A DNA stretch of 64,000 nt from NCBI RefSeq assembly GCF_000233955.1, contig NZ_JH376579.1, positions 62,001 to 126,000 of the forward strand, given 5' to 3'. Source of the DNA: Paraprevotella clara YIT 11840 (GTDB lineage Bacteria > Bacteroidota > Bacteroidia > Bacteroidales > Bacteroidaceae). A program made the translations under genes and the position numbers. The notes beneath the pieces are model-generated. The model ran no database searches, was not told the DNA's origin, and saw nothing but the letters and a program-made list of their open reading frames with translations. Position 1 is the first letter of the stretch; the number at the start of each line of letters is the position of its first letter. Positions 1 through 64,000 of the stretch are shown piece by piece.

Positions 1-283
1 GCATTTCTTTTATACCGTCCAGACTCTCCATGGCCGCCTGCCGCGCACGCTCGGGGCGGTTTCCGGCTCCCAAGCCTTCTGTCCCCAATTGCAGACGTGT
101 CGGGATAGGAGAGTCGCTCAAAGCCTGATTGTCGGTATTACACAGCACAAAACTCACATCATGAATACCTTCCTTATACATGTGATTGACGGCGTTACCT
201 CCGCCACCTCCCACTCCGATCACCTTAATGATGCTCGGGCTGTTCGTTTTGAAGTTAAACCGAATATCTGTTTCTTCTTGCAT
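1..283 (-). CDS. ftsZ: Cell division protein FtsZ, N-terminal part (cut by window edge)
   Basis: Tubulin-like GTPase that polymerises into the cytokinetic ring at midcell. Only codons 1-94 are in the window; the rest lies beyond base 1. The start is the ATG at 283-281. Residues 20-34 carry the glycine-rich nucleotide loop ([15 protein letters not shown]), residues 48-53 the CNTDNQAL segment, and residues 68-75 GTEGLGAG, all matching the conserved FtsZ N-terminus. It follows ftsA after 21 bases and is the last visible gene of the division cluster. Identification is firm; completeness cannot be judged here. Confidence 0.97.
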
Positions 284-304
284 AATCTATTTTGTTTTTC
301 TATG

Positions 305-1657
305 TTATTCTTCAGTTACCGTTTTAGTCAAATCCACAAGCTTCTCCTTAAACTTCTTCCAAATTCCCCCTTTATTCTTCGGTTCCTCTCTTTCGTAGAC
401 TTCCTTATGCGTTTCCTCTACCGGAACAAAATTGGGAGCAGTCTGCGGTATTTCCTTTTCTTCTACAACCTCCTCGGGCACTTCCTCCTTCACTACGACC
501 TTGGGTTCCACACAATTCTGGTTTCCTTCGTTCATCAACGCCAACAAAGTATTTAAAGAACCGTCCTTCACCACCTGCTCGGCATGAACAGCTTGTAACG
601 CAAAAGGTACGATACGTGCAAAACGCGTTTTATCCGGATGAAGACGGACTGAAGCCGCTTTATCGAGATTCTTCACATTGGATGCCGCACCCGAAATGAC
701 AATTCCGGCCAACAACTTATCCTGATAGCCGCTATTACGGATCTGCGCTGCCACATTGCTCAAGATTTCTTCCTCACGAGCCTCTACAATGTCCACCAAC
801 AAACGCTCCTCAATCGTACGACCGTTGTTCACCAAAAGATTCTTGGCCAGTTCTTCACTGCTCAGATCGGAATAAGCCGAACCGTATTTCATTTTCAGCC
901 CTTCCGCTTCATCCTCATCAATTTGCAGGCTGCAAAGATCCTGAGTGATATTATTTCCTCCTAACGGTATCACTGCCAGATGACGCAACAAGTTGCCTTT
1001 ATATACTGCGACAGTAGTCGTTCCGTAACCGAAATCCACAAGAGCACAGCCCGAACGCTTCTCCGTATCCGTCAGCACGCAGCCGGCTAAAGCCATCGGT
1101 GCCACAAACATGCCGGCCACGTCAAGCCCGACCGCCTCCACACATTTCAGAATATATTCTTTGATTTCCGTTTTAGCGATGATATTCAGATAGGTTCCGT
1201 CTATCTGGCTGCTCAAGACCCCGACCGGGTCTACCGTAGTATCCAAACCCACATGATATTCCTGCGGAACCACTTCCAGTATTTCATAGCCGGCATATAC
1301 CGTATTCCTGTTGGTTTTGAGCAAAGAATCCACCAACTCTTGCGAAACCACGGTTTTTGTGGCAAACTGACGTGACACCGTGTTCTTCTTTGCCCGTAAC
1401 GACTGGCCTCCTATTCCGACAAAGACCTTACGCACACGCATATCCAGTGCATTCTCCATCTTGTCGACAATGTGTTTCAAACACATCACGGTCTTGTCTA
1501 TATTATAAACCACACCCTTTCGGATACAGTGCCGTGCATCTACCTGTTCGATATCCAGCACCTGCACACTGCCGTCTATATTCTTGCACCCGGCCACACC
1601 TCGTATCTTCGAGGAGCCGAATTCTACCGCTACAATGATTTCTTTCTCTACAGCCAT
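305..1657 (-). CDS. ftsA: Cell division protein FtsA
   Basis: Actin-fold protein that tethers FtsZ filaments to the inner membrane and recruits later division proteins. The 450-residue product has the ATPase phosphate-1 segment near residues 10-23 (AVEFGSSKIRGVAG), the FtsA-specific SHS2 region around 85-165, and a second nucleotide-binding stretch near 210 (LVDFGYGTTTVAVYKG). Residues about 375-428 form a Glu/Pro/Val-rich linker, longer than in proteobacterial FtsA. The last 20 residues, with alternating lysines and hydrophobics (IWKKFKEKLVDLTKTV), look like the amphipathic membrane-targeting helix. It sits one base downstream of ftsQ and before ftsZ, the standard order. Confidence 0.96.
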   Translation of the reverse strand: MAVEKEIIVAVEFGSSKIRGVAGCKNIDGSVQVLDIEQVDARHCIRKGVVYNIDKTVMCLKHIVDKMENALDMRVRKVFVGIGGQSLRAKKNTVSRQFATKTVVSQELVDSLLKTNRNTVYAGYEILEVVPQEYHVGLDTTVDPVGVLSSQIDGTYLNIIAKTEIKEYILKCVEAVGLDVAGMFVAPMALAGCVLTDTEKRSGCALVDFGYGTTTVAVYKGNLLRHLAVIPLGGNNITQDLCSLQIDEDEAEGLKMKYGSAYSDLSSEELAKNLLVNNGRTIEERLLVDIVEAREEEILSNVAAQIRNSGYQDKLLAGIVISGAASNVKNLDKAASVRLHPDKTRFARIVPFALQAVHAEQVVKDGSLNTLLALMNEGNQNCVEPKVVVKEEVPEEVVEEKEIPQTAPNFVPVEETHKEVYEREEPKNKGGIWKKFKEKLVDLTKTVTEE

Positions 1658-1658
1658 A

Positions 1659-2396
1659 TCATTTCTTATTTTTCTTGCAAATAATTTGATTGTTATACTT
1701 CAGGCTGATCTGGGAGTACTTATTCCACCCCACCTTGTTCAGTCCTTCCGTATAAAACTCTTTCATCCTGCCCAGTTTGTCTTCCACATTTGTGGGACGC
1801 CCCAAAAGGATCGTATGTTCCCCTACTCGGGGCACTAATTCCACCTCGCCATTCTCCAGCACATGAATCTGCTGGATTTGGTGGTTCCAGAACGGGTTAT
1901 CTTGTATCAGCCTCCCCAGACGAGTCAGATTCTGCCGGGCATACTGCGGTGTGATATCTCCGGTCGCCACGACCAAGTCGGCGTAATAGGACGATTTCGG
2001 CATCTGCCGGCCCGCACGGTCCAGATAGTAGTTCTGTCCGTCGGAAGACATGACATGCAATATAGGCAGACGCTGCTTGACGCGCACACACACCTTCCCG
2101 CCGGGCGTCTTATAGCTTGTTACATCCTCGATATAAGGATTCTTCCGCAAAGCCTCTTCTATCCGGCTCAACATCACCTGGTCCATTTTTTGTCCCGTCG
2201 GGTTGCATTTACGGCTTTCCAACAGCCTCAACACTTCTCCCGACTGGATAAAACCGGTCTGCAGACTGTCTTCGACCACAACCTCCACGCCATTGCACAC
2301 AAGCCCTTCCTTGGGTTTGTTCAACACCGTGACTGCTGCGATAAAATAGCAAAACAGTCCCACCAACAACAATATAATGGCCAGCTTCTTAATCAT
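1659..2396 (-). CDS. ftsQ: Cell division protein FtsQ (DivIB type)
   Basis: Single-pass inner-membrane divisome protein with a periplasmic POTRA domain that bridges early and late division proteins. I place the start at the ATG at 2396-2394, giving 245 residues, because it overlaps the murC stop as ATGA (2393-2396) and puts the membrane helix (residues about 4-24, LAIILLLVGLFCYFIAAV) at the N-terminus; the reading frame stays open 126 bases further upstream inside murC but that extension looks like out-of-frame murC. The POTRA-like part covers roughly residues 35-110. Sequence conservation of FtsQ is low, so position in the cluster carries much of the weight. Confidence 0.9.
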   Translation of the reverse strand: MIKKLAIILLLVGLFCYFIAAVTVLNKPKEGLVCNGVEVVVEDSLQTGFIQSGEVLRLLESRKCNPTGQKMDQVMLSRIEEALRKNPYIEDVTSYKTPGGKVCVRVKQRLPILHVMSSDGQNYYLDRAGRQMPKSSYYADLVVATGDITPQYARQNLTRLGRLIQDNPFWNHQIQQIHVLENGEVELVPRVGEHTILLGRPTNVEDKLGRMKEFYTEGLNKVGWNKYSQISLKYNNQIICKKNKK

Positions 2397-3769
2397 CTCT
2401 CTTTCAATATCTCCGTAATCTGCGGAGCATAGGATTCCAAATCCCCGGCTCCTAACAATATAAATACATCCGCATCCGACTGCCGCACTATCTCCGGCAC
2501 GTCTTCCTTCCGGCACAGGCATTTCTTCACCGTAGGAGCCAGACGGTCATATATCAGCCGGCTCGTCACGCCCGGGATAGGCGTTTCACGGGCAGGATAA
2601 ATATCCGTAAGAATCACCTCGTCCAACAGCGAGAGGCTCTCGGCAAACTCTTTATAAAAATCACGCGTACGCGTATAAAGATGGGGTTGGAATATCGCTG
2701 CAATCTTCTTTCCCCGGTACAGTTCGCGGATGGATATCACGCTTTGGCGTATCTCGGCCGGATGATGGGCATAGTCCGTCAGGAAAACGGCCTTATCGTC
2801 TTTCAACCGGAAGTCGAAACGGCGGTCCACTCCTCTGAACGAAGCCATACCCCGCTTTATCTCTTCCGGTGTCACGCCGCTGATTTGCGCCAAGGCCATA
2901 GCCGCTATCCCGTTCTCGATATTAATGCTTACGGGAACTCCCAACTGCACATCCTTGATATGCCCTAACGGAGAGATAAAATCAAAATATATTTCACCGT
3001 CACCGATACGGATGTTCTCCGCATGGAAATCCCCGTGTCCCCGGCTATAGGAATAGGTCGTCACCCCCTCTTGTACATCCGGCTGCATCTCCAGTCCCTC
3101 GTGCAAGACCAGGAAACCTCCCGGACGAATCAAGGAAGTATATTTTCTGAAACTTTCCAGATAGGCCTCTTTCGTCCCGTAGATATCCAAGTGGTCGGGG
3201 TCGGTGGCTGTAATCACAGACGCATATGGCGTCAGCCAATGAAAAGAACGGTCGAACTCGTCGGCTTCGATGACCACGTAATCGCTCTTCGGAGAAAGAA
3301 TGTAATTCGTACCGTAATTCTTGGTGATGCCGCCCAAAAAGGCATTGCAGTCCACGTGACTCTGATGCAGGATATGAGCCGCCATGGACGATGTGGTGGT
3401 TTTCCCATGCGTCCCGGCCACACAAAGCCCTTTATGGGCACGCGTCAACGTACCCAACACCTGCGCACGTTTCTCTATCTCGAATCCGTTCGCCTTGAAA
3501 TAGGCCAGCTCGGCATGCTCGCCGGGGATGGCCGGTGTATAAACCACCAGGCAAGTGTCTTTGTCCCGGCAGGCGGAAGGGATTTGTTCCACATCCTCTT
3601 CATAGTGAATCCGGGCACCCTCTTCCTGCAACTTCCGCGTGAGTTCGGAAGGCGTGCGGTCGTAGCCTCCCACACAAAGCCCTTTCTGCAGGAAATAACG
3701 GGCGATGGCACTCATGCCGATTCCGCCTATCCCTACGAAATACACTGCTTTTATCGCGTTCATTTCCAT
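2393..3769 (-). CDS. murC: UDP-N-acetylmuramate--L-alanine ligase
   Basis: Cytoplasmic Mur ligase adding L-alanine to UDP-MurNAc, the first peptide step of peptidoglycan precursor synthesis. The 458-residue product has an N-terminal Rossmann-like UDP-binding loop (VGIGGIGMSAIA near residue 12), the ATP P-loop GTHGKTTT near residue 118, and the Mur central-domain motif ending in a DPDHLD segment near 200. The start has two in-frame ATGs (3769 and 3763). The stop overlaps ftsQ by 4 bases, so the two are translationally coupled. It lies 69 bases after murG, a gap containing competing hairpins. Confidence 0.97.
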   Translation of the reverse strand: MEMNAIKAVYFVGIGGIGMSAIARYFLQKGLCVGGYDRTPSELTRKLQEEGARIHYEEDVEQIPSACRDKDTCLVVYTPAIPGEHAELAYFKANGFEIEKRAQVLGTLTRAHKGLCVAGTHGKTTTSSMAAHILHQSHVDCNAFLGGITKNYGTNYILSPKSDYVVIEADEFDRSFHWLTPYASVITATDPDHLDIYGTKEAYLESFRKYTSLIRPGGFLVLHEGLEMQPDVQEGVTTYSYSRGHGDFHAENIRIGDGEIYFDFISPLGHIKDVQLGVPVSINIENGIAAMALAQISGVTPEEIKRGMASFRGVDRRFDFRLKDDKAVFLTDYAHHPAEIRQSVISIRELYRGKKIAAIFQPHLYTRTRDFYKEFAESLSLLDEVILTDIYPARETPIPGVTSRLIYDRLAPTVKKCLCRKEDVPEIVRQSDADVFILLGAGDLESYAPQITEILKER

Positions 3770-3809
3770 CTTCTACTTCTTCCTTTAAATAAACCGCTCC
3801 CGCTCGGCA

Positions 3810-3840
3810 GAGGCAAGCGAGCTTGCCTCCGCGCTCGCTT
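3810..3840. promoter_or_regulatory. Two mutually exclusive hairpins at the murG-murC junction
   Basis: On the + strand GAGGCAAG (3810-3817) and CTTGCCTC (3822-3829) form a perfect 8-bp stem with a 4-base loop. AAGCGAGC (3815-3822) can instead pair perfectly with GCTCGCTT (3833-3840), the latter overlapping the murG stop codon. The two stems share bases and cannot form together. No run of T follows on the minus strand, so this is not a classical terminator. A role in adjusting murC expression relative to murG, or in mRNA processing, is inference. Confidence 0.5.
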
Positions 3841-4966
3841 AATCGCGGTTTTCCCTATATGCCACAGCGAGTTTGCAAACCTCTTCCGCAATGCGGTCGG
3901 CAGAGTCCGTGAAGGCCATGGCTTTGATATTCCGGCTCAATGCGGACAACTTGTCCGCATCCCGGATGACATTCAGAGCCAGACCGATTAATTTGTTCAC
4001 GGCCTCGGCATCTTTGACGTAAAGCGCGGCCTGTTTGTCGACCAGGGCCAACGCATTTTTAGTCTGGTGGTCCTCGGCCACGTTCGGCGAAGGCACCAAT
4101 ATGGCCGGCTTACCCAACAGGCACAATTCCGAGATGCTGCTGGCCCCAGCCCTTGAAATAACCAAATCGGCAGCCGCGTATGCGTCTTCCATCTTGGCGA
4201 TGAAATCCGTCACAAACAGATTGTCGGGCTGTCCCTTCAGTTTCAACTGTTCCTGTATCTGGGCAAAATAATAACCTCCCGTCTGCCAGATAAACTGCAC
4301 ACCGGAAGCCGAGATGGCCGTAAGATTAGCGAGCACACTCTCGTTCAAAGTACGCGCTCCCAGGCTACCGCCTATCAGGAGCACCGTTTTCAGCCCCGGC
4401 AACAGGCCGAAGTCGGCCAAAGCCTCTTCGCGGCTTTTGGTGTTCTCCAGCAAACCTTGACGGACAGGGTTTCCCGTCAGGATGATTTTCTCTTTCGGGA
4501 AAAAACGCTCCATTCCGTCGTAAGCCACACAAATCTTATCGGCCCGCTTGGCCAGCAACTTATTGGTCACTCCGGCATACGAGTTCTGCTCCTGTATCAA
4601 TGTGGGGATTCCCATCGCCTCGGCCATATTCAACGTGGGACCGCTGGCATAGCCTCCTACTCCCACGGCTGCCATCGGCCTGAAATCACGGATAATCTTC
4701 CTCGCCATCCTGCGGCTTTTCCAAATCTTGAAAAGCACGGCAATATTCTTCAGCAAATGCTTGCGGTCGAAACCGCAAATCGGTAATGCCTTGATAGGAT
4801 AACCGGCAGCCGGAACACGCTGCATCTCCATCCGCCCTTCGGCTCCGACGAACAATATCTCGGCTTCCGGATGCTGCGATTTGATGGCATTCGCAATGGA
4901 CACGGCCGGGAATATATGTCCGCCCGTTCCTCCTCCGCTCACGATAATCCTTAACTCTTCTCTCAT
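3839..4966 (-). CDS. murG: Undecaprenyldiphospho-muramoylpentapeptide beta-N-acetylglucosaminyltransferase
   Basis: Peripheral inner-membrane GT28 transferase that adds GlcNAc to lipid I, making lipid II. The start chosen is the ATG at 4966 (375 residues, MREELRIIVSGGG), since the family begins a few residues before the G-loop; an in-frame start 21 bases upstream is less likely. Visible motifs are GGGTGGH near residue 12, the GVGGYASGP loop near 105, GGSLGA near 185 and the UDP-GlcNAc site SRAGASSISE near 265. Unlike its usual tight coupling to ftsW, it follows ftsW after 388 bases and has its own promoter-like box, so it may start a separate transcript. Confidence 0.96.
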   Translation of the reverse strand: MREELRIIVSGGGTGGHIFPAVSIANAIKSQHPEAEILFVGAEGRMEMQRVPAAGYPIKALPICGFDRKHLLKNIAVLFKIWKSRRMARKIIRDFRPMAAVGVGGYASGPTLNMAEAMGIPTLIQEQNSYAGVTNKLLAKRADKICVAYDGMERFFPKEKIILTGNPVRQGLLENTKSREEALADFGLLPGLKTVLLIGGSLGARTLNESVLANLTAISASGVQFIWQTGGYYFAQIQEQLKLKGQPDNLFVTDFIAKMEDAYAAADLVISRAGASSISELCLLGKPAILVPSPNVAEDHQTKNALALVDKQAALYVKDAEAVNKLIGLALNVIRDADKLSALSRNIKAMAFTDSADRIAEEVCKLAVAYRENRD

Positions 4967-4984
4967 GAAACTGAATTTTATCAG

Positions 4985-4992
4985 CAAAAATA
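4985..4992 (-). promoter_or_regulatory. Candidate -7 box for murG
   Basis: The minus strand reads TATTTTTG here, matching the Bacteroidota -7 consensus TAnnTTTG, and ends 18 bases before the murG ATG. No good TTTG -33 element lies 19-21 bases upstream, so the call is tentative. It would explain how murG and the genes after it are expressed across the long spacer behind ftsW. Confidence 0.35.
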
Positions 4993-5090
4993 ATAATAAA
5001 TCCGGTATTTCTACCCTTTTTTCTTCCTTATTTTATTCTGAAAATGAATTATTTCTTACATTTCAGACCTTCACAGCCTGTCATTCTACG

Positions 5091-5199
5091 CCCTTACGGA
5101 AGATGACAAATCATTCTCAGCCGAACGATTTTCCAATCTCAGCCGAATGATTTTTCGTTCGCCTGAGAAAAATTTTCCAATCTGCGGCAAGTGATTCAC
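5091..5199. repeat. Array A of a degenerate 22-base-period intergenic repeat (5 units)
   Basis: Five adjacent units can be cut at 5091-5112, 5113-5134, 5135-5156, 5157-5178 and 5179-5199. The best units begin ATTC or AATC, continue TCAGCCGA, then ACGA or ATGA, and end in TTTTCC or TTTTTC. Parts are inverted relative to each other: CTCAGCCGAA (5139-5148) faces TTCGCCTGAG (5157-5166) with one mismatch. The array sits in the 388-base ftsW-murG spacer (4967-5354), which otherwise holds only a hairpin at 5240-5278 and the murG promoter-like box. No protein-coding gene is evident in the spacer. Confidence 0.7.
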
Positions 5200-5239
5200 A
5201 AGACATAAATTATTGAAAACAAGACTTCTACAAACAAAA

Positions 5240-5278
5240 CCATCCACAGGCCTCACCCAAAGGGCAAGCTGCGGATGG
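5240..5278 (-). terminator. Terminator-like hairpin downstream of ftsW
   Basis: CCATCCACAG (5240-5249) and CTGCGGATGG (5269-5278) pair with one mismatch across a 19-base loop. Read on the minus strand the stem is followed by a T-rich stretch (GTTTTGTTTGT), so it could end or attenuate transcripts coming from ftsW before murG. The long loop weakens the call. Confidence 0.4.
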
Positions 5279-5354
5279 CGAATCATAAATCATGACACAA
5301 GGGTAAGTCCGTTCCCTTCCCGAGAACATCACCGCCCCTCATGCGAATCTTTCT

Positions 5355-6563
5355 TCAATCTTCAGTTTCTTCCGTTACCTGAGGCTTTTTCTTGGCCGAA
5401 CGGCTTACGCTCAGGATGACTCCCATATACACACAATTAATCAAAGTGGACGTACCTCCTTTACTGATTAACGGCAAGGGTTGTCCCGTCACCGGAAAGA
5501 CTCCGACTGCCACGGCCATATTAATCATGGCTTGCGTGACGAGCATCAGCGATAGCCCCATCACAAGGAAAGCCGGGAAGTTTCGCTCGCACCGGCTGGC
5601 TATCCTGGCCGACCGGAAAAGCAACACGATATACAGGAACATGACGAAGGCACCACCGCCCAATCCGAGTTCCTCTATGACGATGGCATAAATGAAGTCG
5701 GAAAACGACTGTGGCAGGAAATCGCGTTCCACGGAATTTCCCGGCCCCCGGCCTATCACATTACACGTGGCAATGGCTATCTTGGCATGCGTCACCTGCG
5801 GATTCTTAGTCAAATCGTAGTCCGCCGCATTCTCCGGTATATTCCCATGCCCACGCACACGACTGGCCCACGTCGGCAAACGGTGCAGGCCGGGCCAGTC
5901 GCTCATGGATTCTATCGTAGAATCCGGTGCAAAACGCAAAAATGAAAACAAACTGGCTCCGGCAATAACGATAATCCCCAATAAGGTGCCTAACTGTTTC
6001 CAAGGTATCCCGCCTATGAACATCATCACCAGAATGACCAGAAAAGTCATGGCGGCTGTAGAGAAGTTTTCGGGCACAATCAACAAACAGATTACGACCG
6101 ACACGCCCATAATCCACTTGAACGCACGACGTTGCGCCCCGGCCTCGTCGCGCATGCTCGAAAGAATCATGGCCGTCGTGGCAATCAACACGCCTTTGGC
6201 TATCTCGGAAGGCTGGAAACCGATACCGCCCACCTCAAGCCAACGGCTTGCATTGTTCACTTTCGTGGTAAACATGGCTATTCCAAGCAAGAATACGGAC
6301 AACGGTATGCCGGCCAAAGGTATCAACTTAAAATAACGGCACGGTATCTTGTGCACCAAGATCGTGGCCAACACGCCCACGACGAAATATGAGGCATGTT
6401 GCAGAATCGGCTTCCAATAATATCCCGTCTTGTAACTCATATTGCTGGAAGCGCTATACACTTCTATGATGGATATCATGCCGAGGAAGAACAAAATCAT
6501 CCAGATGACCTTGTCGCCTTCGAACAGGCTCCACTTCTTTAAAACTTTTGTTGGTGTGACCAT
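5355..6563 (-). CDS. ftsW: Lipid II polymerase FtsW (SEDS family)
   Basis: Septal peptidoglycan glycosyltransferase of the SEDS family that works with FtsI. The 402-residue product has about ten hydrophobic segments, the extracellular loop with the conserved NASRWLEVGGIGFQPSE segment near residues 120-140, and the C-terminal signature GQPLPLISKGGTS near 370. The long loop near residue 230-265 (RGHGNIPENAADYD) is typical of Bacteroidota. It follows murD after 17 bases and is followed by the unusual long spacer before murG. Confidence 0.95.
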   Translation of the reverse strand: MVTPTKVLKKWSLFEGDKVIWMILFFLGMISIIEVYSASSNMSYKTGYYWKPILQHASYFVVGVLATILVHKIPCRYFKLIPLAGIPLSVFLLGIAMFTTKVNNASRWLEVGGIGFQPSEIAKGVLIATTAMILSSMRDEAGAQRRAFKWIMGVSVVICLLIVPENFSTAAMTFLVILVMMFIGGIPWKQLGTLLGIIVIAGASLFSFLRFAPDSTIESMSDWPGLHRLPTWASRVRGHGNIPENAADYDLTKNPQVTHAKIAIATCNVIGRGPGNSVERDFLPQSFSDFIYAIVIEELGLGGGAFVMFLYIVLLFRSARIASRCERNFPAFLVMGLSLMLVTQAMINMAVAVGVFPVTGQPLPLISKGGTSTLINCVYMGVILSVSRSAKKKPQVTEETED

Positions 6564-6580
6564 CCTTTCGCTCCCTTACT

Positions 6581-7915
6581 TTACAACGCCCTTACCAATG
6601 ACTTGAACTGTTCGCCACGGTCTTCCATGTTCTTGAACAAGTCGAAACTGGCACAACAGGGACTCAACAATACGGTATCGCCGGGACGGGCCATCCTGTA
6701 GCACGCCTCCACGCAGTCTTTCATGCTGTGGGTGTCGGCAATAGGAATACCGAACGAATCGAAAAAATCATGAAGTTTCCGGTTGTCCGCCCCGAGGAAC
6801 ACCAGCCCCACACATTTCTTCCGGACCAGTTCGGCTATGGCCTCGTAATCATTCCCTTTGTCTTTCCCTCCCAAAATCAATACCGTGGGCGTTTTCATGC
6901 TCTCCAATGCATACCAGCAGGCATCCACGTTGGTGGCCTTGGAATCGTTGATATAATCCACGCCACGCACACGCACCACTTTCTCCAAGCGGTGTTCCAC
7001 GCCCTCGAAATCACCCAGGCTCTGCCGTATCACTTCATTCTTCACCCCGGCGATGTCGGCCGTGATGCCTGCCGCCAAAGAATTGTACATATTGTGCTTC
7101 CCGGTCAGAGCCAATGATTCCTGCTCCATGTTGAACGGCGTGGGGTATTCTATCACATATTGCCCGTCGGCCAGATAACCTATCATCCCTTCTTTCTTCA
7201 AGATGGAGAACGGACATTTCTTGGCCTTGATCTGGTATTTCTCCAATTCTTTCCGGATAATCGGGTCGTCATTCCAATAGACGAAGGCATCCGTCTCTTC
7301 CTGGTTCTGCAAAATGCGCATTTTGGCATCCACATAATTCTGCATGCAATGGTCGTAACGGTCCAGATGGTCGGGCGTGATGTTGAGCAACACGGCAATG
7401 TTAGCCCGGAAACGGTACATGTTGTCCAACTGGAAACTGCTCAGTTCTATCACATAGTAGTCATAATCTTTCTCGGCCACCTGCAAGGCCAGGCTTTGGC
7501 CGATATTTCCGGCCAACCCGACGTTGTAACCCGCTTTCTTGAAGATATGATAAATCAAGGACGTAGTAGTGGTCTTGCCGTTGCTGCCTGTAATACAAAT
7601 CATCTTGGCGTGCGTATAGCGTCCGGCAAATTCTATTTCCGAGATAATGGGAATACCGGCAGCTTTCACCTTCAACACCATCGGGGCATCTTCCGGTATG
7701 CCCGGGCTTTTTATCACCTCGTCCGCATTCAGGACCAGTTCTTCCGTATGGCCGCCGTCTTCCCACGCAATTCCGTAACGATCCAGCATGTCCACGTAAT
7801 GAGGCTTGATTTTTCCCATATCGGAAACAAAGACATCAAAGCCTTTTTTCTGAGCCAGCACCGCAGCGCCCACGCCGCTTTCGGCCGCTCCCAATATTAC
7901 CATTCTTTTCCCCAT
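6581..7915 (-). CDS. murD: UDP-N-acetylmuramoylalanine--D-glutamate ligase
   Basis: Cytoplasmic Mur ligase adding D-glutamate to UDP-MurNAc-L-Ala. The 444 residues show the N-terminal UDP-binding loop (ILGAAESGVGAA, residues 7-18), the P-loop GSNGKTTTT at 110-118, and the DHLDRYDH segment near 185-192 of the central domain, with the ligase C-terminal GGKDKGNDY motif near 350. The start ATG is at 7915, 10 bases after the mraY stop. Length and motif spacing are normal for the family. Confidence 0.97.
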   Translation of the reverse strand: MGKRMVILGAAESGVGAAVLAQKKGFDVFVSDMGKIKPHYVDMLDRYGIAWEDGGHTEELVLNADEVIKSPGIPEDAPMVLKVKAAGIPIISEIEFAGRYTHAKMICITGSNGKTTTTSLIYHIFKKAGYNVGLAGNIGQSLALQVAEKDYDYYVIELSSFQLDNMYRFRANIAVLLNITPDHLDRYDHCMQNYVDAKMRILQNQEETDAFVYWNDDPIIRKELEKYQIKAKKCPFSILKKEGMIGYLADGQYVIEYPTPFNMEQESLALTGKHNMYNSLAAGITADIAGVKNEVIRQSLGDFEGVEHRLEKVVRVRGVDYINDSKATNVDACWYALESMKTPTVLILGGKDKGNDYEAIAELVRKKCVGLVFLGADNRKLHDFFDSFGIPIADTHSMKDCVEACYRMARPGDTVLLSPCCASFDLFKNMEDRGEQFKSLVRAL

Positions 7916-7925
7916 AGCTTCTTCT

Positions 7926-9191
7926 TTATCTGATTTTTAACGTTATAATCGTCATGGCCGCCAAGATGACCGTGATAATCCAAAAACGGACCGTGACTTT
8001 CGACTCTAACCAACATCCTTTAGGCCAGTTGCACAGCACCTTCACGTCCGGAGCCAACTGTCCGGGACGCACCCGGAAAGTATCATGAATCGGGGCTCGC
8101 TTGAACACTCTTAACTTCAGTCCTTTCCGGTTCCCCCATTTCGCATAGTTCACTTGCAGAATCACGCTCAGGCTCTCCATCAGGAACACGAAACACATCA
8201 AGGGGATAAGCAATTCCTTATGTATGATGATGGCCGTCACGGCAATGATGCCTCCGATGGACAAACTGCCCGTATCCCCCATGAAAATCTGGGCAGGATA
8301 GGCGTTATACCACAAGAAACCGACCAACGCGCCTACAAAAGCACAGATGAAGATAACCAATTCCTCCGAACCGGGTATGTACATGATGTTCAGGTAACTG
8401 GCAAAGGCTATATGACTGGACACGTAGGCCAATACGCCCAATGCCACACCGATAATCGCCGAATTGCCCGCTGCCATGCCGTCCATGCCGTCGTTCAGAT
8501 TCGACCCGTTGGACACGGCTACCACGACCAACGTAGTCATGACCACAAACAAGAACCACCCGGCAGCCGTCTTGTATTTTCCGCAAAAACTCATAATCTC
8601 GGCATAATCCAAGTTGTTGTCCTTCACAAACGGTATCGTGGTAATGGTCGATTTCACTTTCTCGCTTTTGTGTACGACGACTTCGGTGTTGCCCAAACGC
8701 TGTGTCGATACATTCTCCCGAATCACCGCGTCGGGACTGAGCCACAATGTCAGGCCGACGAAAAGTCCCAAAAGGGTCTGTCCTGCCAGCTTATACACAG
8801 GCCTCAAACCGTCTTTGCTTACTTTCATCTTGATGTAATCGTCCGCAAACCCCAAAACACCCAACCACACGGTCGTAATCAGCATCAGTATCATATAGAT
8901 GTTACGCAAACGCCCGAAGAGCAGACAAGGAACGATGATGGACACGATGATGATGATACCGCCCATGGTAGGCACTCCCTTTTTCTCTACCCCGTAAGGG
9001 TCTATCGACTTGTCGCGCTGCGCCTCGCTCACGTTATGGCGTTTCATCCACTTGATGAAGTATTCCCCGAACCATACGGAAATGACCAACGACAGAATCA
9101 GGGTCAGCAAAGCCCGGAAAGAGATGTAGGTCCATATATGCGAACCGGGAATCCCGTACTCTCCTAAAAATCGAAACAAATAATACAACAT
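7926..9191 (-). CDS. mraY: Phospho-N-acetylmuramoyl-pentapeptide-transferase
   Basis: Integral membrane enzyme that moves phospho-MurNAc-pentapeptide onto undecaprenyl phosphate, making lipid I. The 421-residue product is longer than the roughly 360 residues of E. coli MraY because of a hydrophilic insert around residues 155-210 (rich in Val, Lys and Thr), as usual in Bacteroidota. Catalytic motifs are ADDYIK near 118, NGSNLNDGMDGMAAG near 225 and the GDTGSLSIGG segment near 310. About ten hydrophobic spans are visible. It lies 11 bases behind murE. Confidence 0.97.
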   Translation of the reverse strand: MLYYLFRFLGEYGIPGSHIWTYISFRALLTLILSLVISVWFGEYFIKWMKRHNVSEAQRDKSIDPYGVEKKGVPTMGGIIIIVSIIVPCLLFGRLRNIYMILMLITTVWLGVLGFADDYIKMKVSKDGLRPVYKLAGQTLLGLFVGLTLWLSPDAVIRENVSTQRLGNTEVVVHKSEKVKSTITTIPFVKDNNLDYAEIMSFCGKYKTAAGWFLFVVMTTLVVVAVSNGSNLNDGMDGMAAGNSAIIGVALGVLAYVSSHIAFASYLNIMYIPGSEELVIFICAFVGALVGFLWYNAYPAQIFMGDTGSLSIGGIIAVTAIIIHKELLIPLMCFVFLMESLSVILQVNYAKWGNRKGLKLRVFKRAPIHDTFRVRPGQLAPDVKVLCNWPKGCWLESKVTVRFWIITVILAAMTIITLKIR

Positions 9192-9202
9192 GTGCGCAAC
9201 GG

Positions 9203-10660
9203 TTAAATGCCAAATACTTCTTTTATCACCTCATGGTCGTCGAAATGATGCTTCACGCCTTTCACCTCCTGGTAATCTTCATGCCCCTTCCCGGCCACCA
9301 GCACCACATCTCCGGGCCGTGCCATCATGCAGGCTGTACGGATAGCCTCCTTGCGGTCGACAATGGAAATCACCTTGCGCATTTCCTCCTTGTCCAGTCC
9401 GGCCAACATATCGTTGATAATTTCCTGCGGCTCCTCGAAACGCGGATTGTCACTGGTTATGATTACCCTATCGCTGTTTTTCACTGCTTCCTGCGCCATA
9501 ATCGGACGCTTGCCCTTGTCACGATTGCCTCCGGCTCCGCAGACCGTAATGACTTCGCCGCGCCGTTTCAGTATTTCGTTCACGGTCGACAACACATTGA
9601 CCAACGCATCCGGCGTATGGGCGTAATCGACAATGGCAGTCACTCCTTCCTTCGAACGAATCGTCTCGAAACGTCCGTTCACCGGGCGCAATGTACTAAG
9701 GGCTACCAGAACGTCTTCAGCCCCGCGCCCCATACAAACGGCAGCAGCGTACACAGCCAACAAGTTGGATACATTGAAACGGCCTATGAAAGGAACGCTC
9801 ACCTCTTTGCCATTGACATCCAGGCACATGCCTTCAAACGACTCTTCCAACACCTTTGCCTTGAAATCGGCAGCCGCGCGCAAAGAATAAGTCTTCACGA
9901 CGGCCTTTGTGTTCTGCACCATGATCATTCCGTTGCGGTCGTCCACATTCGTCACGGCAAAAGCCCCCTTAGGCAAACCGTCGAAAAATGCCTTCTTGGC
10001 GTCGCGGTAGTTCTCGAATGTCTTATGGTAATCCAGATGGTCGCGCGTAAGGTTCGTAAAAATACCTCCTGCAAACTTCAGACCTGCAATACGATGCTGG
10101 GCTACTGCATGCGAACTGACTTCCATGAAAGCGTATTTGCATCCTTCGTCCGCCATACGTCCCAACAAACGGTTCAACGTAATCGGGTCGGGCGTGGTAT
10201 GCTCTGTCGGGACAGCCTCATCATCTATATAATTGCAAACCGTAGAACAAAGTCCGCACTTATAACCGAACACCCGGAACATATTATATAATAAGGTGGC
10301 AATCGTAGTTTTGCCGTTCGTACCGGTCACTCCGATAAGTTGCAACTTGGAAGTCGGGTCGCCGTAAAACACCGTAGCCAACCGTCCCACCGCACTTTCG
10401 GAATCTTTCACTTGTACGTACGTCACCCCCTCGGCCTGCACCTCCGGCCATGCCTCGCACACTACGGCTACGGCTCCTTTCTCTACTGCCTTGCCGATAT
10501 AAGCGTGACCGTCGGCCTGCGTCCCTTTGACCGCGACAAACAAATCGCCCGGCTGCACAAGCCGGGAATCCATATTGATTCCCGTAATATTCCGTACGGT
10601 ATCGCCTGTGACCCGTACGACACTCACGCTTTTCAGCAAAATATCCAACTCCATCATCAT
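9203..10660 (-). CDS. murE: UDP-N-acetylmuramoyl-tripeptide synthetase (meso-DAP type)
   Basis: Cytoplasmic Mur ligase adding the third amino acid of the stem peptide. The 485 residues contain the P-loop TGTNGKTT at 112-119, the TTPDP segment near 165 and, near residue 410, the motif DNPR that distinguishes enzymes using meso-diaminopimelate. Peptidoglycan of this organism is therefore expected to be of the meso-DAP type. Three ATG codons in a row (10660, 10657, 10654) open the frame. It follows the ftsI stop by 9 bases. Confidence 0.97.
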
Positions 10661-10669
10661 GCTTCCCTC

Positions 10670-12832
10670 TTATCTTTTTAATTTAATCTGTATGGTTTGC
10701 CCTTTCTTATATTTGACGTACGGCGGGATGCTTTGCGAAACCACACGCCCCACGCCTTCCAATCTCACTTTCAATCCCCGGCTCTCCAGCATATACACAG
10801 CGTCTTTCGCCCCCATGCCTTTCACGTCCGGTACGATTTCCATCGGCGTATTGTCACCGCGCAACGTCACGACATTCCCGCTGTTCACCGCTTTCCCCCA
10901 AACGCTCTTTCCACCTTTGTCCGTACTCCAGTCTTGCCGGAAAGGAATATCCAGTTCTTTCAGTACTGCCCGCGTGGCATTCATATCACCGTCCAACACA
11001 TCCGGAACGAAGACGGAAGCCGAGTCTGACGCTTCCGAGACATCGCGATATACCCCTTTCGCCATAACGCTTTGGGCGATCTCGCTGAACACCGGACCGC
11101 AATGTCCGCCTCCCGAAGCCGGCAGACCGGACTTTTGTATCGCGACGATACAACTGTACTTCGGCCGGTCTGAGGGATAATAACCGCAAAAACTGATAAG
11201 ATATTTCATCCGGCCTCCATGATAACCGCCGCGCCCTTGGGCCACCTGGGCAGTACCCGTCTTGCCGGACACCTTGAAATCCTTGCATCCGGCTTTCTTG
11301 CCCAATCCTTTACTTACTACCATTTCGAGTATTTCCTGAATGTCGTTCAGTGTCTTCGGAGAGCATATCCGCTCTTTGATGACCTCCACCGGGAACTCGC
11401 GCACGATTTCACCATTCTTCCGGACAGCTTTTACAAAACGCGGACGTACCATCTTTCCGCCGTTGGCGATGGCATTATAGAAAGTCAGTGTGGCTATCGG
11501 CGGCATCTGGGTCTCATACCCGATGCTCATCCACGGCAAGGCAGTCTTCGACCAATTGCTACCGTCTTTCTTCGGGCGGCGTACCCGCGGCTCTCCGCTT
11601 CCCATCAAAGGTATATTCAGGGGAATGCCCACTCCTTCACGATACAGCCCATCCACGAATTTTTCCGGATGGTCTTTATAGTTGTCGTCTACCAAGCGGC
11701 TGACTCCGATGTTGGAAGAATACATCAGCACTTCGGGCACGCTGATTCTTCCGTAACCGCCACGCCGCCAGTTGTGATCCTTCATCACTCGTCCGTGCAT
11801 CTCCCACTGCCCGTTGCCGGTGTCTACGAAATCATTCTTCGAAATCTTTCCGTCCTCCAACGCCACCATGATGGAAGCGGTCTTAAAAGTAGAACCGGGT
11901 TCCATTAAATCGGACACGGCATTGTTCTTCACCTCGCGATACTCGCCGTCTGCACATTTCGTCATGTTCACAATGGCCTTCACATCTCCCGTGGCCACCT
12001 CCATCAGCACCACCACGCCCACGTCGCCATTGATGTTTTTCAACTGTTTCAACAGGGCCTTTTCCGCCGCATCCTGCATGGACACGTCGATGGTCGTCTC
12101 AATATCATTGCCGTCCACCGGAGGGGCGTCCACCAAACTCAACCACTTATTACGCACTTTGGCACGATGGGATACGCCTTCCTTACCCCTCAAAATGGAG
12201 TCGTAGGAAAGCTCCAGTCCGTAACGCGCCGAATCCTTACTGGCATACAGAGCCCCCAACGTACGCGTGGCCAACGAACCGTATGGTTTCTTTCGTTGAT
12301 TGAATTCCTCAGCATAGAATCCGCCCTTGAAAGGAGACTCTCGGAACAACGGTAATTTCTTGCATTCCTTATACTGGATGTAAGAAATTCGCCGACCGTA
12401 TATCTGCCAGTTCCTCCGCCTCAACTTTTTCCCCTTTTTCAGCCGTTTCTTGAAATATCCGGCGGTTTTATCGGGAAAGGTCTTACTCAACCCCTGGGAA
12501 ATGGAATCCAGGTCGGCTATCAACACACTGTCTCTCCAAGCCTGCAGTTCCTTGGCCGTTTCCGGATTCTTATCCGACGCGACATAATCCATATAAATCT
12601 TATATTCCGGCAAGGAACTGGCCATAATCTGCCCGTCTGCCGAAAGGATGTTTCCACGCTTGGCGGGAATGGGCACATTCTCTTTCACCAGCTTACGGCT
12701 CACCTGTGTCCAATACTCGCTCTCCACGAACATCAGGTAGGCCGCATTGCCCAATATATATAAACCGCCCAAGCTCATCAGTACGATGACCACGAAGAAA
12801 CGGGGCATTATCTTTTTATTGTCGAAGTTCAT
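10670..12832 (-). CDS. ftsI: Penicillin-binding protein / peptidoglycan transpeptidase FtsI with PASTA tail
   Basis: Class B penicillin-binding protein that cross-links septal peptidoglycan together with FtsW. The 720 residues have an N-terminal membrane anchor (about 11-33), a PBP dimer domain, and transpeptidase motifs STFK (residues 314-317, catalytic serine), SSN near 372 and KTGT near 530. The last 60 residues form a PASTA-like domain (VPDVKGMGAKDAVYMLESRG), which is found in Bacteroidota and Gram-positive homologues but not in E. coli FtsI. The start overlaps the ftsL stop as ATGA. Confidence 0.95.
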   Translation of the reverse strand: MNFDNKKIMPRFFVVIVLMSLGGLYILGNAAYLMFVESEYWTQVSRKLVKENVPIPAKRGNILSADGQIMASSLPEYKIYMDYVASDKNPETAKELQAWRDSVLIADLDSISQGLSKTFPDKTAGYFKKRLKKGKKLRRRNWQIYGRRISYIQYKECKKLPLFRESPFKGGFYAEEFNQRKKPYGSLATRTLGALYASKDSARYGLELSYDSILRGKEGVSHRAKVRNKWLSLVDAPPVDGNDIETTIDVSMQDAAEKALLKQLKNINGDVGVVVLMEVATGDVKAIVNMTKCADGEYREVKNNAVSDLMEPGSTFKTASIMVALEDGKISKNDFVDTGNGQWEMHGRVMKDHNWRRGGYGRISVPEVLMYSSNIGVSRLVDDNYKDHPEKFVDGLYREGVGIPLNIPLMGSGEPRVRRPKKDGSNWSKTALPWMSIGYETQMPPIATLTFYNAIANGGKMVRPRFVKAVRKNGEIVREFPVEVIKERICSPKTLNDIQEILEMVVSKGLGKKAGCKDFKVSGKTGTAQVAQGRGGYHGGRMKYLISFCGYYPSDRPKYSCIVAIQKSGLPASGGGHCGPVFSEIAQSVMAKGVYRDVSEASDSASVFVPDVLDGDMNATRAVLKELDIPFRQDWSTDKGGKSVWGKAVNSGNVVTLRGDNTPMEIVPDVKGMGAKDAVYMLESRGLKVRLEGVGRVVSQSIPPYVKYKKGQTIQIKLKR

Positions 12833-13377
12833 TCTTCTTCCTCGTTTTGGGATTTAATCAAAAAAGGAGGTTCTTTCGGACTTTGCAGCACACTGTCCGG
12901 AGTCTGTCTCAAACTTTTTTCTATCTGGCTTTGCCGTGTCTTTACGGTCAACTCGCTGGAACGGGTCAGCGCCCGATATCTCACCTCCGTCAGTTCCGTC
13001 TTCAACTTTTCAATCTCAATCATCTCCTGCTCCGCAGAATAACGGTTCGTGATATAAATGATGGCAAAAAACGTACAGAGTAAAATCAATCCCATCTGAC
13101 GACGCAACCACCCGGCCGTAAGGATGTCCCCACCCAATATCTCGCGTAAAGACACATTAGGACGCTGGTCCACCCCCTCACTCTCCGTGAAAGCTTTGAT
13201 AGGAGACAGTTCGCCCGACTCGGCCTTTTCCTCATCGCCCGGCATCACACCATCCTCGTCGGACATGTCCCCGCCCGACACGGCCTCCTCCGCCCCGGGA
13301 CTTCCGGCTGCCTCTTCCGTAGGCACACCCACGGGCTCCACGTCCGTTTTTTCTTCCAAATCCAGTTCTTCCTTCAT
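12829..13377 (-). CDS. ftsL: FtsL-like cell division protein with long acidic N-terminus
   Basis: Short bitopic divisome protein expected to activate FtsW-FtsI with FtsQ and FtsB. Of 182 residues, 1-90 are cytoplasmic and strongly acidic (Glu, Asp, Gly, Pro); a membrane helix follows at about 95-110 (MGLILLCTFFAIIYIT); and residues 113-160 look like a coiled coil. The position directly between rsmH and ftsI is where ftsL is always found. The family is poorly conserved, so the name depends on topology and context. The 90-residue cytoplasmic extension far exceeds the E. coli protein. Confidence 0.85.
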   Translation of the reverse strand: MKEELDLEEKTDVEPVGVPTEEAAGSPGAEEAVSGGDMSDEDGVMPGDEEKAESGELSPIKAFTESEGVDQRPNVSLREILGGDILTAGWLRRQMGLILLCTFFAIIYITNRYSAEQEMIEIEKLKTELTEVRYRALTRSSELTVKTRQSQIEKSLRQTPDSVLQSPKEPPFLIKSQNEEEE

Positions 13378-13380
13378 CCT

Positions 13381-14289
13381 TTATTTCTTTTCCGCGATTC
13401 TCAACTTGGCACTGCGGCTACGGGGATTCGCACGCTGCTCCTCTTCTCCCGGCACTATCACTTTATTGTGGACAGCCCTGAGCGGACAATCCACATTGCC
13501 ATAGAAATCCTGTATCCGCTTGCCCTCCACATTTCCGGTTTTGACTAAATTCTTCACCATCCGATCCTCCAAAGAATGATAGGTCAACACCACTAAGCGA
13601 CCTCCCGGCCGGAGCAATTCGACCGCGGCCGTCAGCATCTCCTTCAAGGCGTCCATCTCCTGGTTCACTTCTATACGCAAAGCCTGGAACACCTTAGCCA
13701 ATTCTTTCTTCTCCCGGTCACGCTCAAACAAAGGCTTTACCACCTCCATGAACTCTTCCGTCGTCTCGATCCTCCGGTGCATACGGGCTTTCACCACCCA
13801 TGAGGCCAACTTACGGGCATTCTTCAATTCACCGTACAGATAGAAAATGTCGGCCAGCCGCTCTTCCGCGTAATCATTCAACACATCCGCCGCAGTCAGC
13901 CGCGCCCGCTGGTTCATCCGCATGTCCAGTTTCCCGTCGAAACGAAACGAGAACCCCCGTTCCGCATCATCGAAATGGTGGCTCGACACGCCCAAATCAG
14001 CCAGCAAACCGTCCAACTGTTCTACGCCGTAATAACGCATCCAGTTCTTCAGATACCGGAAATTGCTCCGGACAAATGTGAAACGTCCGTCAGCAACGAT
14101 ATTCGCCTCGGCATCCGCATCCTGGTCAAAACCATACAAATGCCCGGCCGCATCCAGTCGGGACACAATCGCCCGGCTATGTCCTCCGCCCCCAAAGGTG
14201 ACATCGGCATATATCCCGGCAGGATTGACCACCAGACCGTCTACACATTCTTTCAACAAGACAGGGACGTGATAAACTGCTTCTTCCAT
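13381..14289 (-). CDS. rsmH: 16S rRNA (cytosine(1402)-N(4))-methyltransferase
   Basis: Methylates C1402 of 16S rRNA at the ribosomal P site, formerly MraW. The ATG at 14289 gives 302 residues; a TTG one codon earlier is possible but unlikely. Motifs are the N-terminal HVPVLLKE, the SAM loop DVTFGGGGHS near residue 32, the ADLGVSS segment near 100 and the C-terminal YHSLEDRMVK near 250. It is the first gene of the division cluster and has its own -7 box 23 bases upstream. No mraZ precedes it; the divergent neighbour is a cyclophilin gene. Confidence 0.97.
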   Translation of the reverse strand: MEEAVYHVPVLLKECVDGLVVNPAGIYADVTFGGGGHSRAIVSRLDAAGHLYGFDQDADAEANIVADGRFTFVRSNFRYLKNWMRYYGVEQLDGLLADLGVSSHHFDDAERGFSFRFDGKLDMRMNQRARLTAADVLNDYAEERLADIFYLYGELKNARKLASWVVKARMHRRIETTEEFMEVVKPLFERDREKKELAKVFQALRIEVNQEMDALKEMLTAAVELLRPGGRLVVLTYHSLEDRMVKNLVKTGNVEGKRIQDFYGNVDCPLRAVHNKVIVPGEEEQRANPRSRSAKLRIAEKK

Positions 14290-14312
14290 CAATATTTTAC
14301 ATTACGCGAGGT

Positions 14313-14320
14313 CAAAGGTA
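14313..14320 (-). promoter_or_regulatory. Candidate -7 box of the division cluster promoter
   Basis: The minus strand reads TACCTTTG, a full match to the Bacteroidota -7 consensus, ending 23 bases before the rsmH ATG. The -33 position has no clear TTTG. The whole rsmH-to-ftsW run, with gaps of at most 17 bases, probably starts here. The 195-base divergent spacer (14290-14484) also carries the promoter box of the cyclophilin gene. Confidence 0.5.
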
Positions 14321-14454
14321 CGAATTTTCAGAGATACATACACCTTATTATAATAAAATATTTATCGACATGATGTTAATAAGTCTACGAAGGGAGAACG
14401 CGAGGCATCTGCAAGAAAAAGAGCGATTTATTTCCCGGCAGAAATAGTTTTTAC

Positions 14455-14462
14455 TATCTTTG
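14455..14462 (+). promoter_or_regulatory. Candidate -7 box for the cyclophilin gene
   Basis: TATCTTTG matches TAnnTTTG and lies 22 bases before the ATG at 14485. No convincing -33 element is seen 19-21 bases upstream. Confidence 0.5.
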
Positions 14463-14484
14463 CCCGCAGTTAGACTGAAACCTT

Positions 14485-15225
14485 ATGAAAAAACTCCTGT
14501 TATTGGTGATTCTGATAGGAATGACCGCATTTCATGCCCAAGGGAAAATCCGCGAAAAACGTTCGATTGTGCGATTGGAAACCACAATGGGTAACATCCG
14601 CATCGCGCTGAACGACGAAACACCGGTCCACCGAGATAATTTCCTCAAATTAGTTTCAGAAGGATTCTACGACGGAACGCTCTTCCACCGCGTCGTGAAA
14701 GACTTCGTCATTCAGGCAGGCGACCCGGATTCCAAACAGGCTCCGAGCGGAAAGATATTGGGGGAAGGAGGGCCGGGATATATGTTGGCCCCCGAAATAG
14801 ACCTCCCTTTCCAATACCATAAGAGAGGAGCGGTGGCCATGGCGCGCGAAGATGACGCAAACAACCCGGACCGTCTGAGCAACGGGTCGCAATTCTACAT
14901 CGTGTGGGGAAAGAAGTACCGCCCCCGGGAACTGGCCTTTGCCTGGGCGGGATTACGAGGTGGCCTATATGGTGATTTTGAAACCAACAGGGAAATGGAG
15001 CAAGAATACCTCACCACCGGGGGCACACCCGGGTTAGACGGAGGATACACCGTATTCGGAGAGGTCATCGAAGGGCTCGATGTGGTGGAAAACATCCAAT
15101 CCACCGCGACAGATTCCCACGACCGACCGCAAACCGACATCGTAATCCTGCATGCCGTGGTAGAACAAAAATCGAAGAAGGCCGGAGCAACGGGCAAAAG
15201 GCGGTATTCGCCCGGATTATATTAA
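14485..15225 (+). CDS. Exported cyclophilin-type peptidyl-prolyl cis-trans isomerase
   Basis: Prolyl isomerase assisting folding of exported proteins. The 246-residue product begins with a signal peptide (residues 1-20, LLLLVILIGMTAFHAQG) and so probably acts in the periplasm. The cyclophilin fold runs from about 28 to 230: TTMGNIRIAL, NFLKLVSEGFYDGTLFHRVV (the catalytic arginine segment), FVIQAGDP and SNGSQFYIV. An insertion of about 35 residues near 160-190 (FETNREMEQEYLTT) is seen in Bacteroidota members. It is divergent from rsmH and followed by its own terminator, so it is probably monocistronic. Confidence 0.94.
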   Translation: MKKLLLLVILIGMTAFHAQGKIREKRSIVRLETTMGNIRIALNDETPVHRDNFLKLVSEGFYDGTLFHRVVKDFVIQAGDPDSKQAPSGKILGEGGPGYMLAPEIDLPFQYHKRGAVAMAREDDANNPDRLSNGSQFYIVWGKKYRPRELAFAWAGLRGGLYGDFETNREMEQEYLTTGGTPGLDGGYTVFGEVIEGLDVVENIQSTATDSHDRPQTDIVILHAVVEQKSKKAGATGKRRYSPGLY

Positions 15226-15254
15226 AAACATCCGATTTCATCGGTGTTTTCTTT
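15226..15254 (+). terminator. Terminator of the cyclophilin gene
   Basis: AAACATCCGAT pairs with ATCGGTGTTT (one bulged T) across TTC, followed by TTTTCTTTTC. It starts right after the stop codon. Confidence 0.75.
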
Positions 15255-15313
15255 TCTCTCCGCCCGCCTGCGCATGACGGGAAATAATGGTAAAACTACT
15301 CTTTATACCGTTT

Positions 15314-15347
15314 TTTGCGATTTAACCAACCTTTTTCATTACCTTTG
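15314..15347 (+). promoter_or_regulatory. Promoter for the PCMD lipoprotein run
   Basis: TTTG at 15314-15317 and TACCTTTG at 15340-15347 with 22 bases between; both elements match the Bacteroidota consensus, spacing slightly long. The -7 box ends 30 bases before the ATG at 15378. Confidence 0.6.
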
Positions 15348-15377
15348 CCTTGGTTTTAATTTAAGACTTGTATATTC

Positions 15378-16526
15378 ATGAAGAAAATCTTATTCGGACT
15401 TTCTCTTTTTGCCGCTTTTTCGTTAAGCTCTTGCATACAAAACGAACCAGCTAACTCTGAGTGTGACATAGAAGAGGCTTATGTTCTCGCTTCAGACGAA
15501 AAGGCTTTGTTCTTCACCCCGAATGATGCCGTGAAGGACGTGGCGTCGTCCGACACGTCCATCGTGTTTTATCTGCGCGAGGACTTCACAGACTCCACAC
15601 AGTTGCAAGCGCTGAAAATAAACTTCAAACTCACTCCGGGTGCCTCCATCACACCTGAAAACGGTAGTGTGCAAGACTTCACGCATGGCAGTGTACATTA
15701 CAGGGCCACGTCCGAAGACCGTCAATGGCACCGGGATTATCACGTAAAGTTCGCACTCATACAGCCCATAGAGACCGACCTTTCTTTCGAGAACATCAGG
15801 ATGGAAGCCAACGGACGTTATTATGAGTGGTTCGAAAAATCGGCACACGGCAATGACATCTCCCAATGGGCAACCGGCAACCCGGGTTACGCCATCAGCC
15901 GTTCGTCCGCCCAACCCGACGAGTTCCCTACGATACCGTGGACGCAGGATGCCGTAAGCGGACAGTCCGTCAAGCTCGAAACGTGCGACACCGGTCTTTT
16001 CGGTGCCATGGTTAATATGCGCATCGCGGCGGGCAACTTGTTTATCGGGACGTTCGACGTGGCTAACGCTCTGAAAGACGCCATGGCCGCTACACGCTTC
16101 GGACTGCCGTTCAACAAGAAACCGTTGCGTTTTGAAGGATATTATAAATTCAAGCCGGGCGAAAAATTCCAAAATAGAAAAGGAACCATCATCGAAGATC
16201 GTATCGACGAACCGGACTTATATGCCGTATTATATAAAAATACGGATGAACACGGGCAGCCCGTTACCTTGAAAGGCGACGACGTGTTGACCCACCCCAA
16301 CATCGTGGCTTTGGCACGCATCCAAAATCCGGTGCACGATTTCAATACCTGGACCCGCTTCGACATCCCCTTTGAATATAGCGGCAACGTAGACGAAAAA
16401 CTATTGAAAGCTTACGGTTACAATCTGGCAGTCGTCTTCACGTCCAGCATCGAAGGAGCCAGTTTCTGCGGCGCCGTTGGAAGCACGCTGCTGGTAGATG
16501 AAGTGAAAGTGGTTTGTGAAGAATAA
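15378..16526 (+). CDS. Lipoprotein with PCMD (putative carbohydrate metabolism) domain
   Basis: Exported lipoprotein of the Bacteroidota PCMD family, whose C-terminal domain is thought to bind glycans; the exact ligand is unknown. Of 382 residues, 1-19 are a signal peptide with lipobox LSSC (Cys19). Residues about 40-130 form a DUF-type immunoglobulin-like region (SSDTSIVFYLREDF, LTPGASITPENGS). The PCMD part spans about 140-382: FENIRMEANGRYYEWFE, a TRFGLPFNKKPLRFEGYYKFKPGE core and the terminal STLLVDEVKVV strand. It is followed after 20 bases by an outer-membrane barrel gene, suggesting a joint surface function. Family membership is confident, function is not. Confidence 0.85.
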   Translation: MKKILFGLSLFAAFSLSSCIQNEPANSECDIEEAYVLASDEKALFFTPNDAVKDVASSDTSIVFYLREDFTDSTQLQALKINFKLTPGASITPENGSVQDFTHGSVHYRATSEDRQWHRDYHVKFALIQPIETDLSFENIRMEANGRYYEWFEKSAHGNDISQWATGNPGYAISRSSAQPDEFPTIPWTQDAVSGQSVKLETCDTGLFGAMVNMRIAAGNLFIGTFDVANALKDAMAATRFGLPFNKKPLRFEGYYKFKPGEKFQNRKGTIIEDRIDEPDLYAVLYKNTDEHGQPVTLKGDDVLTHPNIVALARIQNPVHDFNTWTRFDIPFEYSGNVDEKLLKAYGYNLAVVFTSSIEGASFCGAVGSTLLVDEVKVVCEE

Positions 16527-16546
16527 CCCATAATAAAGAAGAGAAC

Positions 16547-17362
16547 ATGAAACATCTGAAATATATCCTAATCTTTGCCCTGTCATCGGCCATGGGCACG
16601 TTACAGGCACAAGACCTCAAAGAACTGATGAAGGAGAACCGCGAGAACCGGGAAGCCAACTATGCGAAATGGGGACCGACATCCGACCACAACGGTATGG
16701 GCTATGTCGTCAGAGCCGGATTCGTGTTGGGCGGAACAACTCCTCTTCCTCTTCCCAAGGAAATCCGTAAAATCAACGAATTCGCTCCGAAAGGCGGTTT
16801 CAGTTTAGGAATAGACGGATATAAGTATTTCAATACGAAATGGGGACTTTCCGCCGGACTTCGTTTTTTCATGCAAGGCATGCGCACGGGGGCAGAGGTG
16901 AAAAACTACAACATGGCCATCGTGATGGGCGAAGACGTGGTAGAAGGACGTTTCACGGGTACGGACATTACCGAGACCCGCATGACGGGCTTTACGATTC
17001 CCGTAACGGCCACCTACCGTGTAGGAGCCAGATGGACATTCAATCTCGGCCCATACGTCAGCTATTGGATCTATCGTGACTTCGACGGCGAAGTCTTCGA
17101 CGGTTACCTGCGCGAAGGTTCGCCCGTGGGGCAAAAGATAACCATCGGCGCCGACAATCCAGCTTCCTACGATTTCAGTGACGACATGCGCCATTTCTCC
17201 TGGGGGATGGAATTCTGCGCAGACTTCCGCATAAAGAAGCATCTTAACGTCTTCGGCCTGTTGGACTGGGGTATGAACGATGTGTTCAAAAGCGACTTTG
17301 AAACCGTCACGTTCTCACTCTTCCCACTCTATGCCACTTTCGGAATGGCTTACTACTATTAA
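16547..17362 (+). CDS. Outer membrane beta-barrel protein
   Basis: Predicted small outer-membrane barrel of the porin-like family common in Bacteroidota. The 271 residues begin with a signal peptide (1-21, cleavage after LQAQ) and then a short charged helix (KELMKENRENREANYAKWG). From about 50 on, alternating aromatic/small-residue strands appear (GLSAGLRFFMQGM, FTIPVTATYRVG, FNLGPYVSYWIYRDF, HFSWGMEFCADFRI), and the protein ends FGMAYYY, the aromatic C-terminus typical of barrels. It lies 20 bases after the PCMD lipoprotein and 37 before the calycin-like gene, so the three are likely one transcript. Substrate unknown. Confidence 0.82.
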   Translation: MKHLKYILIFALSSAMGTLQAQDLKELMKENRENREANYAKWGPTSDHNGMGYVVRAGFVLGGTTPLPLPKEIRKINEFAPKGGFSLGIDGYKYFNTKWGLSAGLRFFMQGMRTGAEVKNYNMAIVMGEDVVEGRFTGTDITETRMTGFTIPVTATYRVGARWTFNLGPYVSYWIYRDFDGEVFDGYLREGSPVGQKITIGADNPASYDFSDDMRHFSWGMEFCADFRIKKHLNVFGLLDWGMNDVFKSDFETVTFSLFPLYATFGMAYYY

Positions 17363-17399
17363 TACATAAAAATATTATCAATCATAAAATTTCAAAGTT

Positions 17400-18038
17400 A
17401 TGAAGAAATTACTACTCGCAACACTCACCGCCTGCGGCGTATGGCTTGGTGCACAAGCCCAAAACACGACACATGATTATACGGACGACTTGGTAGTTTC
17501 CGTGGACAACTTCTCCACTCCTCCCATGCCGACCACTGTCTCCATAGAGTTTCCGGAAGAAGGGCTTATCAACATCGAGCTGAAAAACTTCACATTGGAG
17601 ATGGAAGGCGCAGACCCCATCCCCGTAGGCAACATACATGTCAGCGAAGTCCCGGTCACGCCACAAGGCGACTACAACGTTTTCGACCTGAAACAGAAAA
17701 CAGCCACTTTCAGCGACGGCGACCCCGGCACCCTTTGGATGTGGTCACTCTTGTTTCCGAATGGGCTTCCCATTGACATCTCCGGAAAAATATCCGACAC
17801 CAAGCTCTACTGCACGCTCGACCTCACTTTCGGTACTCAAATCATCCACGTAACTTTCGGTAAGGACGATTTCGAGTCTTCCATCCATTCCACATGGGCC
17901 GGAAAGCAAACAGAGACCACAAACGTCTATACCCTGCAAGGCATGCGGGTAAAGAGCAACGTAGCCAAGACCCATGCCTTAGACGGATTGCAGAAAGGCA
18001 TTTATATTGTAGACGGCAAGAAAGTTATCAAAGAATAA
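17400..18038 (+). CDS. Secreted calycin-like protein with sorting-type C-terminal tail
   Basis: Probable extracellular ligand-binding protein of the Bacteroidota calycin-like (lipocalin-related) group; ligand unknown. The 212 residues have a signal peptide (1-20, LGAQAQ) and a beta-rich domain at about 25-160 with the repeated pattern INIELKNFTLEM, VGNIHVSEV, ISGKISDTKLYCTLDL. The last 40 residues (VYTLQGMRV, then LQKGIYIVDGKKVIKE) resemble the type A T9SS/Por tail. The second half of the neighbour at 18474-20459 has the same domain and tail, so the two are related. A strong terminator follows. Confidence 0.82.
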   Translation: MKKLLLATLTACGVWLGAQAQNTTHDYTDDLVVSVDNFSTPPMPTTVSIEFPEEGLINIELKNFTLEMEGADPIPVGNIHVSEVPVTPQGDYNVFDLKQKTATFSDGDPGTLWMWSLLFPNGLPIDISGKISDTKLYCTLDLTFGTQIIHVTFGKDDFESSIHSTWAGKQTETTNVYTLQGMRVKSNVAKTHALDGLQKGIYIVDGKKVIKE

Positions 18039-18073
18039 AGCAACGGGCTGCGATTCCCCCAAAAAAAGAAGAT

Positions 18074-18105
18074 AAATGCCGATGGAGTGCGCTCCATCGG
18101 CATTT
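18074..18105 (+). terminator. Strong terminator after the calycin-like gene
   Basis: A perfect 14-bp stem, AAATGCCGATGGAG (18074-18087) with CTCCATCGGCATTT (18092-18105), closes a 4-base loop. The downstream T-run is short (ATTTGTC). It probably ends the 15378-18038 transcript. Confidence 0.8.
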
Positions 18106-18160
18106 GTCGTATAAATAACTGAATACAAGCCATTTCCCCACCTCCACAATCTTCCGTACA

Positions 18161-18248
18161 GATCTGCGGAGAACGAAAAATCAATCTGCTTAGAATGATT
18201 TTTCAATCTCCTGAGATTGATTCGCCCCCTTCAGCCAATGGCATTCGG
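18161..18248. repeat. Array B of the 22-base-period intergenic repeat (4 units)
   Basis: Units 18161-18182, 18183-18204, 18205-18226 and 18227-18248 are each exactly 22 bases by my cut. They begin GATC or AATC, carry TGCGGAGA / TGCTTAGA / TCCTGAGA at the centre, then ACGA / ATGA / TTGA, and end AAAATC or TTTTTC; the fourth is diverged. GAAAAATCA (18175-18183) and TGATTTTTC (18196-18204) are inverted copies. It sits in the 435-base spacer 18039-18473, which otherwise holds the terminator at 18074 and the promoter box at 18409; no gene is evident in the spacer. Confidence 0.7.
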
Positions 18249-18408
18249 CTTTTCGTTATATTGACAAAACCCCGTCCCTCTCCTTCTTTTCATCCTCCTC
18301 CCCATCCCTCGTTCTGCAAAAACGGTAACCCCATACTTTTACTGAAAATACTACCGTAAATTCCGAAAATTCTACCGAAATAGGAAACGATTTTTTCACT
18401 CCTCTGCC

Positions 18409-18416
18409 TACTTTTG
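18409..18416 (+). promoter_or_regulatory. Candidate -7 box for the 18474 gene
   Basis: TACTTTTG matches TAnnTTTG, 57 bases before the ATG at 18474. The -33 region is only T-rich. The resulting leader would be about 50 bases and strongly A-rich before the start. Confidence 0.5.
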
Positions 18417-18473
18417 TATTGGCCAAACAAACTAAAACCGGTTATTTACGAACTACAAAAAAGAAAGAAAAGA

Positions 18474-20459
18474 ATGAAGAGATTATTTACTTTTTTATAC
18501 CTCGCCACGTACCTTACGGGCGTACAAGCGCAAGGGGTATACCAAATCCCAAATTCGGACTTCGAGATTTGGATAAGCGACAAAGAACCCGGAAACGGTT
18601 GGAACTCTTTTGCCAGCGCAAGGACAGACGATTTAAGTGCCATTATAGCAAATATTGCTAAAGGCCAATCGCCAAACCCAGAAAAGGTAGAAGGATATAA
18701 CAGCGCAACCGCTGTAAAACTTTTCTCTAAAGACTTAAGCCTTGCAAAAGCCAACGGCAACCTTACCACAGGGAAAATCAACATGGGTTCCACATCTCCT
18801 AAGAATGAAAAAAATTATAATTATACGGATTTGACGAGCAGCGACCACAGCCTTTTATTTGCCGGGACACCGGACTCTGTGTCTTGCATGGCCAAATTCA
18901 CAAGCGGCGGCAGCACCAACGGAAGAGGACAGTTCATCCTGCATGACAGTTACAGCTACAAAGACCCGGAAAGCTCAAACGAAAGCGGCTATGAAAGCTA
19001 TAAAACGGCTATAGCAACCATCTATATTACGGAAACAGAAGATTGGAAGTATTTCTCTGCCCCATTCGAATACACAAACAATACAGCTACAGCAAACACA
19101 CAGTACATGTTGGCATCGTTCACCACCAATCCTATTCCTGGAGGGTCAGCCAACGACATACTCATCATAGACGATGTAAAGTTGATATATAATTCCGAAC
19201 TCACCTCCCTCAGCTATGATGATACAGACATATTCGTGAAAGGGCAAACTGATTACAACCTGGGCAGCGTGGGCTACGATGCCTCCAAGATTTCATACAC
19301 CCTAAACAGTAAAGGGGCAACCGTGGAAACATCCTACGATGAAAGCACGAGTGTTTTGACCCTGACTGTGAAAGGCAACGACATCAGTGTGAACCCAGAC
19401 AACCAACATGCCTACACTATCCAGTTTGCAAAAGAGGTTGCCGAAACACAGCAATACAGCAACACCCTTCTCGTCAACGCATTTGGTACACCCACCGAAC
19501 CGACCCTAAACACCATCAACCTCATCTGGTATAAGGACGGTTCTTATTCTTTTGAATTAAAAGGGTTTGAATTCGGAGGAATGACCATGGGCGATATTGT
19601 CATCAACAACCTGGATGTCTATACGGAAAATGACATTACGACATACTCCAAAGTAAATGAAGAGGTTTACATCGAGGGGTTGAGCGTGAGTGTCCCTATA
19701 ACCCTGAAAGCATTAGTAAGCAAAGGTAATATGACCGCAACCATAAACATCCCATTGAGTGAAGGAATGGAAGTTAATGTTTCCTTTGCCCCTTGTTTGG
19801 TAATAGACAACACACAAAACGCGATTGTGGAAACGGACGGCCTATATAACGTAACATTCAATCGCACATTCCCCATCGGATGGAGTTCCATCTGCCTGCC
19901 CTATGCCACAACCGTAGAGGCTCTCGGGGCTGTACAGATTCAGGAATTTACTGGTTGCGAACAAAACACATTAACTTTCCAAAAGATAGAAAACGGTGAA
20001 TTAGCCGCACATACACCTTATTTAATATATTTCGAGAATGCCACAACAGAAAGTGATACACCTTGGTTCTGTGTAGACGGTATCAGTACAGGCAAACCCG
20101 TTTCCGTAACCCACGGCAACGTAACCTTCACCGGCAACTATGAAGCAGGCAGGAACATGGAAGGCCTTTACGGCGTGGCCGAGAAGGACGGTGCGCAATA
20201 CATCATGCGTGGCGGAGCGGGCAGTACACTGGGCAGCACAGGAGCCTATTTCACCGTAAGCGGCTCTGAAGTGAATTCCCTGCAACTCCGGTTGGACGGA
20301 ATCGAAACAAGCATCTCCGGCGTGCAAACCGGACAGGACGGCCAGGCTTTCGACATCTACACCCTCAGCGGCATTAAGGTGCGCAGCCAAGCCGCCACAA
20401 CCGACGGCCTGCCCAAAGGCATCTACCTCATCAACGGGAAAAAACATATTGTAAAATAA
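18474..20459 (+). CDS. Secreted PCMD plus calycin-like protein with sorting-type C-terminal tail
   Basis: Large secreted protein of unknown ligand. The start is the ATG at 18474 (661 residues), which puts a signal peptide (MKRLFTFLYLATYLTGVQAQ) first; the in-frame upstream extension lacks one. Residues about 22-225 match a PCMD-type module (IPNSDFEIW, then NGWNSF and the terminal DILIIDDVKLIY). An Ig-like part follows to about 330, then a calycin-like domain (YSFELKGFEFGGMTMGDIVINNL) to about 450, a further beta-rich region, and the tail DIYTLSGIKV ... KGIYLINGKKHIVK. It shares domain and tail with the 17400 gene and is followed by a 57-residue small gene. Confidence 0.82.
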   Translation: MKRLFTFLYLATYLTGVQAQGVYQIPNSDFEIWISDKEPGNGWNSFASARTDDLSAIIANIAKGQSPNPEKVEGYNSATAVKLFSKDLSLAKANGNLTTGKINMGSTSPKNEKNYNYTDLTSSDHSLLFAGTPDSVSCMAKFTSGGSTNGRGQFILHDSYSYKDPESSNESGYESYKTAIATIYITETEDWKYFSAPFEYTNNTATANTQYMLASFTTNPIPGGSANDILIIDDVKLIYNSELTSLSYDDTDIFVKGQTDYNLGSVGYDASKISYTLNSKGATVETSYDESTSVLTLTVKGNDISVNPDNQHAYTIQFAKEVAETQQYSNTLLVNAFGTPTEPTLNTINLIWYKDGSYSFELKGFEFGGMTMGDIVINNLDVYTENDITTYSKVNEEVYIEGLSVSVPITLKALVSKGNMTATINIPLSEGMEVNVSFAPCLVIDNTQNAIVETDGLYNVTFNRTFPIGWSSICLPYATTVEALGAVQIQEFTGCEQNTLTFQKIENGELAAHTPYLIYFENATTESDTPWFCVDGISTGKPVSVTHGNVTFTGNYEAGRNMEGLYGVAEKDGAQYIMRGGAGSTLGSTGAYFTVSGSEVNSLQLRLDGIETSISGVQTGQDGQAFDIYTLSGIKVRSQAATTDGLPKGIYLINGKKHIVK

Positions 20460-20476
20460 GAAAAAGGACAAAGAAC

Positions 20477-20650
20477 ATGAAAAAAGCTTTTTATACCACA
20501 CCCGTCACAAACGTCATGGAAGTGGAAACCACTGGGAACATCTTATCAGGTTCCGACCGCTTGGGCACGGGTGACCGCAACAACGTGGGAATGCAAGATG
20601 ACATCTTCAACGGAGAATTCCGTAGCAACCAGAATATCTGGGACTTCTAA
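20477..20650 (+). CDS. Small protein of 57 residues, MKK-start, unknown function
   Basis: Short reading frame starting at the ATG at 20477, 17 bases after the previous stop and before that transcript's terminator, so it is co-transcribed with the large secreted protein. The product starts MKKAFYTTPVTNVMEVET, has no membrane span or classical signal peptide, and is Asn/Asp/Gly-rich in its second half, ending NQNIWDF. I recall small Bacteroidales proteins with a similar MKK-Y-x-x-P-x-x-x-V opening beside secreted proteins, but no function is known to me. The in-frame length, A-rich start context and operon position support a real gene. Confidence 0.65.
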   Translation: MKKAFYTTPVTNVMEVETTGNILSGSDRLGTGDRNNVGMQDDIFNGEFRSNQNIWDF

Positions 20651-20674
20651 ACCTCAACGAACGCTTATATAGCC

Positions 20675-20717
20675 AAGCCGCATCCTTTCCATTCCGTGGA
20701 AAAAGATGCGGCTTTTT
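20675..20717 (+). terminator. Terminator after the small 57-residue gene
   Basis: AAGCCGCATC ... GATGCGGCTT form a 10-bp stem, extended by TTCCA/TGGAA nearer the loop, and are followed by TTTTT. Confidence 0.85.
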
Positions 20718-20757
20718 ACCTCTTCCTTAAGAGACTGTTATTCCCTCGGACGACCTG

Positions 20758-21861
20758 TCAGCCTCGATATACGGACTTCCTCTTCAAATAGTCATCCAGA
20801 CTTACGCCTTCCATACGTTCAAAACAGCTTCGGGCTGTTTTGGAGGACCCGAAGCCTACGACTACACAGTCGTTCACCGAACGAATCGTACCTTCGGCCA
20901 CACCGCGCTTCAACGCACTGATACGGTAAGAATTGATGTAGTCGTGGCAATTATTGTAACCTTGACTTCGGAGGCACTGCAATAACAAATGGCGGTTGAT
21001 TCCCGTGGCCTCGCACAGACGGTCGCGCCCGAATGTGTTGTCTTGCCACTCACGATCGTGTTGCATAAAGAATTCCACCCGCTCGAAACGACGCCGGTTG
21101 GCTTCGTTAAAGTCCTCCTTTTCGGCCTGCACGATAACCTCCTCCGTGGGTACTTCATCCACTTCTACTATCTCCGGCTTAGGCAAATGGATGGCCATGG
21201 TCTCCAATGTCCGATAGAACAAATACATATTCAGGAGACAGAACAAATAGAAATAGACCAATAACAACATGGCATTGAACACTGCCGTCACTACTATATA
21301 GAACACCATATTCAGCCCCATGGCGGTTACGTAACCCTTCAAATAACGGGGTATCTCGGCATTCTTGACCAACAAGCGGGGCAGACGAAGTATATTGGCC
21401 ACATAATAGACAGACAATCCCAAACCGGCCAGACGGAACAACATGTCCGGCCCCCACCAGCAGTCTGCCAGTTCGGAATAGGTATGAACAATTACCGGAC
21501 GGTTCCCCAAAAGCAGACTGACGACATACAATATAATAAGGAATATGGCCGGCGAAGCATAACGCCACATTCGTCCCCACTGCAAATATCCCGGCATAGG
21601 AATACTCAGAGGATAAATACCTTGCAGGAAACAAGTGCCCACCAAAGCCAGAAGCATGAAAGGATGAAGCAAACCGATACTTTCAAACCTGAGCAGATAA
21701 CTGAACGGTATGGCTACACAGCATAGAGCACCGAATATACCCATAATCCACGCCAAGGAGAGATATTGTACTTTATATCGGGAATACAACGACAAGACGG
21801 AGGCCATCATCAAATGAATGGTGGCGATAACAACAATGGTGATAAGAATAAATGTCTGCAT
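20758..21861 (-). CDS. Membrane-anchored AraC-type helix-turn-helix regulator
   Basis: Probable membrane-embedded transcription regulator of a type common in Bacteroidota. The ATG at 21861 gives 367 residues; the frame could be read from a TTG three codons upstream, but that lies inside the promoter box. Residues 1-220 contain six or seven hydrophobic spans (FILITIVVIATIHLMMA, YLSLAWIMGIFGALCCVAI). After an acidic linker (IVEVDEVPTEEVIVQ) the C-terminal 100 residues form an AraC-like DNA-binding domain (LCEATGINRHLLLQCLRSQG, CVVVGFGSSKTARSCFERMEG). Signal and targets are unknown. It is convergent with the secreted-protein operon at 18474-20650. Confidence 0.82.
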   Translation of the reverse strand: MQTFILITIVVIATIHLMMASVLSLYSRYKVQYLSLAWIMGIFGALCCVAIPFSYLLRFESIGLLHPFMLLALVGTCFLQGIYPLSIPMPGYLQWGRMWRYASPAIFLIILYVVSLLLGNRPVIVHTYSELADCWWGPDMLFRLAGLGLSVYYVANILRLPRLLVKNAEIPRYLKGYVTAMGLNMVFYIVVTAVFNAMLLLVYFYLFCLLNMYLFYRTLETMAIHLPKPEIVEVDEVPTEEVIVQAEKEDFNEANRRRFERVEFFMQHDREWQDNTFGRDRLCEATGINRHLLLQCLRSQGYNNCHDYINSYRISALKRGVAEGTIRSVNDCVVVGFGSSKTARSCFERMEGVSLDDYLKRKSVYRG

Positions 21862-21867
21862 ACCAGG

Positions 21868-21899
21868 CAAAGTTAATAAAAAACAAGGATTCAGGCAAA
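21868..21899 (-). promoter_or_regulatory. Promoter of the AraC-type regulator, almost touching its start codon
   Basis: On the minus strand TTTG (21899-21896) and TAACTTTG (21875-21868) are separated by 20 bases, a full consensus match. Only 6 bases lie between the -7 box and the ATG at 21861, so the message must start at or within a few bases of the start codon. The recO stop is at 21891, so the promoter overlaps the 3' end of recO. Confidence 0.7.
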
Positions 21900-22616
21900 G
21901 ACTTCTTTCAATACGTCCAAAGATTTCAGTTCGGGAAATTCCGGGACATGCAACCGGTAATAATCATTCAACACCTCGATATAGCGCTCCCGTTCCCTGC
22001 GGTTCATCGCAAAAAAACGCATGGAGTCGTAATTCATCCGCATAAAAATCGGAATGGCCGCCGCTTCTTTGGGTTCCAGATAGGCATGATGGAAAGGACG
22101 GGAAGGGACAAAACAGGCATTCATCATGTCGAAATAATCCCCTTCATGCCAGGCTTCCACATTGGGATAAAAGCCGAGAAAACGCGTCAACCGCGTGATG
22201 AAAACCAAATGGAAGTTGGAAAAAGCCCGCTCGCTGGCATCCAGCCATTGCAAAGAATAAAGTATATAGGAAAAGAGCGGGCCGCCTCCCGCCTCGTGTT
22301 TCAACACCCGGCACAGGAATTCGGCCAAGAACAAAGCAATGGAAGACTTATACGGGTCGTACGGCAGCGACTGGTAAGTATAATCGAACCGCACATCCCG
22401 TATGCGTTGCAAAGCCGACTTCTGCCGGTAGTCGAAATCTATTTCCAAGATGGAAAGCGGCCGAAAGAACACACCTTTAAGGGTTGCCTTACGCGATTTC
22501 GGCAACTTTACCATAAAAGACACCGTCCCGCGCGTGGCCGTATAGATATCCACAATCAAAGAATTATCGTTGTATTTTAGCGTACGTAACACCACGCCTT
22601 GCGTTTTTTCCTGCAT
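21891..22616 (-). CDS. recO: DNA repair protein RecO
   Basis: Recombination mediator that with RecR loads RecA at gaps and anneals single strands. The 241 residues show the N-terminal OB-fold (TQGVVLRTLKYNDNSLIVDIYT, RGTVSFMVKLPKSRK) and the helical C-terminal region (LAEFLCRVLKHEAGGGPLFSYI, FVFITRLTRFLGFYPN-like segment). The zinc-binding cysteine cluster of E. coli-type RecO is absent, as in other Bacteroidota. The start ATG at 22616 is divergent from the tRNA-Glu/rpsT unit. Confidence 0.9.
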   Translation of the reverse strand: MQEKTQGVVLRTLKYNDNSLIVDIYTATRGTVSFMVKLPKSRKATLKGVFFRPLSILEIDFDYRQKSALQRIRDVRFDYTYQSLPYDPYKSSIALFLAEFLCRVLKHEAGGGPLFSYILYSLQWLDASERAFSNFHLVFITRLTRFLGFYPNVEAWHEGDYFDMMNACFVPSRPFHHAYLEPKEAAAIPIFMRMNYDSMRFFAMNRRERERYIEVLNDYYRLHVPEFPELKSLDVLKEVFA

Positions 22617-22714
22617 AAATCTCTATTTTTAGGGACTAAAATTAGGAAAAACAGCCGAAATACGGGAAAAAATCACCAAAAACACATTTTTTTGAAAGAT
22701 TTTCCTCGTTTTAT

Positions 22715-22745
22715 TTTGTCGGTTCAAAGAAAAGCCATACCTTTG
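22715..22745 (+). promoter_or_regulatory. Consensus promoter of tRNA-Glu and rpsT
   Basis: TTTG (22715-22718) and TACCTTTG (22738-22745) with exactly 19 bases between, a perfect match to the Bacteroidota housekeeping promoter. It lies 80 bases before the tRNA. Confidence 0.85.
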
Positions 22746-22825
22746 CATCGCAAATGAGAACGGTGGTCTGCAAATGACCTGAAAACGGTTTCAGAAAGCA
22801 AAAGAGCGAAAGCTCAAATCGCATT

Positions 22826-22897
22826 GGTCCCTTCGTCTATCGGTTAGGACGAGAGATTTTCATTCTCTAAAGAGGAGTTCGACTCTCCTAGGGACTA
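22826..22897 (+). tRNA. tRNA-Glu (anticodon TTC)
   Basis: A 72-base cloverleaf: acceptor GGTCCCT pairs with AGGGACT (one G-T), D arm GTC...GAC, anticodon stem AGAGA/TCTCT around the loop TTTTCAT with anticodon TTC, and T arm with GTTCGAC. The discriminator is A and CCA is not encoded. It is 30 bases ahead of rpsT and shares its promoter. Confidence 0.96.
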
Positions 22898-22927
22898 CTA
22901 AGTTGAACGAATTATTTAAACGTAAAG

Positions 22928-23182
22928 ATGGCAAACCATAAATCATCAGTAAAAAGAATACGTCAGGAGGAAAAAAGAAGACTCCACAACAGATATTACG
23001 CGAAGACCATGCGTAATGCTGTACGTAAGCTTCGCGCTACGACAGATAAGGCTGAGGCTACAGCGATGTATCCCAGTGTACAAAAGATGTTAGACAAATT
23101 GGCTAAGGTAAACATTATCCATAAGAACAAAGCTGCCAATCTGAAATCTAAATTGGCCGTTTATATCAACAAGTTGGGATAA
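22928..23182 (+). CDS. rpsT: 30S ribosomal protein S20
   Basis: Small basic protein binding the 5' domain of 16S rRNA. The 84-residue product has the typical opening [18 protein letters not shown], a long basic helix ([17 protein letters not shown]) and the C-terminal [11 protein letters not shown] segment. Normal length. It lies directly behind tRNA-Glu in one transcript and is followed by a terminator at 23203. Confidence 0.98.
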
Positions 23183-23202
23183 TAGATAATAATCATATAT
23201 AG

Positions 23203-23234
23203 AAAAGAGTTGGAGTTTCTTCAACTCTTTTTTT
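23203..23234 (+). terminator. Terminator of rpsT
   Basis: AAAAGAGTTG (23203-23212) pairs with CAACTCTTTT (23222-23231) across a 9-base loop and continues into T residues. Confidence 0.85.
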
Positions 23235-23262
23235 GTATCCGTACGCATCAGGCAAGCCGCCC

Positions 23263-23904
23263 CTAAGAAACCGACGGCATATTGATGAACACTAAATATT
23301 CCCCTTCCCCGCGTATCACGAACTCTTCACCGGTCGCCTCGTTCAATGTCCCTTGCCACCAGTTGGTAAAATCACGCAAAGGATAGGCCAAACCTTCCCC
23401 ACGTAAGCCTTGCGTACCGAAAGCAAAAATCGAAACCTGTACTCCCTTACGACAGAAAAAACGGCAATCCCCTTTCATCGGTACGAAAAAGCCGTAATCC
23501 GTATACATACGTACTTCTGCCCCCATCCGCATATATTCCATCAACAGACTGATGTTCCCCAGAGTATGGTCTTCCCTGCGCCCCGTGGCACCGACGATGG
23601 CAATCCGGCGAAATCCCTTTTCCATCAGATAGTTCACAGCCTTAGTCTGGTCGTTTGTCTCTTGGTCCGGATTATACCGGATAATGGACGCATATCTTTT
23701 TTGATTCTCCACGCTCAGCGAGTCTCCGTCCCCCACAATCCGGTCCGGCACACGTCCCGATGCCAAATAACGGTCGGCCGCTCCGTCACAACATACCGTA
23801 AAAGAAGCTGTATCCAGCATCCTCAAAGGCAAAGCCGACACAGGAAACTCCCCGTTCCCCACAACTACCGCTTCCGGCACGAAATCCCAATCGACCCGCC
23901 TCAT
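23263..23904 (-). CDS. Thiamine pyrophosphokinase
   Basis: Transfers pyrophosphate from ATP to thiamine, giving thiamine diphosphate. I choose the ATG at 23904 because it overlaps the stop of the upstream transporter gene as ATGA; an ATG at 23931 in the same frame would add 9 residues. Motifs are CCDGAADR near residue 38, the metal/diphosphate site VGDGDSLS near 55 and the NPDQETNDQTKA segment near 75, followed by GATGRREDHTLGN near 103, all standard for the family. The C-terminal beta domain binds thiamine. Pairing with a PnuC-type transporter indicates thiamine salvage. Confidence 0.92.
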   Translation of the reverse strand: MRRVDWDFVPEAVVVGNGEFPVSALPLRMLDTASFTVCCDGAADRYLASGRVPDRIVGDGDSLSVENQKRYASIIRYNPDQETNDQTKAVNYLMEKGFRRIAIVGATGRREDHTLGNISLLMEYMRMGAEVRMYTDYGFFVPMKGDCRFFCRKGVQVSIFAFGTQGLRGEGLAYPLRDFTNWWQGTLNEATGEEFVIRGEGEYLVFINMPSVS

Positions 23905-24482
23905 TTCTCTTCTTCCATCATTTGTATCCATTTCTTATATCCTCCGATAGCAATTAGGGCATAAAGGCCATACAGCCCTGCCGTAAAATAAAGCTCCTTA
24001 TAGACATACAATCCGCAGCAAACCACATCGACTACAATCCACACCAACCACTGCTCTACGTATTTACGGGCCAGCATCCATATTCCCACAATACTCAAAG
24101 CCGTCGTAAAACTGTCCGACCAAGGCACGTCACTATTGGTAAACTCTGTCAAGACCCAGGCAATCAATACCAAAGTGACCACAAAGACCGAGCACAAAGG
24201 CACATAAATCCGGGGAGGGGTATGGGTTATCGACAGAGCAGAAGCAGCGTCCTCCTTTCCGCCCCGTCCGTATTTCCAGCTCAACCATCCGTATGCTGCC
24301 GCCAACAGATAGTAAATATTGATAGCAAAATCCGCATACAATCCCGCTTCATAATACACGAAAATATAGATGGCCGGCATGACTATGCCTACTATCCACA
24401 AATAAATACTGGCTTTGTACTCCAGCCAAAGGTAAATCAGACCGACACATGTACCGGCTATCTCCAGATAATTATCCATCAC
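23901..24482 (-). CDS. pnuC: PnuC-family transporter, probably for thiamine (PnuT type)
   Basis: Membrane protein of the PnuC/SWEET-like family that lets a vitamin diffuse in, trapped afterwards by phosphorylation. The 193 residues contain about seven hydrophobic spans, with the family features YLWIVGIVMPAIYIFVYY near 27-45, WYGWxxW-like YGWLSWKYG near 64-72, and a conserved C-terminal WIVVDVVCCGLYVYKELY. PnuC members carry nicotinamide riboside, but those overlapping a thiamine pyrophosphokinase gene carry thiamine, which is the inference here. A second ATG lies one codon after the first. It has a consensus promoter at 24539-24570. Confidence 0.88.
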   Translation of the reverse strand: MMDNYLEIAGTCVGLIYLWLEYKASIYLWIVGIVMPAIYIFVYYEAGLYADFAINIYYLLAAAYGWLSWKYGRGGKEDAASALSITHTPPRIYVPLCSVFVVTLVLIAWVLTEFTNSDVPWSDSFTTALSIVGIWMLARKYVEQWLVWIVVDVVCCGLYVYKELYFTAGLYGLYALIAIGGYKKWIQMMEEEK

Positions 24483-24538
24483 CTCTTTTTCTCATTATTA
24501 AAAAACCGACATCATGCCCCGGCAACTTCTTTAAACGG

Positions 24539-24570
24539 CAAAATTACACTTTTCGACCGACGCAAGCAAA
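24539..24570 (-). promoter_or_regulatory. Promoter of the thiamine salvage pair
   Basis: On the minus strand TTTG (24570-24567) and TAATTTTG (24546-24539) are 20 bases apart. The leader to the transporter ATG would be about 50 bases, too short for a TPP riboswitch, and no THI-box motif is seen. Confidence 0.65.
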
Positions 24571-24664
24571 CATCCTCGTCTAAACCCGACAAACCTATAG
24601 GATTTTCACGGTTACATAAAGGGCAAAACCCTCCTTTTTCCTTTCCCCTTTCAAAGTTTTTGCG

Positions 24665-24672
24665 TATATTTG
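24665..24672 (+). promoter_or_regulatory. Candidate -7 box for gyrB
   Basis: TATATTTG matches TAnnTTTG, 27 bases before the gyrB ATG at 24700. The -33 region is only pyrimidine-rich. Confidence 0.5.
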
Positions 24673-24699
24673 TGCGTTAAATATGAACGAATTAAAACT

Positions 24700-26667
24700 A
24701 TGTCAGAAGAAGAAATAAAAGGCACAAATTATTCGGCCAGCAGCATTCAGGTGCTGGAAGGACTGGAAGCCGTACGCAAACGTCCGGCGATGTATATCGG
24801 AGACATCAGCGAGAAAGGTTTGCACCACTTGGTTTATGAAACCGTGGATAACTCCATCGACGAAGCACTTGCCGGTTATTGTACGCACATAGAAGTCACT
24901 ATCAACGAAGACAACTCCATCACCGTACAAGACAACGGCCGCGGTATTCCGGTAGACATGCATGAAAAAGAGCACAAGTCCGCATTGGAAGTCGTCATGA
25001 CCGTACTTCATGCGGGCGGTAAGTTCGACAAGGGCTCCTATAAGGTGTCCGGAGGTCTTCATGGTGTCGGTGTGTCTTGCGTAAACGCCCTTTCTACCCA
25101 CATGCTTTCGCAAGTCTTCCGGGAAGGCAAGATCTACCAGCAAGAATACGAATGCGGTAAGCCGCTCTATCCGGTCAAGGTCGTAGGCGAAACCGAACTT
25201 CGGGGCACACGCCAACAGTTCTGGCCGGACGGCAGCATCTTCATTACTACGACTTACAAATATGAGATTCTGGCTAACCGTATGCGCGAACTGGCATTCC
25301 TGAATGCCGGTATCACAATTACCCTGACCGACATGCGCGAGAAGGATGAGAACGGTGTGCCGCGCAGCGAGACATTCCATAGCAAGGACGGTCTGAAAGA
25401 ATTCGTGCGCTACATTGATTCCAGCCGTATCCACCTGTTCAACGACGTGATATACCTGAACACGGAAAAGCAAGGGGTTCCTATCGAAGTAGCCATCATG
25501 TACAACAACGGTTATACGGAAAACATCCATTCTTACGTCAACAACATCAATACCATAGAAGGCGGTACGCACTTGGCCGGTTTCCGCACGGCACTGACCC
25601 GTACGCTGAAGAAATACGCTGAAGACGAATACGCCAAGGAATTGGAAAAGCTGGAGAAGAACAAAGTGGAAATCTCCGGCGAGGACTTCCGCGAGGGGCT
25701 CACCGCCGTCATTTCCATCAAAGTAGCCGAACCGCAGTTTGAAGGGCAGACCAAAACCAAATTGGGTAACAGCGAAGTAGCCGGCGCCGTACAGCAAGCC
25801 GTAGGCGAAGCCTTAAGCTATTATTTGGAGGAGCATCCGAAAGAAGCCAAACTGATTGTGGACAAAGTCATTCTGGCTGCGACAGCACGTGTGGCTGCCC
25901 GCAAGGCCCGTGAAAGCGTACAGCGCAAGAGTCCGATGTCGGGCGGTGGCATGCCGGGCAAATTGGCCGACTGTTCGGACAAGGATGCAGCCAACTGCGA
26001 ATTGTTCATCGTCGAGGGTGATTCGGCCGGCGGCTCTGCCAAACAAGGGCGCAGCCGTCAATATCAGGCTATCCTCCCCATCCGCGGTAAGATATTCAAC
26101 GTGGAGCGCGTCATGTGGCACAAAGCCTTTGAACATGAGGAAGTGAACAACATCATACAAGCTTTGGGCGTACGTTTCGGTTTAGGCGAAGACAGCAAGG
26201 AAGCCAATTATGAAAAGCTACGCTATTATAAAGTAATCATCATGACCGATGCCGATGTCGATGGTTCCCACATCGACACACTGCTGATGACACTTTTCTA
26301 CCGCTACATGCCCGAACTCATCCAGAAGGGTCACTTGTATATCGCTACTCCTCCGCTTTATCGTTGCAAGAAGGGTAAAATCGAAGAGTATTGCTACACG
26401 GAAGCCGACCGCCTGCGCTTCATGCAACAATATAACAACGGTTCCGAACAAGGTATGACGACCCAACGTTACAAAGGTTTGGGAGAGATGAATCCGGAAC
26501 AGTTATGGGAAACTACCATGAACCCGGAAACCCGCCTGTTGAAGCAAGTCACCATCGAAGACGCAGCCGGAGCCGATTACGTATTCTCCATGCTGATGGG
26601 AGAAGATGTCGGACCACGCCGTGAGTTCATCGAACAGAACGCTACTTATGCGAATATCGACGCATAA
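24700..26667 (+). CDS. gyrB: DNA gyrase subunit B
   Basis: ATPase subunit of the type II topoisomerase that introduces negative supercoils. The start at 24700 gives 655 residues (MSEEEIKGTNYSASSIQVLE); an upstream in-frame ATG lies within the promoter box region and is unlikely. The GHKL ATP site shows DNSIDEA near residue 43 and DNGRGIPVD near 75, with GGLHGVG near 115. The Toprim part has EGDSAGGSAKQGR near 435 and the metal-binding DADVDGSHI near 520. It ends in the tail GEDVGPRREFIE. Length is as expected for Bacteroidota GyrB. Confidence 0.98.
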   Translation: MSEEEIKGTNYSASSIQVLEGLEAVRKRPAMYIGDISEKGLHHLVYETVDNSIDEALAGYCTHIEVTINEDNSITVQDNGRGIPVDMHEKEHKSALEVVMTVLHAGGKFDKGSYKVSGGLHGVGVSCVNALSTHMLSQVFREGKIYQQEYECGKPLYPVKVVGETELRGTRQQFWPDGSIFITTTYKYEILANRMRELAFLNAGITITLTDMREKDENGVPRSETFHSKDGLKEFVRYIDSSRIHLFNDVIYLNTEKQGVPIEVAIMYNNGYTENIHSYVNNINTIEGGTHLAGFRTALTRTLKKYAEDEYAKELEKLEKNKVEISGEDFREGLTAVISIKVAEPQFEGQTKTKLGNSEVAGAVQQAVGEALSYYLEEHPKEAKLIVDKVILAATARVAARKARESVQRKSPMSGGGMPGKLADCSDKDAANCELFIVEGDSAGGSAKQGRSRQYQAILPIRGKIFNVERVMWHKAFEHEEVNNIIQALGVRFGLGEDSKEANYEKLRYYKVIIMTDADVDGSHIDTLLMTLFYRYMPELIQKGHLYIATPPLYRCKKGKIEEYCYTEADRLRFMQQYNNGSEQGMTTQRYKGLGEMNPEQLWETTMNPETRLLKQVTIEDAAGADYVFSMLMGEDVGPRREFIEQNATYANIDA

Positions 26668-26688
26668 GCAACCTACAATCTTCATTTA

Positions 26689-26738
26689 ACTATTAAGCCG
26701 CTTTAGCTTCGAACAATGAGCTAAAGCGGCTTAATAGT
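26689..26738. terminator. 20-bp perfect hairpin between convergent gyrB and lipoprotein genes
   Basis: The 20 bases 26689-26708 are the exact reverse complement of 26719-26738, with a 10-base loop. Neither side has a proper T-run. Placed 22 bases after the gyrB stop and 53 bases from the convergent lipoprotein stop, it probably ends transcription from both sides. Confidence 0.65.
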
Positions 26739-26790
26739 CAGAGGTAAGCCTTCATACCTCTCATAAGAAAACAGGCCTTTTTTCCCGCCA

Positions 26791-28068
26791 TCAATAGGCA
26801 GCTTCCAATACGGTGGTATAGATACTTCTCAGAACGAGGTCATCTTCTTCAGAATAGTCCGTAAAGTTCTCTATCACATTGACACGGTTTCCATAGAAAA
26901 CGGCTGTGGCTGTGGCTCCGTCGGCCATCTCACCCTCATCATAGGCATACAATGTACCATTGGCCTTATCTGCCCATTTCCAATAGGAAAGCTCCATCGA
27001 ACCGTCACGGTAAAACTGCAAGTAAGTACCTGCCTGTGAGAAAAGCACACGTACCATTGCATCACCTCCTGTATCAAAAATACCGTCTTCCGCCCAATCT
27101 ATACCGTAACGGTTCACATACGTAGTCACATCATCGGCATCCACACGGTAAATGGCATCATATATGGCTATGCGTTCCATATAATACTGTGCGCGTTCTT
27201 CCACAGTAGTCCACATGCGACAGAGATTGCCGGAATTTCCCGTCAGGTCATCGTCTACATTCGCAGCCTTCCGGACGGGTACATCCGTCACCGTACCATC
27301 ACTGCCTATCAGCTTGAAGGCCGATATATTGCCGTTTCCGTCACGCCCGTCTATCACCAACGTGCCGAATCCCTCCAGGCTGTATTCATTGTCACTGATT
27401 TGTTCAAAACTTCCAGCTACCAATATCGAATTATTGAAATTGCGCTTGAACACCGGACGGCGGTTGAACAAACCGGCCACCTTTGTAGTCTTACGCGCCA
27501 CGGCCTTCACGCTATAAGGATAAGACGAAGCCTTCATCGCCACATACTGCCCGCCAGCCGTCAGTTCAATAGAACTGTAAGGTATTTCAGTCGTATTGAC
27601 TTCATATTTTCCGCTTACGTCCGCATAACGTCCGGCATCAGGCAAATCAACCGGAGCTGATGTATCATACTCAGGCGCCGACTGAGAAACATCGCCCCCT
27701 TCTTCGCCATCACCTCCGGATGCTCCCGGACGTAAGAAAACATCCTCATATCCATCCTCATCCACAGCAACCATTTTAGAGTTTGAAATCGAAACGATAG
27801 TCCAACGCATAACTTCACCATCGGCCGAGACGGTCAACGTTTTAGAAGCTGCATCATAAGTAAACGAGAACGGATAACTCTCGCCATCCTCTACAAGCAC
27901 GCCACTGCCATTGGCATTGAATGTGATTTCTTCTCCGTACCACAACCATGTCCCTAATAACTCTTTAGGTGCACCAACGTCTCCCTCATCATCATCGTCG
28001 CACGACACAAAACTTACTCCCACCATCAAAGCCAAGAGCAATGTCCATAAATAACTTAACTTTTTCAT
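26791..28068 (-). CDS. Acidic lipoprotein, unknown function
   Basis: Exported lipoprotein of 425 residues: signal peptide 1-22 with lipobox SFVSC (Cys23) followed by DDDDEGD, the acidic context linked in Bacteroidota with surface export of lipoproteins. Residues about 35-115 form a lipocalin-like beta domain (LLGTWLWYGEEITFNANGSG, SFTYDAASKTLTVSADG). After a Gly/Glu-rich linker (SGGDGEEGGDVSQSAPEYD) comes a second beta-rich region with no family I recognise. It has tyrosine and aspartate-rich repeats but no catalytic motif that I can name. The leader contains a palindromic repeat (28097-28122). Confidence 0.72.
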   Translation of the reverse strand: MKKLSYLWTLLLALMVGVSFVSCDDDDEGDVGAPKELLGTWLWYGEEITFNANGSGVLVEDGESYPFSFTYDAASKTLTVSADGEVMRWTIVSISNSKMVAVDEDGYEDVFLRPGASGGDGEEGGDVSQSAPEYDTSAPVDLPDAGRYADVSGKYEVNTTEIPYSSIELTAGGQYVAMKASSYPYSVKAVARKTTKVAGLFNRRPVFKRNFNNSILVAGSFEQISDNEYSLEGFGTLVIDGRDGNGNISAFKLIGSDGTVTDVPVRKAANVDDDLTGNSGNLCRMWTTVEERAQYYMERIAIYDAIYRVDADDVTTYVNRYGIDWAEDGIFDTGGDAMVRVLFSQAGTYLQFYRDGSMELSYWKWADKANGTLYAYDEGEMADGATATAVFYGNRVNVIENFTDYSEEDDLVLRSIYTTVLEAAY

Positions 28069-28096
28069 AACTTAATGTTTTTAATTAATAAGTAAT

Positions 28097-28292
28097 CGCT
28101 CTCTTCCCAAGAGAGCGACTGACGTATTTAAAACATTATGAATGAATGCCAGACGATGGTGCCAAACCACATGATTTAAAGCAGCTTGCTCATTTTGTTG
28201 GACAATGCTAAAAGATTTTGCATTGTTCTTTCTTCTTTCTCAAATAATTATGGTATTTTTGCATTATCAGTCGCTCTCTTGGGAAGAGAGCG
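28097..28292. repeat. Pair of inverted, self-palindromic 26-base repeats
   Basis: Bases 28097-28122 and 28267-28292 are exact reverse complements over 26 bases. Each copy is itself a hairpin: CGCTCTCTT-CCC-AAGAGAGCG on the left, and on the right a 16-bp perfect stem (28265-28280 with 28284-28299) around GGG, followed on the + strand by a run of T. The 144 bases between them are AT-rich with TATTTTTG at 28253-28260, a promoter-like box. The pair fills the 304-base spacer 28069-28372 between the lipoprotein and DUF3109 genes. The right hairpin probably ends the ung-DUF3109 transcript. Confidence 0.75.
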
Positions 28293-28372
28293 ACTGATAT
28301 TTTTTTACTTTCGCAGAACAAGCCTATACTGTCGGACGGTTTACGATTCACATCATCCCTGCATATCGGATT

Positions 28373-28978
28373 TCATTCCAAGTAGCCCTGTTCTTTCAAT
28401 TCCTTCACTGCACTTTCCAGTTCCGTATACCATTCTTCGCCGAAACGGCGTATGAGCGGTTCTTTCAGGAAACGGTAAACCGGAAGATTCAAATGCCCGC
28501 CCTTCATCACGGCCATTTTGCATACATCCCAACGATGGTAGTTCAACGCCACACAATCACCAATCTTCTTCAAACGGATGGGATAAAGATGGCAGGACAA
28601 CGGTTTGTAGAACGAACTCTTCCCTTCGCGGTAAGCTTTCTCCAAAGCACAATAACAATAACCGCGCTCGTCATAACACGTGAACACACAATCTTTTCCG
28701 TTGACAATGCTGGTGACCAAATCGCCATCCTCATCCGTATAGACAACCCCTTGCCGGTCGATCACAGCCTGAGCCGAAGCCGACAACCAAGGCCATACCA
28801 CCGGCAAAGCCTCCTCCAGCTCGGCCACTTCGTCCAATTCCACAGGTGCACCCGCATCTCCCTCTATGCAACACTCCCCCTTGCATGCATCGAGGTCGCA
28901 ACAAAACTTCTCGCTCAGGCAATCGATAGAGATAATGGTATCGTCTATCTGAATCATAGGTATACGGTCGTTCTTCAT
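28373..28978 (-). CDS. Cysteine-rich DUF3109 family protein
   Basis: Protein of unknown function of the DUF3109 family. Its 201 residues hold about eleven cysteines, including CCDLDACKGECC near residues 26-37, CVFTC near 97, CYC near 108 and the CHLYP segment near 130, which together suggest a bound Fe-S cluster or zinc; this is inference. An alternative start is the ATG at codon 8. It begins 6 bases after the ung stop, so both are one transcript. Confidence 0.85.
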   Translation of the reverse strand: MKNDRIPMIQIDDTIISIDCLSEKFCCDLDACKGECCIEGDAGAPVELDEVAELEEALPVVWPWLSASAQAVIDRQGVVYTDEDGDLVTSIVNGKDCVFTCYDERGYCYCALEKAYREGKSSFYKPLSCHLYPIRLKKIGDCVALNYHRWDVCKMAVMKGGHLNLPVYRFLKEPLIRRFGEEWYTELESAVKELKEQGYLE

Positions 28979-28984
28979 GACATC

Positions 28985-29647
28985 CTACCAGTTTATCGGT
29001 GTTTCCCCATGTTGCTCCAAATAAGCATTGGCCAAGCTGAAATGCCTGTTCCCGAAGAAACCATGGAAGGCAGACAACGGAGACGGATGAGCCGAAGCCA
29101 GTACCAGATGTCGGCTACGATCGATAAACGCTCCTTTCTTCTGGGCATAAGAACCCCAAAGTATAAAAACCAGATGTTCACGCCCCTCGGCCAGTGCCTT
29201 GATGGCTGCATCGGTGAATTCTTCCCATCCCTGACGCTGATGCGAACCGGCCTGATGGGCACGTACCGTCAGTGTGGCATTGAGCAACAACACACCCTGC
29301 TCCGCCCAACGGGTCAGGTTCCCGCTTTGCGGCACAGGTGTCCCCAAATCCGTCTGTATTTCCTTGAATATATTCTGTAAGGACGGCGGAAAGGGGACTC
29401 CGTCATTGACGGAAAAACACAAACCATGCGCCTGCCCTGGCCCGTGATAAGGGTCTTGTCCGATAATAACCACCTTCGCTTTGTCATACGGACAGAGGTT
29501 GAAAGCATTAAAAATCAACTTTCCCGGAGGATAACAAGTCGTCGTACGATACTCCTGACGAACGAAATTCGTCAACTTCACGAAATAAGGCTTCTCAAAT
29601 TCCGGAGCCAAATGCTGTTTCCAGCTCGGTTCTATTTGTACATCCAT
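28985..29647 (-). CDS. ung: Uracil-DNA glycosylase
   Basis: Removes uracil from DNA at the first step of base excision repair. The 220 residues contain the water-activating motif [13 protein letters not shown] near 62-74, the uracil-specificity segment [17 protein letters not shown] near 120, and the DNA-intercalating [13 protein letters not shown] near 187. Length and motif spacing are normal for family 1. A -7-like box (TATTTTTG, 29675-29668 on the minus strand) lies 20 bases upstream of the ATG. Confidence 0.97.
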
Positions 29648-29792
29648 AAACTATTTCTTTAGAAAGACAAAAATAAAGCTTTTTTTCGGTAATCCGGAGA
29701 TTTATTCCCATTTTTGAGACCATCGGCACATCAAAGGCTTCTCCACGCCATGATAGAGAAGAAATGCCGACACACAAGAGAGGACAAAAAAA

Positions 29793-29832
29793 GGGCAAGG
29801 CCCCCACGCCCCTGACAGCGGAAACCTTGCCC
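29793..29832 (-). terminator. Terminator of gpmI
   Basis: On the minus strand GGGCAAGG (29832-29825) pairs with CCTTGCCC (29800-29793), followed by TTTTTTTG. The loop is long (24 bases). Confidence 0.7.
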
Positions 29833-29853
29833 GAAAACTTCTATTCGAAGAGA

Positions 29854-31374
29854 TTAATCTTTTATCAAGTTCTTGCCCGTCATGTCGGCAGGTTGTTCCA
29901 ACCCCATGATATGCAGGATGGAAGGTGCTACGTCGGCCAGAATACCATTTTCAACCTTAGCCTCCTTGTTGGCCGTCACATAAATAAACGGAACAGGATT
30001 CAATGAATGCGCCGTATTGGGCGTACCATCCGGATTCACGGCATTGTCGGCATTGCCATGGTCGGCAATGATAATCACTTCATAATCGTTCATGGCCTTG
30101 GCCGTCTCCACTACTTCTTTCACGCATTCGTCCACGGCCTTCACCGCTTTCTCTATGGCTGTATAAATACCCGTATGGCCGACCATGTCGCCATTGGCAA
30201 AGTTCACCACAATGAAGTCATACTTATCTTCCTTGATGGCAGCTACAAGCTTGTCTTTCACCTCGTACGCACTCATCTCCGGCTTCAGGTCGTACGTAGC
30301 CACTTTCGGAGACGGAACCAAGATACGGTCTTCACCCTCGAACGGAGTCTCACGCCCTCCGTTGAAGAAGAACGTCACATGGGCATACTTTTCCGTCTCA
30401 GCCGTGTGCAACTGCTTCAAGCCCTTCTTGCTGAGGTATTCGCCCAACGTGTCCTGCACGTTCTCTTTCGGGAAGAGGATGTGCACGCCCTTGAAACTGG
30501 CATCGTACGGCGTCATGCAATAGTACTGCAAGCCCGGTATCGTCGCCATACCCTGCTCCGGCATGTCCTGCTGGGTGAGCACTACGGTCAGCTCCTTGGC
30601 ACGGTCGTTGCGGTAGTTGAAGAAAATCACCACGTCGCCTTCCTTGATAGTTCCGTCGACCGTAGAATTGTTGATAGCCTTCACAAATTCGTCAGTCACG
30701 CCTTCGTCGTACGACTCCTGCATGGCAGCCACCATATCCGTTGCCTGCTTGCCCTCGCCTTTCACCAAAAGGTCGTAGGCCTCTTTCACACGCTCCCAAC
30801 GCTTGTCGCGGTCCATGGCGTAGAAACGGCCGATGATGGAAGCGATGACGCAACCCGTCTTTTCGCATTCAGCCTGCAACTGTTCGATGAAACCCTTACC
30901 GCTTTTCGGGTCGGTGTCGCGGCCGTCCATGAAACAATGCACGTAAGTATGTTCGATGCCGTAAGTCTTGGAAATGCCGCACAACGTGAACAGATGATCC
31001 AACGAGGAATGCACACCACCGGTAGAGGTCAATCCCATCAAATGCACGCTCTTGCCGTTCTGCTTGGCATATTCGTAGGCAGAAACTATTTCGGGATTCT
31101 TCAAGATGCTGCCGTCGGCACAGGCACGGTTGATTTTCACCAAATCCTGATACACGATACGGCCTGCGCCGATATTGAGGTGACCCACCTCGGAATTCCC
31201 CATCTGTCCGTCGGGCAGTCCCACGTTCTCACCCGAAGCCTGCAACTGCGACATCGGATAATTCTGGGCCAAATAGTCCATATACGGTGTCGGAGTGTTG
31301 AAGATTACATCACCCTTGCCGTGATTACCCATTCCCCAACCGTCGAGAATCATTAAAAGTGCTTTCTTTGCCAT
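29854..31374 (-). CDS. gpmI: 2,3-bisphosphoglycerate-independent phosphoglycerate mutase
   Basis: Glycolytic enzyme interconverting 3- and 2-phosphoglycerate using two manganese ions and a phosphoserine intermediate. The 506 residues begin [14 protein letters not shown] (metal-binding Asp), carry the catalytic serine in [17 protein letters not shown] near residue 60, and end with the metal-binding IIADHGNAD and [12 protein letters not shown] segments near 440-465. Start ATG at 31374 with a -7 box 43 bases upstream. Monocistronic by context. Confidence 0.97.
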
Positions 31375-31417
31375 AATTTTATATTTTTTAGAATGATTAT
31401 CCTTCTCGTTATCCGTG

Positions 31418-31425
31418 CAAATTTA
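31418..31425 (-). promoter_or_regulatory. Candidate -7 box for gpmI
   Basis: TAAATTTG on the minus strand, 43 bases before the gpmI ATG. No good -33 element 19-21 bases upstream. Confidence 0.4.
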
Positions 31426-31555
31426 CGAATAGTTTTCGAGAATACTCCCGCCTGCGAAGGAATTTCACACCTTTTATCTCTATGCCCTCCCCATACCTCC
31501 TGGTACGATGGGCAAAAAGACAAAACTTTTTCAAGCCCCTGCCATTCGTTTCCAC

Positions 31556-31642
31556 GATGTGCTGAGAATGGAAAATCAATCTCAGCCGAACGAAAAATCA
31601 ATCGCCTGAGATTGATTTTCCGTTTGGCGCAGAAAAAAATCC
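31556..31642. repeat. Array C of the 22-base-period intergenic repeat (4 units)
   Basis: Units are 31556-31577, 31578-31599, 31600-31621 and 31622-31642. The second begins AATC, continues TCAGCCGA, ACGA and ends AAAATC, the best consensus unit in the window; the third carries GCCTGAGA-TTGA-TTTTCC. The 16 bases 31570-31585 are the exact reverse complement of 31606-31621, so the array can fold into a 16-bp hairpin with a 20-base loop. It lies in the 364-base spacer 31375-31738 upstream of gpmI; the rest of the spacer holds only the gpmI -7 box. Confidence 0.75.
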
Positions 31643-31738
31643 GAAATTAAGGAGGAACATAATACACTTATAAACAAGCTATTGCAATCTGCCGGCATTT
31701 CAGGTCAGACAGTCCTCAAAGCCCTCCGACCGTACCGT

Positions 31739-32050
31739 TTATTTCAATCCCGCACGACGGCACTGCGCCACCGTCAAGGCAAACCATCCCAAGAACAAAA
31801 AACGGACAAAAGGAGAAAACGGGATCGGAAAAACCATCAGGACAAAAGCCAGTTGTGCATGAAGAAGATGCAGCGTCTGCAAAGGGGTGACGCGAGTTTC
31901 CAACAAACGGCTGTAGAACGCGGAAAGGGAGTGCACCGCCTTGCTGCGCAAACAATAACCTTTGAGAGCCGCAAATACGGGAGGACGGGAAGCCGCATAC
32001 TGTCCGGAACGGACGGAAGAGGACGGCAGAATCATTTCTTTCTTCATCAT
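31739..32050 (-). CDS. Small hypothetical protein, hydrophobic C-terminus
   Basis: A 103-residue product beginning MMKKEMILPSSSVRSGQ, with a basic middle and hydrophobic stretches at about 64-80 (LHAQLAFVLMVFPIPF) and 82-95 (FVRFLFLGWFALTV), suggesting one or two membrane segments. I do not recognise a family. It follows the WYL regulator by 57 bases on the same strand and could be its co-transcribed partner or target. The composition (many Leu, Ala, Phe, few odd repeats) is protein-like, but no ribosome-binding site or homology supports it, so it stays tentative. Confidence 0.5.
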   Translation of the reverse strand: MMKKEMILPSSSVRSGQYAASRPPVFAALKGYCLRSKAVHSLSAFYSRLLETRVTPLQTLHLLHAQLAFVLMVFPIPFSPFVRFLFLGWFALTVAQCRRAGLK

Positions 32051-32107
32051 CGTAAAGTTTTAAAGGTTGAACTTCATGACGCAAAGAAACGATACCGCCG
32101 TGTCAAT

Positions 32108-33022
32108 CTACGACACAACACCTACTTTTTTTGTTAAATCTTTGATTTTCTCCTGCAAAAACAGCTTGAATTCGGGAGACTCCAGCACTTCCACATCCTC
32201 AAACAGCCCTAACACGAACCGTCCCACGCCCTGAAAACTACACACATCCGTCGACAACAACCAATGATCCGCCCCGTCGGGCTGCAACGAGCGGACGGCC
32301 TGCGGACATTCTTCCTTCAACAGGTTGCACGCCAAACGGCCGAGCCGCAACACGACCCGGTGGCGTTCCTCGCCGCTGAAACGGAACAGGTCGGTGTACA
32401 CCCTCGCATGCTGTTCTTCGTGGCTCCACAACAAATCCAAAACTTCCACCCTGCCGATACGGCTCACCTTGAACGTCTTGTTCTTGCCACTTTGCAGTTC
32501 GTAACAGCGAATTCCGTCGTGATGGTCCAGAAACAAATAGGGTTCCACCACACGGTCGCTCGTCTGGTTGCTGTGGGCGGAACTGTAATCGTGCAACACC
32601 ACCTGACGGTGGAGTTTCACGGCTTCGTACAACTGCTGAAGCTTTTCTGCCTGCCCCGGGTCGGCTTCCACCGCATTCAATATCCCGAAATCATAAATAC
32701 GCTCCAGTTTATGGCGCAAATGACGCACCTGTACATCCGTGCCGGAGGCCATGTCGAGCACGTGCCGCAATGTGAGTGCCTCGTCTTCGGTGAAATGGAC
32801 TAACTGGGTGATTTCCTTAAAGAAAGGCGATGACTTATCAAGACGGTAAACGTTACCCTGCTTGACCACCTCGAAACCGATGTCGCGGAACAGTTCCAGA
32901 TAACGATACAACGTACGGCGGCTCATGTCCAGCTTGCGGCACAATTCCTCCAGGGAATATTCACGGTTTTGCGTGAGCAGCACCATCAGCCTCAACTGCC
33001 GTTCAAAAATACCCAGTTCCAT
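32108..33022 (-). CDS. WYL-domain helix-turn-helix transcription regulator
   Basis: Probable ligand-responsive regulator; WYL proteins often sense nucleic acids or nucleotides and control stress, defence or repair genes. Of 304 residues, 1-60 form a winged helix-turn-helix (YSLEELCRKLDMSRRTLYRYLELF), and about 135-215 the WYL-type domain (VEPYLFLDHHDGIRCYELQSGKNKTFKVSRIGRVEVL), followed by a WCX-like C-terminal part to 304. It starts 4 bases after the rnhB stop, so the two are one transcript. Targets unknown; the small protein downstream is a candidate. Confidence 0.85.
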   Translation of the reverse strand: MELGIFERQLRLMVLLTQNREYSLEELCRKLDMSRRTLYRYLELFRDIGFEVVKQGNVYRLDKSSPFFKEITQLVHFTEDEALTLRHVLDMASGTDVQVRHLRHKLERIYDFGILNAVEADPGQAEKLQQLYEAVKLHRQVVLHDYSSAHSNQTSDRVVEPYLFLDHHDGIRCYELQSGKNKTFKVSRIGRVEVLDLLWSHEEQHARVYTDLFRFSGEERHRVVLRLGRLACNLLKEECPQAVRSLQPDGADHWLLSTDVCSFQGVGRFVLGLFEDVEVLESPEFKLFLQEKIKDLTKKVGVVS

Positions 33023-33025
33023 CGG

Positions 33026-33649
33026 TCATCGCCCTTTCGTCTCGGCGGGAGCAAAGAGTTCCATCTGTCCGTCTCCCAACAGGTTATAACTCATCCGGTG
33101 ATAGGGCGTCACGCCATGGCGGCGGATGGCTTCACGGTGCGCCTTGGCCGGATAACCTTTGTTGGAATCCCAATGGTACACGGGATATTCCTCATGCAAG
33201 CGAAGCATATAATCGTCGCGGTAAGTCTTGGCCAAAATGGAAGCGGCGGCAATGCTCATATATTTCCCGTCGCCTTTCACTACGGTGGTATGCGGCAAGT
33301 CCCGGTAAGGCTTGAAACGGTTTCCGTCCACCAAAAGAGCCTCCGGACGAACAGCCAACTGGTCGAGTGCCCGGTGCATGGCAAGGAACGAAGCGTTGAG
33401 GATATTGATTTCGTCGATTTCCTGCGGCGTGACGACACCTACGGCCCATGCCAATGCGTCCCGCTCTATCTGTTCGCGCAACAAATACCGCTTCTTTTCG
33501 CTCAACTGTTTGGAGTCGTTGAGCATCTCATTGCGGTAATCTTTCTGCAGGATGACCGCCGCGGCGTACACCGCCCCGGCCAGACAGCCGCGCCCGGCCT
33601 CGTCGAGACCGGCCTCTGTCACATCTGGATTTAAATACGGTAATAACAT
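33026..33649 (-). CDS. rnhB: Ribonuclease HII
   Basis: Cleaves RNA in RNA-DNA hybrids and removes misincorporated ribonucleotides. I start at the ATG at 33649 (207 residues, [21 protein letters not shown]); an earlier in-frame ATG would add 12 residues unlike the family. The catalytic carboxylates are in [12 protein letters not shown] near residue 13 and LLVDGN near 108, and the [16 protein letters not shown] segment near 126 is the family hallmark. It heads the rnhB-WYL unit. Confidence 0.96.
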
Positions 33650-33775
33650 GGTGGCAAAGATAGTGAAAGGTGAGAGCAGTTGCAAGCCAAAAGCTTGCTT
33701 TTGAGCGAAAAACTGCCGAGCCGCCTCCTATCTTCGTATTTATTTTCCTACCCGAAAACAAATTCTTTGCAAAAA

Positions 33776-33808
33776 GCATCTGACATACAATAAATCTCTG
33801 TAATTTTG
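33776..33808 (+). promoter_or_regulatory. Promoter of the broken Fic gene
   Basis: TTTG (33776-33779) and TAATTTTG (33801-33808) with 21 bases between match the Bacteroidota consensus, 52 bases before the ATG at 33861. Confidence 0.6.
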
Positions 33809-33860
33809 ACCACTAAGAATCATTTTTCGATATCAAATTCACCTGAAACAATAGATTTAT

Positions 33861-34985
33861 ATGATTGACTTCGACGAATATATACGCCAAGGCGAACCGC
33901 AAAAGCGAGAGAAAAGTTACGCATGGCAAACAGCCATCGGCCTACAAGCTGTAGACGGGCTGAAGCCATCCGATTACCTCATCGAGACAGCACGCAAAGA
34001 TATTGAAGGCGAAATTACATTTAATGAAGCCAAACAACTGATAAGAAGCTATTACCAATCGAAAGCATCGCGTACTCCCGAAGATTCGGAAACGTACGAA
34101 GCCGATACCGCATCGACCCACATCCGCCAACTTCTTACCGAAAAGACTTTCGCCTTTACATTGGTCGGACTGACATCCATTCATCGCCGGATCTTTGAAG
34201 GTATATTCAAGTTTGCAGGACAGATACGCGACTACAACATTACTAAAAAGGAATAGGTTCTTCGTGGCGATACGGTACTATATGTTTCTGCCCCCGATAT
34301 TCGTAAGGCTATCGAATACGATTTGGAACAAGAACGCCAATTCGATTATTCCAAAGTAGACCCAAACGGACTGGTGAACCATATCTCCCAATTCGTATCG
34401 GGTTTATGGCAAATCCATCCATTCGGTGAAGGAAACACCCGAACGACTGCCGTATTTACAATTCTCTATCTCCGTTCCATGGGTTTCAATATAACGAACG
34501 ACCTATTCGCCCACCACTCGTGGTATTTCCGTAATGCACTGGTACGAGCCAACTACCAGAATATCCAGAAAGGCGTTATGCGTGATTCAGAGTATTTGAA
34601 ACGCTTTTTCCGCAATTTGCTGCTGGGAGAAAACCATGAATTGCGAAATCGGTATATGATAGTCCATGCACCGGAAGAATGGGTTACGGAACAGACACAA
34701 CACGAAACCCGAACAAGTACCGAACAACCTACCGTACAAGTAACCGAACAAGTTCGTACCCTATTGCTCGCCCTGTCTGACGGACAGTTGCCATTAAAAA
34801 CCTTGATGGAAAAAGTCGGTTTGAAGCACCGTCCGACATTCTTGGGAAATTATATAGCTCCATCTTTGGAAGCCGGTATCCTCAAAGTACTTTACCCCGA
34901 CAAGCCCAATCATCCAAGACAAAAATACTTGCTCACAGTTAAAGGTCTGGCTTTATATAACGACTTAAAAAAGCTTCCGCAATGA
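33861..34985 (+). pseudogene. Fic family AMP-transferase interrupted by an in-frame amber codon
   Basis: Fic enzymes transfer AMP or other phosphate groups to protein hydroxyls. The frame is continuous for 375 codons except for one TAG at 34254-34256 (codon 132), after NITKKE and before VLRGDTVLYV; a single G-to-A change from TGG (Trp) would explain it. Codons about 45-65 resemble a VbhA-like antitoxin helix (GEITFNEAKQLIRSYY). The Fic core motif HPFGEGNTR begins at codon 186 (His, 34416-34418), and the C-terminal 80 codons look like a winged helix. The part after the TAG shows no further damage, so loss is recent, or the TAG is read through. Confidence 0.85.
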
Positions 34986-34999
34986 AAAGACATAATCCT

Positions 35000-36148
35000 A
35001 TGAAAAAGGCATTTTACTTCTTCGCGGTCTTGCTCCTCCTGTCTTGCCACCACGCGTCCCAAAAAGGACATACGGTTTCCGTCCGCATCGACCCGGACGA
35101 AGCAGAAAACTCCATTGCCGCCGACGAGTGGCTGGACACGGCCGATTGCGCCCTCATCCCCTTGGCCGACACGGAAAAACCGATAACAAACGCCACCCGT
35201 CTCAAGACACACAGAGACAAGATATACATTCTGGACGAAGAGACGCATTGCCTGCATGTGTTCCACGCGGACGGGACACTCGACTTCTCCATAGACCGGC
35301 GCGGAAAGGCGGGCAACGAATACTTGTGGCTCTCGGACTTCCATGCCACGGACGAACGCCTTTACCTGTTGGACCATATCGGGCAAAAGATTCTGGAATG
35401 TGACACACAGGGGCGGTTCATCCGGAAGAGGGACATAGACGGCTATTATGCCAACAGCATTTTTGCCACAGACGAAGCCTTGTTCCTCGTCAACGAAGGC
35501 AGCACGCCCGAAGCCGGGGCTTTCCACGTTTTCCAGTTTGACCGTGAAGGCACGTTTCGGAACAAGTTCATCCCCTTCAATCCGGACAGGGGGTTCGGCT
35601 CAAGCAAGGAATATGACACGGACGGACAAGGCGGCCTCCTCTTCTGCCAAGCCCCGGACGACACCGTGTTCCTCATCACGCCGGAAGGATGCATGCCACT
35701 CGTGCACATCGACTTCGGGCGACACGCCCTCCCGGAGGAATACCATCACCTGAACCTATTGGAAATCATGCGCAAAGGACTCTACCGGCAATACGTGACG
35801 GGCATCAACAGGATTTTCGGGAACGGAAAGCTTGTTTTCCTGCAATACCACTACGGTGACGACTGGAACTGGATAGTCTACGACCGTGAACGGCAGGAAG
35901 TGGTGAAGCATGGGCGGACGTTGGATGTCAACCATACGTATCGCATCGAACTGTGTGAGTTTGCCATGGAAGACGGCTATGTATACGAAATCTGCCCGGC
36001 TTTCGACTTCCTCATGCACGTGGAACATTTCATGCCGCGCATATCCCCCGAACCGCGCTACCGAAAAGAACTGGAAGAAACGGCCGCACGGCTGACGGAC
36101 GTATCCAATCCCGTACTCGTCCGTTATAAATTCAAACACGCGGAATGA
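35000..36148 (+). CDS. Six-bladed beta-propeller lipoprotein
   Basis: Exported lipoprotein of the Bacteroidota 6-bladed beta-propeller group; function unknown, though members often sit beside secretion or signalling genes. The start at 35000 (382 residues) gives a signal peptide with lipobox LLLLSC (Cys16); an ATG six codons earlier overlaps the Fic stop as ATGA. Blade-like repeats follow: DKIYILDEETHCLHVFHADG, ERLYLLDHIGQKILECDTQG, GAFHVFQFDREGTF, TVFLITPEGCMPLVHIDFG, WNWIVYDRERQEVV. It ends at the promoter of the HicB-like mini-gene. Confidence 0.82.
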   Translation: MKKAFYFFAVLLLLSCHHASQKGHTVSVRIDPDEAENSIAADEWLDTADCALIPLADTEKPITNATRLKTHRDKIYILDEETHCLHVFHADGTLDFSIDRRGKAGNEYLWLSDFHATDERLYLLDHIGQKILECDTQGRFIRKRDIDGYYANSIFATDEALFLVNEGSTPEAGAFHVFQFDREGTFRNKFIPFNPDRGFGSSKEYDTDGQGGLLFCQAPDDTVFLITPEGCMPLVHIDFGRHALPEEYHHLNLLEIMRKGLYRQYVTGINRIFGNGKLVFLQYHYGDDWNWIVYDRERQEVVKHGRTLDVNHTYRIELCEFAMEDGYVYEICPAFDFLMHVEHFMPRISPEPRYRKELEETAARLTDVSNPVLVRYKFKHAE

Positions 36149-36194
36149 AAAGGGATTTTATCGTCTTTTTCACGAGTTTGAAACAATAAACGGT

Positions 36195-36202
36195 TACCTT
36201 TG
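36195..36202 (+). promoter_or_regulatory. -7 box for the HicB-like mini-gene
   Basis: TACCTTTG matches the consensus, 24 bases before the ATG at 36227. A TTTG occurs upstream at 36177 but only 14 bases away, so the -33 element is uncertain. Confidence 0.55.
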
Positions 36203-36226
36203 CCCTGACTAAAAATCATAAAGATT

Positions 36227-36400
36227 ATGGATACACAGATTTCATTCGGCATTGAAGAAACAACTGACGGATTTTTAGCTTATCAACTGCAAAATCCATC
36301 TTGTTATGCTTACGGTTCAACCGAAGAAGAAGCTTACGAAGCACTCTACACCCTGACGCACGAAGAAAGGGATATGTACACGTGGGAGGAGTGGAACTAA
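36227..36400 (+). CDS. HicB-like mini-protein of 57 residues, no partner toxin
   Basis: The product starts MDTQISFGIEETTDGFLAYQ and continues NPSCYAYGSTEEEAYEALYT, which fits the beta-beta-alpha start of HicB antitoxins (a P-x-C-x-x-x-G-x-T/S-x-E-E-A pattern). No HicA-type toxin lies on either side, and the C-terminal DNA-binding part of full HicB is missing, so it is either a minimal orphan antitoxin or a domesticated partial-RNase-H fold. It has its own -7 box and a hairpin directly behind it, which support expression. Confidence 0.65.
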   Translation: MDTQISFGIEETTDGFLAYQLQNPSCYAYGSTEEEAYEALYTLTHEERDMYTWEEWN

Positions 36401-36414
36401 AAAGCGTATCAAAC

Positions 36415-36465
36415 CATCCGTGCCCCGAAGACTTGGCATTGCAACCTGTCCTCGGGGCACGGATG
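36415..36465. terminator. Hairpin between convergent mini-gene and sufS
   Basis: CATCCGTGCCCCGA (36415-36428) pairs with TCGGGGCACGGATG (36452-36465), 14 bp perfect, with extra GAC/GTC pairing inward. No T-run on either side; it probably serves both converging transcripts. Confidence 0.65.
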
Positions 36466-36484
36466 TATAATTAAAGAGGGAAGC

Positions 36485-37699
36485 TCAGAACATTTTAGCC
36501 ACCCGCTCTATCCCTTCCACCAGCGCGTCCACCTCGGAGCGGGTGTTGTAGAGGGCGAAGGAGGCGCGCACCGTGCCCTCCACGCCCAGGCGGCGCATCA
36601 GCGGCTCGGCGCAGTGGTGGCCCGTGCGCACGGCGATGCCCAGGCGGTCGAGCAGCGTGCCCATGTCCAGGTGGTGGATGCCGCCCACCAGGAAGGAGAT
36701 GACGGCATCCCGCTCCCCGGCCTGGCCCAATATGCGCATGCCGGGAATCCGGCGCATGCGCTCCAGTGCATAACGGGTCAGTTCCTGCTCGTGCGAATAG
36801 ATGTTGTCCATGCCCAAGGCGGAAACGTAATCGAGGGCGCGCGCCAGCCCCGTGGTGGCCACGTAGTCGGGCGTGCCGGCCTCGAACTTGAACGGCAGTC
36901 CGTTGAAGGTGGTATGCCCGAAAGTGACGTGCCGGATCATCTCGCCGCCTCCCATATAAGGCGGCAGCCGGTCGAGCCACGTCTCTTTGCCATAAAGCAC
37001 GCCCACGCCCGTGGGGCCGTAAATCTTATGTCCGCTGAAGGCAAAGAAATCCGCATCGAGCGACTGCATGTCTACTGCAAAATGTGGAGTGCTCTGCGCA
37101 CCGTCCACCAATACGGGCACGCCGTGGGCATGGGCGATGTCAATCATCCGGCGCACGGGGTTGACCGTGCCCAGCACGTTGCTCACGTGCGTCACGCTGA
37201 CGATGCGCGTGCGGTCGTTGAAGAGCCGTTCGTATTCGTCCAGCATCAGTTCGCCACGGTCGTTTATCGGAACCACCCGCAACTTGATGCCCTTGCGCGC
37301 CTGTAGGAGTTGCCAGCTCACGATGTTGGAGTGGTGCTCCATCTCGCTGAGGATGACTTCGTCGCCCTCGCGCATGAAGGCCTCGCCGAAGCAGGAAGCC
37401 ACAAGGTTGATGCTCTCCGTCGTGCCGCGCGTGAACACTATCTCGGCCGGCGAGCGGGCATTCAGGAAGCGGCGCACCGTCTCGCGGGCCGCCTCGTGCA
37501 GCTCCGTGGCCTGCTGCGAAAGGAAGTGCACGCCCCGGTGCACGTTGGCGTTCACGTTGTAGTATTCGTCCGTCATGGCTTCCACCACGCAGCGGGGCTT
37601 CTGCGTCGTGGCCCCGTTGTCCAGATAGACCAACGGACGACCGTAGACCTCGCGTCCCAGGATGGGGAAGTCTTTCCGTATCTCTTGTATGTCGTACAT
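36485..37699 (-). CDS. sufS: Cysteine desulfurase SufS
   Basis: PLP enzyme that takes sulfur from cysteine for Fe-S cluster assembly. The 404 residues include the PLP lysine in FAFSGHKIYGPTG near 225 and the persulfide cysteine in RTGHHCAEP near 363, in the SufS (class II) context. It is last in sufBCDS, 7 bases behind sufD. Base use is unlike its neighbours: in the 60 bases 36541-36600 I count 43 G or C, far above the flanking genes, with codons ending mostly in G or C. Confidence 0.97.
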   Translation of the reverse strand: MYDIQEIRKDFPILGREVYGRPLVYLDNGATTQKPRCVVEAMTDEYYNVNANVHRGVHFLSQQATELHEAARETVRRFLNARSPAEIVFTRGTTESINLVASCFGEAFMREGDEVILSEMEHHSNIVSWQLLQARKGIKLRVVPINDRGELMLDEYERLFNDRTRIVSVTHVSNVLGTVNPVRRMIDIAHAHGVPVLVDGAQSTPHFAVDMQSLDADFFAFSGHKIYGPTGVGVLYGKETWLDRLPPYMGGGEMIRHVTFGHTTFNGLPFKFEAGTPDYVATTGLARALDYVSALGMDNIYSHEQELTRYALERMRRIPGMRILGQAGERDAVISFLVGGIHHLDMGTLLDRLGIAVRTGHHCAEPLMRRLGVEGTVRASFALYNTRSEVDALVEGIERVAKMF

Positions 37700-37706
37700 C
37701 TTTCTC

Positions 37707-39050
37707 TTATTTACATAGTTTGCATCCCGAACAACGGCTCAACTCGCCACGGAAACGCTTCTCCACCAAATGGTGCAGGCGGTCGCGCAAGGCCTCCAAG
37801 GAGATGGCGTCGATGACTTCGCCCGCAAAAGCGAACTTGAGCAACATCTGTGCCTCTTCGCGGCTGATGCCGCGCTGCTGCATGTAGAACAGGGCCTGTT
37901 CATTAAGCTGTCCCACCGTGGAACCGTGGCTGCACTTCACGTCGTCGGCATAAATCTCCAACATGGGTTGGCTGTACATGCGGGCTTCCTTGGTGGCACA
38001 GAGGTTGGCGTTGCGTTCGTTCGAAATCGTATGCTGCGCGCCCTGCCGTACCAGAATCCGTCCGGCAAAGGCGCCTACGGAACGCTCGTCCATCACATAT
38101 TTATACAACTGGTTGCTGACACAATGCTCGGCACGGTGGTCTATCAGGGTGTTGTTGTCCACGCGCTGCTCCTTGTCGGCTATCACGCAACCGTAGAGGT
38201 TCGACTCGGCTCCTTCGCCGTCCAACACCAAATCGGTACGGTTGCGCGTCTGACCGTTGTGCAACGTAATGTTGTAGAGGTTCACCACGCTGCCGCGCTG
38301 CTGCCGCACATACATGTTGCTGAAACGCCGGTTCTTCACGTGTGTCTCCTCCAATTCATACAACTCCAGACGGGCGTTTTCTGCCGCAAAGACTTCCACC
38401 ACCTGGGTGGTCAGGAAATTGCGGTCGTCCATCGCATGGTCGCAGAAAAGCAACCGCGCCTGCGCGTTTTCTTCCAATACGACCAATACGCGGCGGTTGG
38501 CCATCAGGTCCACGTCAGAACGCAGGATGTTCACCACCTGCAACGTACGTTCCACCACCACGCCACGCGGCACGTAAATGAAGAGTCCGTCTTGCACCAA
38601 CATCGTGTTCAGCGCATTAATCGCGTCTTTCTCCGTACGGGCCAGTTTGCCGTAGCAGGCCGACACCCGGTCGGGATAATCCTCGGCCGCCTGCTTCAGG
38701 GAGCATACCACCACGCCTTCGGGCAACGCGGCGGCCGGCAGCGACTTCCGGTAAAAAGCGTCGTTCACCACAAAATAAAGCGAAGTGCTCAGGTTCGGCA
38801 CGTCGCACCGGAAGGCCTCGTAAGGATTGACGGAAAACTCTACCCGGTTCAGGTTCAGCCCGTAGTCCGGCGCAAAGGCCGCCGGCACGTCCGTATATTT
38901 ATAGCGTTCCACTTTCTGCGTAGGGAAACCCTGGCGGGTGAAATCCTCAAAAGCCTTGTCGCGCAAGGCGTTCATCGCCCCTGCACTATGGCTGTCGAGC
39001 ATTTCCCGGCATCCTGTGAAAATATCTATGTATTGTTGTTCGCTATTCAT
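37707..39050 (-). CDS. sufD: Fe-S cluster assembly protein SufD
   Basis: Scaffold partner of SufB in the SufBC2D complex. The 447 residues form the right-handed beta-helix typical of the family in the middle (about 140-370) and the conserved C-terminal block KCSHGST-like VKCSHGSTVGQLNEQALFYMQQRGIS near 360-385, with REEAQMLLKFAFAGEV after it. The end is Cys-rich (RCSGCKLCK), which is unusual for SufD and hints at a bound metal; this is inference. It lies 14 bases after sufC. Confidence 0.95.
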   Translation of the reverse strand: MNSEQQYIDIFTGCREMLDSHSAGAMNALRDKAFEDFTRQGFPTQKVERYKYTDVPAAFAPDYGLNLNRVEFSVNPYEAFRCDVPNLSTSLYFVVNDAFYRKSLPAAALPEGVVVCSLKQAAEDYPDRVSACYGKLARTEKDAINALNTMLVQDGLFIYVPRGVVVERTLQVVNILRSDVDLMANRRVLVVLEENAQARLLFCDHAMDDRNFLTTQVVEVFAAENARLELYELEETHVKNRRFSNMYVRQQRGSVVNLYNITLHNGQTRNRTDLVLDGEGAESNLYGCVIADKEQRVDNNTLIDHRAEHCVSNQLYKYVMDERSVGAFAGRILVRQGAQHTISNERNANLCATKEARMYSQPMLEIYADDVKCSHGSTVGQLNEQALFYMQQRGISREEAQMLLKFAFAGEVIDAISLEALRDRLHHLVEKRFRGELSRCSGCKLCK

Positions 39051-39064
39051 TGCCTCTCAAGTTT

Positions 39065-39820
39065 TTAAACGGCCGAAGTTTCGGCCTTGATCCAATCGAA
39101 ACCCTTGTTTTCTATCTCCACGGCCAGTTCCGGGCCTCCGCTTTTCACGATACGCCCGCCGAGCAGCACGTGCACCACATCCGGCTTGAGGTAGTCCAGC
39201 AAACGTTGGTAATGGGTGATGACCAAAGCCGAAGTTTCCGGCGTGCGCAATTTGTTGAAACCTTCGGCCACGATGCGCAAGGCATCCACATCCAGTCCGG
39301 AATCCGTCTCGTCGAGGATGCTCAACTTGGGTTCGAGCATGGCCATCTGGAATATCTCATTACGCTTCTTCTCCCCGCCGCTGAACCCTTCGTTGACGGA
39401 ACGGTTGGCCAGCTTGCTGTCCAGTTCCACGACCTTTCGCTTCTCGCGCATCATCTTCAGGAAATCTCCCGCGCTCATCGGTTCCATCCCGTGATACTTG
39501 CGCTTGCCATTGATGGCCGCACGCATGAAGTTGACCATCGACACACCGGGAATCTCCACCGGCTGTTGGAAGGACAGGAAGAGTCCTTCGTGCGCCCGTT
39601 CTTCCGGTTTCATGGCCAACAAGTCCTTGCCATTGAACGTCACGCTGCCACTCGTCACCTCGTATGCGGGATTTCCCACCAATACATTGCTCAACGTACT
39701 CTTTCCGGCTCCGTTCTGCCCCATCAGGGCATGTATTTCCCCCGGATTTACCGTCAGGTTGATACCCTTCAATATCTCTTTGCCATTGATACTGGCATGC
39801 AAATCTTTTATCTCTAACAT
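39065..39820 (-). CDS. sufC: Fe-S cluster assembly ATPase SufC
   Basis: ABC-type ATPase driving conformational change in the SufBC2D scaffold; cytoplasmic, without membrane partner. The 251 residues contain Walker A GQNGAGKST near 35, the signature FSGGEKKRNE near 145, Walker B LSILDETDSGLD near 167 and the switch histidine in LVITHYQRLL near 205. It lies between sufB (22 bases) and sufD (14 bases). Confidence 0.97.
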   Translation of the reverse strand: MLEIKDLHASINGKEILKGINLTVNPGEIHALMGQNGAGKSTLSNVLVGNPAYEVTSGSVTFNGKDLLAMKPEERAHEGLFLSFQQPVEIPGVSMVNFMRAAINGKRKYHGMEPMSAGDFLKMMREKRKVVELDSKLANRSVNEGFSGGEKKRNEIFQMAMLEPKLSILDETDSGLDVDALRIVAEGFNKLRTPETSALVITHYQRLLDYLKPDVVHVLLGGRIVKSGGPELAVEIENKGFDWIKAETSAV

Positions 39821-39842
39821 AATGTCTGTCTTTTAAGTTTGT

Positions 39843-41375
39843 CTATCCTACCGTGCCTTCCAATGACACATTCAGGAGTTTCTGCGCCTCTACGGCAAAC
39901 TCCATCGGCAGTTTGTTGATTACATCCTTGGCATAACCGTTCACAATCAGTCCCACGGCCTCCTCGGTGGGAATGCCGCGCTGGTTGCAATAGAACAACT
40001 GTTCTTCCGAAATCTTCGACGTGGTGGCTTCGTGCTCCACGATGGCCGTCTCATTACGTACGTCCATATAGGGGAAAGTATGCGCCCCACATTCGCTGCC
40101 TAACAACAGAGAGTCGCACGAGCTATAATTGCGTGCCCCATTGGCTTTCGGCGCCACACGCACCAACCCACGATAGGAATTCTGGCTTTTGCCGGCCGAT
40201 ATTCCTTTACTGATAATCGTACTCTTCGTGTCGCGCCCCAAGTGAATCATCTTTGTGCCCGTATCGGCCTGTTGGTAATTGTTGGTCACAGCCACACTGT
40301 AGAACTCAGCTTGGGAATGGTCTCCGCTCAAGATGCAACTGGGATATTTCCAGGTAATGGCAGAACCGGTCTCCACCTGCGTCCACGAAAGCTTGCTGTT
40401 CGCCCCGCGCAGGTGCCCTCGCTTCGTCACTAAGTTCAGCACGCCGCCGCGCCCTTCGGCATCGCCCGGATACCAGTTTTGTACCGTACTGTACTTCACC
40501 TCTGCGTTTTCGTTCACCACGATTTCCACAATGGCTGCATGCAACTGGTTCTCGTCGCGCATCGGTGCCGTACAACCTTCCAGATAGGACACATAGCCCC
40601 CGTCGTCGCACACGATGAGCGTACGTTCGAATTGTCCCGTATTCCGCGCGTTGATTCGGAAATAGGTGGAAAGTTCCATCGGGCAACGCACGCCTTTGGG
40701 AATATAGACAAAGGAGCCGTCACTAAACACTGCGGAATTCAACGCCGCGAAATAGTTGTCACGATAAGGGACTACCGAACCTAAATATTGCTTTACCAAA
40801 TCCGGGTACTCACGCACGGCTTCGCTGATGGAACAGAATATGATGCCACGCTCCGAAAGTTTTTCCTTAAAGGTGGTCTTCACGGACACAGAGTCCATCA
40901 CGGCATCCACCGCCGTACCGCTCAGTGCCAGACGTTCCTCCAACGGGATTCCGAGCTTGTCGAAGGTTTTCATCAACTCGGGGTCTATCTCGTCCAGAGA
41001 CTTCGGCCCGTCCTTCTTCATGCCTTTCGTCGGGTCGGCATAGTAGGAAATGGCCTGGTAATCTATCTCCGGCATCTTCAAGTGCGCCCACGACGGCTGT
41101 TTCTGCGTCTGCCAATAACGGAAAGCCTGCAAACGGAACTCAAGCAACCATTCCGGTTCTTCCTTTTTGGACGAAATGAGACGCACCACATCCTCGTTCA
41201 GGCCACGCTCTATGATTTCGGTCTGCACATCGGTACTGAAACCGTACTCATATTTCTTATGCGCCACCTCACGGACAAACTGATTTTTCCCTTCGTTCGG
41301 CCCTTGTCCGTCCTTAGGAACGTCCCCACTTCTCTTATCTTCTTCTTTTTTATACATTTCTTTCATATCTCTCAC
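39843..41375 (-). CDS. sufB: Fe-S cluster assembly protein SufB
   Basis: Scaffold on which new Fe-S clusters are built. The 510-residue frame has three possible ATG starts near its beginning (41375, 41366, 41357) followed by a charged stretch [16 protein letters not shown], longer than in many homologues. Family motifs are [16 protein letters not shown] near 75, [16 protein letters not shown] near 225, NWYPGD near 298 and [17 protein letters not shown] near 410, which includes the conserved cysteine and histidine-containing region. It follows cvpA with an 84-base gap and starts the suf part of the long rimP operon. Confidence 0.96.
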
Positions 41376-41459
41376 TTATAGCCAAAGAGAGGAATGCTCC
41401 ATAAGTACACCTTATGACCGCATTCCTGTCCTTCATCGTATTATGTAATAAGGTAATAG

Positions 41460-41996
41460 CTACCTTAACTGCTTTTTCGGGTCTTGCCCGCAGGCCGGTG
41501 AAGCCGCATCTTCCACAACCCTGACCACATGCGTCTTGCACACGTCGAACAGCTTATCGGACATGGCACGGACCGGATGATACAGACGGGAATGCTCGCC
41601 CGTCGAGCCGGAAATCAGATGTATCCTGAACGCGACATTCAACGCACAACTCAGAAACACCATGTATTTCAATCCGCCCAACAAAGCTCCCCCCAAACGG
41701 TTCAACCCTCCTAATTTCACGGTTTCCACAGCTTTAGTCAGCATATACGCCAACAGCGACAGCCCGACCGGAACACCGATCCACAAAAGAATGAATGCCA
41801 ACGCCCGTCCTACGGATACGTCGCTTCCTATATAGGGAGCTATCCAATCGCCCAACGCGGAATAAAGCATGAAGGCCACCCACAGCCCCGCTAAAAACCC
41901 CACAATGGAGACGACCTGACGAAAAAAACCGCACATCAGTCCCTTGACAAAGCCCACTAAGACCACGGCCAGAATCAGAATATCCAGCGCATTCAT
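41460..41996 (-). CDS. CvpA family membrane protein
   Basis: Small inner-membrane protein of the CvpA family, linked to envelope homeostasis and, in E. coli, colicin V export; its biochemical role is unclear. The ATG at 41996 gives 178 residues with four hydrophobic spans (MNALDILILAVVLVGFVKGL opens the first) and the family pattern GFFRQVVSIVGFLAGLWVAF near 25-45. A longer frame reaching into infB is rejected. It sits 7 bases behind infB and before sufB. Confidence 0.88.
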   Translation of the reverse strand: MNALDILILAVVLVGFVKGLMCGFFRQVVSIVGFLAGLWVAFMLYSALGDWIAPYIGSDVSVGRALAFILLWIGVPVGLSLLAYMLTKAVETVKLGGLNRLGGALLGGLKYMVFLSCALNVAFRIHLISGSTGEHSRLYHPVRAMSDKLFDVCKTHVVRVVEDAASPACGQDPKKQLR

Positions 41997-42003
41997 CACC
42001 TTT

Positions 42004-44805
42004 TTACAGCTTGGCCTTGACCTCCACCTCTTGATAGGTTTCAATCATGTCGCCTTCGCGCAAATCGTTGTAGTTCACCAGACTGATACCGCACTCGAAG
42101 TTCGTACCCACCTCTTTCACATCATCCTTGAAACGTTTCAGGGCATTGATTTGTCCGGTGTGTACCACGATACCATCGCGAATCACACGAGCCTTGTTGC
42201 TACGCTGCACTTTGCCGTCGACCACGTATGCACCGGCTACCGTACCCACCTTGCTGATATGGTAAACCATGCGCACTTCGATAGTAGCCGTCACTTCTTC
42301 CTTCACTTCGGGAGCCAACATGCCTTCCATGGCAGACTTCACCTCCTCTATCGCGTCATAAATGATAGAATAAAGGCGAATGTCGACACCTTGCTGTTCG
42401 GCCATTTTGCGAGCCGAAGCCGAAGGACGTACCTGGAAACCGATAATAATGGCCTCTGAAGCCGCAGCCAGAGCCACGTCGCTCTCGGAAATTTGTCCCA
42501 CGCCTTTGTGAATCACATTCACGGCTATCTTTTCCGTAGACAACTTGATCAAAGAATCGCTCAAGGCTTCGATGGAACCGTCCACGTCTCCCTTCACGAT
42601 GACGTTCAACTCTTGGAAACCACCCAAAGCGATACGGCGGCCCACCTCGTCGAGGGTCAGAATCTTCTGCGTACGCAGACCTTGCTCACGCTGCAACTGC
42701 TCGCGCTTGTTCGTGATTTCGCGGGCCTCTTGTTCCGTATCCATCACATGGAACGTATCACCGGCTGTCGGTGCACCGTTCAGGCCCAGAATCGTAGCTG
42801 CCTGAGCCGGGCCGATTTCTTTCACACGCTGGTTACGCTCATTGAACATGGCCTTCACACGACCGTAGTTCGTACCGGCCAACACGATGTCGCCTACATG
42901 CAACGTTCCGTTCGACACCAATACCGTAGCCACGTAACCGCGTCCCTTATCCAAAGAAGACTCGATGATGGAACCGGTTGCCTTACGGTTCGGATTGGCT
43001 TTCAAGTCGAGCATCTCGGCCTCAAGCAATACCTTCTCCAGCAACTCTTCCACACCGATGCCTTTCTTGGCAGATATGTCCTGGCTTTGGTATTTGCCGC
43101 CCCAGTCTTCCACCAGGAAATTCATGGCCGCCAATCCTTCTTTGATCTTATCGGGATTGGCTGCCGGCTTATCCACCTTGTTGATGGCAAACACGATAGG
43201 CACGCCCGCCGCCATGGCATGATTGATAGCCTCCTTCGTCTGCGGCATGATGTCGTCGTCCGCCGCAATAATGATAATGGCAATATCCGTCACTTGTGCG
43301 CCACGGGCACGCATGGCCGTAAACGCCTCGTGCCCCGGAGTATCCAAGAAGGTGATATGGCGCCCGCTTTCCAGCGTCACGTTATAGGCACCGATATGTT
43401 GCGTGATACCTCCGGCTTCTCCGGCAATCACGTTCGTCTTGCGTATATAATCGAGCAAAGAGGTCTTACCATGGTCGACATGCCCCATGACGGTCACAAT
43501 CGGCGCGCGCGGTACCAAATCTTCCTCATCGTCTTCCTCCTCATTCACCGCTTCGGAAACTTCCGCACTGACATACTCCGTCTTGAAACCGAACTCTTCG
43601 GCCACCAGATTGATGGTCTCGGCATCCAGGCGTTGGTTGATAGAGACCATGATGCCGATACTCATACACGTACTGATAACCTGAGTGACCGGCACATCCA
43701 TCATCACGGCCAATTCGTTCGCGGTAACGAATTCGGTAAGTTTCAACACCTTGCTTTCTGCTGCCTGTTCTTCGAGCTGCTCTTCCATGGAGGCACGGGC
43801 ATTCTCCCGTTTTTCCTTACGATATTTGGCGCCCTTTCCGGCTTTGCTCTTGTTCGTCAGACGGGCCAACGTCTCTTTTACCTGCTTAGCTACGTCCTCG
43901 TCAGAAACCTCTGCCTTGATGACTGGCTGCTGGCGGTTCTTGTTCTTATTATGTTTACCGCCACCCTGCTGGTTGGCCCCGGGAGCATTATCCCGTTTCT
44001 TCCCATTCTGCTGGCCCGCTACGGCATTCACATCCACACGTTCCTTGCCGATACGGACACGTTTCTTCTTGCCTTCGGACGCATTCTGCCCCGTTCCGCC
44101 CTGGCGCGAACGGTCTCCGCCTGCCTGGCGGTTCTTTTCTTCGCGCTCCTTGCGTTTCTCTTCCTTCGTCTTTTTCTTAGGACGGGTAGACTGGTTCAAA
44201 GCCGCCAAATCTATATGTCCCTTCACCTTGAGCTGGGGAGCAGCCTGCGCCGTATGGTTCAGACGGAACACACCGTCCGTTTCCGTACCGATGGCTTTGC
44301 TCTTCTCCTGCAGGCGTACCTCCTTCTGGCTCACGGGGGTCTCCGTCTCTGCCTGAGGCTTCTCCTCCTGTTTCGGAGCCGGTTCCGCTACGGGAGCCTC
44401 CGCCTTCACCTCAGCCGGACGGGCGGGAGCCGGAGTCTCCTTTTTCTCCGGAGCCGCAACCGGACCCCGCGCCCTCAGATTATCCAAGTCGATGCGTCCT
44501 ACGACTTTCGGCCCCTTTCCGAGTTTGGCCTCGGTCGCGGTCTTGATCTCCACCGGCTTCTCTTCGGGAAGCGCGATGGTCGCTTTCTTTTCTTTGTGTT
44601 GCCGCTTACGGCTGATGACAGCAGCATCGTCCCTCAATCCCTTGTCCTTCTTGAACTCGGCCACCAACATCTGATACTGTTCGTCAGAGATTTTGGTGTT
44701 GGGATTGGCTTCCACGTCGCTGAAACCCTTTTTCTGCAGGAACTCGACGGCTGTCTGCAGCCCTACATTACATTCTTTGGTTACTTTATTTAGTCTTATA
44801 CTCAT
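42004..44805 (-). CDS. infB: Translation initiation factor IF-2
   Basis: GTPase that brings initiator tRNA to the 30S subunit and promotes subunit joining. The 933 residues begin with the helical IF2_N domain, then about 350 residues of low-complexity Lys/Glu/Ala/Pro-rich sequence, the GTPase domain with GHVDHGKTS near 440, DTPGHEAF near 486 and NKVDKP near 542, and the C-terminal fMet-tRNA-binding barrels. The opposite strand stays open over most of this gene because of its codon bias. It lies 7 bases behind nusA. Confidence 0.98.
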
Positions 44806-44812
44806 ACGTTAC

Positions 44813-46075
44813 TTATTCTTCCTCAAATTCTTCTCCTAAGATTCTCAATACCTCGTCCACGGTCTCTTCCTCCAGATCGGCACGGGATACCAACATTTCA
44901 CGCGGCGCATTCAATACGTCTTTTGCCGTTTCCATACCGATACTTTTCAGCGCGTCTATAATCCACTGGTCGATGTCGCCCACGAACTCGTCCAGATAGA
45001 TGTCGTCACCTTCTCCTTCGGCTCCCTCTATTTCACGGAACACGTCTATGGTATATTCCGTCAGCATACTGGCCAGTTTGATGTTCAATCCGCTCTTTCC
45101 GATGGCCAGCGAAACCTGGTCGGGATTCAGGTAGACTTCCGCCTTGTGCTCCTCTTCGTGGATACGCACGCTGTTCACCGCGGCCGGGCTCAACGCACGG
45201 GTAATGAACAGCGAGATGTTCTGCGTGTAGTTGATCACGTCGATGTTCTCACCGCGCAACTCACGCACGATGCCGTGCACACGGCTTCCCTTCACGCCCA
45301 CGCAGGCTCCCACCGGGTCGATGCGGTCGTCATAGCTCTCCACGGCTATCTTGGCACGTTCTCCCGGCATGCGTGCAATCTTGCGTACCGTGATCAGGCC
45401 GTCATGTATTTCCGGCACCTCGGCTTCCAGCAAACGTTGCAGGAAGACGGGAGAGGTACGGCTCAGGATAATCTTGGGATTGTTGTTCGTATTGTCCACG
45501 CGGGCCACCACGGCACGCACGGCCTCGCCCTTGCGGTAAAAGTCGGAAGGTATCTGTTCCGTCTTGGGCAATATCAGTTCGTTGCCCTCGTCGTCCACGC
45601 AAAGCATCTCTTTTTTCCATATCTGATATACCTCCGCGCTCACGATCTCGCCCACACGGTCCTTATACTTATTATATAAGCTGTCGTGCTCCAGCTCCAG
45701 AATCTTGCTGGCCAGCGTCTGGCGCAGGGTCAGGATGGCGCGGCGGCCGAACTTGGCAAAGTCCACATTCTCGCTCACCTCTTCGCCCACTTCATAATCC
45801 TCGTCAATCCGGCGTGCTTCCGTAAGGGAAATCTCCCGGTTATCATCCTTCACCTCCCCGTCGGCCACGACCGTACGATTGCGGTAAATTTCAAAATCGC
45901 CCTTGTCCGGATTCACGATCACGTCGTAGTTGTCGTCCGAGCCGAAGAGCTTGGCGATGACGCTACGGAAACTCTCCTCCAACACGCTCACCAACGTGGC
46001 GCGGTCGATGTTCTTCGTCTCTTTAAACTCTGCAAATGTATCAATCAAACTGATGGTTTCTGCTTTCTTTGCCAT
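44813..46075 (-). CDS. nusA: Transcription termination/antitermination protein NusA
   Basis: RNA polymerase-binding factor affecting pausing, termination and antitermination. The 420 residues show the N-terminal polymerase-binding domain (IDTFAEFKETKNIDRATLVSVLEES), the S1 part near 135-200, KH1 with DPVGACVGVKGSRVHGIVREL near 255 and KH2 with SLAIGKSGLNIKLAS near 325. It ends in a single acidic helix-hairpin-helix region, as in other Bacteroidota. Four bases separate it from rimP. Confidence 0.97.
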   Translation of the reverse strand: MAKKAETISLIDTFAEFKETKNIDRATLVSVLEESFRSVIAKLFGSDDNYDVIVNPDKGDFEIYRNRTVVADGEVKDDNREISLTEARRIDEDYEVGEEVSENVDFAKFGRRAILTLRQTLASKILELEHDSLYNKYKDRVGEIVSAEVYQIWKKEMLCVDDEGNELILPKTEQIPSDFYRKGEAVRAVVARVDNTNNNPKIILSRTSPVFLQRLLEAEVPEIHDGLITVRKIARMPGERAKIAVESYDDRIDPVGACVGVKGSRVHGIVRELRGENIDVINYTQNISLFITRALSPAAVNSVRIHEEEHKAEVYLNPDQVSLAIGKSGLNIKLASMLTEYTIDVFREIEGAEGEGDDIYLDEFVGDIDQWIIDALKSIGMETAKDVLNAPREMLVSRADLEEETVDEVLRILGEEFEEE

Positions 46076-46079
46076 GATT

Positions 46080-46547
46080 CTATTTAAAACTTATTGAATA
46101 CTTCGTGTACTTTACTTCCGTATACCGTAGTGTAACCGCTTCGTCCACCAGGCGGGGACGCTTCTCCCCCTCCAGCTTCTTCTTGACCTTCATCGTCACC
46201 TCGAAATCCTCCGGGCCGGCGGCCGTCAACACCCCGTGGAGCTTGCGCCCGTCGGCTGTGAGCACGTCCACCTCGCTCCCCACATGGTTCACGTATTGCT
46301 GCAGGACCTTGAACGGCTGTCCGATACCGGCACTGCCCACTTCAAGTTCATAGTCCTCTTCCTCACGGCTCAGGCGGCTCTCGATGAAACGGCTCAGCTC
46401 CACGCAGTCTTCTATCCATACCCCTTCGGCGTGGTCTATCTCCACCACGATACGGTCGTCCGCGCTCACGCTCACGTCCACCAGAAAGTAATCCCGGCCC
46501 TCCAGCCATTCTTCCACTAACCCTTTTACAATGCTCTTTTCTATCAT
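46080..46547 (-). CDS. rimP: Ribosome maturation factor RimP
   Basis: Cytoplasmic assembly factor for the 30S subunit. The 155 residues contain the N-terminal alpha-beta domain with IVVEIDHAEGVWIEDCVELSRFIE near 30-52 and YELEVGSAGIGQPFK near 64-78, then the C-terminal SH3-like barrel (LHGVLTAAGPEDFEVTMK). It is first of the rimP-nusA-infB run, a canonical order, and is preceded by a promoter and a hairpin leader. Confidence 0.95.
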   Translation of the reverse strand: MIEKSIVKGLVEEWLEGRDYFLVDVSVSADDRIVVEIDHAEGVWIEDCVELSRFIESRLSREEEDYELEVGSAGIGQPFKVLQQYVNHVGSEVDVLTADGRKLHGVLTAAGPEDFEVTMKVKKKLEGEKRPRLVDEAVTLRYTEVKYTKYSISFK

Positions 46548-46568
46548 GCGATTACACTATTAAATGCA

Positions 46569-46598
46569 AAGTGAGGAGCCTTGTCAAGCCCCTCACTT
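46569..46598 (-). promoter_or_regulatory. Leader hairpin ahead of rimP-nusA-infB
   Basis: AAGTGAGG (46569-46576) pairs perfectly with CCTCACTT (46591-46598), extended inward by a few pairs. It starts only about 10 bases after the predicted transcription start and is followed on the minus strand by TTTGCATTT, so it could act as an attenuator of the operon encoding NusA. That role is inference. Confidence 0.5.
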
Positions 46599-46611
46599 CA
46601 TCATACAACTG

Positions 46612-46642
46612 CAAAAGTAGGCAAAAAGCATCAATCCGCCAA
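46612..46642 (-). promoter_or_regulatory. Promoter of the rimP-nusA-infB-cvpA-suf operon
   Basis: On the minus strand TTG (46642-46640) and TACTTTTG (46619-46612) are 20 bases apart, matching the Bacteroidota consensus. The -7 box ends 64 bases before the rimP ATG at 46547. Confidence 0.65.
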
Positions 46643-46683
46643 GCTTTCAAACAGTTATTTTATATCATTTGAGAAAATCCGGT

Positions 46684-47076
46684 TCAAAAGGCTTCCATAG
46701 ACACCGTTTCGTCATGGTTTCGCAACACGACACGCCCGCCTTCCGAAGGCAATTCGAACGAACTGACTGCATCTGCCTCCGGGCGTACCACCATCAATAA
46801 ATTCTCTTCATCGGGTACCGCCACAACGACTTCCAATGAATCTGCGGCCACCCTTCGGCTAAACACCACGCTGTCATTGATTTGAAGCTGCACACTATCG
46901 CCCCGGAAACCTTCATCCAACGATATCCGATACTCCGTCTGCGCCTCTTCCGTTCCATGCGTCCCGTCAGGGAAACACCACATCCAGAAGAACACGACAA
47001 CCGCCAACACGACTATGGCCATAGCCATGATACCGAACATGATGCCCTTGTTGGGATTCGCCCTTTTCTTTTTCAT
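46684..47076 (-). CDS. Single-pass membrane protein, unknown function
   Basis: The 130 residues have a basic start (MKKKRANPNKG), one membrane helix at about 13-33 (MFGIMAMAIVVLAVVVFFWMW) and a soluble beta-rich remainder outside the cytoplasm (QTEYRISLDEGFRGDSVQLQI, VVVAVPDEENLLMVVRP). No family is recognised. The start overlaps the S41 protease stop as ATGA, so it is translationally coupled to that protease and may assist it. Confidence 0.75.
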   Translation of the reverse strand: MKKKRANPNKGIMFGIMAMAIVVLAVVVFFWMWCFPDGTHGTEEAQTEYRISLDEGFRGDSVQLQINDSVVFSRRVAADSLEVVVAVPDEENLLMVVRPEADAVSSFELPSEGGRVVLRNHDETVSMEAF

Positions 47077-48737
47077 TTTTTCACCGGTTTAAGCAAACTT
47101 TCATAGCGTTCCGTATCCGTCAAAATCTCTAAAGCGGTTTTCAAATCCTTATCCGCTTTCAATTGCTGTTGGACCACCCCGCGCCTGAAATAATAACGGG
47201 CTACGATATCACTTTCCAATACCGACTTGATTTCCTCCTTGTTTTTCGGAAGCTCCAAATCGGCAGCCACGCCGCCCTTCATCTTTGCAGCCAATGCCTC
47301 AAACTCCGGCTTGGCTCCCTCATAGCATCCCTCGAAGCGAGCTGTCCGCTCCAGCAATTTCATCATTTCCTCCGTACGACGCTTATAAGTAAAATCACTC
47401 TCCTCCACCATCTTCACAAAATCAGCATAGTCCGCATCCGTCAAGGAAAAATCCCCGGCCGGTGCAATGGTGGCGTGCGTCTGCACATAATGGTTGACGT
47501 AGTCCAGCAACACGTCGGAAGTGGCTATGTCATAAACGATGGACGGAAGACTGTCCGGCGTAATCACCACGTCCGGCTTAATGCCGCCACCGTCGCGAAC
47601 CTCACGGCCACCGGCCGTCTTGAACGCTTTCGTCAGGCTGTCCGGCAAAGTCTTCGCAGAGCCGTCCGGATTCAAATGACGGTAGTCATACGCCTGGATA
47701 CAGCGTCCGCTGGGAATATAATAGCGGCTCGTCGTCACCTTCAGACTTCCGTGATAAGGCACTTCACGAATCATCTGTACCAACCCCTTACCGTAAGTAC
47801 GCTCACCGACTATCACCGCACGGTCCCAATCCTGCCACGCTCCGGAAACGATTTCGGCCGAGGATGCCGTAGAACCGTCCACCAACACAGCCACCGGAAT
47901 ATCCACGTCCAAGGGTTCTTTCTTCGTGTAATGTTCCGAATTGACCGAAGCCAGCTTGCCTTTCGTGTACACGACCTTCTGCCCGCGGGGCACAAAAAGG
48001 TTCGTCACCTCTACGGCCTCGCTCAACGGGCCGCCCGGATTGCCACGCATGTCTATCACCAACGCCTTGGCACCCTGCTCCTTCAAATCGACCACGGCCC
48101 GGCGGACATCGCGCGAACAACCGTCGACAAAACGTTCGAAATAAATATAACCGATACCGTCTGCCACCATTCCGTAATAAGGCACGGGAGGCATCGCGAT
48201 ATTCCGGCGTGTAATCTTGAACGACAAAGGATGTTCCACTCCGGCACGCTTCACGGTCAGTTCAAAAGTCGTACCCGCATCGCCCCGCAAGTTTTCGCTT
48301 ACTTCCTGCGTGCTCTTTCCTTTCATGTCCTTTCCGTCGATGGACAGAATCAAGTCGCCTCCTTTCACTCCGGCTTCTATGGCCGGGCTGTCTTCCTGGG
48401 GTTCAATAACCATCACCCGGTCTTCTTTCTTATAGAACCGGATCACCGCCCCGATTCCGGCATATTTCCCGGTAGTCATCTCTTTCAGCTCATCCATTCC
48501 TTCTTCCGGATAATACACGGTAAAAGGATCCACCTGCCGCAACATGGCATCTATTCCCCACTCTATCACCGTATCGGCCGACAAGGAATCGACGTAGAAC
48601 ATATCCAGTTGCTTATAAATGTCATTAAAGATTTCCAGATTTTTTGAAATCTCGAAGTTATGGTTACTGTCCTTCTGGGCGGACACGGGAATGGCCGACA
48701 TGCAGCACAGCCCCGCAGCTAAGAATATCTTTTTCAT
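47073..48737 (-). CDS. S41 family C-terminal processing protease (Ctp type)
   Basis: Periplasmic serine protease with a PDZ domain, of the tail-specific protease family that trims or degrades envelope proteins. The 554 residues have a signal peptide (1-20, ending SAQ), a PDZ domain at about 85-170 (DSPAIEAGVKGGDLILSIDG), and the S41 core with DMRGNPGGPL near 250, the nucleophilic serine in DGSTASSAEIVSGA near 290 and the general-base lysine in RTYGKGLVQ near 315. The last 150 residues are helical. Only four bases lie between its -7 box and the ATG. Confidence 0.94.
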   Translation of the reverse strand: MKKIFLAAGLCCMSAIPVSAQKDSNHNFEISKNLEIFNDIYKQLDMFYVDSLSADTVIEWGIDAMLRQVDPFTVYYPEEGMDELKEMTTGKYAGIGAVIRFYKKEDRVMVIEPQEDSPAIEAGVKGGDLILSIDGKDMKGKSTQEVSENLRGDAGTTFELTVKRAGVEHPLSFKITRRNIAMPPVPYYGMVADGIGYIYFERFVDGCSRDVRRAVVDLKEQGAKALVIDMRGNPGGPLSEAVEVTNLFVPRGQKVVYTKGKLASVNSEHYTKKEPLDVDIPVAVLVDGSTASSAEIVSGAWQDWDRAVIVGERTYGKGLVQMIREVPYHGSLKVTTSRYYIPSGRCIQAYDYRHLNPDGSAKTLPDSLTKAFKTAGGREVRDGGGIKPDVVITPDSLPSIVYDIATSDVLLDYVNHYVQTHATIAPAGDFSLTDADYADFVKMVEESDFTYKRRTEEMMKLLERTARFEGCYEGAKPEFEALAAKMKGGVAADLELPKNKEEIKSVLESDIVARYYFRRGVVQQQLKADKDLKTALEILTDTERYESLLKPVKK

Positions 48738-48741
48738 ACCG

Positions 48742-48774
48742 CAAATTTAATCATTTCAACCATACGGTGGCAAA
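48742..48774 (-). promoter_or_regulatory. Promoter touching the S41 protease start codon
   Basis: On the minus strand TTTG (48774-48771) and TAAATTTG (48749-48742) are 21 bases apart. Only four bases separate the -7 box from the ATG at 48737, so the transcript would be leaderless or nearly so. Confidence 0.6.
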
Positions 48775-48841
48775 ATATGGAGACAAGTATTCCTTCGGCT
48801 TATGATTTTTTCATTTTAAAGTCATTTTTTTCACCAATAAA

Positions 48842-48872
48842 TTGCATATTTCAAAAATATCCGCTACTTTTG
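48842..48872 (+). promoter_or_regulatory. Promoter of the tRNA-Asn pair
   Basis: TTG (48842-48844) and TACTTTTG (48865-48872) with 20 bases between, 29 bases before the first tRNA. Confidence 0.75.
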
Positions 48873-48901
48873 CATCGCAATTGAGGGGAACGCCCCAAAC
48901 T

Positions 48902-48975
48902 GCTTCAGTAGCTCAGTTGGTTAGAGCACCTGACTGTTAATCAGGGGGTCGTTGGTTCAAGCCCATCCTGAAGCG
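48902..48975 (+). tRNA. tRNA-Asn (anticodon GTT), first copy
   Basis: A 74-base cloverleaf: acceptor GCTTCAG/CTGAAGC, D arm with AGTTGGTTAGAGC, anticodon stem CTGAC... with loop containing GTT, T arm with GTTCAAG, discriminator G. CCA is not encoded. The sequence is identical to the second copy 22 bases downstream, so the pair arose by tandem duplication. Confidence 0.96.
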
Positions 48976-48997
48976 CCCAATCCCCACAATTGCACCT

Positions 48998-49071
48998 GCT
49001 TCAGTAGCTCAGTTGGTTAGAGCACCTGACTGTTAATCAGGGGGTCGTTGGTTCAAGCCCATCCTGAAGCG
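48998..49071 (+). tRNA. tRNA-Asn (anticodon GTT), second copy
   Basis: Identical over all 74 bases to the copy at 48902-48975. It shares the promoter of the first and is followed 8 bases later by a terminator. Confidence 0.96.
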
Positions 49072-49078
49072 CAAAAAG

Positions 49079-49104
49079 AGGAGACTTTATAGTCTCCTTT
49101 TTTG
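49079..49104 (+). terminator. Terminator of the tRNA-Asn pair
   Basis: AGGAGACT (49079-49086) pairs perfectly with AGTCTCCT (49091-49098) around TTAT, followed by TTTTTG. Confidence 0.9.
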
Positions 49105-49725
49105 TTTTTATCCACCACAACAGTATGACAAAACGTCAAATCATCCCCTACAAGAATCCCTTATTTATTCCTCAAACCGGAAGCACAAGGAAATATGCGA
49201 TTCTCGCTAATTGGAGAATGAACAATCTGTCAACCGTCCAAGACTTCTGCCTTTCACAAAACACAACGAAAGGGCACGGCATCCGCAGATACAAAAGAGG
49301 GAATGTAAGCATAAAACAAGATTCACAGGACAATCTGCCAATCCTTTTTAGGCCAATGAAACGACCCAAATAGAGTAAAAACGAGCCTCGGAAGCGCATC
49401 GCCACACCGTTTTCAGGAACATTTTCAACCCACGAGAGGAGAGTGTCCGGACGACGTGCGGACAAAAAAAATGTTTTCTGCTCCAAACGAAAAATCATTC
49501 GGCTGAGATTGAAACGCCATTTGGCTTAAGGAAAGTAAAAAAACGACCGACTGCTCCACAAAGGGTTAAAAAGAATAAAACAAAAACGACTTCCGCCACG
49601 CTATTTGCTTTCCGCTTCAGACATTCGGTTTGACAGTTTGTAAACTGGAAATCCCAATAACGGCAAAAATTAGGGGGCAGCCCCCGAAACCGGAAACCAC
49701 CCCCACATCCCACGCCGAACCGGGA
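49105..49725. other. 621-base spacer without a convincing gene
   Basis: Short frames on both strands overlap each other and show no domain, start signal or protein-like composition. The only structure I see is repeat array D (49475-49540). The spacer lies between the tRNA-Asn terminator and the 3' end of the convergent lipoprotein gene, so it needs no promoter for a known gene. Confidence 0.6.
49475..49540. repeat. Array D of the 22-base-period intergenic repeat (3 units)
   Basis: Units 49475-49496, 49497-49518 and 49519-49540. The first carries TGCTCCAA-ACGA and ends AAAATC; the second starts ATTC, carries GGCTGAGA-TTGA and ends ACGCC; the third (ATTTGGCTTAAG...) is diverged. The ATTCGGCTGA start is shared with array E. 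Confidence 0.65.
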
Positions 49726-50337
49726 TCAGCGGATAACCTCGCCTTGAGGTATCCGGTGTTTAGGTCGTAAATCTTCCACCCGCAAGCCGGACTCACGCTT
49801 TTCCGATCCATCGAAATTAAAGCGCAACGCACTGGAGGGTATGAAAAAGTCCACAGTCTTCACTTTCTTAGGAAGCGGCGGGAAAACCATAACGAAACGG
49901 ACGAACCTGTCCTGACAGTCCTTTATCCAAAAACATGTGTCCGTAGGATAATACTCCACTTCGCGCAACATGTAACGGTCACCTGTCTTGTTGTCTATAA
50001 TGGCACACCTTGAATTGACATGGAAAAACCACCAACTCTCAGGGCAACGGTACGTAGCCGTGACATAAGTCGCTTCCTTCGCACGGTAAAGTTCATAATA
50101 CCACCGATCGAAAAGCATCAACCCTTCCGGTGATTTCACTGTATAAGGGTCTTTGTAGACAGGAAACGTATGTTCGTTGTCCATCCTGTAATGGGGAGAA
50201 GCCTTGCGTTCCTGGGACAACGCAGCACGGTTCTCCGGACGTACATCATACGCTCCTCGCCGACTTGCGGCACATGAACTCAGCCCTAACACAGCCACCC
50301 ATATTCCTAAAAGACTTTGTACACTATTCACCTTCAT
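49726..50337 (-). CDS. Lipoprotein, unknown function
   Basis: The ATG at 50337 gives 203 residues opening with a signal peptide and lipobox LGLSSC (Cys22); an upstream in-frame start lacks this arrangement. The mature part is rich in aromatic residues (MLFDRWYYELYRAKEATYVTA, ESWWFFHVNSRCAIIDNKTG, FVRFVMVFPPLPKKVKTVDFF) and looks like one beta-sandwich. I do not recognise the family. It is convergent with the tRNA-Asn pair across a long spacer and separated from pnp by a terminator. Confidence 0.72.
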   Translation of the reverse strand: MKVNSVQSLLGIWVAVLGLSSCAASRRGAYDVRPENRAALSQERKASPHYRMDNEHTFPVYKDPYTVKSPEGLMLFDRWYYELYRAKEATYVTATYRCPESWWFFHVNSRCAIIDNKTGDRYMLREVEYYPTDTCFWIKDCQDRFVRFVMVFPPLPKKVKTVDFFIPSSALRFNFDGSEKRESGLRVEDLRPKHRIPQGEVIR

Positions 50338-50440
50338 GGCATGTCTTTTTGATGTCACCTTGCAAATATGACGCATTTCTTATAAATAACCAAATATTTT
50401 CCCATAAATTTGAAAAGAAATGTATAAGTGGCTACAAACA

Positions 50441-50474
50441 AAAAAAAGCTGTCCGCAGGATAGCAGACAGCCTT
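50441..50474 (-). terminator. Terminator of pnp
   Basis: Read on the minus strand, GGCTGTC and GGACAGC form a stem around a 13-base loop, followed by TTTTTTTTG. Confidence 0.75.
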
Positions 50475-50502
50475 TCGTTATCATTTTCGTTGATGAAACA
50501 AT

Positions 50503-52731
50503 TTATTCTCCCCTCTGTTCGTCATTGCGCGGACGACGTTCGCGACGCTCACCTCTTTCGGGACGCTCGCGACGGGCAGGACGCTCTACGTAACCTTCCG
50601 GCTTTTCGAGCAACACGCGACGAGACAACTTGAATTTGCCTGTCTTCTGGTCGATATCCACCAGTTTCACCTGAATGTGGTCACCTTCTTTCAGACCGGC
50701 TTCTTCCACCGTTTCCAAACGCTTCCAGTCGATTTCGGAAATATGAAGCAAACCGTCGCGACCCGGCATGAATTCCACGAATGCACCGTAAGGCATCACG
50801 CTGCGAATCACACCGTCATACACCTCACCGACTTCGGGCACAGCCACGATAGACTTGATTTTACCCAAAGCTGCGTCTATCACGTCCTTATTTGCGCCGC
50901 TCACTTGTACGACACCTACGCCGTCTGTCTCCTCGATGGTAATGACAGCACCGGTTTCCTCTTGAATACCCTGGATAATCTTTCCGCCCGGGCCGATGAC
51001 AGCACCGATGAACTCTTTCGGTATCGTAATCTGAACGATACGAGGAACGTGCGGCTTCAACTCGGCACGAGGAGCCGGCATACATTCGGTCAGCTTGCCC
51101 AAGATGTGTTCACGTCCGGCTTTCGCCTGCATCAACGCCTTCTCCAGAATCTCATAACTCAAACCGTCGCACTTGATATCCATCTGAGTGGCAGTCAGAC
51201 CATCGATTGTACCGGTCGTCTTGAAATCCATATCGCCCAAATGGTCTTCGTCACCTAAGATGTCGGACAACACGGCGTATTTCTCTTCACCCGGGTTTTT
51301 AATCAGCCCCATGGCAATACCGCTGACAGGCTTCTTCATCGGCACACCGGCATCCATCAGTGCCAACGTTCCGGCACAAACCGTAGCCATGGAAGAAGAA
51401 CCGTTGGATTCCAGAATATCGGAAACGACGCGCACCGTATAGGGGAAGTCTGTGGGAATCTGGCCTTTCAGACCGCGCCATGCCAAATGGCCGTGACCTA
51501 TTTCACGACGGCCCACGCCGCGTTGTGCCTTAGCCTCTCCCGTGGAGAACGGCGGGAAGTTATAATGCAACAAGAAACGCATCTTGCTTTGGTCGAGCAC
51601 TTCGTCGATAATCTTCTCGTCCAACTTCGTACCGAGCGTACAGGTAGAGAGCGACTGAGTCTCGCCACGCGTAAAGATGGCCGATCCATGAGGACCGGGC
51701 AGCGGGCTTACTTCGCACCAGATGGGACGGATGTCCGTAGTGGCACGCCCGTCGAGACGCTTGCCTTCGTCCAACACGCAACGACGCATGGCATCGCGCT
51801 CCACATCGTGGTAGTAACGGTCGATCAACGCATTCTTTTCTGCCAGTTCGTCTTCCGACAAATCGGCGTGTGCTTCAGCATACGACAGTTTGAAGTTTTC
51901 GCGGATCTCCATGAAAGCATCCTCACGCGCATGCTTGTCGCGGTTGCCTTCCTGAGCGATACGGTAAGCCGCATCGTAACAAGCTTTCTTCACTTCTTCG
52001 CGCAAGTCTTCATCGTTCACCTCATGGCAATACTCCCGCTTCACTTCCTTACCGGCTTCTTTCTCCAACTCTTTCTGGAGACGGCACATCGGTTTGATGG
52101 CCTCATGAGCCACCTTCAGAGCGTTGAGCAAATCCTGTTCGGTCACTTCCTTCATCTCGCCTTCCACCATCATGATGTTCTCTTCCGTAGCGCCCACCAT
52201 GATGTCCATGTCGGCCTGCTCCAACTGGGCGAAAGTGGGATTGACCACATATTCGCCATTCACACGGGCTACGCGCACCTCGGAAATCGGGCCTTCAAAC
52301 GGTATATCGGAAACTGCCAATGCAGCGGATGCGGCAAAACCGGCCAATGCATCCGGCATGTCCACGCCATCGGCAGAATACAAAATCACATTCACATAAA
52401 CTTCTGCGTGATAGTTGCTGGGGAACAAGGGGCGCAACGCGCGGTCCACCAGACGGCAGGTCAGAATCTCATAGTCAGACGCTTTACCCTCACGCTTGGT
52501 AAAACCTCCGGGGAAACGGCCGGCAGCGGCGAATTTCTCTCTATACTCCACCTGCAAAGGCATAAAATCTGTTCCGGGAACGGCATCTTTGGCGGCACAG
52601 ACAGTGGCCAAGAGCATCGTGTTGCCCATCGTGAGCATAACGGCTCCATCGGCTTGTTTGGCCAATTTCCCGGTCTCGATGCTGATGGTTCTTCCATCAG
52701 GCAATTCGACTGTTTTCTTAATTACGTTCAT
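50503..52731 (-). CDS. pnp: Polyribonucleotide nucleotidyltransferase (PNPase)
   Basis: Phosphorolytic 3'-5' exoribonuclease of mRNA decay. The 742 residues have two RNase PH-like domains, with [21 protein letters not shown]-type residues ([15 protein letters not shown]) near 75, the catalytic-core [19 protein letters not shown]-like segment near 500, a KH domain ([21 protein letters not shown] near 590) and an S1 domain ([20 protein letters not shown] near 640). The tail is rich in Arg, Glu and Pro. A -7 box lies 34 bases upstream. Confidence 0.98.
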
Positions 52732-52765
52732 TTGGTTTCTTAAAATGTTTCATCAATAAATCGGG

Positions 52766-52773
52766 CAAATGTA
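52766..52773 (-). promoter_or_regulatory. Candidate -7 box for pnp
   Basis: TACATTTG on the minus strand, 34 bases before the pnp ATG at 52731. No clear -33 element. Confidence 0.4.
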
Positions 52774-52879
52774 CGCATAAATATTGATAAATCAGATTTT
52801 AACCCTATAAAAAATCGCACAATCCGTCTTTTTTATGAAAAAACTATGGTTTATTCCTCCGGTGAAAGCTGAAAGCCCT

Positions 52880-52887
52880 TATCTTTG
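52880..52887 (+). promoter_or_regulatory. Candidate -7 box for the thioredoxin-fold lipoprotein
   Basis: TATCTTTG, 29 bases before the ATG at 52917. The -33 position lacks TTTG. Confidence 0.45.
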
Positions 52888-52916
52888 TAAACAGTTTGTA
52901 AACACATGATGCCGAG

Positions 52917-54074
52917 ATGAAAAAAATGATATGTGCCATGGCCGCCCTCACGATGCTGGCCACGGCTTGTAAGGACAAGGGAGAGCAGTTTGAAATCAAC
53001 GGACGGATTGCCGAGGCCGACGGCAAGACGCTCTACTTCGAAGCCGTCACCTTGAACGGGATAGAAGCACTCGACTCTACCCGTCTGGACGAAGACGGCC
53101 AATTCTGCTTTCAGGGCATGCGTCCGTTCAATCCGGAATTTTACCGCCTGCGTATCGACCGGCAGATCGTCAACTTGTCCGTAGACTCTACGGAGACCAT
53201 ACACGTGGAAGCCGAACTTCCCGACATGGGCACCGACTATGAAGTGGAAGGTTCCGGGAATTGCCAGACCCTTAAAGAAATCAACAACAAACTTATCGCC
53301 TTACAACAAACCATTAAGGACATCGCGAACGACAAAGCCCTGACGTTGGGGGAACAGGAACGCCTCGTACATGAAAAAATAAACCTTTATAAGAATGAGA
53401 TGAAGATGCACTATATCATGGAAAATCCGGCCTCTGCTCCAGCCTATTTCGCCCTGTTCCAGACCGTAAACGGAAGCCTCATCTTCAATCCGATAAGCAA
53501 TCCGGACGATATCAAGTTCGTGGGAGCCGTGGCCACGGCATGGGATGCGAACTATCCGGGCACCAGCCGCACGGAAAACTTGCATAACATTGCCATACAA
53601 GGTATGAAGAACACCAAACGCCCCACTCCCGTATCATTGGAAGACATCGACCCGGGCAAGATATCCGCAGCCGGTATCATCGACATAGAATTGCCGGACA
53701 TACACGGCAAAAACCGCAAGCTTTCCGACATCAGAAACAAGGTCGTACTGCTGGACTTCACAGCCTACTCCCTTCCTTCTTCACAAGAACGTATCATGCA
53801 GATGAGGGGATTGTATGACAAGTATTCCTCTTTGGGCTTCGACATTTACCAGGTATCCATCGACCCTGATGAACATTATTGGAAAACGGCATGCGAACAT
53901 CTGCCCTGGACTTGCGTCTATGAGAGCCGCGGAGAAGCCTCCGGCTATTTGGGTTCTTATCTCGTACGCCGCCTTCCTACCTACTTCCTCATCAACCGCC
54001 ACGGCGACCTTGTGGCGCGGGACGAGCAAATAGACGATCTGGAAAAGGCCATACGTGAACTATGCGGCAAATAG
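52917..54074 (+). CDS. Thioredoxin-fold lipoprotein (TlpA/DUF4369 type) lacking the CXXC site
   Basis: Envelope lipoprotein of 385 residues with signal peptide and lipobox LATAC (Cys18). Residues about 25-125 match the DUF4369 N-terminal domain (FEINGRIAEADGKTLYFEAV), 130-250 are helical, and 255-385 form a thioredoxin/AhpC-like domain (IELPDIHGKNRKLSDIRNKV, VVLLDFTAYSLPSSQERIMQ, LPTYFLINRHGDLVARD). Where redox-active members have W-C-x-x-C the sequence reads AYSLPSSQ, so both cysteines are gone and disulfide chemistry is unlikely. It may act as a binding or chaperone-like protein. Monocistronic. Confidence 0.85.
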   Translation: MKKMICAMAALTMLATACKDKGEQFEINGRIAEADGKTLYFEAVTLNGIEALDSTRLDEDGQFCFQGMRPFNPEFYRLRIDRQIVNLSVDSTETIHVEAELPDMGTDYEVEGSGNCQTLKEINNKLIALQQTIKDIANDKALTLGEQERLVHEKINLYKNEMKMHYIMENPASAPAYFALFQTVNGSLIFNPISNPDDIKFVGAVATAWDANYPGTSRTENLHNIAIQGMKNTKRPTPVSLEDIDPGKISAAGIIDIELPDIHGKNRKLSDIRNKVVLLDFTAYSLPSSQERIMQMRGLYDKYSSLGFDIYQVSIDPDEHYWKTACEHLPWTCVYESRGEASGYLGSYLVRRLPTYFLINRHGDLVARDEQIDDLEKAIRELCGK

Positions 54075-54112
54075 TTGAATAAAAGACATAAAACAGAAAA
54101 AATGCAAAAATC

Positions 54113-54143
54113 TTTGTGATTCAGAATTTAAAGCTTAACTTTG
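54113..54143 (+). promoter_or_regulatory. Consensus promoter upstream of greA
   Basis: TTTG (54113-54116) and TAACTTTG (54136-54143) with exactly 19 bases between, a perfect Bacteroidota promoter. Transcription would begin near 54150, about 105 bases before the greA ATG. Confidence 0.8.
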
Positions 54144-54174
54144 CATCGAATCATTAAAGGAAAAGGCAAAAGGG

Positions 54175-54209
54175 TTCCGGCTGATTAAAGCCGGAATTCT
54201 TTTGTTTTT
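54175..54209 (+). terminator. Terminator inside the greA leader
   Basis: TTCCGGCT (54175-54182) pairs perfectly with AGCCGGAA (54189-54196), followed by TTCTTTTGTTTTT. It lies between the promoter and the greA start, so many transcripts should end after about 55-60 bases. Confidence 0.75.
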
Positions 54210-54254
54210 ATCTTTTCAAGTAAAAACGCATAAATATAATTAGGAGGAATAATT

Positions 54255-54722
54255 ATGGCTTATATGTCACAAGAGGGCTACGACAAACTGGTGGCCCAAC
54301 TCAAAGAAATGGAAACCATAGAACGTCCGGCAGCCTCGGCAGCCATCGCAGAGGCGCGTGACAAAGGTGATCTGAGCGAAAACTCGGAATATGATGCAGC
54401 CAAAGAGCACCAGGCGATGCTGGAAATGAAAATCAACCAGTTGAAGGCTGTCATCGGCGATGCCAAAATCATCGACACTTCGAAACTGAAAGCCGACACG
54501 GTACAGATTCTGTCCAAAGTGGAGATGAGAAATGTAAAAAACAACATGAAGATGGCGTACACCATCGTTTCTGAAACGGAAGCTAACCTGAAAGAAGGTA
54601 AAATCTCGGTTCAGACTCCTATTGCACAGGGATTGTTGGGTAAAAAGGTCGGCGATGTGGCAGAAATCAAAATCCCGCACGGCACCGTACAACTGGAAAT
54701 CACGAACATCTCATTTGAATAA
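54255..54722 (+). CDS. greA: Transcription elongation factor GreA
   Basis: Rescues backtracked RNA polymerase by stimulating transcript cleavage. The 155 residues have the N-terminal coiled coil with the two acidic tip residues (ARDKGDLSENSEYDAAKEHQ near 35-52) and the C-terminal FKBP-like domain (PIAQGLLGKKVGDVAEIKIP near 126). A strong AGGAGG ribosome-binding sequence 8 bases before the ATG is unusual for Bacteroidota. It is followed after 5 bases by the HIT gene. Leader structure suggests attenuation. Confidence 0.97.
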   Translation: MAYMSQEGYDKLVAQLKEMETIERPAASAAIAEARDKGDLSENSEYDAAKEHQAMLEMKINQLKAVIGDAKIIDTSKLKADTVQILSKVEMRNVKNNMKMAYTIVSETEANLKEGKISVQTPIAQGLLGKKVGDVAEIKIPHGTVQLEITNISFE

Positions 54723-54727
54723 TCGCC

Positions 54728-55135
54728 ATGGCTACCATCTTCAGTAAAATCGTAGCCGGAGAGATTCCGAGCTATAAATGTGCGGAGAACGACCGTTTCT
54801 ATGCTTTCCTCGACATCAATCCGTTGGTGAAAGGTCATACCTTGGTCATTCCCAAACGCGAAGTGGATTACATCTTCGACCTGTCAGACGAAGAAATCGG
54901 TGCGATACAAGTTTTTGCCAAGCACGTAGCAGCAGCTATCAAAAAGGCTTTTCCTTGCATCAAAGTAGGACTGGCCGTTTTAGGACTGGAAGTACCCCAT
55001 GCGCACATCCACTTGATTCCCATGCAGAACGAGAAGGACATGCTTTTCAGCAACCCTAAACTGACGTTCACGGATGAGGAATTCAAGGCTATTGCCAAAG
55101 CTATCTCGGATAACTGCACGGCAGACATTCGATAA
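54728..55135 (+). CDS. HIT family nucleotide-binding protein
   Basis: Histidine-triad protein hydrolysing nucleoside phosphoramidates or dinucleoside polyphosphates; exact substrate uncertain. The 135 residues contain MATIFSKIVAGEIPSYK at the start, the substrate-contact segment PLVKGHTLVIPKREV near 32-46 and the triad PHAHIHLIP near 90-98. It is co-transcribed with greA and ends at a terminator. Confidence 0.94.
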   Translation: MATIFSKIVAGEIPSYKCAENDRFYAFLDINPLVKGHTLVIPKREVDYIFDLSDEEIGAIQVFAKHVAAAIKKAFPCIKVGLAVLGLEVPHAHIHLIPMQNEKDMLFSNPKLTFTDEEFKAIAKAISDNCTADIR

Positions 55136-55156
55136 CACAAAACACACGACAAAATA

Positions 55157-55189
55157 AAGGCGCGGCTTTCCGAAGAAACCGCGCTTTTA
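55157..55189 (+). terminator. Terminator of the greA-HIT unit
   Basis: GCGCGG (55160-55165) pairs with CCGCGC (55179-55184), with further TTTC/GAAA pairing at the loop, followed by TTTTATT. Confidence 0.8.
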
Positions 55190-55212
55190 TTATACCTTAT
55201 ATAATAAGAAGA

Positions 55213-56298
55213 CTAAATAAACTCTTCTCCTAACTTCATCTGGGCATCTGTCATCATCCGCCTTAATGCCGCACTGTCATCCTTGGGACAGATCATCAGC
55301 ACATCGCCTTTTTCTGCCACGACAAAGCCTTTCAACCCGTCGATTACCGCTATCCTTCCCTTAGGCAAACAAATGACATTCCCCTCACTATTATACAGCA
55401 AGGCTTCGGTATTGAGCAATACATTATCCTGCCGGTCGTGCTGCGTATCATTGTGGAGAGAGCACCATGAACCCAAATCCGCCCATCCGAAGTCGCACAC
55501 CTGCACATAGACATTCTCGCTCTTTTCCAGGATACTATAATCCAACGACAAGTTCGGCAAGGTATCGAAATGAGCCGGCACCCGGCAGAAGTCATCTTCG
55601 TCGATGGCATCGATAGCCTCCGTCAGGCTGTCCCTATAGTCCGGCACCAAGTCATGAATCGCCTTCATCATGGTACGCACGTTATACAGGTATAAGCCCG
55701 TATTCCAGTAAAACTCCCCGCTTTCCATGAATACACGGGCAAAATCCAACGCAGGCTTCTCCGTAAAGGACTTCACACGAGCAAACGCCCCCTCCTCCAT
55801 ATTCTCATGGGCTTGGATATACCCGTACCCGGTATCGGGACGGGTCGGCTTTACCCCCATGGTCAGCAGACAATCCGAATGCCCCACGAAGTCCAATCCT
55901 TTCAGCACGTCGTTATCGAAGTTATTCTCCTCCAGAATCAACTGGTCGGCGGGAGAGACTATCACATTACCGTGCGGACAAAGGTGGCTGATACATGTCG
56001 TAGCCCACGCTACGCTGGGCAGCGTGTTCCGCCGGATAGGTTCTTTCAATATTCTGTCTTGTGCCACATCCGGCAACTGTTCTCTCACCAAATCCGCATA
56101 ATGCTCGTTGGTCACGATAAAAATATGCTTGGCATCGATAATCTTGCGAAAACGGTCATAGGTCTGTTGCAATAAAGTACGCCCCGTTCCGAACCAGTCG
56201 AGAAACTGTTTAGGCAACTCTTTACGACTTACAGGCCACAAACGACTGCCGATGCCGCCGGCCAATATCACACAATAATTCACGTCTTTTGCTTCCAT
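55213..56298 (-). CDS. manC: Mannose-1-phosphate guanylyltransferase
   Basis: Makes GDP-mannose from GTP and mannose-1-phosphate for glycans and GDP-fucose. The 361 residues start with the nucleotide-binding motif ILAGGIGSRLWPVSRKELPKQF near 10-31 and include the SPADQLI segment near 110, VKPTRPDTGYGYI near 150 and FTEKP near 180, all standard. The isomerase domain of bifunctional enzymes is absent. The family in Bacteroidota is mostly this short form. Convergent with the HIT gene. Confidence 0.95.
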   Translation of the reverse strand: MEAKDVNYCVILAGGIGSRLWPVSRKELPKQFLDWFGTGRTLLQQTYDRFRKIIDAKHIFIVTNEHYADLVREQLPDVAQDRILKEPIRRNTLPSVAWATTCISHLCPHGNVIVSPADQLILEENNFDNDVLKGLDFVGHSDCLLTMGVKPTRPDTGYGYIQAHENMEEGAFARVKSFTEKPALDFARVFMESGEFYWNTGLYLYNVRTMMKAIHDLVPDYRDSLTEAIDAIDEDDFCRVPAHFDTLPNLSLDYSILEKSENVYVQVCDFGWADLGSWCSLHNDTQHDRQDNVLLNTEALLYNSEGNVICLPKGRIAVIDGLKGFVVAEKGDVLMICPKDDSAALRRMMTDAQMKLGEEFI

Positions 56299-56388
56299 AA
56301 TTCAAAGGCTGGTATAAACTGTCGCTAAGTTAACCCTTTTCACGAACAAACTCGAAAAAGGAATTTTAAAATCACTTAAATACACAGT

Positions 56389-57063
56389 TTATTCCACAAA
56401 CTTAACCTTCTCCGCGTCTCTCGGTTTGGCAGCGGGAGACTCGTCAGGATAACCCACGGCAATGGCATACAGCAGAACATAATCTTCCGGGAGTTGCAAA
56501 CGTTCCAGATAAGAGGCAGCCTCCTGATTACCTGTCATGAAAGCGATCGGACCGCCAAGACAACAAGTGCCGAGCCCCAAAGACTGTGCCGCCAACACCA
56601 TGTTTTCACCTAAAAGCCCGCAGTCCAACTGGCCGCTTCCGTCCTTCGGGGATGCGATGAATATTACGGCCGGAGCATTCCGAAACATATTCTTGAAACC
56701 GGGCTCTTCGGCCGCCTTCGGATTGGCTTTTTTGAAAACCTCCGTGATTCCATTGATATAATCGGCATTGTCCACCACACGCACCTGCCAAGGCTGACGG
56801 TTCATCCCGCTGGGCGCATTGATACCGCAATTCACAATGGTCTCCAGTTTCTCGCGTTCCACCGGTTGGTCTTTGTACTTACGAATACTGCGCCGGGACA
56901 TTATGGCTTCGACCACCGCATTCCCTTGCTCTGCATCCACGCTATCGGACATGACCGTCTCCGTCTTTCCACCCGAAGATGTACAAGAACCCCACAGGGT
57001 CAGCCCCAACCCGAATGTGCCGCACAAGCACATACCGAAAGCAAAATTCTTCAATGTATTCAT
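56389..57063 (-). CDS. Nitroreductase family protein carried as a lipoprotein
   Basis: FMN-dependent oxidoreductase of the nitroreductase fold. The 224 residues are preceded by an export signal: MNTLKNFAFGMCLCGTFGLG then LWGSC (Cys27), a lipobox, so the enzyme is probably attached in the envelope rather than cytoplasmic. The nitroreductase domain covers about 48-210 with FMN contacts in RRSIRKYKDQP near 56, APSGMNRQPWQV near 87 and LGLGTCCLGGP near 165. Electron donor and substrate are unknown. Confidence 0.88.
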   Translation of the reverse strand: MNTLKNFAFGMCLCGTFGLGLTLWGSCTSSGGKTETVMSDSVDAEQGNAVVEAIMSRRSIRKYKDQPVEREKLETIVNCGINAPSGMNRQPWQVRVVDNADYINGITEVFKKANPKAAEEPGFKNMFRNAPAVIFIASPKDGSGQLDCGLLGENMVLAAQSLGLGTCCLGGPIAFMTGNQEAASYLERLQLPEDYVLLYAIAVGYPDESPAAKPRDAEKVKFVE

Positions 57064-57103
57064 ACGCTTCTTCTTTTGATAAATAATAAATAAGTAGTCT
57101 TCG

Positions 57104-57134
57104 CAAAACTAATAAAAAACGCCTTCAAAGCCAA
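57104..57134 (-). promoter_or_regulatory. Promoter of the lipoprotein nitroreductase
   Basis: On the minus strand TTG (57134-57132) and TAGTTTTG (57111-57104) with 20 bases between, 40 bases before the ATG at 57063. Confidence 0.55.
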
Positions 57135-57204
57135 CTTTTTCCTCATAATCTTCCGGTAAGAAGCCATAAATACTTTCAGCTATAAACTTTTATCCCCTCT
57201 TTAC

Positions 57205-57235
57205 TTGTTATTCTTGCAGATTCATCGTACTTTTA
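57205..57235 (+). promoter_or_regulatory. Candidate promoter of the GH30 glycosidase
   Basis: TTG (57205-57207) and TACTTTTA (57228-57235, one mismatch to TAnnTTTG) with 20 bases between, 31 bases before the ATG at 57267. Confidence 0.45.
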
Positions 57236-57266
57236 CCCCATCAACCTGATTTCAAATTCAAAACAG

Positions 57267-59810
57267 ATGAAGAACAGACTTTACACTTATCTGACCGGCT
57301 GGATATTCTTGTGGTTGCCGGCCCTGCTTTTGGCGCAAGCCATCGACGGTCCCACAGCACTTTTCCTCATGCACTCCAGTGGAAACCATGTGGCCAAAGA
57401 CGCCCAAGGAGGAGCGGTATTGGAAGCCGCCGATGCCCCGTCGCCCCAAAAACTTACATTCATCCCTGACGGTAACGGATATTATGCCTTGCAATCGGCC
57501 GACGGGCAAGGTTATCTGTCACTGACCGGACAATGGAACACGTCCTTCACAACCGACCCCTCATCGGCAAAAGCCTTGTATGCCATAGAGAACTCCGGAG
57601 AGTTCTTCGTCAAGCTGCGCTGCAAATACAACAACAACTATTTAGGAACGGACGGGACGACAGCGTCGTCAGCCGTGTATTCGGACAAAGACGGGACGGA
57701 CACCCGGCATCTGTGGTATCTTACGACCGACGTGCATCAGGCTCCGCCTGCCGACACCTCGGTCTACGTCATCAACCCGGCCGCCACCCGTCAACAGTTC
57801 GAGGGATGGGGCATCTCGCTCTGCTGGTGGGCCAACATGTGCGGGAAGTGGAGCGACGAGAAGATAGACGAACTTGTGGATTGGCTGGTCAGCCCGGACG
57901 GACTGGACTACCGTATTTTCCGCTACAACATCGGCGGGGGAGACGACCCGCAAAACCGGAACTGCACGCCGCACCACATGGGAAGCGGAAAAGGCCTGCG
58001 TGCGGAAATGGAAGGTTTCAAAGACAGTCCGGACGGTGAATACATTTGGAGCCGTGATGCCGCACAACGGAAAATCATGCTGAAAATCAAAGAGAAGCGT
58101 CCGGATGCCATATTCGAGGCCTTCAGCAATTCCTGCCCCTACTACATGACTTACAGCGGATGTTGTGCAGGCCATACCGATGCGTCTGCCGACAACTTGA
58201 AACCGGAATACTATGAAGCGTTCGCCCATTATCTGGTAGACGTGTGCCGACATTATAAAGAGGAATACGGTATAGAGTTCCGTACGCTTTCGCCTTTCAA
58301 CGAACCGATGACGAGTTATTGGGGAGCCAACGGAGGACAAGAGGGATGCCATTTCGACATTGCCTCGCAAGTGGCTTTCCTCAAAGTGTTGCACCCCATC
58401 CTGGAAGCCTCCGGCCTGAACACCGTCATCTCGGCCTCGGAAGAAACCGATGCCGCACAGTCGGTCAGGGACTTTGAAGGTTATCAGGCCGCCGGAGTGC
58501 TGCCCCTCGTCGGACAATGGAACACACACACCTACTCGGCCACCACGCAGGCACGCAGCCAAATCAGCGCCCTCTGCAAAGAACAGGGCATCCGTCTATG
58601 GATGAGCGAAGTAGGCAGCGGCGGAAGCGGTATTGCCGGAAACCTGAACCTGGCACAGAAACTGATGGACGACATACGTTACATTATGCCTGTGGCGTGG
58701 GTGGACTGGCAATACGTGGAGGAGGGCAACGACCAATGGTGTCTGGTGCAAGGCGACTTCACGAAACAGACTTACCACAAGGTGAAGAACTATTCCATCC
58801 GCCAACACTTCAGTAAATTCATCCGTCCGGGCTACACATTCCTCACGTCGTTGAACGGACAGACACTGGCAGCCCGCAACCCGGAAGGTGACAGCCTCAT
58901 CATAGTGGCCATCAATCCGAACGCCTTACCCGTCGTGCATCGTGCCGATTTAAGTTTTTACGAATCCATAAGCAGCGAACTGACGGCACTCCGCAGCTCG
59001 GAGACCGAGGATTTGTCCCCAACGGCCGATTACACACTCGAAGACCGCATACTGACCTACAAGCTCCCAGCTTACAGCATCGTCACGTTCGTCATCCCCG
59101 TGGAAGAAAGCGCGGATGCCGACAATGCCATACGCCCCGGACTTCCTTACTGGATATGCCCCCGTAACGCAGCCGACCAAGCCCTGCAAGCATCCGGCGG
59201 CAAGGTGACTCTGCAACCTCTGTCATACGCTCCGGAGCAAACTTGGAAACTGCAACCGGACGGAAACGGATATACCTTTACCAACGGCAACGGTGATATC
59301 CTGACCGAACACTCACCAGACTATGCGTTAGGATATGAACCTTCTCCCCAAGCCGGACAAACCTTTATCCTCACTCCCATCGACCGGCTCTTTTATAAAA
59401 TCATGACAGAAGACGGGTCGAAGGCTTTCGACTTGGAAGGAGAACATCATACGGCCGGCACCACAGTCGGTCTGTGGGAATACGGTTCCGCTCCGACTGC
59501 CTGCCACCGCCAATGGTTCTTTATGCGCCAACCGGATAGCGGGAGCCCAGATGCCGTTCCGGGCATCTCCTTTCCCGACGATACATCCCAGCCCCTTTTC
59601 CGTCTCACTTGCGAACCGGGGAACATACTCCGGGCAGACAAACTTTCGGATACCCCTTGCAGGCTCGGCATCTATACCCCTTCAGGAGGCTGCATTTACC
59701 AGACCTTACTTCAGGACGAGACCCTACGGGTTCCGCTCCATCCGGGCATCTACATCGTCAGTGGCATAAGCCGCTCTGCCCGCTTCCATCAAACGATTTT
59801 CATAAAATAA
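57267..59810 (+). CDS. Secreted GH30 family glycoside hydrolase with ricin-like domain and sorting-type tail
   Basis: Retaining glycosidase of family GH30; subfamily and substrate cannot be fixed by eye. The 847 residues have a signal peptide (1-25), a beta-trefoil-like N-terminal domain (about 28-155) and the TIM barrel with GH30 beta-side domain (about 165-610; QFEGWGISLCWWANM, YRIFRYNIGGGDD). The acid/base is Glu346 in FNEP and the nucleophile Glu448 in MSEVG. A ricin-like domain covers about 625-755 and the end resembles a T9SS-type tail (LHPGIYIVSG ... HQTIFIK). Probably surface or extracellular. Flanked by no susCD pair in this window. Confidence 0.88.
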   Translation: MKNRLYTYLTGWIFLWLPALLLAQAIDGPTALFLMHSSGNHVAKDAQGGAVLEAADAPSPQKLTFIPDGNGYYALQSADGQGYLSLTGQWNTSFTTDPSSAKALYAIENSGEFFVKLRCKYNNNYLGTDGTTASSAVYSDKDGTDTRHLWYLTTDVHQAPPADTSVYVINPAATRQQFEGWGISLCWWANMCGKWSDEKIDELVDWLVSPDGLDYRIFRYNIGGGDDPQNRNCTPHHMGSGKGLRAEMEGFKDSPDGEYIWSRDAAQRKIMLKIKEKRPDAIFEAFSNSCPYYMTYSGCCAGHTDASADNLKPEYYEAFAHYLVDVCRHYKEEYGIEFRTLSPFNEPMTSYWGANGGQEGCHFDIASQVAFLKVLHPILEASGLNTVISASEETDAAQSVRDFEGYQAAGVLPLVGQWNTHTYSATTQARSQISALCKEQGIRLWMSEVGSGGSGIAGNLNLAQKLMDDIRYIMPVAWVDWQYVEEGNDQWCLVQGDFTKQTYHKVKNYSIRQHFSKFIRPGYTFLTSLNGQTLAARNPEGDSLIIVAINPNALPVVHRADLSFYESISSELTALRSSETEDLSPTADYTLEDRILTYKLPAYSIVTFVIPVEESADADNAIRPGLPYWICPRNAADQALQASGGKVTLQPLSYAPEQTWKLQPDGNGYTFTNGNGDILTEHSPDYALGYEPSPQAGQTFILTPIDRLFYKIMTEDGSKAFDLEGEHHTAGTTVGLWEYGSAPTACHRQWFFMRQPDSGSPDAVPGISFPDDTSQPLFRLTCEPGNILRADKLSDTPCRLGIYTPSGGCIYQTLLQDETLRVPLHPGIYIVSGISRSARFHQTIFIK

Positions 59811-59841
59811 TGCCGGAATAAGAAAAAAATCCGGCTAAAGT

Positions 59842-59872
59842 TTTGCAAATATAAAAAAAACGCCTACCTTTG
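59842..59872 (+). promoter_or_regulatory. Consensus promoter of tRNA-Leu
   Basis: TTTG (59842-59845) and TACCTTTG (59865-59872) with exactly 19 bases between, 22 bases before the tRNA. Confidence 0.85.
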
Positions 59873-59894
59873 CACTCGCAATCGAGAGAGATGC

Positions 59895-59976
59895 GCCCAG
59901 ATGGCGGAATAGGTAGACGCGCTGGTCTCAAACACCAGTGGGGCAACCCATCCCGGTTCGATCCCGGGTCTGGGTA
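59895..59976 (+). tRNA. tRNA-Leu (anticodon CAA)
   Basis: An 82-base class II cloverleaf: acceptor GCCCAGA/TCTGGGT, anticodon stem CTGGT/ACCAG around loop CTCAAAC with anticodon CAA, a variable arm (GGGGCAACCCA region), T arm CCCGGTTCGATCCCGGG, discriminator A, no encoded CCA. Confidence 0.96.
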
Positions 59977-59981
59977 CAAGG

Positions 59982-60019
59982 AAAAAGTCAAACGATTCTT
60001 ATTATCGTTTGACTTTTTT
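59982..60019 (+). terminator. Terminator of tRNA-Leu
   Basis: AAAAAGTCAAACGAT (59982-59996) pairs perfectly with ATCGTTTGACTTTTT (60004-60018) across a 7-base loop and runs into T residues. Confidence 0.92.
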
Positions 60020-60178
60020 CTATTTTCAGGAGAATCCACCAAAAACATCCCATTTTCATTCTGTCACTATTTGCCACTCTTGGTATGTCAAAAAGTCAGC
60101 CCAAACGGCTTCTTACGGAATCTTCCCAAAGCGGAAACGGACAGGATAGGAACGCATCGCTGCATAAATATTCACTTC

Positions 60179-60222
60179 AAACGGCATATATGCGGAAAAA
60201 TATCGCATATATGCCGTTTTTT
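60179..60222 (+). terminator. 16-bp perfect hairpin with T-run, no assigned gene upstream
   Basis: AAACGGCATATATGCG (60179-60194) is the exact reverse complement of 60204-60219, with a 9-base loop and six T residues following. It has the form of a strong + strand terminator, yet the tRNA-Leu transcript already ends at 60019 and no gene lies between, so it may end an unannotated small RNA. Confidence 0.75.
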
Positions 60223-60285
60223 CTCATGAGAATAAAAAATCATTCGGCTGAAAGAAAAAAATCATTCTCAGCAGATTGAAAAAAT
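60220..60285. repeat. Array E of the 22-base-period intergenic repeat (3 units)
   Basis: Units 60220-60241, 60242-60263 and 60264-60285, each 22 bases. They carry TCATGAGA / GGCTGAAA / TCAGCAGA at the centre and end AAAATC, AAAATC and AAAAAT; the second and third begin ATTC. The array starts inside the T-run of the preceding hairpin. Confidence 0.65.
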
Positions 60286-60608
60286 GAAATGACGAAAAAC
60301 GGGAAAAAACCTCTCCCAATCCGTTTTCCAAACACCATAAAACGTATTTTTTCCTCTATTTGAGCCTCTCCGGCTTGTCTAAACAGAATGTCAAAAAGTA
60401 AGGCTAAACCCACCGACGCCGACAAGCCGTCCCGAACCATACGGACCATTCCGGGCATGCCGTTCTTTTATGACAGTCCAACGCCTTTTCAGCTATCTTC
60501 GTGCATGCCCGCCGAAGCCCGAGATTGCGATATTTCAAGTCACTCCCCGACCCTACGCCAAATACGCGAGCCACGCACAGGCCGGAATGACATTTTGACA
60601 AACGGCAT

Positions 60609-61391
60609 TCACCCTCTTTCGGGCTGCACGAGATAGAAACAACTTGTACTGAAGAAATTACGCACGTATGGCAGGACGGAGAGCGAGCCATGAAGCTTAC
60701 GGGGCTTCAGGCCGAATTTCGTTTCGTAATGCGGATTGATGAAATAGAGTTGCCGGTCTACGACCCGATAGCCGGTGGCATACAATGCCGCCTGAAACTT
60801 CTCTATGGGGCAACGTGTGTGCTTGATGTTCATCAGTTCGCGAATGGTCGGCTCGTTTTCACCGGCTGCGGCCAACACGCCCTTATAGAGCGGAGAAGGC
60901 AGAAGATGAAGGAACGGAAAATGAGACACCACCTTGCTATGCGCTATTTGCTGGTGACCGCCGAAAGGCATTTGCCATGCCGGAAAGGCTATAAACACCA
61001 CGCCGCCCGGCGCAAGATAGCGTTTCAGCCCTTTCAGGAAACCGACCTTGTCGTCGATATGCTCTATCACATCGTGCACCAATATCAGGGAGAATTTATG
61101 CTCCAGTTCCGTCAATTTGAAAATGTCGGATGCGATAAAAGTACCTTCCGCCCCTCTCTCGGCAAAAAACTTACGAGCCTCGGCAATGCGTCCGGCTGCA
61201 ATGTCCACTCCCGTCACCGAACAACCCAACTGCGCGAACGAGAACAGGTTACCCCCTTCGCCACAACCCACTTCCAACACCTCTTGCGGAAGTTCCGGGC
61301 AACATTTACGGATATAAGGAATATAGTATTTCTCTGTCGTACGGGCCTGCTCGTCAAAATAACGTTCGCGGTCGGAATGGCGCTCTTGCAT
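60609..61391 (-). CDS. Class I SAM-dependent methyltransferase
   Basis: Methyltransferase of unknown substrate. The 260 residues show motif I VLEVGCGEGGNLFSFAQLG near 38-56, the acidic motif II DIAAGRIAEARKFF near 63, and motif IV ILVHDVIEHIDDKVGFLKGL near 105-124, with LAPGGVVFIAFPAWQMPFGGH after it. The C-terminal 100 residues (HSKVVSHFPFLHLLPSPLY) resemble methyltransferases found with cell-surface glycan or lipid genes, but context gives no decision. A -7 box TAACTTTG lies 24 bases upstream of the ATG. Confidence 0.88.
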   Translation of the reverse strand: MQERHSDRERYFDEQARTTEKYYIPYIRKCCPELPQEVLEVGCGEGGNLFSFAQLGCSVTGVDIAAGRIAEARKFFAERGAEGTFIASDIFKLTELEHKFSLILVHDVIEHIDDKVGFLKGLKRYLAPGGVVFIAFPAWQMPFGGHQQIAHSKVVSHFPFLHLLPSPLYKGVLAAAGENEPTIRELMNIKHTRCPIEKFQAALYATGYRVVDRQLYFINPHYETKFGLKPRKLHGSLSVLPYVRNFFSTSCFYLVQPERG

Positions 61392-61441
61392 GTTAAATTC
61401 TCATTTTATTTGCGCCAAAGTTAATAAAAAACTATTATATT

Positions 61442-61483
61442 AAAGAGGCTGTCCGGATAAAATCTTCCAGACAACCTCTTTTT
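61442..61483 (-). terminator. Imperfect hairpin after the glycerophosphodiesterase gene
   Basis: AAAGAGG-TGTC-GG on the left pairs with its near complement on the right (two mismatches). It lies 42 bases after the glycerophosphodiesterase stop and just upstream of the methyltransferase promoter. Confidence 0.5.
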
Positions 61484-61524
61484 CCATCTTACCGTTCAGG
61501 CTCCACGGCGGGAACCGGACTGGT

Positions 61525-62418
61525 TCAAAGGTTCCTTCTCCCTTTTTTCTCCAAATATTCAATCAACTCTTCCGGACGGTCGGTCTGTATGACAGTGGCC
61601 CCGCGATCGAGCACCCAGCCCCAGTGGGCATCGGGGTCGGACAGGGCTTTCTCGTCTTCATGGCCGCCGCACAGGCTCGCCCACAACGTATTGATCCAGA
61701 CACGGCAATCCGATGCGGCTATCACCGGCAAGTAGGACAACTTGGCAAAACGGTCTCTCTTGAAAATAACCTCCACGGCCTGCGGGCGGAATGCGGAAAG
61801 AAACGAAGCGACGTAGGGTATCGCCCCCTCGCCATCGAGATCCACCACGGGCATATAAAGAATGTCCTTGTAGCCGGAAAGCTGCCGTTCCACCTCCTCT
61901 ACCGTGCCGCGCCCCTTCAGCACCACATGGTCTTCCGTACCCGTCTTGCGGATAATCGGCGCAATCTCGGACAGGTAGTCTCCGCCCTTGTCGATGTTCA
62001 CCAGCACCGCCCCCTTGCAAGCCGTCAGGGCTTCCTCCAGCGTGGGTATGGTCTCGTCCGAAAGACTTCCGTCCGCCCGGCGCAGGCGGAAACGCTTCAG
62101 TTCCTCCACCGTGTAGTCTGCCACGTTGCCTTTGCCTTCCGTCGTGCGGTCGATGCTCCCGTCGTGCATCAGCACGAAACCGCCGTCCTTCGTCCGTTGG
62201 ATGTCAATCTCCACCATGTCCACCCCCATGTCTGCCGCCCCTTTGATGGCCGCCACGGAGTTCTCGGGCGCATGCCGCCAGTCGCCCCTGTGGGCCACGA
62301 CGAACACATAATCGGAGCGGCTGTCTTGCAGTTCCGCCCTCAACCGGCTGATATGCCCGGCTGCCTGTACGCACAGTGCCAGGCACCACAGCCCAACCGT
62401 AAAAAGAATCTTTTTCAT
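61525..62418 (-). CDS. Exported glycerophosphodiester phosphodiesterase
   Basis: Hydrolyses glycerophosphodiesters to glycerol-3-phosphate and an alcohol. The 297 residues begin with a signal peptide (1-19, ending VQA), so it acts in the periplasm or outside. The TIM-barrel GDPD motifs are VVAHRGDWRHAPENSVAAI near 40-58, VEIDIQRTKDGGFVLMHD near 72-89 and the DRTTEGKG turn near 94; the metal-binding E-I-D and the catalytic histidines are present. The C-terminal part keeps WVLDRGATVIQTDRP. Confidence 0.93.
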   Translation of the reverse strand: MKKILFTVGLWCLALCVQAAGHISRLRAELQDSRSDYVFVVAHRGDWRHAPENSVAAIKGAADMGVDMVEIDIQRTKDGGFVLMHDGSIDRTTEGKGNVADYTVEELKRFRLRRADGSLSDETIPTLEEALTACKGAVLVNIDKGGDYLSEIAPIIRKTGTEDHVVLKGRGTVEEVERQLSGYKDILYMPVVDLDGEGAIPYVASFLSAFRPQAVEVIFKRDRFAKLSYLPVIAASDCRVWINTLWASLCGGHEDEKALSDPDAHWGWVLDRGATVIQTDRPEELIEYLEKKGRRNL

Positions 62419-62520
62419 TTCCCTTTCATGTTTAACCGGAGTAAAAGTAGTCCTTTCCGTGGGAAACGCCGGAAAAGATTTACGTCTAAGATTGACAATC
62501 TTGTGTTTTCGGGATGCAAA

Positions 62521-62916
62521 TCAGAAGACACGTACCAGAAAATGGCCGAACCACACGGCCAACAGCCCCAAAACAAAGCTCAACACCGCGTATGCGGCAA
62601 ACGACCAGAACTTGTCTGAAAGGAAAAGGATGTAGTTCTCGTGTACGAACGTGGAAAAGGTGGTAAACCCTCCGCAAAAGCCCACCGTGAGGAACAAACG
62701 CCACTCGGGGGACAAGACATCCGCCCGCTCAAACCAACCGTACAACAAGCCGATGAACAGACAACCCGCCACATTGACGACCATCGTCCCCAACGGGAGA
62801 TGAGTAAAACTGCCCGCCGAGACCCACCGGGTCAGCCCGTAACGGGCTATGCCACCCACGAAACTACCGACTCCGACACACAACAAGGTCTTCCACATTT
62901 GCCGTCCTCCTGTCAT
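62521..62916 (-). CDS. crcB: Fluoride ion exporter CrcB/FluC
   Basis: Dual-topology fluoride channel that lowers toxic cytoplasmic fluoride. The 131 residues have four membrane spans and the signature GFCGGFTTFSTF near 83-94, with the pore-lining NVAGCLFIGLL near 47. The first ATG (62916) overlaps the ybeY stop as ATGA; a second at codon 7 (62898) is also plausible. No fluoride riboswitch is visible, as expected from its position inside an operon. Confidence 0.94.
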   Translation of the reverse strand: MTGGRQMWKTLLCVGVGSFVGGIARYGLTRWVSAGSFTHLPLGTMVVNVAGCLFIGLLYGWFERADVLSPEWRLFLTVGFCGGFTTFSTFVHENYILFLSDKFWSFAAYAVLSFVLGLLAVWFGHFLVRVF

Positions 62917-63338
62917 TGACCCAATGAGGAACGCAAAGCCAAAGCCTTGTCTTCGGCCGCCTCCATGATTTCACGTTCGCCCGGCCCCTTGTCGTTGATG
63001 CCGCAAAGGTGCAGGATACCGTGTATGATGACACGGTGCAGTTCCTCTTCGTAGGTTGCCCCCACCTGCTCGGCGTTGGTCCGCACCGTGTCGAGACTGA
63101 TGAAGAGGTCGCCCGAAATCACGTCACCTTCGCAGTAATCGAACGTGATGATATCCGTGTAATAATCGTGCCCGAGATACTGGCGGTTCACCTCCAGAAT
63201 CTTCTCGTCGTCCACGAAGATGTAGGCAATCTCGCCTACCCTTTTGCCGTAACTCGCAGCCACGGCTTTCACCCAGGCCGTGTTTTCGCGTTTCTTGATG
63301 GAGGGCATCTTCACGCCGTCCGTATTGTAAGTAATCAT
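62913..63338 (-). CDS. ybeY: Endoribonuclease YbeY
   Basis: Zinc-dependent RNase for 16S rRNA 3' end maturation and ribosome quality control. The 141 residues carry the metal-binding motif RVIIHGILHLCGINDKGPG near 105-122, where the usual third ligand histidine (HxxxHxxxxxH) is not at the standard spot: after HGILHLCGIN the sequence reads DKGPGE, as in other Bacteroidota. Start ATG at 63338, 14 bases after the ruvB stop. Confidence 0.92.
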   Translation of the reverse strand: MITYNTDGVKMPSIKKRENTAWVKAVAASYGKRVGEIAYIFVDDEKILEVNRQYLGHDYYTDIITFDYCEGDVISGDLFISLDTVRTNAEQVGATYEEELHRVIIHGILHLCGINDKGPGEREIMEAAEDKALALRSSLGQ

Positions 63339-63352
63339 TTCTTTCCTGTGTT

Positions 63353-64000
63353 TTAATCGTCAAACAAACTGCCTTGCAGCTCCGCCGTAAAACGGCTGCG
63401 CCCCAAATGCTTGTAAGCCATGTCCGTCACCTCCCGTCCGCGCGGCGTGCGCTTGATGAACCCTTCTTTAATCAGGAAAGGCTCATACACCTCTTCCACC
63501 GTTCCCGCATCTTCCCCGATGGCCGTGGCGATGGTCGTGATGCCTACCGGTCCGCCCTTGAACTTATCGATAATGGTAAGCAGAATCTTGTTGTCTATCT
63601 CGTCCAGTCCGTAACGGTCGATATTCAGTGCCTCCAACGCATAACGTGCGATGGCCATGTCCACCCGTCCCGTGCCGCGCACCTGGGCAAAATCGCGCAC
63701 GCGGCGTAAAAGCGCATTGGCGATACGGGGCGTTCCACGGCTGCGCCCGGCAATCTCCATGGCGGCATCGTGCTCGATGGGTACGGAAAGGATGTGTGCC
63801 GAACGTTCCACGATACGCGAAAGTACCTCGGCATCATAATACTCCAGATGCAGGTTGATACCGAAACGGGCACGGAGGGGAGCGGTAAGCAGACCGCTGC
63901 GCGTAGTGGCACCCACCAACGTGAAGGGATTCAAGTCGAGTTGTATGCTGCGTGCCGACGGGCCTTTGTCTATCATGATGTCTATCCGGTAGTCCTCCAT
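63353..64000 (-). CDS. ruvB: Holliday junction helicase RuvB, C-terminal part (cut by window edge)
   Basis: AAA+ motor of branch migration. Only the last 215 codons are in the window; the Walker A part lies beyond 64000. Visible are sensor I ([22 protein letters not shown] near the start), the arginine-finger region, sensor II ([20 protein letters not shown]) and the winged-helix domain ([42 protein letters not shown]). No defect is seen in this part. Confidence 0.97.

Follow-up and report, generated by a model that had tools for sequence, protein, structure and literature searches.

Arrays of 22-bp units in the intergenic DNA of Paraprevotella clara, tentatively read as phased protein-binding sites

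The window, by which we mean the whole 64,000-nucleotide stretch of Paraprevotella clara YIT 11840 DNA analysed here (genome G000; 4,231,598 bases in 165 contigs), holds five intergenic rows of related 22-bp units, designated arrays A to E. An earlier note on this DNA had described the five sites from their letters; scanning with a profile against shuffled sequence confirms the arrays and places them in an intergenic family found throughout the genome. Positions below are those of the window.

Array A, 5095 to 5196, no strand assigned: four units in 22-bp register, starting at 5095, 5117, 5139 and 5161
Array B, 18165 to 18221, no strand assigned: full units at 18165 and 18187 and a terminal core, TCCTGA
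Array C, 31560 to 31635, no strand assigned: full units at 31560, 31582 and 31604 and a terminal core, GGCGCA
Array C, left arm of a perfect 16-bp inverted repeat, 31570 to 31585, forward strand
Array C, right arm of the same repeat, 31606 to 31621, reverse strand
Array D, 49479 to 49530, no strand assigned: strong unit at 49479, weak unit at 49501 and a degenerate core
Array E, 60224 to 60279, no strand assigned: unit at 60224, weaker unit at 60246 and a terminal core, TCAGCA

Genes were called with our own codon-usage script, by which the spacers holding A to E measure 367, 435, 385, 1024 and 798 bp. The claim that arrays occupy exactly the window spacers longer than 350 bp holds for these five; a sixth (392 bp, 22616-23008) has no array and is split by a tRNA. 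Beyond the window this rule is only a tendency: spacers of 100-350 bp can also hold arrays, and many long ones are empty. The neighbours of array A (spacer 4988-5354) encode products matching MurG-type and FtsW-type Pfam families; as murG and ftsW usually lie close together in the division and cell-wall cluster, this spacer looks expanded. The units of array A at 5095 and 5161 are weak, a degenerate terminal core being present besides, and the array E unit at 60246 exceeds 10 bits with our first profile only. About 12-13 of the 19 units originally counted are clear, the remainder being degenerate edge units, and the 16-bp inverted repeat of array C is exact as reported. Immediately before array E, at 60183-60223, lies a long terminator-like hairpin (CGGCATATATGCG...CGCATATATGCCG, then T6). 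Array C (31561-31631) gives sub-threshold Rfam matches to animal miRNA precursors, among them mir-653 at E 6.8e-05 and 32 bits versus a cut-off of 77, which most likely reflect hairpin shape and nothing else.

Read in register, a unit consists of a 6-bp core, a 4-bp arm, an 8-bp linker and a second 4-bp arm; written from the linker, the design is GAWWWWTC, arm, GC-rich core, arm. It has approximate two-fold symmetry, centred both on the core and on the linker. Among 528 cores from P. clara and its sister species P. xylaniphila YIT 11841 (G014), strands pooled, the commonest words are TCAGCC (157), TGCGCC (108), TCAGGC (32), TCAGGA (31), TGCGGA (24), TCAGCA (22) and TGCGGC (20), followed by rarer ones. 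GCCTGA, previously taken for the inverse of TCAGCC, is in fact that of another core word, TCAGGC. The commonest linkers are GAAAAATC/GATTTTTC (179) and GATTTTCC/GGAAAATC (72). Our profile is its own reverse complement by construction, having been symmetrised, and the raw units show approximate symmetry only: in oriented TCAGCC cores the left arm is AATC in 72 of 157 cases and the right arm GAAC, GAAT or AAAC in 128 of 157. Profile positions 8, 11, 18 and 21 are near-invariant; core words and the W4 of the linkers vary, and in raw arrays both cores and linkers occur in either direction.

Arrays are short, with three units in 39 and four in 26 of the 86 P. clara arrays, and one, two or five units in nine, seven and five, respectively. 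Whole arrays tend to be arranged as inverted repeats. In 53 solo P. clara arrays of at least three units, the first and last informative linkers read A...T in 37, T...T in 10, A...A in four and T...A in two; the same order of patterns is found 11, four, two and zero times in 17 arrays borne on a MITE-like element (described below) and 18, 10, six and zero times in 34 P. xylaniphila arrays. The A...T pattern is identical on both strands.

The 22-bp profile was retrained on 215 P. clara units from outside the window, having been seeded once with a profile that included it. In the window it finds nine units above 16 bits, all at A to E, against a mean of 0.03 in 30 dinucleotide shuffles, and 14 above 10 bits against a shuffle mean of 0.93; two of these 14 lie outside the arrays, at 873 (14.2 bits) and 58059 (12.5 bits). 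Lag 22 is the top autocorrelation lag in the array spacers of the window (z 3.9, 5 spacers) and in those of 320 kb of contig C21 (z 12.0, 17 spacers). Array-free spacers of at least 200 bp give no lag-22 signal in the window or in C21 (z 0.3); those of C21 reach z 5.0 at other lags. The 14-base word TCTCAGCCGAAYGA occurs 63 times in P. clara and the pattern read backwards not once. In 764 kb of contiguous DNA (the window, C21:1-320000 and C39:1-380000, of which 669,446 bases are coding by our own calls), 81 of the 82 units that score above 16 bits lie between genes, at a coding density of 88%, and they fall in all three spacer classes. The earlier note had proposed checking the 22-base autocorrelation and intergenic enrichment and had named three outcomes that would speak against the family; what is seen is an excess over shuffles, a 22-base periodicity confined to array spacers and hits that are rare in coding sequence.

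Counting single strong units, the 764 kb contain 18 + 18 + 5 = 41 arrays, from which we estimate by proportion about 230 per genome, or one per roughly 19 kb. Among spacers of at least 100 bp, arrays are present in 12 of 32 convergent, 10 of 63 divergent and 18 of 122 tandem ones, and in tandem spacers they sit closer to the upstream gene (mean relative position 0.35, n=18). The medians of array-bearing spacers, after subtraction of the array, are 434 bp (convergent), 553 bp (divergent) and 288 bp (tandem); those of array-free spacers are 87, 203 and 45 bp. Near one array, at a distance of about 600 bases, we noted a cobalamin riboswitch (L064 1957-2173, reverse strand; Rfam RF00174, 99.4 bits).

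Spacing is the most regular property of the family. Successive units are exactly 22 bp apart in 242 of 243 cases, the lone exception being 46 (units above 10 bits and no more than 110 bp apart, from the window, L031-L145 and L207-L243, both species, identical stretches counted once), and in 56 of 56 distances of up to 110 bp between units above 10 bits in the 764 kb of contiguous DNA. Any indel within a row should throw a distance off register, and one such case (46) is seen. This strict phase, kept while the letters vary, speaks more strongly than any other feature for constrained DNA geometry, and it bears out the suggestion that a period of two helical turns suits a protein bound along one DNA face. 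Phased A-tract curved DNA was considered and rejected, as intrinsic curvature is not raised (mean z -0.90, thus below dinucleotide shuffles, in 70 arrays, with assumed wedge values).

Comparison with P. xylaniphila shows how the arrays change. In 24 ortholog pairs, selected for a detected array in both genomes, array length differs by 0 in 19, by 22 bp in two, by 44 bp in one and by 1 bp in two. In 23 pairs (L119/L102 enters the length comparison and is absent from the indel count), we counted 91 indels in 4911 aligned flank bases (18.5 per kb) versus 13 in 1962 aligned array bases (6.6 per kb), with identities of 0.860 for flanks and 0.916 for arrays. Ten of the 13 array indels are 1-4 bp long: four are opposed gaps at inverted segments, five belong to a single pair, L141/L095, whose unit number has changed (net 22), and one lies at an array edge (L124/L096). 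Segments have inverted in place without leaving the register, as exact reverse complements of 16 bases between two inverted cores in L142/L087 and of one 22-bp unit in L113/L062. A linker flip with one further change is found in L134/L070, a paired two-sided core swap in L129/L067, and gain or loss of units in L109/L037, L141/L095 and L142/L087. The 18 arrays of C21 form an unbiased set; nine are syntenic in the examined P. xylaniphila contigs, where the array is present in six and missing in three. These absences comprise a partial deletion that leaves one unit remnant, an unpolarisable change and a MITE-like element that has lost its inside; no clean empty site with both ends was found among the P. 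xylaniphila sites lacking an array.

The family is patchily distributed. The 14-base word occurs 40 times in P. xylaniphila, twice in G020, once in G037 and not at all in the other 37 of 41 genomes. A model built from sequence only (R1; 50 two-unit windows of the P. clara genome outside the window, some on both strands) gives, on both strands at E up to 0.1 and with up to 150 candidates scored per genome, at least 261 matches in P. clara, at least 255 in P. xylaniphila and two weak ones in G020. At E up to 1e-4, with the best 48 candidates scored in each genome so that weak families would be missed, it matches four of 121 sampled family genomes: P. clara, P. xylaniphila, G058 (three) and G118 (one). 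A pooled model (R2), for which the best 14 candidates per genome were scored with the same consequence for weak families, matches P. clara, P. xylaniphila, G015, G058 and one site in G181 among 399 genomes. R2 finds nothing in the other 15 genomes of the genus, several of them incomplete, so that 3 of 18 carry arrays. The scan of related Bacteroidales proposed in the earlier note thus finds a family that is not order-wide as searched (4 of 121 genomes with R1, 5 of 399 with R2). No match to array C was found in phages and plasmids, and no exact 20-mer in viral contigs; a Paludibacter MAG with one exact 20-mer was set aside as a lone site with no unit above 12 bits. This patchiness indicates that any role of the arrays is dispensable.

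Other versions of the family keep the period. In G015, which belongs to the same genus, there are 155 matches; the commonest core words are different, and the spacing is 22 in 21 of 23 cases and 21 in the other two (11 loci). G058, of another genus, has 13 matches, and G118 two. In G058 the unit TTCTCATGCGGATGAAAAATAA recurs 22 bp apart in 20 of 20 cases (9 loci), always in a single orientation within each locus read; the period is therefore common to versions of the array where inversion is not. The G058 version, detected with a model built from P. clara, may be either homologous or convergent. Its direct 22-bp arrays stand beside 21-bp arrays (L202 1446-1786, L192 1271-1391, L182, L189), and separate fold-backs (TCTACTACGAGATAAA...TTTATCTCGTAGTAGA) lie near arrays in the same genome.

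By these features an array works most like a phased row of protein-binding sites. With confidence a little short of even, we propose that the arrays are docking sites for a putative DNA-binding protein, probably a dimer, that would dock on successive sites along one face of the helix. Selection would then hold the two-turn spacing and the roughly symmetric recognition features and, because the pattern is nearly identical in both directions, cores, arms and linkers could invert in place with little loss, plausibly by template switching at small hairpins. The protein may serve chromosome organisation or local regulation. R6K iterons and Tn7 TnsB sites are rows of about 22-bp protein-binding sites in strict phase, and in this the arrays resemble them; the arrays differ in being scattered over an estimated 230 or so chromosomal loci, and the Rep_3 initiator (PF01051) was found in 0 of 13 genomes (controls matched in 2 of 14). 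The HU-HIG family was set aside as a clue to the partner: it is present in all 13 genomes, array-bearing or not, and so does not discriminate. Several observations count against docking: the symmetry is only approximate, the distribution is patchy, three of the nine syntenic C21 arrays are missing in P. xylaniphila, G.U pairs are in excess in P. clara tandem spacers and in sense-strand predicted folds (see below), and array spacers would still be long with the array taken out, which tolerated insertions would lead one to expect. Docking is least able to account for the inverted order of whole arrays: it does not by itself call for such an order, which would be needed for a fold-back or for a transposon-like complex with two ends.

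When repeats are scattered through a bacterial genome, the usual explanation is either a transposase (REP/RAYT, MITE) or RNA structure. Neither demonstrably accounts for most array copies, yet the spacing is base-exact across species while the letters are inverted and exchanged; should a protein read these strips, they would represent a new lineage-specific chromosome-binding system in gut bacteria. One speculative extension, which we regard as unlikely, is that the roughly 230 strips per genome form a chromosome-organising or regulatory system whose inverted rows are read by a putative undescribed protein. In the same vein, and just as doubtfully, that protein might tolerate a small vocabulary of interchangeable core words and recognise the 22-bp ruler itself, with G015 and G058 carrying versions in other words.

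The main rival to docking, which we consider possible though on balance doubtful, is that the arrays are, or derive from, non-autonomous mobile DNA, in the form of elements with two ends and with units that bind a transposase; these would have spread in the past and now be inherited vertically. In 18 of 77 non-redundant P. clara arrays of at least two units, a common flank is present (on both sides in 17); it makes up the arms of a larger MITE-like element, and the array sits at the apex of that element. The arm consensus reads outward CTGAAAGATGCCTGAAACATCCTTCAG...GTAAC...CCTGAAAGATGAAGGAT...TTTTTGAAAAACCCTGGG, and fold-back elements of this kind, with long inverted arms and an apical array, were seen at L055, L064, L065, L079, L087 and other P. 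clara loci such as G000:C21:279557. The inner motif of the element, with up to two mismatches, occurs 29 times in P. clara, nine in P. xylaniphila, once in G002 and not in four further genomes, a control motif being absent from all seven. Mobility would also suit the inversion of arrays as wholes, the patchy species distribution and spacers that remain long when the array is subtracted, as well as two sites in P. xylaniphila: at C21:279557 the outer arm sequence is kept and the array is gone, and at C21:107380, one of the six syntenic sites with an array in both species, the array is MITE-borne there and solo in P. clara. Against this, the other 59 of 77 arrays fall outside the flank cluster and have no inverted flank (none above the 95% null), six of the nine syntenic C21 arrays are also present in P. 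xylaniphila, and two of the three absences (141256 and 279557) look like deletions in that species. The RAYT-type Y1 transposase (PF01797) is likewise absent from P. clara, P. xylaniphila and G015, the search having matched 2 of 23 genomes (G010, G018) and 5 of 14 controls. A search for the Mu/TnsB C-terminal family gave no match anywhere, control genomes included, and is given no weight here.

Two described repeat families invite comparison, and by the features tested the arrays belong to neither. BrickBuilt, as described, is a MITE of Porphyromonas gingivalis with a 23-nt direct repeat in 1 to 22.8 copies, found at 19 loci in ATCC 33277 and bounded by IS5-like TIRs (GAGACC...) (PMC4596501). 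The two are alike in several respects: both occur in Bacteroidales, are intergenic (always for BrickBuilt, 81 of 82 units here) and consist of tandem units of about two helical turns, with some copies in a leader/tail element that has small inverted-repeat ends, with predicted stem-loops and with a range limited to close relatives (PMC4596501). The arrays here differ from what is described there in their 22-bp period (242 of 243), in units running in both orientations, in having mostly three to four units at an estimated 230 or so loci, and in the 59 of 77 copies with neither a common nor an inverted flank. No leader/tail with an IS5-like TIR was found, and GAGACC is absent from the arm consensus of the 18 flanked arrays, a consensus that stops short of the exact ends. 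REP, BIME and REPIN sequences with their RAYT, as described, are similar in being short palindromic intergenic repeats of high copy number that occur in both orientations outside coding DNA (PMC3733652, PMC3116915), and REPs are palindromes of 20-40 bp tagged at one end with GTAG or CGTC (PMC3733652). The arrays differ in their fixed 22-bp phase and shared linkers; neither tag was seen by eye among the common cores, arms and linkers, and with no RAYT-type Y1 transposase in the array-bearing genomes P. clara, P. xylaniphila and G015, membership was rejected. The family had not been recognised in the earlier note, and we recognised no description of it in searches of an open-access library.

An RNA role is not favoured. 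That the arrays are RNA elements, transcribed as 3'-UTR hairpins that act as mRNA stabilisers, terminators or processing signals, we judge distinctly improbable, although whole arrays do fold back, with a mean z of -5.43 and -5.39 on the two strands (116 arrays, both species, dinucleotide shuffles). Against the same kind of shuffles, fold-back is strong in array C (z -8.4 and -6.3 per strand); values are -0.5 and -1.7 for array D and -1.3 and -1.5 for array E. Real solo arrays average -27.9 kcal/mol, versus -25.2 for units joined from other solo arrays at the same relative position (53 arrays, p 0.047) and -25.0 for their own units in permuted order (p 6e-6). Unit design thus accounts for most of the fold-back, and the A-first, T-last order for the remainder; on this ground fold-back of the whole array was set aside as the driver, with the array-level inverted arrangement remaining. 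Pairing between units was examined through folding energy only. Within units, the arms show no covariation (z -0.2 to 1.4, 372 of 528 units), by which a per-unit hairpin was rejected. Of the eight linker columns, six show less pairing than permuted partners (z -3.2 to -5.8) and the inner two show more (z +3.6 and +1.9).

Tests of strand are mutually inconsistent. On the sense strand of P. clara tandem arrays, G.U exceeds A.C (62 vs 35, p 0.008), and predicted folds of 55 tandem arrays from both species contain 163 G.U pairs in sense versus 108 in antisense, with mean energies of -36.4 and -35.1, respectively (p 0.09). However, the counts are equal in P. xylaniphila tandem arrays (27 and 27), and the P. 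clara divergent control, on an arbitrary strand, is skewed the other way (G.U 12 vs A.C 29, p 0.012). The preference for convergent spacers and the position of tandem arrays nearer the upstream gene agree with a 3'-UTR element, whereas the presence of arrays in divergent spacers, the similar folding of both strands, the uninverted units of G058 and the lack of any Rfam match at gathering score in 12 sources do not. Terminator-like hairpins between stop codon and array were found in 13 of 88 segments versus 4 of 88 shuffled ones by a crude test; an intrinsic terminator was rejected given the arrays in divergent spacers. The interpretation in the earlier note is therefore partly supported as a whole. 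Its suggestion that the inverted parts suit RNA hairpins stands insofar as whole arrays are inverted beyond random unit order; hairpins as the cause are not established, in view of the missing arm covariation, the like folding of both strands, a wobble test that disagrees between species and controls, and fold-back mostly reproduced by units of other arrays.

Very improbable, finally, is that the arrays are a neutral minisatellite whose regularity comes only from slippage and template switching. The units of one array have different cores, arms and linkers, so that their register is not accounted for by homogenisation; small indels are much less frequent in arrays than in flanks, and nearly all units avoid coding DNA. 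In its favour are the unit-number changes of 22 and 44 bp and the in-place inversions between the sister species, whose array pairs record the inversion in place of short palindromic DNA.
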